Source: an uncultured Erysipelotrichaceae bacterium (GTDB taxonomy: Bacteria; Bacillota_I; Bacilli_A; Erysipelotrichales; Erysipelotrichaceae). From it: a DNA stretch of 11,923 nt. A program made the translations under genes and the position numbers. The stretch spans positions 1 to 11,923 of the forward strand of contig ONOV01000011.1 of the NCBI GenBank assembly GCA_900319505.1. The letters are read 5' to 3'. The notes beneath the pieces are model-generated. The model made no database searches. It saw nothing but the letters and a program-made list of their open reading frames with translations, and was not told the DNA's origin. The stretch's first letter is position 1, and each line of letters opens with the position of its first letter. Of this stretch, positions 1 to 11,923 are shown in pieces.

Positions 1-236
1 TAGCTGCGGGAGCGCAGGGCGCCGCTGATGGCAGCATAATCTCCTTTGTGTCCGTAATCATTGAGATAGCGGGCAGACTGGTTCCAGATGACGCAGCTGA
101 TAAAGTCAACTGCATCTTTATCACGCGCGAGTTTCTGTACTGCCAGGGTAAAGTTGACAACCGGTTTTTCGGAAGCCATTTTCAGTTCGGGGTCGGCAGT
201 AAGTCTGCCGCAGAGAGTAACGGTATTATTCCACAT
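1..236 (-). CDS. ssb: Single-stranded DNA-binding protein, OB fold, 3'-truncated by window edge
   Basis: The visible 78 residues begin MWNNTVTLCGRL and match the SSB OB-fold pattern: a GRLTxDPEL strand near residues 10-18, VVNFTLAVQ near 28-36, DFISCVIW near 48-55, a KGD turn near 66-68, and an ALRSRS strand at the edge equivalent to the usual GRLQTRSY. SSB proteins coat single-stranded DNA in replication, recombination and natural transformation. The ATG at 236-234 has a GGAG site at 247-244, seven bases upstream. The gene starts 17 bases after the stop of the Cys-rich HTH gene, so the two are probably co-transcribed. The C-terminal tail, which would show whether this is a short SsbB-like or a full-length SSB with an acidic tip, lies outside the window. 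A gene placed with a regulator rather than between rpsF and rpsR suggests an accessory paralogue; this is inference. Confidence 0.85.
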   Translation of the reverse strand, partial: MWNNTVTLCGRLTADPELKMASEKPVVNFTLAVQKLARDKDAVDFISCVIWNQSARYLNDYGHKGDYAAISGALRSRS

Positions 237-253
237 TTTTAATCTCCTATTGT

Positions 254-733
254 TCAGTATGGATTTTCATCGAGATGCCAGGCCTTGATCATGATGTTCA
301 TGGCGGTTTTAAGTTCCCGCTGACATGTGCGGCGGGAAACACTGTATTCAGCCATGACCATGGCCTGGGTATATTCATGGCGGCCGCTGAAATGGGCCGC
401 GACAAGCAGAGCACGCTGCAGCTCATTCAGTTTTTCATTGAAGAGCGTCAGGTGCTGGCGGACGGATTCCCGGTCCTGGGCTTCCCTGATGCACTGATAA
501 AGGGTCGGGTCATCACGGTGACAGCAGGAATGATCGCCGCAGTATAGAGGTCTGGAACTGATGAGGGAAGCGGCATGTTGAAGGTTTTCAGGAAAGTATG
601 CCGTACGGGTTTCATCAAAAAGATACAGGGTGTAGAGATAGGCTTCGTTCAGTCTGCTGATACAGCCGCAGGCAGCCCGGAAGCGGACCGGCGGCGGAGC
701 GCAGCAGGAACGGATCTGGGAAAGAGTGACCAT
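254..733 (-). CDS. Unrecognised Cys-rich protein with C-terminal helix-turn-helix
   Basis: I do not recognise this 159-residue protein by name. It has nine cysteines (10, 11, 22, 24, 65, 70, 71, 81, 137), including CC and CxC pairs, and several histidines in the first half, which could suit metal or redox binding. The C-terminal half (about 97-150) has the rhythm of a sigma-70 region-4-like or ArpU/RinA-type helix-turn-helix: LNELQRALL, then YTQAMVMAEYSVSRRTCQREL as two helices with a SxSRRT turn. A transcriptional regulator is therefore the best guess. The ATG at 733 has GGAGG at 747-743, eight bases away. The upstream reading frame is closed by a TGA at 808-806. The ssb gene follows after 17 bases, so this is the first gene of a two-gene operon. 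It could control competence or DNA-uptake functions, but nothing in the sequence proves this. Confidence 0.6.
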   Translation of the reverse strand: MVTLSQIRSCCAPPPVRFRAACGCISRLNEAYLYTLYLFDETRTAYFPENLQHAASLISSRPLYCGDHSCCHRDDPTLYQCIREAQDRESVRQHLTLFNEKLNELQRALLVAAHFSGRHEYTQAMVMAEYSVSRRTCQRELKTAMNIMIKAWHLDENPY

Positions 734-805
734 GTATGGGTTCCTCCATGCTTTGCATTTGACTTTGTGATACGGCCTGGATGGGCGGAAGAAGCTGTAT
801 TTGGT

Positions 806-817
806 TCACTTCTGCAT
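806..817 (-). other. Micro-ORF (Met-Gln-Lys-stop) in leader of HTH gene
   Basis: On the minus strand, GAGGA (829-825) lies seven bases before ATG CAG AAG TGA. The TGA is in the same frame as the HTH gene that starts at 733, so the arrangement is a well-placed start codon, two sense codons, a stop, then 24 open codons to the annotated ATG. It may be a regulatory uORF, an old N-terminus cut by a stop, or chance. Confidence 0.3.
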
Positions 818-840
818 GGGTCTGTCCTCGCTTTCTTTAG

Positions 841-880
841 TAGCCTTCAGGGGCCCTCTGCTATATTTCTTTGCAGAAAT
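841..880. other. Two adjacent short hairpins in HTH-gene leader
   Basis: TAGC (841-844) can pair with GCTA (860-863) around an inner AGGGGCCCT self-complementary core. ATTTCT (865-870) pairs perfectly with AGAAAT (875-880) around a TTGC loop. Both could form in the minus-strand leader RNA. No T run follows, so they are not intrinsic terminators. Their function is unknown. Confidence 0.35.
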
Positions 881-897
881 CCATGCCGTTCCACGCT

Positions 898-958
898 GAA
901 AAAGGAAAAAAGCTGAAAAAAAAGAGGGAAAGAAAAAAAACGGAAAAAGTTTGAAAAG
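898..958. repeat. Purine-rich low-complexity tract (pyrimidine-rich on minus strand)
   Basis: About 60 bases on the plus strand are nearly all A and G, with runs of eight A and GGGAAAG blocks, broken by only a few pyrimidines. On the minus strand this gives a U/C-rich leader segment. It could form an unstructured stretch or a protein-binding site in the leader RNA, or simply mark low-complexity spacer DNA. Confidence 0.5.
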
Positions 959-981
959 CTTTATGCGGCTTGAATAAAGGA

Positions 982-1011
982 TTTATGGCAGTTAATTGTG
1001 ACATGTGTCAA
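982..1011 (-). promoter_or_regulatory. Candidate promoter of the HTH-ssb operon
   Basis: The minus strand carries a perfect TTGACA (1011-1006) and, 18 bases on, CATAAA (987-982), a 4/6 match to TATAAT. Transcription would begin near 975 and give a leader of about 240 bases. The -35 box lies inside the palindrome at 996-1013, so a protein bound there would block it. Confidence 0.4.
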
Positions 1012-1013
1012 AG
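996..1013. promoter_or_regulatory. Crp/Fnr- or Rex-like palindromic operator
   Basis: TTGTGA (996-1001), six bases, then TCAAAG. The core reads TTGTGACATGTGTCAA. It fits the Crp pattern TGTGA-N6-TCACA (one mismatch) and the Rex pattern TTGTGA-N6-TCACAA (10 of 12). It overlaps the minus-strand -35 box and lies about 60 bases upstream of the plus-strand -10 elements, a class I activation distance. The FNR-type regulator at 10501-11211 is one candidate ligand. Rex is not encoded in this window. Confidence 0.4.
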
Positions 1014-1022
1014 AAAACAGGC

Positions 1023-1066
1023 TTGACGAGCGTACATCAGCCATGCTAAATAGTGTATGCTAAGAT
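1023..1066 (+). promoter_or_regulatory. Two tandem extended -10 promoters facing a terminator
   Basis: TTGACG (1023-1028) is followed at 18 bases by TAAATA with an upstream TG (TGCTAAATA, 1044-1052). Fourteen bases later comes a second, better extended -10, TGCTAAGAT (1058-1066). No protein gene starts downstream. The next signal is the terminator at 1113-1144, so any transcript would be roughly 70-85 bases. Confidence 0.4.
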
Positions 1067-1144
1067 TCGTGTGCAGAGATCAGCATACGGATCTTTTTTC
1101 TTCATGAAAAAAAGCAGTGCGCTTTCACACACTGCTATTTTTTT
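1067..1144 (+). ncRNA. Candidate small RNA between tandem promoters and terminator
   Basis: A plus-strand transcript starting near 1059-1073 would end at the terminator hairpin 1113-1136 with its T7 tail. Within it, AGATC (1077-1081) can pair with GATCT (1090-1094), followed by a T run. A wider pairing of GTATGCT (1055-1061) with AGCATAC (1082-1088) also exists at DNA level. No known RNA family is recognised. The case rests only on promoter-plus-terminator spacing without a reading frame. Confidence 0.3.
1107..1144. terminator. Bidirectional intrinsic terminator, stronger on minus strand
   Basis: AGCAGTGCG (1113-1121) pairs with CACACTGCT (1128-1136) around a CTTTCA loop. In the minus direction the one odd pair becomes G-U, and seven U follow from 1113-1107. 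It therefore ends the nucleotidyltransferase gene, whose stop codon (1145-1143) overlaps the tract. In the plus direction seven T follow at 1138-1144. Confidence 0.8.
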
Positions 1145-2045
1145 ACCAGAGCCGGTCCGGATATACACCTTCATCCTTCATCTTCTGGATCTTGGCAACC
1201 ACACCCGGCTTATCTTCCTTGTAGGTAACACCAAACCATTTGTCCCTGGAAGAAAGAATCTTTACAGAACACTTTCCTTCCTGGATCAGCTGTCCGACTG
1301 CCGTAGGAATGACATGTTCACACTTCAGCGGATTGACTGACAGGTTCTCTTTGAGGAAATCTTTGAAGATCGGTTCAATCTCGGTAAAGATCTTCGGGGT
1401 AAAGCCCCAGAAATTCATGGAGACCAAAGTGTCATCCGGCAGCGTCTTCCATGCGCCGTTTTCTTCAAAAGCCGCATGGCCTTCTTTTCTGGCTATCTTC
1501 TGTACTTCTGTAATACGGGAAAGACAGCCATTTTCATCTGCTTCACAGACACCTCTTGTGACCGTGCCATTGTCAGTCAGAGTATTGGTGCATCTGTAGC
1601 CGACCATGGCATAGGCATCATCCCTGATATCATTTGTCAGATAGTCAGCCAGAACTTTATATGCATCCTTGCCATAGAAGTCATCCGCATTGATTAAAGC
1701 AAACGGCTCATGAACTGTATTGCGGCAGGCAAGCAGAGCATGGGTTGTGCCCCAAGGCTTTACTCTTCCTTCCGGTACGGTAAAGCCTTGTGGAATGTCA
1801 TTCATGTCCTGGTAGACAAACTCTACCGGCATGGTCGGCTCTATCTTATCCGTCAGTGCTTTGCGGAAAGCAGCTTCGTGTTCTTTCTTGATAATAAGAA
1901 CGACTTTGCCAAAGCCTGCTTTCTTGGCATCATAGATGGAAAACTCAATGATCGGCTCGCCATGACTGCCGACGCCGTCAATCTGTTTCATCCCGCCATA
2001 GCGGCTGCCCATGCCGGCGGCGAGGATGACAAGTGTAGGTTTCAT
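1143..2045 (-). CDS. Sugar-1-phosphate nucleotidyltransferase-like protein (NTP_transferase family)
   Basis: The 300-residue protein has the GT-A-like nucleotidyltransferase fold signature at its start: VILAAGMGSRYGGMKQ (6-21), the nucleotide-binding glycine loop with its Arg and Lys. KPWGTTHALL (96-105) and NADDFYG (119-125) follow; the Asp pair is expected to hold the metal. Family members transfer a nucleotide from NTP to a sugar phosphate, giving activated sugars for cell-wall or capsule polymers. This subgroup (GSRYGGMKQxD at the start, length near 300) is common in Firmicutes and Bacteroidetes, but its sugar substrate is not set by sequence alone, so no symbol is given. The ATG at 2045 has GGAGG at 2062-2058, a rather long 12-base spacing. 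It is a single gene, divergent from maf, and ends in the terminator at 1107-1144. Confidence 0.85.
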   Translation of the reverse strand: MKPTLVILAAGMGSRYGGMKQIDGVGSHGEPIIEFSIYDAKKAGFGKVVLIIKKEHEAAFRKALTDKIEPTMPVEFVYQDMNDIPQGFTVPEGRVKPWGTTHALLACRNTVHEPFALINADDFYGKDAYKVLADYLTNDIRDDAYAMVGYRCTNTLTDNGTVTRGVCEADENGCLSRITEVQKIARKEGHAAFEENGAWKTLPDDTLVSMNFWGFTPKIFTEIEPIFKDFLKENLSVNPLKCEHVIPTAVGQLIQEGKCSVKILSSRDKWFGVTYKEDKPGVVAKIQKMKDEGVYPDRLW

Positions 2046-2062
2046 ACGATTTTAATTCCTCC

Positions 2063-2111
2063 AGGGGTTAATATGTCATGATTAGACGACATCATATACT
2101 ATAATACCCCT
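2063..2111. promoter_or_regulatory. Divergent promoter region with flanking inverted repeat; maf -10 box
   Basis: A perfect TATAAT at 2100-2105 points toward maf (ATG 2124), with no good -35 box at 17 bases. AGGGGT (2063-2068) and ACCCCT (2106-2111) are inverted copies on either side of the region, and ATGAT/ATCAT (2078-2082 and 2091-2095) are nested within. No clear minus-strand promoter was found for the nucleotidyltransferase gene. Confidence 0.45.
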
Positions 2112-2123
2112 AAGAGGTGGATT

Positions 2124-2687
2124 ATGAAAACTCTGATTTTGGCTTCCCAGTCGCCGCGCCGTAAAGAACTGCTGGAACGCTGCGGCATTCCTTTTGAAAC
2201 CATGCCGGCAGATATTAATGAATCGATTGATACGGATCAGCAGCTGGAGAAGGAAATTGAACGGCTTTCTTACGAAAAGGCGAAACACATTTTTTCTCTG
2301 CGTCCGGATGCGGTTGTGATCGGTTCGGATACGATTGTGGCAGTAGATGGAAAGCCGCTGGGCAAACCGCATGATCGTCAGACGGCAGAACACATGCTGA
2401 AAAGCATACAGGGACGGAGCCATCATGTGATTACAGGTCTTGCAATTCTCAGTGCAAAGCGTACGTATATGACGCATGAAACGGCAGAAGTGACGTTTGC
2501 TTCGATGGATGAAGCGGAGATTGCACGCTACATTGATACGGGGGAATGCTTTGATAAAGCCGGGGCATACGGCATTCAGGGATATGGCGGCCGCTACATC
2601 TCACAGATTCATGGTGATTATTACGCTATCATGGGACTGCCGCTGCATCTTGTTTATGAAGAGCTGAAAAATTATTCTTTATATTGA
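2124..2687 (+). CDS. maf: Maf/YhdE-type nucleoside triphosphate pyrophosphatase
   Basis: The 187-residue protein is full length for the Maf family. It shows ASQSPRRKELL (7-17), the phosphate-binding start; Glu33 in the short acidic loop; Lys52 in the YEKAK motif; GSDTIV with catalytic Asp69 (67-72); GKP (80-82); and AGAYGIQG near the C-terminus, as in the dTTP/UTP-cleaving YhdE/Maf branch. Such enzymes split non-canonical or pyrimidine NTPs into NMP and pyrophosphate (house-cleaning). In Bacillus, Maf is linked to septum formation. The ATG at 2124 follows AGAGG (2113-2117) by six bases. It is a single gene, divergent from the nucleotidyltransferase. Its stop codon overlaps the -35 box of the tRNA-Thr promoter, and no terminator separates them, so read-through into the tRNA is likely. 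Confidence 0.93.
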   Translation: MKTLILASQSPRRKELLERCGIPFETMPADINESIDTDQQLEKEIERLSYEKAKHIFSLRPDAVVIGSDTIVAVDGKPLGKPHDRQTAEHMLKSIQGRSHHVITGLAILSAKRTYMTHETAEVTFASMDEAEIARYIDTGECFDKAGAYGIQGYGGRYISQIHGDYYAIMGLPLHLVYEELKNYSLY

Positions 2688-2712
2688 TTTTGCCGGGATT
2701 GTTTTGTAATAT
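2684..2712 (+). promoter_or_regulatory. Promoter of tRNA-Thr
   Basis: TTGATT (2684-2689) and TAATAT (2707-2712) are separated by exactly 17 bases, and the tRNA begins 11 bases after the -10 box. The -35 box contains the TGA stop of maf. Confidence 0.75.
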
Positions 2713-2723
2713 AGATGAGCAAT

Positions 2724-2794
2724 GCCGCTTTAGTATAGTGGTAATACACATCCATGGTAAGGATGAGCGGGCAGTTCAATTCTGCCAAGCGGCA
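2724..2794 (+). tRNA. tRNA-Thr (anticodon GGU)
   Basis: The 71 bases fold into a full cloverleaf. The acceptor stem is GCCGCTT with AAGCGGC (7 bp). The D arm is GTAT/ATAC with a short AGTGGTA loop. The anticodon arm is CATCC/GGATG around ATGGTAA, giving anticodon GGT. The variable loop has four bases. The T arm is GGCAG/CTGCC around TTCAATT, and the discriminator base is A. G1-C72, C2-G71 and G35-U36 agree with threonyl-tRNA synthetase identity rules. The 3' CCA is not encoded. It has its own promoter and terminator. Confidence 0.93.
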
Positions 2795-2800
2795 CGGGAA

Positions 2801-2832
2801 ACAGCACTTTCTGATCAAGGTGCTGTTTTTTT
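2801..2832 (+). terminator. Intrinsic terminator of tRNA-Thr
   Basis: ACAGCACTTT (2801-2810) pairs over ten bases, with one G-T pair, with AAGGTGCTGT (2817-2826) around a six-base loop, followed by T to 2832. Confidence 0.9.
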
Positions 2833-2853
2833 ATGCTTGCAATTCTTTGACAC

Positions 2854-2877
2854 CGGCAGGGATACCCCTGCCGTTTT
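2854..2877 (+). terminator. Second terminator-like hairpin or adhesin leader attenuator
   Basis: CGGCAGGG (2854-2861) pairs perfectly with CCCTGCCG (2866-2873) around ATAC, followed by TTTT. It lies 22 bases after the tRNA terminator and about 90 bases before the adhesin start. It may back up the tRNA terminator or act as a leader attenuator. The T run is short. Confidence 0.5.
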
Positions 2878-2951
2878 CTGTATCAACACTGCTTCAGATG
2901 ACCGGGCAAAGCGGGAGCAGTGAGAAATAGATGTGCCGGAAGGCATTGAAT

Positions 2952-2957
2952 AAGGAG
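2952..2957 (+). promoter_or_regulatory. Ribosome binding site that decides the adhesin start
   Basis: AAGGAG is followed by three candidate ATGs at 2961, 2967 and 2973, at 3, 9 and 15 bases. Nine bases (2967) is the normal distance. The earlier in-frame ATG at 2931 has no site at a usable distance. Confidence 0.6.
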
Positions 2958-2966
2958 ATTATGAAA

Positions 2967-5900
2967 ATGAGAATGTTCAGAAAGGTATTGGCAGCCGTGC
3001 TGGCCGTCTTTATGATCGCAGCACATTTCAGCCTGCCCCAGGCAAGGGCGGAAAGCCCTTATTCCGTCCGTTCAGATGCGGAACTTTTAACTTTTGTACT
3101 GGTAGAAAATACAGAGGATGGTCCAATCGAAAGGGAAGAATCTTTTCATACGATTTCAATCAGGAATAATCATGACGGCAGCACTAAGATCGCCTACTGT
3201 ATTGAAGCTGACCGCGCAGCACCTGTCAGCTGGTCTGATTACAGTGATACAGAAGTCACAGTTGATCAGACAGCCGTCAAAGATGCCTACTATGGATATG
3301 GCTATCCGGGACATGAGGATGAGATGTGGATTGCAGCGACACAGATGGCAATCTGGCTCGATACCGGACAGGTACAGCAGATCAAAAGCATTCACTATGG
3401 CGGCGCACATCCGCGAAATGCACATACGCTGGAAGAGTATATGGCGTGTGTTGATGAAATTCGTGAGCTGGTAAAGGCAGAGGCGGAAATGAGCCGCAGG
3501 GATGTGAAAGAAATGTATTTTGTTGCGGCACCTGCCAGTACACACAACGCCAAATACCAGGCTGTCATGGCCGCCGGACTCTGGGAACAGACAGGTGAAC
3601 TGCAGCTGAAAGTAGAGAAGAAATCATCCATGTCTGCAGTAACCGATCAGAATACGGCCTATTCCCTGCAGGGAGCTTCTTTCAGTTTCTATCGCGATGC
3701 CGCGTGCAGGGATCTTTTCTACGCCATGGATGAGAATGATGAGACAACCGATGAACAGGGTGTATTTACAAAGTCTTTCGGGACACATGACTATCCGGAT
3801 CTCAACAGCATCAAAGAAAAGGGACTGTGGGCTGTTGAAACAAAAGCGCCGAAGGGATTTGAACTGGATTCGACGCCGCAGAAAGCTGATATTATCCAGA
3901 ATGGAAAGGCTTTTACAATCTATCATAAGAAAATCGACCGTCCGGAATATGCCCCGGTAAAGCTCAGAATCATCAAGAAAAATGCTCTTGTGGCGGAAAA
4001 TCCTGCTCCGATGAGCGGAGCGCAGTTTACTATCTGTTATTACAAGAACAGAAATCTGGAAGGAAAGCCCGCCAGGAAATGGGTGATTCAGACCCTTGAA
4101 ACATCAGAAGGGCAGTATGCGGCACAGCTGGGAAAGAAATGGCTTGTAAAAGGAGATGATCTGATCTGTGATGCGGATGGTACTGCTTTGATTCCAGCAG
4201 GTGCGATTACCATTGAAGAGACAAAGGCACCTGAAGGATACACGGTGGATGGACAGTATACAATTGAGGAAAGCGGCAGGCAGATCACAGTGCCGGATCA
4301 GAATGGGGTTGCCGTACTGTATGCCCTAATGAATGAAAATAAGGGCACGGTTGAACTCATGTGTGACAATCAGCCGGGCGGTGAGATTCAGAAAGAAGAA
4401 ATGCCGGATCTTTATCAGCTGAGTGTACAGAAGCTGGATGGAACAACGGGAAAAAATGAAGGACAGGGCGGTGCTCTGGATTTCACGACCGGCTTTATCC
4501 TGATAAATGATTCGCCTTATGCCAGATCTGTTGCCGGAACGGTGGTGCCAGCCGGCGGTTCTTATGCATTCACAACGGACAGCGAGGGAATGGCACGCGT
4601 GATGAATGTGGAACAGGGAAGTTATATCCTGAAAGAAACCAGTGCGCCTTATGGCTATATACTGCCGGCGGACGGTCAGCCGGTACGGATTCAGCTGGAT
4701 GGTGATCATCCTGAAGACCATCAGGTAATTGTAAATGTCAGCGATTATCCCAGACTCTATCGGCTGCAGGTATCCAAACGTGACAGTGAGACAGGCGAAA
4801 CAGCTCAGGGTGATGCGGATCTTTCCGGTACTTTCAGTGTGACAAACCTGAATGAGCATGCAGTAAGTGTAAACGGAAAGACATATCAGAATGGTGAAGT
4901 GATCATGACTTTTCATACCGATGCGGCCGGCAATTATACAAGCGACTGCATTTTTCCTTATGGCAGATATCTGATCAGAGAAGAAAGACCGCCCAGGGGA
5001 TACAGTGCCCGCGGCTTTGGATCAGATCATGCGGAAATGGACACTCTGCAGGAAGAAGTGTGCATGGATGGAGATCAGGAAATATTCACCGTTCAGCTGA
5101 CCAATGATGTAATAAAAGGAAAATTTGACCTGATCAAATACAGCTCAGAAGGCGGATCACGCTTTGTGGATCCGGAGGAAGGTGTTGAATTTACGGCAGT
5201 TCTTTCTTCAAAAATCGGGGAAGGAAAGCTGTTTGGAACATTTGATGATGCTCTGCAGGCAATCCGCAGGGCAGGCAGCGGACAAGATGTCATAGACGCA
5301 GAAGGCAGACCGCTGCTTCTCTCATCGGAATATGCTGTTTTGAAAACAGACTCTCAGGGACATGCAGAATCAGGCTTGCTTGCATATGGCACATATGAAA
5401 TCCGCCAGACATCTCATAAAGAAGGCATGCATGATGTGATCGGCAGCGCATACTTTACAGTCAGTGAAGAAAATCAGCCTGTAAAACATTATGCGGCCGT
5501 TAACGAGAAACAGGACTATTACCTGAGAATCGTCAAAAAGGATAAAGAGACAGGTGAAACCATCACGCAGCACTCTGCTTCCTTTAAGATTTACCGGATT
5601 GAGGGAGAAAAGCGAATACCGGTCATACAGAAGGTGGGGCTCATCAGCTTTGATACCTTTACCACAAACAGTGAAGGAAAGGCTGTCGGCATTAAAGGTA
5701 TTTTTACACATGAATACAGCAGTCGCGGAGACGAGAAAGGAACAGTAACGACGCCGCTCAAGCTTACAGCGGGGGAATATGAAATTGAGGAAGTCAGATC
5801 GCCATATGGCTATGTCAAACTGGATCAGCCGTATCGGTTTACGGCCGGGGAATCCAATATTGCGGAGACAGATGAAGATCATGACAGTCTTGTCGTGGTG

Positions 5901-8702
5901 AATGCCTATGATGAAAAGGTGAGTTCCGGACTGGAAATTGTAAAGAAAATTAAAGAATACAGTGCCGACCGTTCCTTTGTAAACCGGACTGATCTTTCCG
6001 GTTTCGGGTTTGAATTGTTTGCGGCAGAGGATATTGAAGATTCCACCAGCGGGGAAAAAATAGCAGAAAAAGGAAAACATGCCAGTGTGCTGACAGATAC
6101 AGGCTTCATTGAAACAGGAATTCTGTATACGGACAGCAGCGGACACATTACGCTGGATGCCCTTCCATTTGGCCATTACATTCTCAAGGAAACTGTTCAG
6201 CCGGAAGGTATCGTACCCAACACGAAGGAATATGCAGTTGATCTGACACCGCAGAAAGATGAGAGCCGGAAGGAAATCCGTCATACCATCACAATTAAAA
6301 ACGATACGACAAAACTGTCTGTTTCAAAAAAGGACGCGGCAGCAGAGGAACTGCCGGGTGCCCATATGAGTCTGAAGAATGAAAACGGGGAAGTAGTAGA
6401 TGAATGGGTATCTTCACAGAAGCCTCATGTGATGGAAGGCTTAAGTGCTGGAAAAACATATACGCTGTGTGAGGATCTGGCACCGTCAGGTTATACGAAG
6501 GTAAATGACATTCCGATCGTAATCAATATGGATGGTTCTGTACAGAAAGTGAATGTAGTGGATAAAGCCATGGCAGTCATGAAAGTGGACAACTGCAATA
6601 CGGCTGTGCCGGGTGCGCGGCTGGCTGTTTTTACGGCAGATGAAAACGGCAGTCCCGTGGGAGAAGCGCTGGACAGATGGGTTACGGATGACAAGGCTCA
6701 TATGGTCAGCGGCATTGAACCTGGAAAGAAATATGTGCTGGTGGAAGAACAGGCGCCGGCAGGCTACGTGAAGATGAAAAACAGAACCTTTACCTTGAAG
6801 GATGATGCAAAAGATCAGACCATGAAAGTCAAAAACACGCAGGTTGTGATTTCCAAAGAAGATGTCGGCGGGACTGAATTGGAAGGTGCAGTTCTGACAG
6901 TTGTGGAAAAGGATACGGAAAATATCATAGATCAATGGGTATCAGGCTGCGAAAAACATCTGATCAGCGGGCTTGAAGAAGGAAAAACATATACCCTGAA
7001 AGAAGACACGGCACCTCTAGGCTATGTGAAGAACAGTACGGTGGATTTCAAAGTTGGCAGCAACGATATGGAGGTCGTTCTCATTGACACGATTGAACGT
7101 GTAGCGAAAGTGGATAACAGAGGCAATACCATTAAAGGTGTGCAGCTGCAGGCGGTGGATGAAGCCGGCAATGTGATCGATACCTGGAGGACGGGTTCAC
7201 ACATTCTGGATTTCAACACAGAACAGAAGCAGTCCCTGCAGAAAGGTGAAATGATCGCCTTTGTGAAGGAAGACGGTACATCCGTGCGCGTTCAGCCGAC
7301 TGTAAAGACAGGTAAAAAGAGCATAAAAGCAGAGAAGAAATCCGGTGTGCAGAAACTTGCAAAGGAGTATTGTGAGCTGAAAAAGAAAAGATCGATCACA
7401 GAAGTGGATCAGTCTTCACTGCCACAGAACAGTGAATATGCCTATACGGCAGTGATCCAGGAGACGGATGGTACATTTGCCTATATAGATGTGGATCTGA
7501 ATGGTGATGAAACAGAACATCGTATCCGTCATCTTCAGGCAGGACAGAAGTACATCGTACAGGAAACAGAGGGCCTGAATGGCTATTACTATGCAGAAGA
7601 TGCTGAAGTAAAGCCGAATGACAGCAGCGATCATCGTACTATGATGGTTGATCATACTATTCATTATCAGATTGCCAAGGTGGATGATGTAACAGGAGCC
7701 TATGTAGAGGGTGTCAGGCTAGAGCTGACCGATATTACTGATGCGGAAAATCACATTCCGGTTGAACTGCCAAACGGCGGTATCACCACAGATAAACCGT
7801 TTGATCTGGATCAACAGCTGATCGCAGGCCATATATATGAGCTGGTGGAAAGTGAATATGTAGCCGGATATTACCAGGCTGTCAGTCTGCAGTTTACCGT
7901 TCCGCTCAAAGGCACTTCAGAACTGACAACTATTACGATGCGTGATGTGCCGACTGCTGTATCTGTCAGCAAGATTGACAGCAGCGGCAAGCCGGTGGCT
8001 GGTGCACTTCTGCAATTGCGGGATAGAGAAGGAAACATTCAGTATGAATTTGTTTCTTCTGATGCTCCTGAGGGAGTTGATATCAGTGCTTATGTCAAAG
8101 GCGGTGAGTCGTATATCCTGCATGAGTCAGAAGCACCTTACGGTTTTGATGTGACAGCGGACATTGCCTTTACGGTTACCGGAAATCCGGAAACACATCA
8201 GATTATCGTGATGGAAGATGCGAGAAATACCTGTTATATCGCTGTGGAAAAACAGGATGCGGAACATCCGGAAAAGAAACTGGCTGAAGCTGAATTTGCC
8301 TTATATGACGGTGCGGATCAGATTGTCAAAGATGTAAATGGTGAAGAATGCATCGGTATAACGGATGGAAACGGTGAACTGCTATGGCAGGTTACATTTG
8401 ACGGCAGTATGGACGGCTGGTATGTGAAGGAGACAAAGGCCCCGGAAGGCTATCAGCTCAACAGTGAAAAGTTTGCGGTCAAAGTCAGTGAAGATTATGA
8501 CTTTGCCCGGGAAAACCCGATCCGGCTGGTTGTCAGGGATATGATTGACGAAAAACCGAAGCTGCCGAATACCAGCACTGAAGAAACGCCTGGTGTGAAG
8601 ACCGGGGTGATAGATGACACTTCAAAATGGTTTGCGATCTTGATTACAGGTGTATGTCTTTTCCTGATTTTCCTGACGCGCAGAGACAGATCCTGCCACT
8701 AG
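2967..8702 (+). CDS. Giant LPxTG-like surface adhesin: thioester domain plus about 14 Cna-B modules
   Basis: 1911 residues from ATG 2967 (ATG 2961 is also possible). Seen in order: signal peptide 1-28 ending ARA; thioester domain about 30-210 with YCIE (Cys78) and TQMAIW (Gln126), matching the Cys and Gln motifs whose side chains form the internal thioester; then beta-sandwich Cna-B/SpaA modules starting near 212, 331, 483, 598, 717, 851, 986, 1117, 1202, 1293, 1378, 1566, 1664 and 1755. Most modules have the Lys in a VxKxD-like strand, the Glu in an ExxAPxGY-like motif and the closing Asn or Asp needed for an isopeptide bond. LPNTS (1866-1870), VKTG (1877-1880), a membrane segment 1888-1904 and an RRDR tail form the sorting signal. 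Thioester domains covalently grip host amines, and Cna-B stalks are stiff and protease-resistant. A host-surface adhesin is therefore the likely role. No sortase gene is nearby. Confidence 0.88.
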   Translation: MRMFRKVLAAVLAVFMIAAHFSLPQARAESPYSVRSDAELLTFVLVENTEDGPIEREESFHTISIRNNHDGSTKIAYCIEADRAAPVSWSDYSDTEVTVDQTAVKDAYYGYGYPGHEDEMWIAATQMAIWLDTGQVQQIKSIHYGGAHPRNAHTLEEYMACVDEIRELVKAEAEMSRRDVKEMYFVAAPASTHNAKYQAVMAAGLWEQTGELQLKVEKKSSMSAVTDQNTAYSLQGASFSFYRDAACRDLFYAMDENDETTDEQGVFTKSFGTHDYPDLNSIKEKGLWAVETKAPKGFELDSTPQKADIIQNGKAFTIYHKKIDRPEYAPVKLRIIKKNALVAENPAPMSGAQFTICYYKNRNLEGKPARKWVIQTLETSEGQYAAQLGKKWLVKGDDLICDADGTALIPAGAITIEETKAPEGYTVDGQYTIEESGRQITVPDQNGVAVLYALMNENKGTVELMCDNQPGGEIQKEEMPDLYQLSVQKLDGTTGKNEGQGGALDFTTGFILINDSPYARSVAGTVVPAGGSYAFTTDSEGMARVMNVEQGSYILKETSAPYGYILPADGQPVRIQLDGDHPEDHQVIVNVSDYPRLYRLQVSKRDSETGETAQGDADLSGTFSVTNLNEHAVSVNGKTYQNGEVIMTFHTDAAGNYTSDCIFPYGRYLIREERPPRGYSARGFGSDHAEMDTLQEEVCMDGDQEIFTVQLTNDVIKGKFDLIKYSSEGGSRFVDPEEGVEFTAVLSSKIGEGKLFGTFDDALQAIRRAGSGQDVIDAEGRPLLLSSEYAVLKTDSQGHAESGLLAYGTYEIRQTSHKEGMHDVIGSAYFTVSEENQPVKHYAAVNEKQDYYLRIVKKDKETGETITQHSASFKIYRIEGEKRIPVIQKVGLISFDTFTTNSEGKAVGIKGIFTHEYSSRGDEKGTVTTPLKLTAGEYEIEEVRSPYGYVKLDQPYRFTAGESNIAETDEDHDSLVVVNAYDEKVSSGLEIVKKIKEYSADRSFVNRTDLSGFGFELFAAEDIEDSTSGEKIAEKGKHASVLTDTGFIETGILYTDSSGHITLDALPFGHYILKETVQPEGIVPNTKEYAVDLTPQKDESRKEIRHTITIKNDTTKLSVSKKDAAAEELPGAHMSLKNENGEVVDEWVSSQKPHVMEGLSAGKTYTLCEDLAPSGYTKVNDIPIVINMDGSVQKVNVVDKAMAVMKVDNCNTAVPGARLAVFTADENGSPVGEALDRWVTDDKAHMVSGIEPGKKYVLVEEQAPAGYVKMKNRTFTLKDDAKDQTMKVKNTQVVISKEDVGGTELEGAVLTVVEKDTENIIDQWVSGCEKHLISGLEEGKTYTLKEDTAPLGYVKNSTVDFKVGSNDMEVVLIDTIERVAKVDNRGNTIKGVQLQAVDEAGNVIDTWRTGSHILDFNTEQKQSLQKGEMIAFVKEDGTSVRVQPTVKTGKKSIKAEKKSGVQKLAKEYCELKKKRSITEVDQSSLPQNSEYAYTAVIQETDGTFAYIDVDLNGDETEHRIRHLQAGQKYIVQETEGLNGYYYAEDAEVKPNDSSDHRTMMVDHTIHYQIAKVDDVTGAYVEGVRLELTDITDAENHIPVELPNGGITTDKPFDLDQQLIAGHIYELVESEYVAGYYQAVSLQFTVPLKGTSELTTITMRDVPTAVSVSKIDSSGKPVAGALLQLRDREGNIQYEFVSSDAPEGVDISAYVKGGESYILHESEAPYGFDVTADIAFTVTGNPETHQIIVMEDARNTCYIAVEKQDAEHPEKKLAEAEFALYDGADQIVKDVNGEECIGITDGNGELLWQVTFDGSMDGWYVKETKAPEGYQLNSEKFAVKVSEDYDFARENPIRLVVRDMIDEKPKLPNTSTEETPGVKTGVIDDTSKWFAILITGVCLFLIFLTRRDRSCH

Positions 8703-8711
8703 GCATTGTAA

Positions 8712-8740
8712 TTGACATGGCACCTCTTTTCGATTAGTTT
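8712..8740 (+). promoter_or_regulatory. Candidate promoter of the FeoB-associated gene
   Basis: A perfect TTGACA (8712-8717) is followed at 17 bases by TAGTTT (8735-8740), a weak -10 box. No terminator was found after the adhesin gene, so read-through is also possible. Confidence 0.4.
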
Positions 8741-8746
8741 ATAGAT

Positions 8747-8762
8747 GTTAGATAAGACTAAC
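8747..8762 (+). promoter_or_regulatory. Inverted repeat next to the ribosome binding site
   Basis: GTTAG (8747-8751), ATAAGA, CTAAC (8758-8762) is a perfect five-base inverted repeat two bases before AGGAGG (8765-8770). It may be an operator for an iron-responsive repressor or a small mRNA hairpin. It does not match a Fur box and only loosely recalls DtxR-type TTAG/CTAA sites. Confidence 0.3.
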
Positions 8763-8775
8763 AGAGGAGGGCTGT

Positions 8776-8967
8776 ATGAACCTTTCAACATTTCTGATCA
8801 GTATTGTGGTTGCTGTCGCCGTTATTCTGGCAGTGCGTTATACACATAAGCATGGATCATGTGAAAGCTGCGGCGGAAGCTGTGATGGACACTGCAATCT
8901 AGCTGCTAAAATTCCGTTTGATGAGATCCGTCAGGAACTGGATGCGGAAAAGAAAGGAAAGATCTGA
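8776..8967 (+). CDS. FeoB-associated Cys-rich membrane protein
   Basis: This 63-residue protein has one membrane helix (about 5-20) followed by RYTHKHGS and a cluster of four cysteines (29, 32, 36, 40) in the pattern CxxCxxxCxxxC with Gly/Ser between. This layout is typical of the small FeoB-associated Cys-rich proteins that accompany Fe(II) transporters in anaerobic Firmicutes. The acidic and basic tail (DEIRQELDAEKKGK) extends beyond the usual Cys end. AGGAGG (8765-8770) lies five bases from the ATG. No feoA or feoB is in the window, so it is either a detached copy or a solo metal-binding peptide. Its exact role is unproven even in the family. Confidence 0.8.
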   Translation: MNLSTFLISIVVAVAVILAVRYTHKHGSCESCGGSCDGHCNLAAKIPFDEIRQELDAEKKGKI

Positions 8968-8991
8968 AACAGGTCACTGGAAGAGGCTTCC

Positions 8992-9025
8992 GACTGTCTT
9001 AAAAGGATAGAATGGGAGTCTTTTT
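8992..9025 (+). terminator. Weak candidate terminator
   Basis: GACT (8992-8995) can pair with AGTC (9017-9020), plus a few inner pairs, and five T follow at 9021-9025. A separate small hairpin GGAAG-AGG-CTTCC precedes it at 8979-8991. Neither is strong, but together they are the only terminator-like signals after the small Cys-rich gene. Confidence 0.3.
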
Positions 9026-9070
9026 CTTTTCTCCATATTCAGAAATGAATGCGGTTACAGTTTGCCGCGT

Positions 9071-9107
9071 GACTTCAGAAGAAGATACTCTTTTCTTCGA
9101 AAAAGTC
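9071..9107. promoter_or_regulatory. Nested inverted repeat upstream of the HPr-LDH gene
   Basis: GACTT (9071-9075) and AAGTC (9103-9107) enclose GAAGAA (9078-9083) and TTCTTC (9093-9098), all inverted pairs. It lies about 60 bases upstream of the likely -10 element, where a regulator could bind. No known operator is recognised. Confidence 0.3.
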
Positions 9108-9164
9108 CGAGAAAATGTATGAAAAGTGAGCATGTGCGATGTGTACGAACAGGGAAATAGAGTA

Positions 9165-9173
9165 TGATATAAA
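9165..9173 (+). promoter_or_regulatory. Extended -10 promoter element of the HPr-LDH gene
   Basis: TGATATAAA combines an upstream TG with TATAAA, a 5/6 match to TATAAT. No -35 box is seen at 17 bases, as is common for extended -10 promoters or activated ones. The ATG is at 9202, with AGGAG at 9191-9195, six bases before it. Confidence 0.5.
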
Positions 9174-9201
9174 CAGAAAGGTTTCTGAAAAGGAGAATAA
9201 A

Positions 9202-10500
9202 ATGAAATCATTTGATTATCAGGTTGTTAACTCTCTTGGTATTCATGCCCGTCCGGCAGCCATGCTGGCACAGGCATGCACCAACTACAAGTCCAGCGTC
9301 ATGATTGAGTGCAATGGCGAGACTGCTTCGGGCAATAATGTTCTGCAGATCCTCGGCCTGCATGCTGCAAAGGGCTCTACACTTCGTTTTAATGTGGATG
9401 GTTCCGATGAAGACGCATGCGTTGCTGAAATTCAGGAAGTTCTGAAGGAAATTGCACCGAAAGAAAAGCCTGTATCCGTACTCAAAGTTGCTTTCTTTGG
9501 CACAAAAGATTATGACCGTATGTTCTTCAGTGAGCTTTCCAAAGACAAGGGCGAAGGTACATACAATGTTGATATCACCTACTTTGTTTCCCGTCTGACA
9601 ATTGAATCTGTTCATCTGGCACAGGGCTTCGATGCCGTATGCATTTTCGTTAATGATGAAGCACCGCGTGCTGTTGTTGAAGCACTGGCAAAGGGCGGCG
9701 TTCGTCTGATTCTGTTAAGATGCGCCGGTTTCAACAATGTTGATCTGGATGCCTGCAAGGAAAACGGCATTACTGTACTGCGCGTTCCGGCATATTCTCC
9801 GTATGCAGTTGCAGAACATGCCATGGCGATCATTCAGACAGCCAATAGACGTGTCATGAAGGCATATAACAAAGTCAAGGACAACAACTTCTCACTCAAT
9901 GGCCTGTTAGGTGTTGACCTGCATAACAAGGTTGCCGGTATTATGGGCACTGGCAGAATCGGTCAGATCATGGCCCGTATCTGCAAGGGCTATGGCATGA
10001 CTGTTATCGGCTGGGATGCTTATCCGAATCAGAAGCTGGTGGATGAAGGACTGCTGACATATGTCTCCAAGGAAGAACTGCTCAGAAAGGCAGATCTGAT
10101 CTCCCTCCATGCCCCGCTGATCATGGGTGAAGGCGGAACCTATCATATGATTGATGAACATGCTATCTCTCTGATGAAGGATGGCGTAATGCTTGTCAAC
10201 GCTGCCAGAGGACCGCTGATTGATACAGATGCTCTGATCAAGGGATTAAGAGCCAACAAGTTCCATGCGGTTGCACTGGATGTTTATGAAGGAGAAGATG
10301 ACAATGTCTACACCGATCATTCCGATGATATGATGCAGAATTCCATTGTTGCCAGACTCGTAACATTCCCGAACCTGGTTCTGACAAGCCATCAGGCATT
10401 CTTCACTCGTGAAGCTCTGCAGGCAATTGCTGCTGTCACGATGGAAAATGCCAGAAACTTCAATGAAGGCCTGCCGTTTGGCAACGCTGAAGTGAAGTAA
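9202..10500 (+). CDS. HPr phosphocarrier domain fused to LdhA-type D-lactate dehydrogenase
   Basis: This 432-residue protein has two complete domains in one unbroken frame. Residues 1-87 are an HPr fold: NSLGIHARPA (10-19) with phosphorylatable His15 and Arg17, and NNVLQILGLHAAKG (45-58), where position 46 is Asn instead of the regulatory Ser. After a short linker (PKEKPVS, 86-92), residues 94-432 match LdhA-type NAD-dependent D-lactate dehydrogenase: FFGTKDYD start, CIFVNDEAPR, LRCAGFNNVDLDA, the nucleotide loop GTGRIG (249-254), Arg336, Glu365 and His397 at the family's 29- and 32-residue spacings, and SHQAFFT. It should reduce pyruvate to D-lactate and regenerate NAD+. The HPr part could take phosphate from Enzyme I and report sugar uptake. 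AGGAG at 9191-9195 supports ATG 9202; an earlier in-frame start at 9139 lacks a binding site. It is convergent with the FNR-type gene with no gap. Confidence 0.93.
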   Translation: MKSFDYQVVNSLGIHARPAAMLAQACTNYKSSVMIECNGETASGNNVLQILGLHAAKGSTLRFNVDGSDEDACVAEIQEVLKEIAPKEKPVSVLKVAFFGTKDYDRMFFSELSKDKGEGTYNVDITYFVSRLTIESVHLAQGFDAVCIFVNDEAPRAVVEALAKGGVRLILLRCAGFNNVDLDACKENGITVLRVPAYSPYAVAEHAMAIIQTANRRVMKAYNKVKDNNFSLNGLLGVDLHNKVAGIMGTGRIGQIMARICKGYGMTVIGWDAYPNQKLVDEGLLTYVSKEELLRKADLISLHAPLIMGEGGTYHMIDEHAISLMKDGVMLVNAARGPLIDTDALIKGLRANKFHAVALDVYEGEDDNVYTDHSDDMMQNSIVARLVTFPNLVLTSHQAFFTREALQAIAAVTMENARNFNEGLPFGNAEVK

Positions 10501-10512
10501 TCATTCTTTACT
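10496..10512. other. Zero-gap convergent junction with small inverted repeat
   Basis: The TAA of the HPr-LDH gene (10498-10500) directly touches the TGA of the regulator (minus, 10503-10501). AGTAA (10496-10500) and TTACT (10508-10512) form a five-base inverted repeat across the junction. There is no GC-rich terminator, so transcripts from the two genes should overlap. Confidence 0.6.
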
Positions 10513-11211
10513 GTCACGGCTGATCTCCGCAAGACCGACAGAATCGATGACTCTGATTCTGCCCTGTCCTGTGCGGGCGATCAGCTTTTTTCGTGCCAGA
10601 ACGGCAATAGAGCGGCTGATTGTTTCCGGTCGCAGAGAAATAGCATTAGCCATATCTTCCAGTTTCATATGAATCTCCTGACCATGGGCACGGGAATCAT
10701 GGAAAATCAGAAAACGGGCTACTCGGGCAGTCGGATCTTTTATGGAAAGAACAACAATCTTCTGATTGGCGTCTTCCAGTTCGGATGACAGCATTTCAAT
10801 CAGATACATGGCAGAATCAGGATTCTTGTGCAGGACAGTCATGAAGTCGCTGCGGCGGATAAAACAGAGACTGACATTGCTGACAGAAGTGACATCATAG
10901 GTGTAGCGCGGATCTTTGAGGAACAGGCCATGCCAGATTGCCTGTCCTGCATGCAGAAAGTCAAAAACATGTTCACGGCCTTCTTCATCACAGATCGAAG
11001 TTTTGACTTCTCCTTTTGTAATGATCAGAATGCTGTCAATCGGATCACCGTAATGGACGACAATTTCATTGCGTTCCCGCTGTGTATGTATAGCTAAAGT
11101 ACACAGCTTTTTACGCGCTTCGTCTGGCAGGGAACGGAACAGCCGGATGTTTTCTGTGCAGTATGTATCTTTTTTCCGGTATGGACAGAAAGGCAGGCAA
11201 TATTCTTTCAT
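10501..11211 (-). CDS. FNR-type Crp/Fnr family regulator with candidate Fe-S cysteines
   Basis: The 236-residue protein has a cyclic-nucleotide-like beta-roll (about 22-125; ITKGEV at 64-69), a dimer helix (about 129-155) and a C-terminal winged helix. The recognition helix reads RPETISR (194-200); Glu196, Ser199 and Arg200 match the FNR set that reads TTGAT-type half sites, not the Crp set. Cysteines 5, 9 and 18 precede the roll, and Cys116 lines up with the fourth cluster ligand (Cys122) of E. coli FNR. An oxygen- or redox-sensing [4Fe-4S] protein is therefore plausible, though the N-terminal spacing (C-x3-C-x8-C) differs from FNR. The ATG at 11211 has only a weak GAGA-type binding site and the leader may be about a dozen bases. 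It converges on the HPr-LDH gene and diverges from the rhodanese. Confidence 0.9.
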   Translation of the reverse strand: MKEYCLPFCPYRKKDTYCTENIRLFRSLPDEARKKLCTLAIHTQRERNEIVVHYGDPIDSILIITKGEVKTSICDEEGREHVFDFLHAGQAIWHGLFLKDPRYTYDVTSVSNVSLCFIRRSDFMTVLHKNPDSAMYLIEMLSSELEDANQKIVVLSIKDPTARVARFLIFHDSRAHGQEIHMKLEDMANAISLRPETISRSIAVLARKKLIARTGQGRIRVIDSVGLAEISRDSKE

Positions 11212-11226
11212 GTGTTTTCTCTTTTC

Positions 11227-11254
11227 TTAACTTTAGCATGAATCGTGCTAAGAT
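11227..11254. promoter_or_regulatory. Face-to-face divergent extended -10 promoters forming a palindrome
   Basis: TTAGCA (11233-11238), seven bases, TGCTAA (11246-11251) is a perfect inverted repeat. Its right arm is the plus-strand extended -10 TGCTAAGAT (11246-11254), with TTAACT at 11227-11232 as -35 (16 bases) for the rhodanese. Its left arm, read on the minus strand, is TGCTAAAGT, an extended -10 for the FNR-type regulator. The two promoters overlap and probably compete, or share one operator. Confidence 0.5.
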
Positions 11255-11280
11255 TTCTGAAGATAGATGAGGTGAGCGTC

Positions 11281-11592
11281 ATGTTTCAGAAAAGACAGAA
11301 AGCGGACATCAATGAAGGCTATGCATCTTATCAGCAGCACCCTGGTGCATATCTGATCGATGTACGTGAAAGTGAGGAGTTTGCGGAGGGACATCTGCCG
11401 GGAGCAGTGAATGTACCGCTCAGTGAACTGGAAAAAATCAGAAATGTTGTGCTGGATGAACATTCTCTTGTGTATCTGTACTGCCGTTCCGGTGTCAGAG
11501 CAGAAAAGGCCAGACGGGAGATGAATGCGGCCGGGTATGATAATGTTTATGCCATCGGCGGTGTTCTGGATTACAGAGGACAGCTTGTCTGA
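11281..11592 (+). CDS. Single-domain rhodanese-like protein
   Basis: The 103-residue protein is one rhodanese domain: YLIDVRESEEFAEGHLPGA (24-42), the typical entry signature, and the active-site loop CRSGVR (68-73) with catalytic Cys68. EKARREMNAAGYDNVYAIGGV completes the fold. Such proteins carry sulfane sulfur as a Cys persulfide and move it between thiols. The six-residue loop fits sulfur rather than arsenate or phosphate substrates. GAGGTG at 11269-11274, six bases before ATG 11281, sets the start; a GTG at 11245 lies inside the promoter palindrome and is unlikely. No signal peptide is seen, so it is cytoplasmic. Divergence from a possible Fe-S/redox regulator is consistent with a sulfur or redox role, but this is inference. 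Confidence 0.9.
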   Translation: MFQKRQKADINEGYASYQQHPGAYLIDVRESEEFAEGHLPGAVNVPLSELEKIRNVVLDEHSLVYLYCRSGVRAEKARREMNAAGYDNVYAIGGVLDYRGQLV

Positions 11593-11597
11593 AAAGA

Positions 11598-11616
11598 AAA
11601 GCCCTGACAGGGCTTT
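11598..11616. terminator. Bidirectional terminator between rhodanese and azlD
   Basis: AAAGCCCT (11598-11605) pairs perfectly with AGGGCTTT (11609-11616) around GAC. On the minus strand it is followed by a TTTTCTTTTC tail, ideal for azlD. On the plus strand the T run is short (TTTCTC). The rhodanese stop is at 11590-11592 and the azlD stop at 11620-11618. Confidence 0.8.
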
Positions 11617-11617
11617 C

Positions 11618-11923
11618 TCAAAGTAAATGCATCAGCAGTATGCAGCATATGGTTCCGCCCGCCATAGGCAGGACCATATTTTTCTTCCAGAGATAAAGGA
11701 GGATAGTAACAACGGTTGAAACAGCCGCCGGAATCCAGCCGGCCGGGGTCGCAAAGGAAATGTTTCGCAGACAGTAGACAACCAGCAGACCGAAAACAGC
11801 CGGTCCAAGTACTTTGCCAAGATACACAACTGTGCCCGGGATAGGCTTGCCGGCCGGAAACAGAAGATAGGGAAGAAAGCGGGTGGCAACCGTTGCCAGA
11901 ACAACAACGGCAATCGTGATAAA
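11618..11923 (-). CDS. azlD: AzlD-type branched-chain amino acid exporter subunit, 5'-truncated by window edge
   Basis: The open frame continues to the window's right edge, so the start lies outside. The visible 101 residues are very hydrophobic with about four membrane segments. They include TRFLPYLLFPAGKPIP near the beginning, the AzlD signature for the loop after the first helix, then YLGKVLGPAVFGLLVVYCL. The protein ends GGTICCILLMHLL. AzlD is the small partner of AzlC in LIV-E type export of branched-chain amino acids or their analogues. AzlC is not visible and would normally sit upstream, beyond the edge. A later GTG at 11827 is not the true start because coding continues upstream without a break. 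The gene ends two bases past the terminator hairpin. Confidence 0.85.
   Translation of the reverse strand, partial: FITIAVVVLATVATRFLPYLLFPAGKPIPGTVVYLGKVLGPAVFGLLVVYCLRNISFATPAGWIPAAVSTVVTILLYLWKKNMVLPMAGGTICCILLMHLL

What the first reader, a model, noticed from the sequence alone, without database searches (positions are those of the whole stretch)
9202..10500. HPr phosphocarrier fused in frame to a D-lactate dehydrogenase
One gene encodes a whole HPr domain (1-87) and a whole LdhA-type dehydrogenase (94-432), joined by a short linker, with one good ribosome binding site and no stop or frame change between them. Both active sites are complete (His15/Arg17; GTGRIG, Arg336, Glu365, His397). 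HPr is normally a free sugar-transport phosphocarrier. I know of no described enzyme with this architecture, though I cannot search. Physically coupling PTS phosphorylation state to the last step of lactate fermentation would be a new kind of flux control: PEP/Enzyme I would phosphorylate the HPr part and tune pyruvate reduction.
Basis: partly seen in the sequence, partly recalled or inferred. Interest (0 to 1): 0.78.

Follow-up and report, generated by a model that had tools for sequence, protein, structure and literature searches.

The report
Lactate enzyme carrying a sugar-transport switch
Many gut and rumen bacteria make a lactate-forming enzyme permanently joined to a complete sugar-transport phosphate carrier, which probably lets the state of sugar uptake tune how pyruvate becomes D-lactate, an idea that still awaits a test.

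Summary
One 432-codon gene (9202-10500, +) encodes a full HPr domain (1-83), a 10-residue linker and a full LdhA-type D-lactate dehydrogenase (94-432). It is not an assembly artefact: the top cluster stands for 103 contigs, 70 of 294 sampled genomes of the order have full-length copies, and so do isolates of Lactimicrobium, Kandleria and Eggerthia. Trees fit one origin for each domain.

(1) His15 and Arg17 are kept in 300 of 300 readable fusions, but position 46, serine in the genome's free HPr, is Asn or Asp in 301 of 301. The fused HPr therefore keeps the PEP/Enzyme I site and has lost the kinase site, the mirror image of Crh (recalled). (2) All 33 fusion genomes examined also hold a free HPr, so the fused copy looks specialised.

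Best reading: a D-LDH with a built-in PTS phosphorylation sensor, insulated from HPr kinase. Regulation itself is inferred. My paper searches listed no description, yet NCBI already names some copies [quoted passage not shown]. New variant of a known kind: PTS control of an enzyme, done in cis.

The parts
9190..9195 (+). Shine-Dalgarno AAGGAG before the ATG at 9202
   Evidence: sequence; 65 of 67 upstream stretches, own one counted once, have an SD-like motif within 20 nt of the same start
9202..10500 (+). fused gene, HPr + LdhA-type D-lactate dehydrogenase, 432 aa plus stop
9202..9450 (+). HPr domain, residues 1-83
   Evidence: Pfam PF00381 residues 3-82; predicted strands and helices 2-83
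9244..9246 (+). His15, presumed Enzyme I phosphorylation site
   Evidence: 300 of 300 readable fusions; one of 301 (P0091, 412 aa) has a gap here
9337..9339 (+). Asn46 in place of the HPr-kinase serine
   Evidence: N 261, D 40, S/T 0 of 301 fusions; free HPr of the same genome has Ser here
9451..9480 (+). linker, residues 84-93, poorly conserved
   Evidence: mean majority-residue share 0.36 against 0.65 (HPr) and 0.84 (LDH) in 59 fusions
9481..10497 (+). LdhA-type D-lactate dehydrogenase, residues 94-432
   Evidence: best PDB sequence match 5z21, E 5.9e-94 over 94-428; Foldseek TM (target) 0.93 to 5z20_A and 5z21_A
9946..9963 (+). GTGRIG dinucleotide-binding motif, residues 249-254
   Evidence: G249, G251, G254 in 301 of 301
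10207..10209 (+). Arg336, catalytic arginine (role recalled)
   Evidence: 300 of 301
10294..10296 (+). Glu365, catalytic glutamate (role recalled)
   Evidence: 301 of 301
10390..10392 (+). His397, catalytic histidine (role recalled)
   Evidence: 301 of 301
9547..9561 (+). fusion-specific insertion, around residues 116-120
   Evidence: G117 in 62 of 62 and G119 in 60 of 62 fusions, gap in 11 of 11 unfused LdhA-type enzymes
10123..10131 (+). fusion-specific 3-residue insertion, residues 308-310
   Evidence: present in the three fusions printed, gap in all 11 unfused LdhA-type enzymes printed

Best explanation
This is a fermentative, NADH-dependent D-lactate dehydrogenase with a built-in PTS sensor. 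Enzyme I~P, charged from PEP, phosphorylates His15 of the HPr domain, so the enzyme carries in its own chain a readout of the PEP:pyruvate ratio and of PTS sugar flow. During fast PTS uptake the HPr part is mostly unphosphorylated and the dehydrogenase is active. When sugar runs out and PEP rises, His15~P lowers its activity. Because Ser46 has been replaced by Asn/Asp, HPr kinase (ATP/FBP signal, recalled) cannot act there, so only the PEP/Enzyme I arm is read. Shown here: fusion, trees that fit a single origin, conservation of both active sites, Asn/Asp in place of Ser46, presence of the free PTS partners in the same genome. Inferred: D-lactate activity, phosphorylation at His15, coupling between the domains and its direction.
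For: Catalytic set of D-LDH kept (R336 300/301, E365 301/301, H397 301/301) and His15/Arg17 in 300 of 300 readable copies, with V47 300/301 and L48 301/301, in a domain that otherwise averages 0.65 conservation in 59 copies. Position 46 N/D in 301 of 301, while nearby position 43 varies S/N/D/A and needs at least 13 changes on the tree against 4 at position 46. Free HPr in 33 of 33 fusion genomes checked. Enzyme I N-domain in the own genome and HPr kinase in 4 of 4 genomes. HPr parts on one side of a branch (support 92/97), LDH parts likewise (SH-aLRT 99). AlphaFold pTM 0.87 and pLDDT 92.7 with the deeper alignment. Precedent in trans: dephospho-HPr lowers the Km of V. vulnificus PykA for PEP (PMC5987630, passages).
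Against: No experiment. No published assay of this protein was listed by my searches. The model's coordinates and PAE are not readable here, so where His15 sits relative to the LDH cleft is unknown. Inter-domain covariation is inconclusive (effective number of sequences 22-89); its best inter-domain pairs involve Tyr6 and Ser59, not His15 or its neighbours. No cre, Rex or Fnr site recurs upstream (at most 4 of 68). The V. vulnificus precedent is species-specific: not seen in E. coli. With only about 4 changes at position 46, the absence of Ser may partly be shared ancestry.
Confidence: 0.5

Rival explanations
1. Docking and channelling: the HPr domain is mainly a tether that brings the dehydrogenase to Enzyme I, which releases pyruvate when it takes phosphate from PEP, so pyruvate made by the PTS is reduced on the spot.
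For: His15, Ala16, Arg17, Val47 and Leu48, the centre and hydrophobic patch that I recall as Enzyme I-facing, are invariant in 59 of 59 and nearly so in 301. The chemistry fits: Enzyme I's product is the dehydrogenase's substrate.
Against: Pyruvate diffuses fast. A 2020 review states there is no evidence for larger complexes between EI, HPr and EII (PMC8100219, passage seen). No direct test here.
Confidence: 0.15
2. Extra phosphocarrier: an abundant fermentation enzyme doubles as a PTS phosphocarrier that cannot be switched off by HPr kinase, keeping sugar uptake running at high flux. The dehydrogenase itself is not regulated.
For: His15 conserved and Ser46 absent. In low-methane sheep, the Sharpea azabuensis D-LDH gene and its PTS genes are both highly expressed (PMC5069950, passages seen); whether that D-LDH is the fused form was not tested.
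Against: Free HPr is present in 33 of 33 fusion genomes checked, so supply seems unnecessary. The LDH part also carries fusion-specific insertions, which a passive carrier would not need.
Confidence: 0.2
3. Structural passenger: the HPr domain was joined by accident and is kept only for folding or assembly of the enzyme.
For: The fusion appears to be one event kept in related genomes, so inertia could keep it. About half-identical unfused enzymes exist in the same order and class.
Against: A passenger would hardly keep the phosphorylatable histidine in 300 of 300 copies while 0.65 is the average conservation of the domain. Other HPr paralogues in these genomes have lost it (for example Tyr in L162, L163, L165).
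Confidence: 0.12
4. Assembly or annotation artefact: two genes joined by error.
For: The window comes from a draft assembly of 239 contigs.
Against: 103 contigs in the top cluster; isolates including Eggerthia catenaformis, Kandleria vitulina and Lactimicrobium massiliense; 70 of 294 genomes of the order full length.
Confidence: 0.01

Closest known systems
LdhA-type fermentative D-lactate dehydrogenase (E. coli, Fusobacterium nucleatum, Pseudomonas aeruginosa; PDB 5z1z, 5z21, 5z20)
   Same: Same fold (TM 0.93), 45% identity to 5z21 and 42% to 5z1z in the Foldseek alignment, same catalytic residues
   Different: N-terminal HPr domain; against 11 unfused relatives: insertions around 116-120 and at 308-310, G364 in place of E and W271 in place of Y (62 of 62 fusions against 0 of 11)
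HPr (ptsH) of Firmicutes
   Same: Whole PF00381 domain with His15 and Arg17
   Different: No Ser46; separate from the housekeeping HPr in the tree; part of an enzyme
Crh of Bacillus (recalled)
   Same: A specialised HPr paralogue that receives only one of the two phosphorylation signals
   Different: Mirror image: Crh lacks His15 and keeps Ser46 (recalled); the fused HPr keeps His15 and lacks Ser46
HPr-containing multiphosphoryl transfer proteins: FruB/FPr, IIA-Man (dihydroxyacetone kinase) types (PMC2405797, passages seen)
   Same: HPr as one domain of a larger protein
   Different: Their partners are PTS proteins (EIIA, EI); here the partner is a metabolic enzyme. The word dehydrogenase does not occur in that paper's main text
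Dephospho-HPr stimulation of pyruvate kinase A in Vibrio vulnificus (PMC5987630, passages seen)
   Same: HPr phosphorylation state controlling an enzyme of the pyruvate node
   Different: There two separate proteins; here one chain and the next enzyme along
Malic enzyme fused to a phosphate acetyltransferase domain (PMC8100219, passage seen)
   Same: A pyruvate-node enzyme carrying a second metabolic domain not needed for catalysis
   Different: That domain shows no PTA activity of its own; here the fused domain keeps its own active site intact

Membership tests
HPr family (PF00381 / TIGR01003) | Profile match over the whole domain | tested here: met
   PF00381 76.6 bits (cut-off 23); TIGR01003 71.2 bits (cut-off 47.9)
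HPr family (PF00381 / TIGR01003) | His15 with Arg17 for phosphate from Enzyme I | tested here: met
   300 of 300 readable fusions
HPr family (PF00381 / TIGR01003) | Accepts and passes on phosphate | not testable with these tools
   needs biochemistry
Gram-positive regulatory HPr (HPr kinase substrate) | Ser46 | tested here: not met
   N 261, D 40, S/T 0 of 301
Crh | His15 replaced, Ser46 kept (recalled definition) | tested here: not met
   opposite pattern
LdhA-type D-lactate dehydrogenase | Sequence and fold match over the whole enzyme | tested here: met
   5z21 E 5.9e-94 over 94-428; TM 0.93, rmsd 2.1
LdhA-type D-lactate dehydrogenase | Catalytic Arg, Glu, His and GxGxxG | tested here: met
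LdhA-type D-lactate dehydrogenase | Curated NCBIfam D-lactate dehydrogenase cut-off | tested here: not met
   best are vanH_gen 206 bits (cut-off 540) and PRK12480 185 bits (cut-off 579); 25 of 30 matching models were shown. The unfused relative L093 also stays below these cut-offs, so the models are narrow
LdhA-type D-lactate dehydrogenase | Pyruvate to D-lactate activity | not testable with these tools
   needs assay
Multiphosphoryl transfer protein (FPr/DhaM type) | HPr fused with EIIA and/or EI | tested here: not met
   only HPr and 2-hydroxyacid dehydrogenase domains found above cut-off

The most novel reading that the evidence does not exclude
The fused HPr is a one-input phospho-switch. 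The kinase site has been removed by evolution, so lactate formation in a large group of gut and rumen bacteria is set directly, within one molecule, by the PEP/Enzyme I state, a covalent link between sugar uptake and fermentation end product.
Probability: 0.42. Interest if true: 0.82.

Novelty: new variant of a known kind. Interest (0 to 1): 0.62.

Why it matters
To my knowledge HPr-enzyme regulation has been studied as contacts between separate proteins. Here the contact is fixed in the gene and repeated across many gut bacteria, so the question whether PTS state controls fermentation can be tested on one purified protein. The carriers include Kandleria vitulina, a rumen lactate producer linked, with Sharpea, to low methane yield (PMC5069950, PMC6781651, passages seen). 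Databases name the protein variously 'D-lactate dehydrogenase', 'HPr family phosphocarrier protein', '2-hydroxyacid dehydrogenase' or 'fused HPr ...', so surveys of lactate genes or of HPr genes are likely to misread it.

Tried and rejected
Conserved neighbourhood: none of four window neighbours (NTP transferase, Maf, Crp/Fnr, rhodanese; the large surface protein was not tried) was found at E <= 1e-8 in the 70 other loci examined; the one locus with hits, L048, is the window's own genome. 33 of the 71 loci hold only about 1.5 kb each side, and the 71 hold 63 distinct fused proteins. An operon argument was therefore dropped.

Upstream regulator sites: cre, Rex, Fnr and CRP consensus patterns (recalled) were found in at most 4 of 68 upstream stretches (loose Rex 4 against 0.85 in shuffles; CRP 1; two cre patterns 1 each), at no consistent place.

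Inter-domain covariation: inconclusive, effective number 22 to 89.

The first AlphaFold job, on 59 fusions only, gave pLDDT 84.3 and pTM 0.70 with a distorted LDH (rmsd about 5-8 to D-LDHs). The second, with 82 sequences, unfused enzymes included, gave 92.7 and 0.87. Neither returns PAE or coordinates, so domain packing is unread.

Sharpea: I hoped to show that its strongly expressed D-LDH is this fusion; no name shown or 49 is Sharpea, so it is left open. Names are shown for few hits. The same paper found only L-LDH genes, not D-LDH genes, differentially abundant at the metagenome level.

L-LDH as the alternative route: TIGR01771 above cut-off in 4 of 12 fusion genomes, two further weaker matches (one a contig-end fragment in the own genome), none in G145, whose matches have the coordinates of the Eggerthia catenaformis genome. 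That Eggerthia makes D-lactate is recalled, not read (two terms searched in PMC5511923 gave nothing), so the genotype-phenotype argument is only a lead.

Rows dropped: one search kept 78 loci (69 distinct proteins) and lost five full-length fusions, L030, L031, L032, L057, L059, because the changed BLAST setting trimmed their starts; one search shows that all five have His15 and Asn46. Alignment A1 and the trees use 59 of the 69 distinct proteins (near-copies left out). In one search one fused and two free HPr domains identical to others were merged (58 fused, 48 free); free HPr genes without a locus were read only in part (20 fetched). L098 was left out of the unfused set for a stop in its frame. 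In one search the comparison is 11 of 20 unfused rows, the LdhA-type ones. The 301 proteins are distinct strings from the best 120 hits of each of two searches plus the loci, so close relatives weigh heavily.

Full report
What is there. The gene at 9202-10500 (+) is open for 432 codons with AAGGAG six bases before its ATG. Pfam finds a whole HPr domain (3-82) and both halves of a D-2-hydroxyacid dehydrogenase above cut-off. The dehydrogenase half matches LdhA-type D-lactate dehydrogenases best (5z21, E 5.9e-94), and the predicted model overlays 5z20 and 5z21 at TM 0.93, rmsd 2.1. The model from 82 aligned sequences has mean pLDDT 92.7 and pTM 0.87. My inference is that pTM that high would be hard to reach with the HPr part wholly unplaced, but PAE was not available.

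It is not an artefact. The top protein cluster stands for 103 contigs and 13 member sequences, and the 120 hits listed of 8000 scored carry both domain types. A second search from the Kandleria copy listed another 120, again with both. 45 loci came from the species genome collection: 41 are fusions matched from residue 1 to 423 or further, two (L043, L045) are fusions cut by a contig end, and two (L046, L047) match one domain only. Named isolates include Lactimicrobium massiliense, Eggerthia catenaformis and Kandleria vitulina.

Spread. In the own order, 70 of 294 genomes have a full-length fusion (matched at least over residues 7-423), 4 have partial or split pieces, 13 have only an unfused relative, and 207 have no match at E <= 1e-90 (my count on the rows). 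Even in the own genus several genomes lack it. In a phylum-wide sample of 392 genomes, 20 matched at that level: 11 fusions, all in the own order, and 9 unfused enzymes in other families of the class. By these samples the fusion sits in two families of one order; a more distant fusion would be missed at that cut-off. Against confinement: the titles of 13 of the 45 loci say Lachnospiraceae, one fusion's says Oscillospiraceae (L028), and a named hit says Bilifractor (P0011). Two of those labelled Lachnospiraceae (L038, L039) group with own-family copies L062 and L063 in both trees, so some titles may be misassigned; I did not test this. The own genome is 'same genus' as G213, whose matches have the same coordinates as those in the genome behind the Lactimicrobium locus.

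One origin fits. In a tree of 58 fused and 48 free HPr domains the fused ones are one side of a branch (92/97; 88% of 200 bootstrap trees), apart from the housekeeping HPr (only 86 columns, and the tool warns that long branches meet, so the sister is unsure). In a quick tree of 59 fused and 13 unfused dehydrogenases the fused ones are again one side of a branch (SH-aLRT 99, no bootstrap).

The HPr part is kept as a phosphate acceptor, but not as a kinase substrate. Over 301 distinct fused proteins, His15, Ala16 and Arg17 are present in the 300 with letters there (P0091 has a gap), Leu48 in 301 and Val47 in 300. Position 46 is Asn in 261 and Asp in 40, never Ser or Thr. Free HPr of the same genome has Ser there (L001). 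Position 43, three residues away, is S 147, N 78, D 35, A 27 and others, so serine is not shunned generally. On the dehydrogenase tree position 46 needs at least 4 changes and position 43 at least 13, so shared ancestry may explain part of the pattern at 46. That Ser46 is the HPr kinase target and that Crh has the opposite pattern is recalled knowledge. HPr kinase itself is present in 4 of 4 genomes tested, so escaping it could matter.

Free partners. 33 of 33 fusion genomes scanned (of the 70) hold at least one further HPr; the 7 comparison genomes without a full-length fusion hold one or two. Among the 50 free HPr frames read are canonical ones (His15, Ser46), forms with Tyr at 15 and Ser at 46 (for example L162, L163, L165, L167, L169, L172), and forms with His15 and Lys at 46 (L161, L164, L166, L168, L174, L175). 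So this order has diversified HPr in several directions, and the fused form is one of them. An Enzyme I N-domain is present in the own genome.

The dehydrogenase part has adapted too. 26 positions are at least 95% conserved in 62 fusions but found in at most one of 11 unfused LdhA-type enzymes. They include an insertion around residues 117-119; a three-residue insertion at 308-310 is seen in the printed rows. They are candidates for contact with the HPr domain; that is inference. Covariation could not settle it.

How it probably works. Dephospho-HPr lowers the Km of V. vulnificus PykA for PEP when glucose is present, though not in E. coli (PMC5987630, passages). Putting HPr on the next enzyme would extend the same logic: fast PTS flow, unphosphorylated HPr, active lactate formation; no sugar, PEP high, His15~P, lower activity. 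I give 0.5 to regulation of this general kind. Alternatives are an uninhibitable phosphocarrier (0.2), docking to Enzyme I for local pyruvate use (0.15) and a structural passenger (0.12). Phosphorylation, D-lactate activity and coupling have not been shown by anyone I could find.

Literature. Nine searches of the open library were made. Five were aimed at the fusion and four at the organisms or at HPr precedents. No title or abstract start listed describes this fusion; two searches listed 20 of 22 and 20 of 27 papers, and apart from the six papers I opened I saw listings only. The library lacks most subscription papers. A 2008 survey of HPr across 19 archaea and 153 bacteria reports HPr fusions with PTS proteins in the passages I saw (PMC2405797). 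Kamke and others report Sharpea azabuensis D-LDH 12-fold higher in low-methane sheep, with PTS genes among the most expressed (PMC5069950, passages); whether it is the fused form is open.

Verdict. The architecture is already in databases under several names; the mechanism is, as far as these searches reach, undescribed.

Noticed in passing
window 2931-8702 (+): A 1923-residue surface protein with ten SpaA/prealbumin-like stretches, a thioester domain near the N-terminus (PF08341, 26.1 bits) and an LPNTS sortase-like end (motif recalled): a probable thioester adhesin.
   Followed up: partly
window 10501-11211 (-) and 11245-11592 (+): A Crp/Fnr-type regulator gene ends at the base after the fused gene's stop, facing it, followed by a divergent rhodanese gene; the pair is not found in the other 70 fusion loci examined.
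   Followed up: partly
L162, L163, L165, L167, L169, L171, L172, L173: Free HPr paralogues with Tyr at position 15 and Ser at 46, a Crh-like pattern, in genomes of the second family f2.
   Followed up: no
L161, L164, L166, L168, L174, L175: A second class of free HPr with His15 but Lys-Lys at 45-46, so also without the HPr kinase serine.
   Followed up: no
L170 (G135): A free HPr with His15 and Asn at the position of Ser46, beside the fused clade in the tree but weakly supported (91/68) and on a long branch.
   Followed up: partly
P0228, P0133, P0003, P0011, P0108: The same protein family is named 'HPr family phosphocarrier protein', 'D-lactate dehydrogenase', 'fused HPr ...' or '2-hydroxyacid dehydrogenase' depending on source.
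   Followed up: no
L007-L013, L015, L018-L020, L038, L039: Thirteen fusion loci carry record titles saying Lachnospiraceae although the fusion samples by taxonomy place it in another order; titles or horizontal transfer, not resolved.
   Followed up: no
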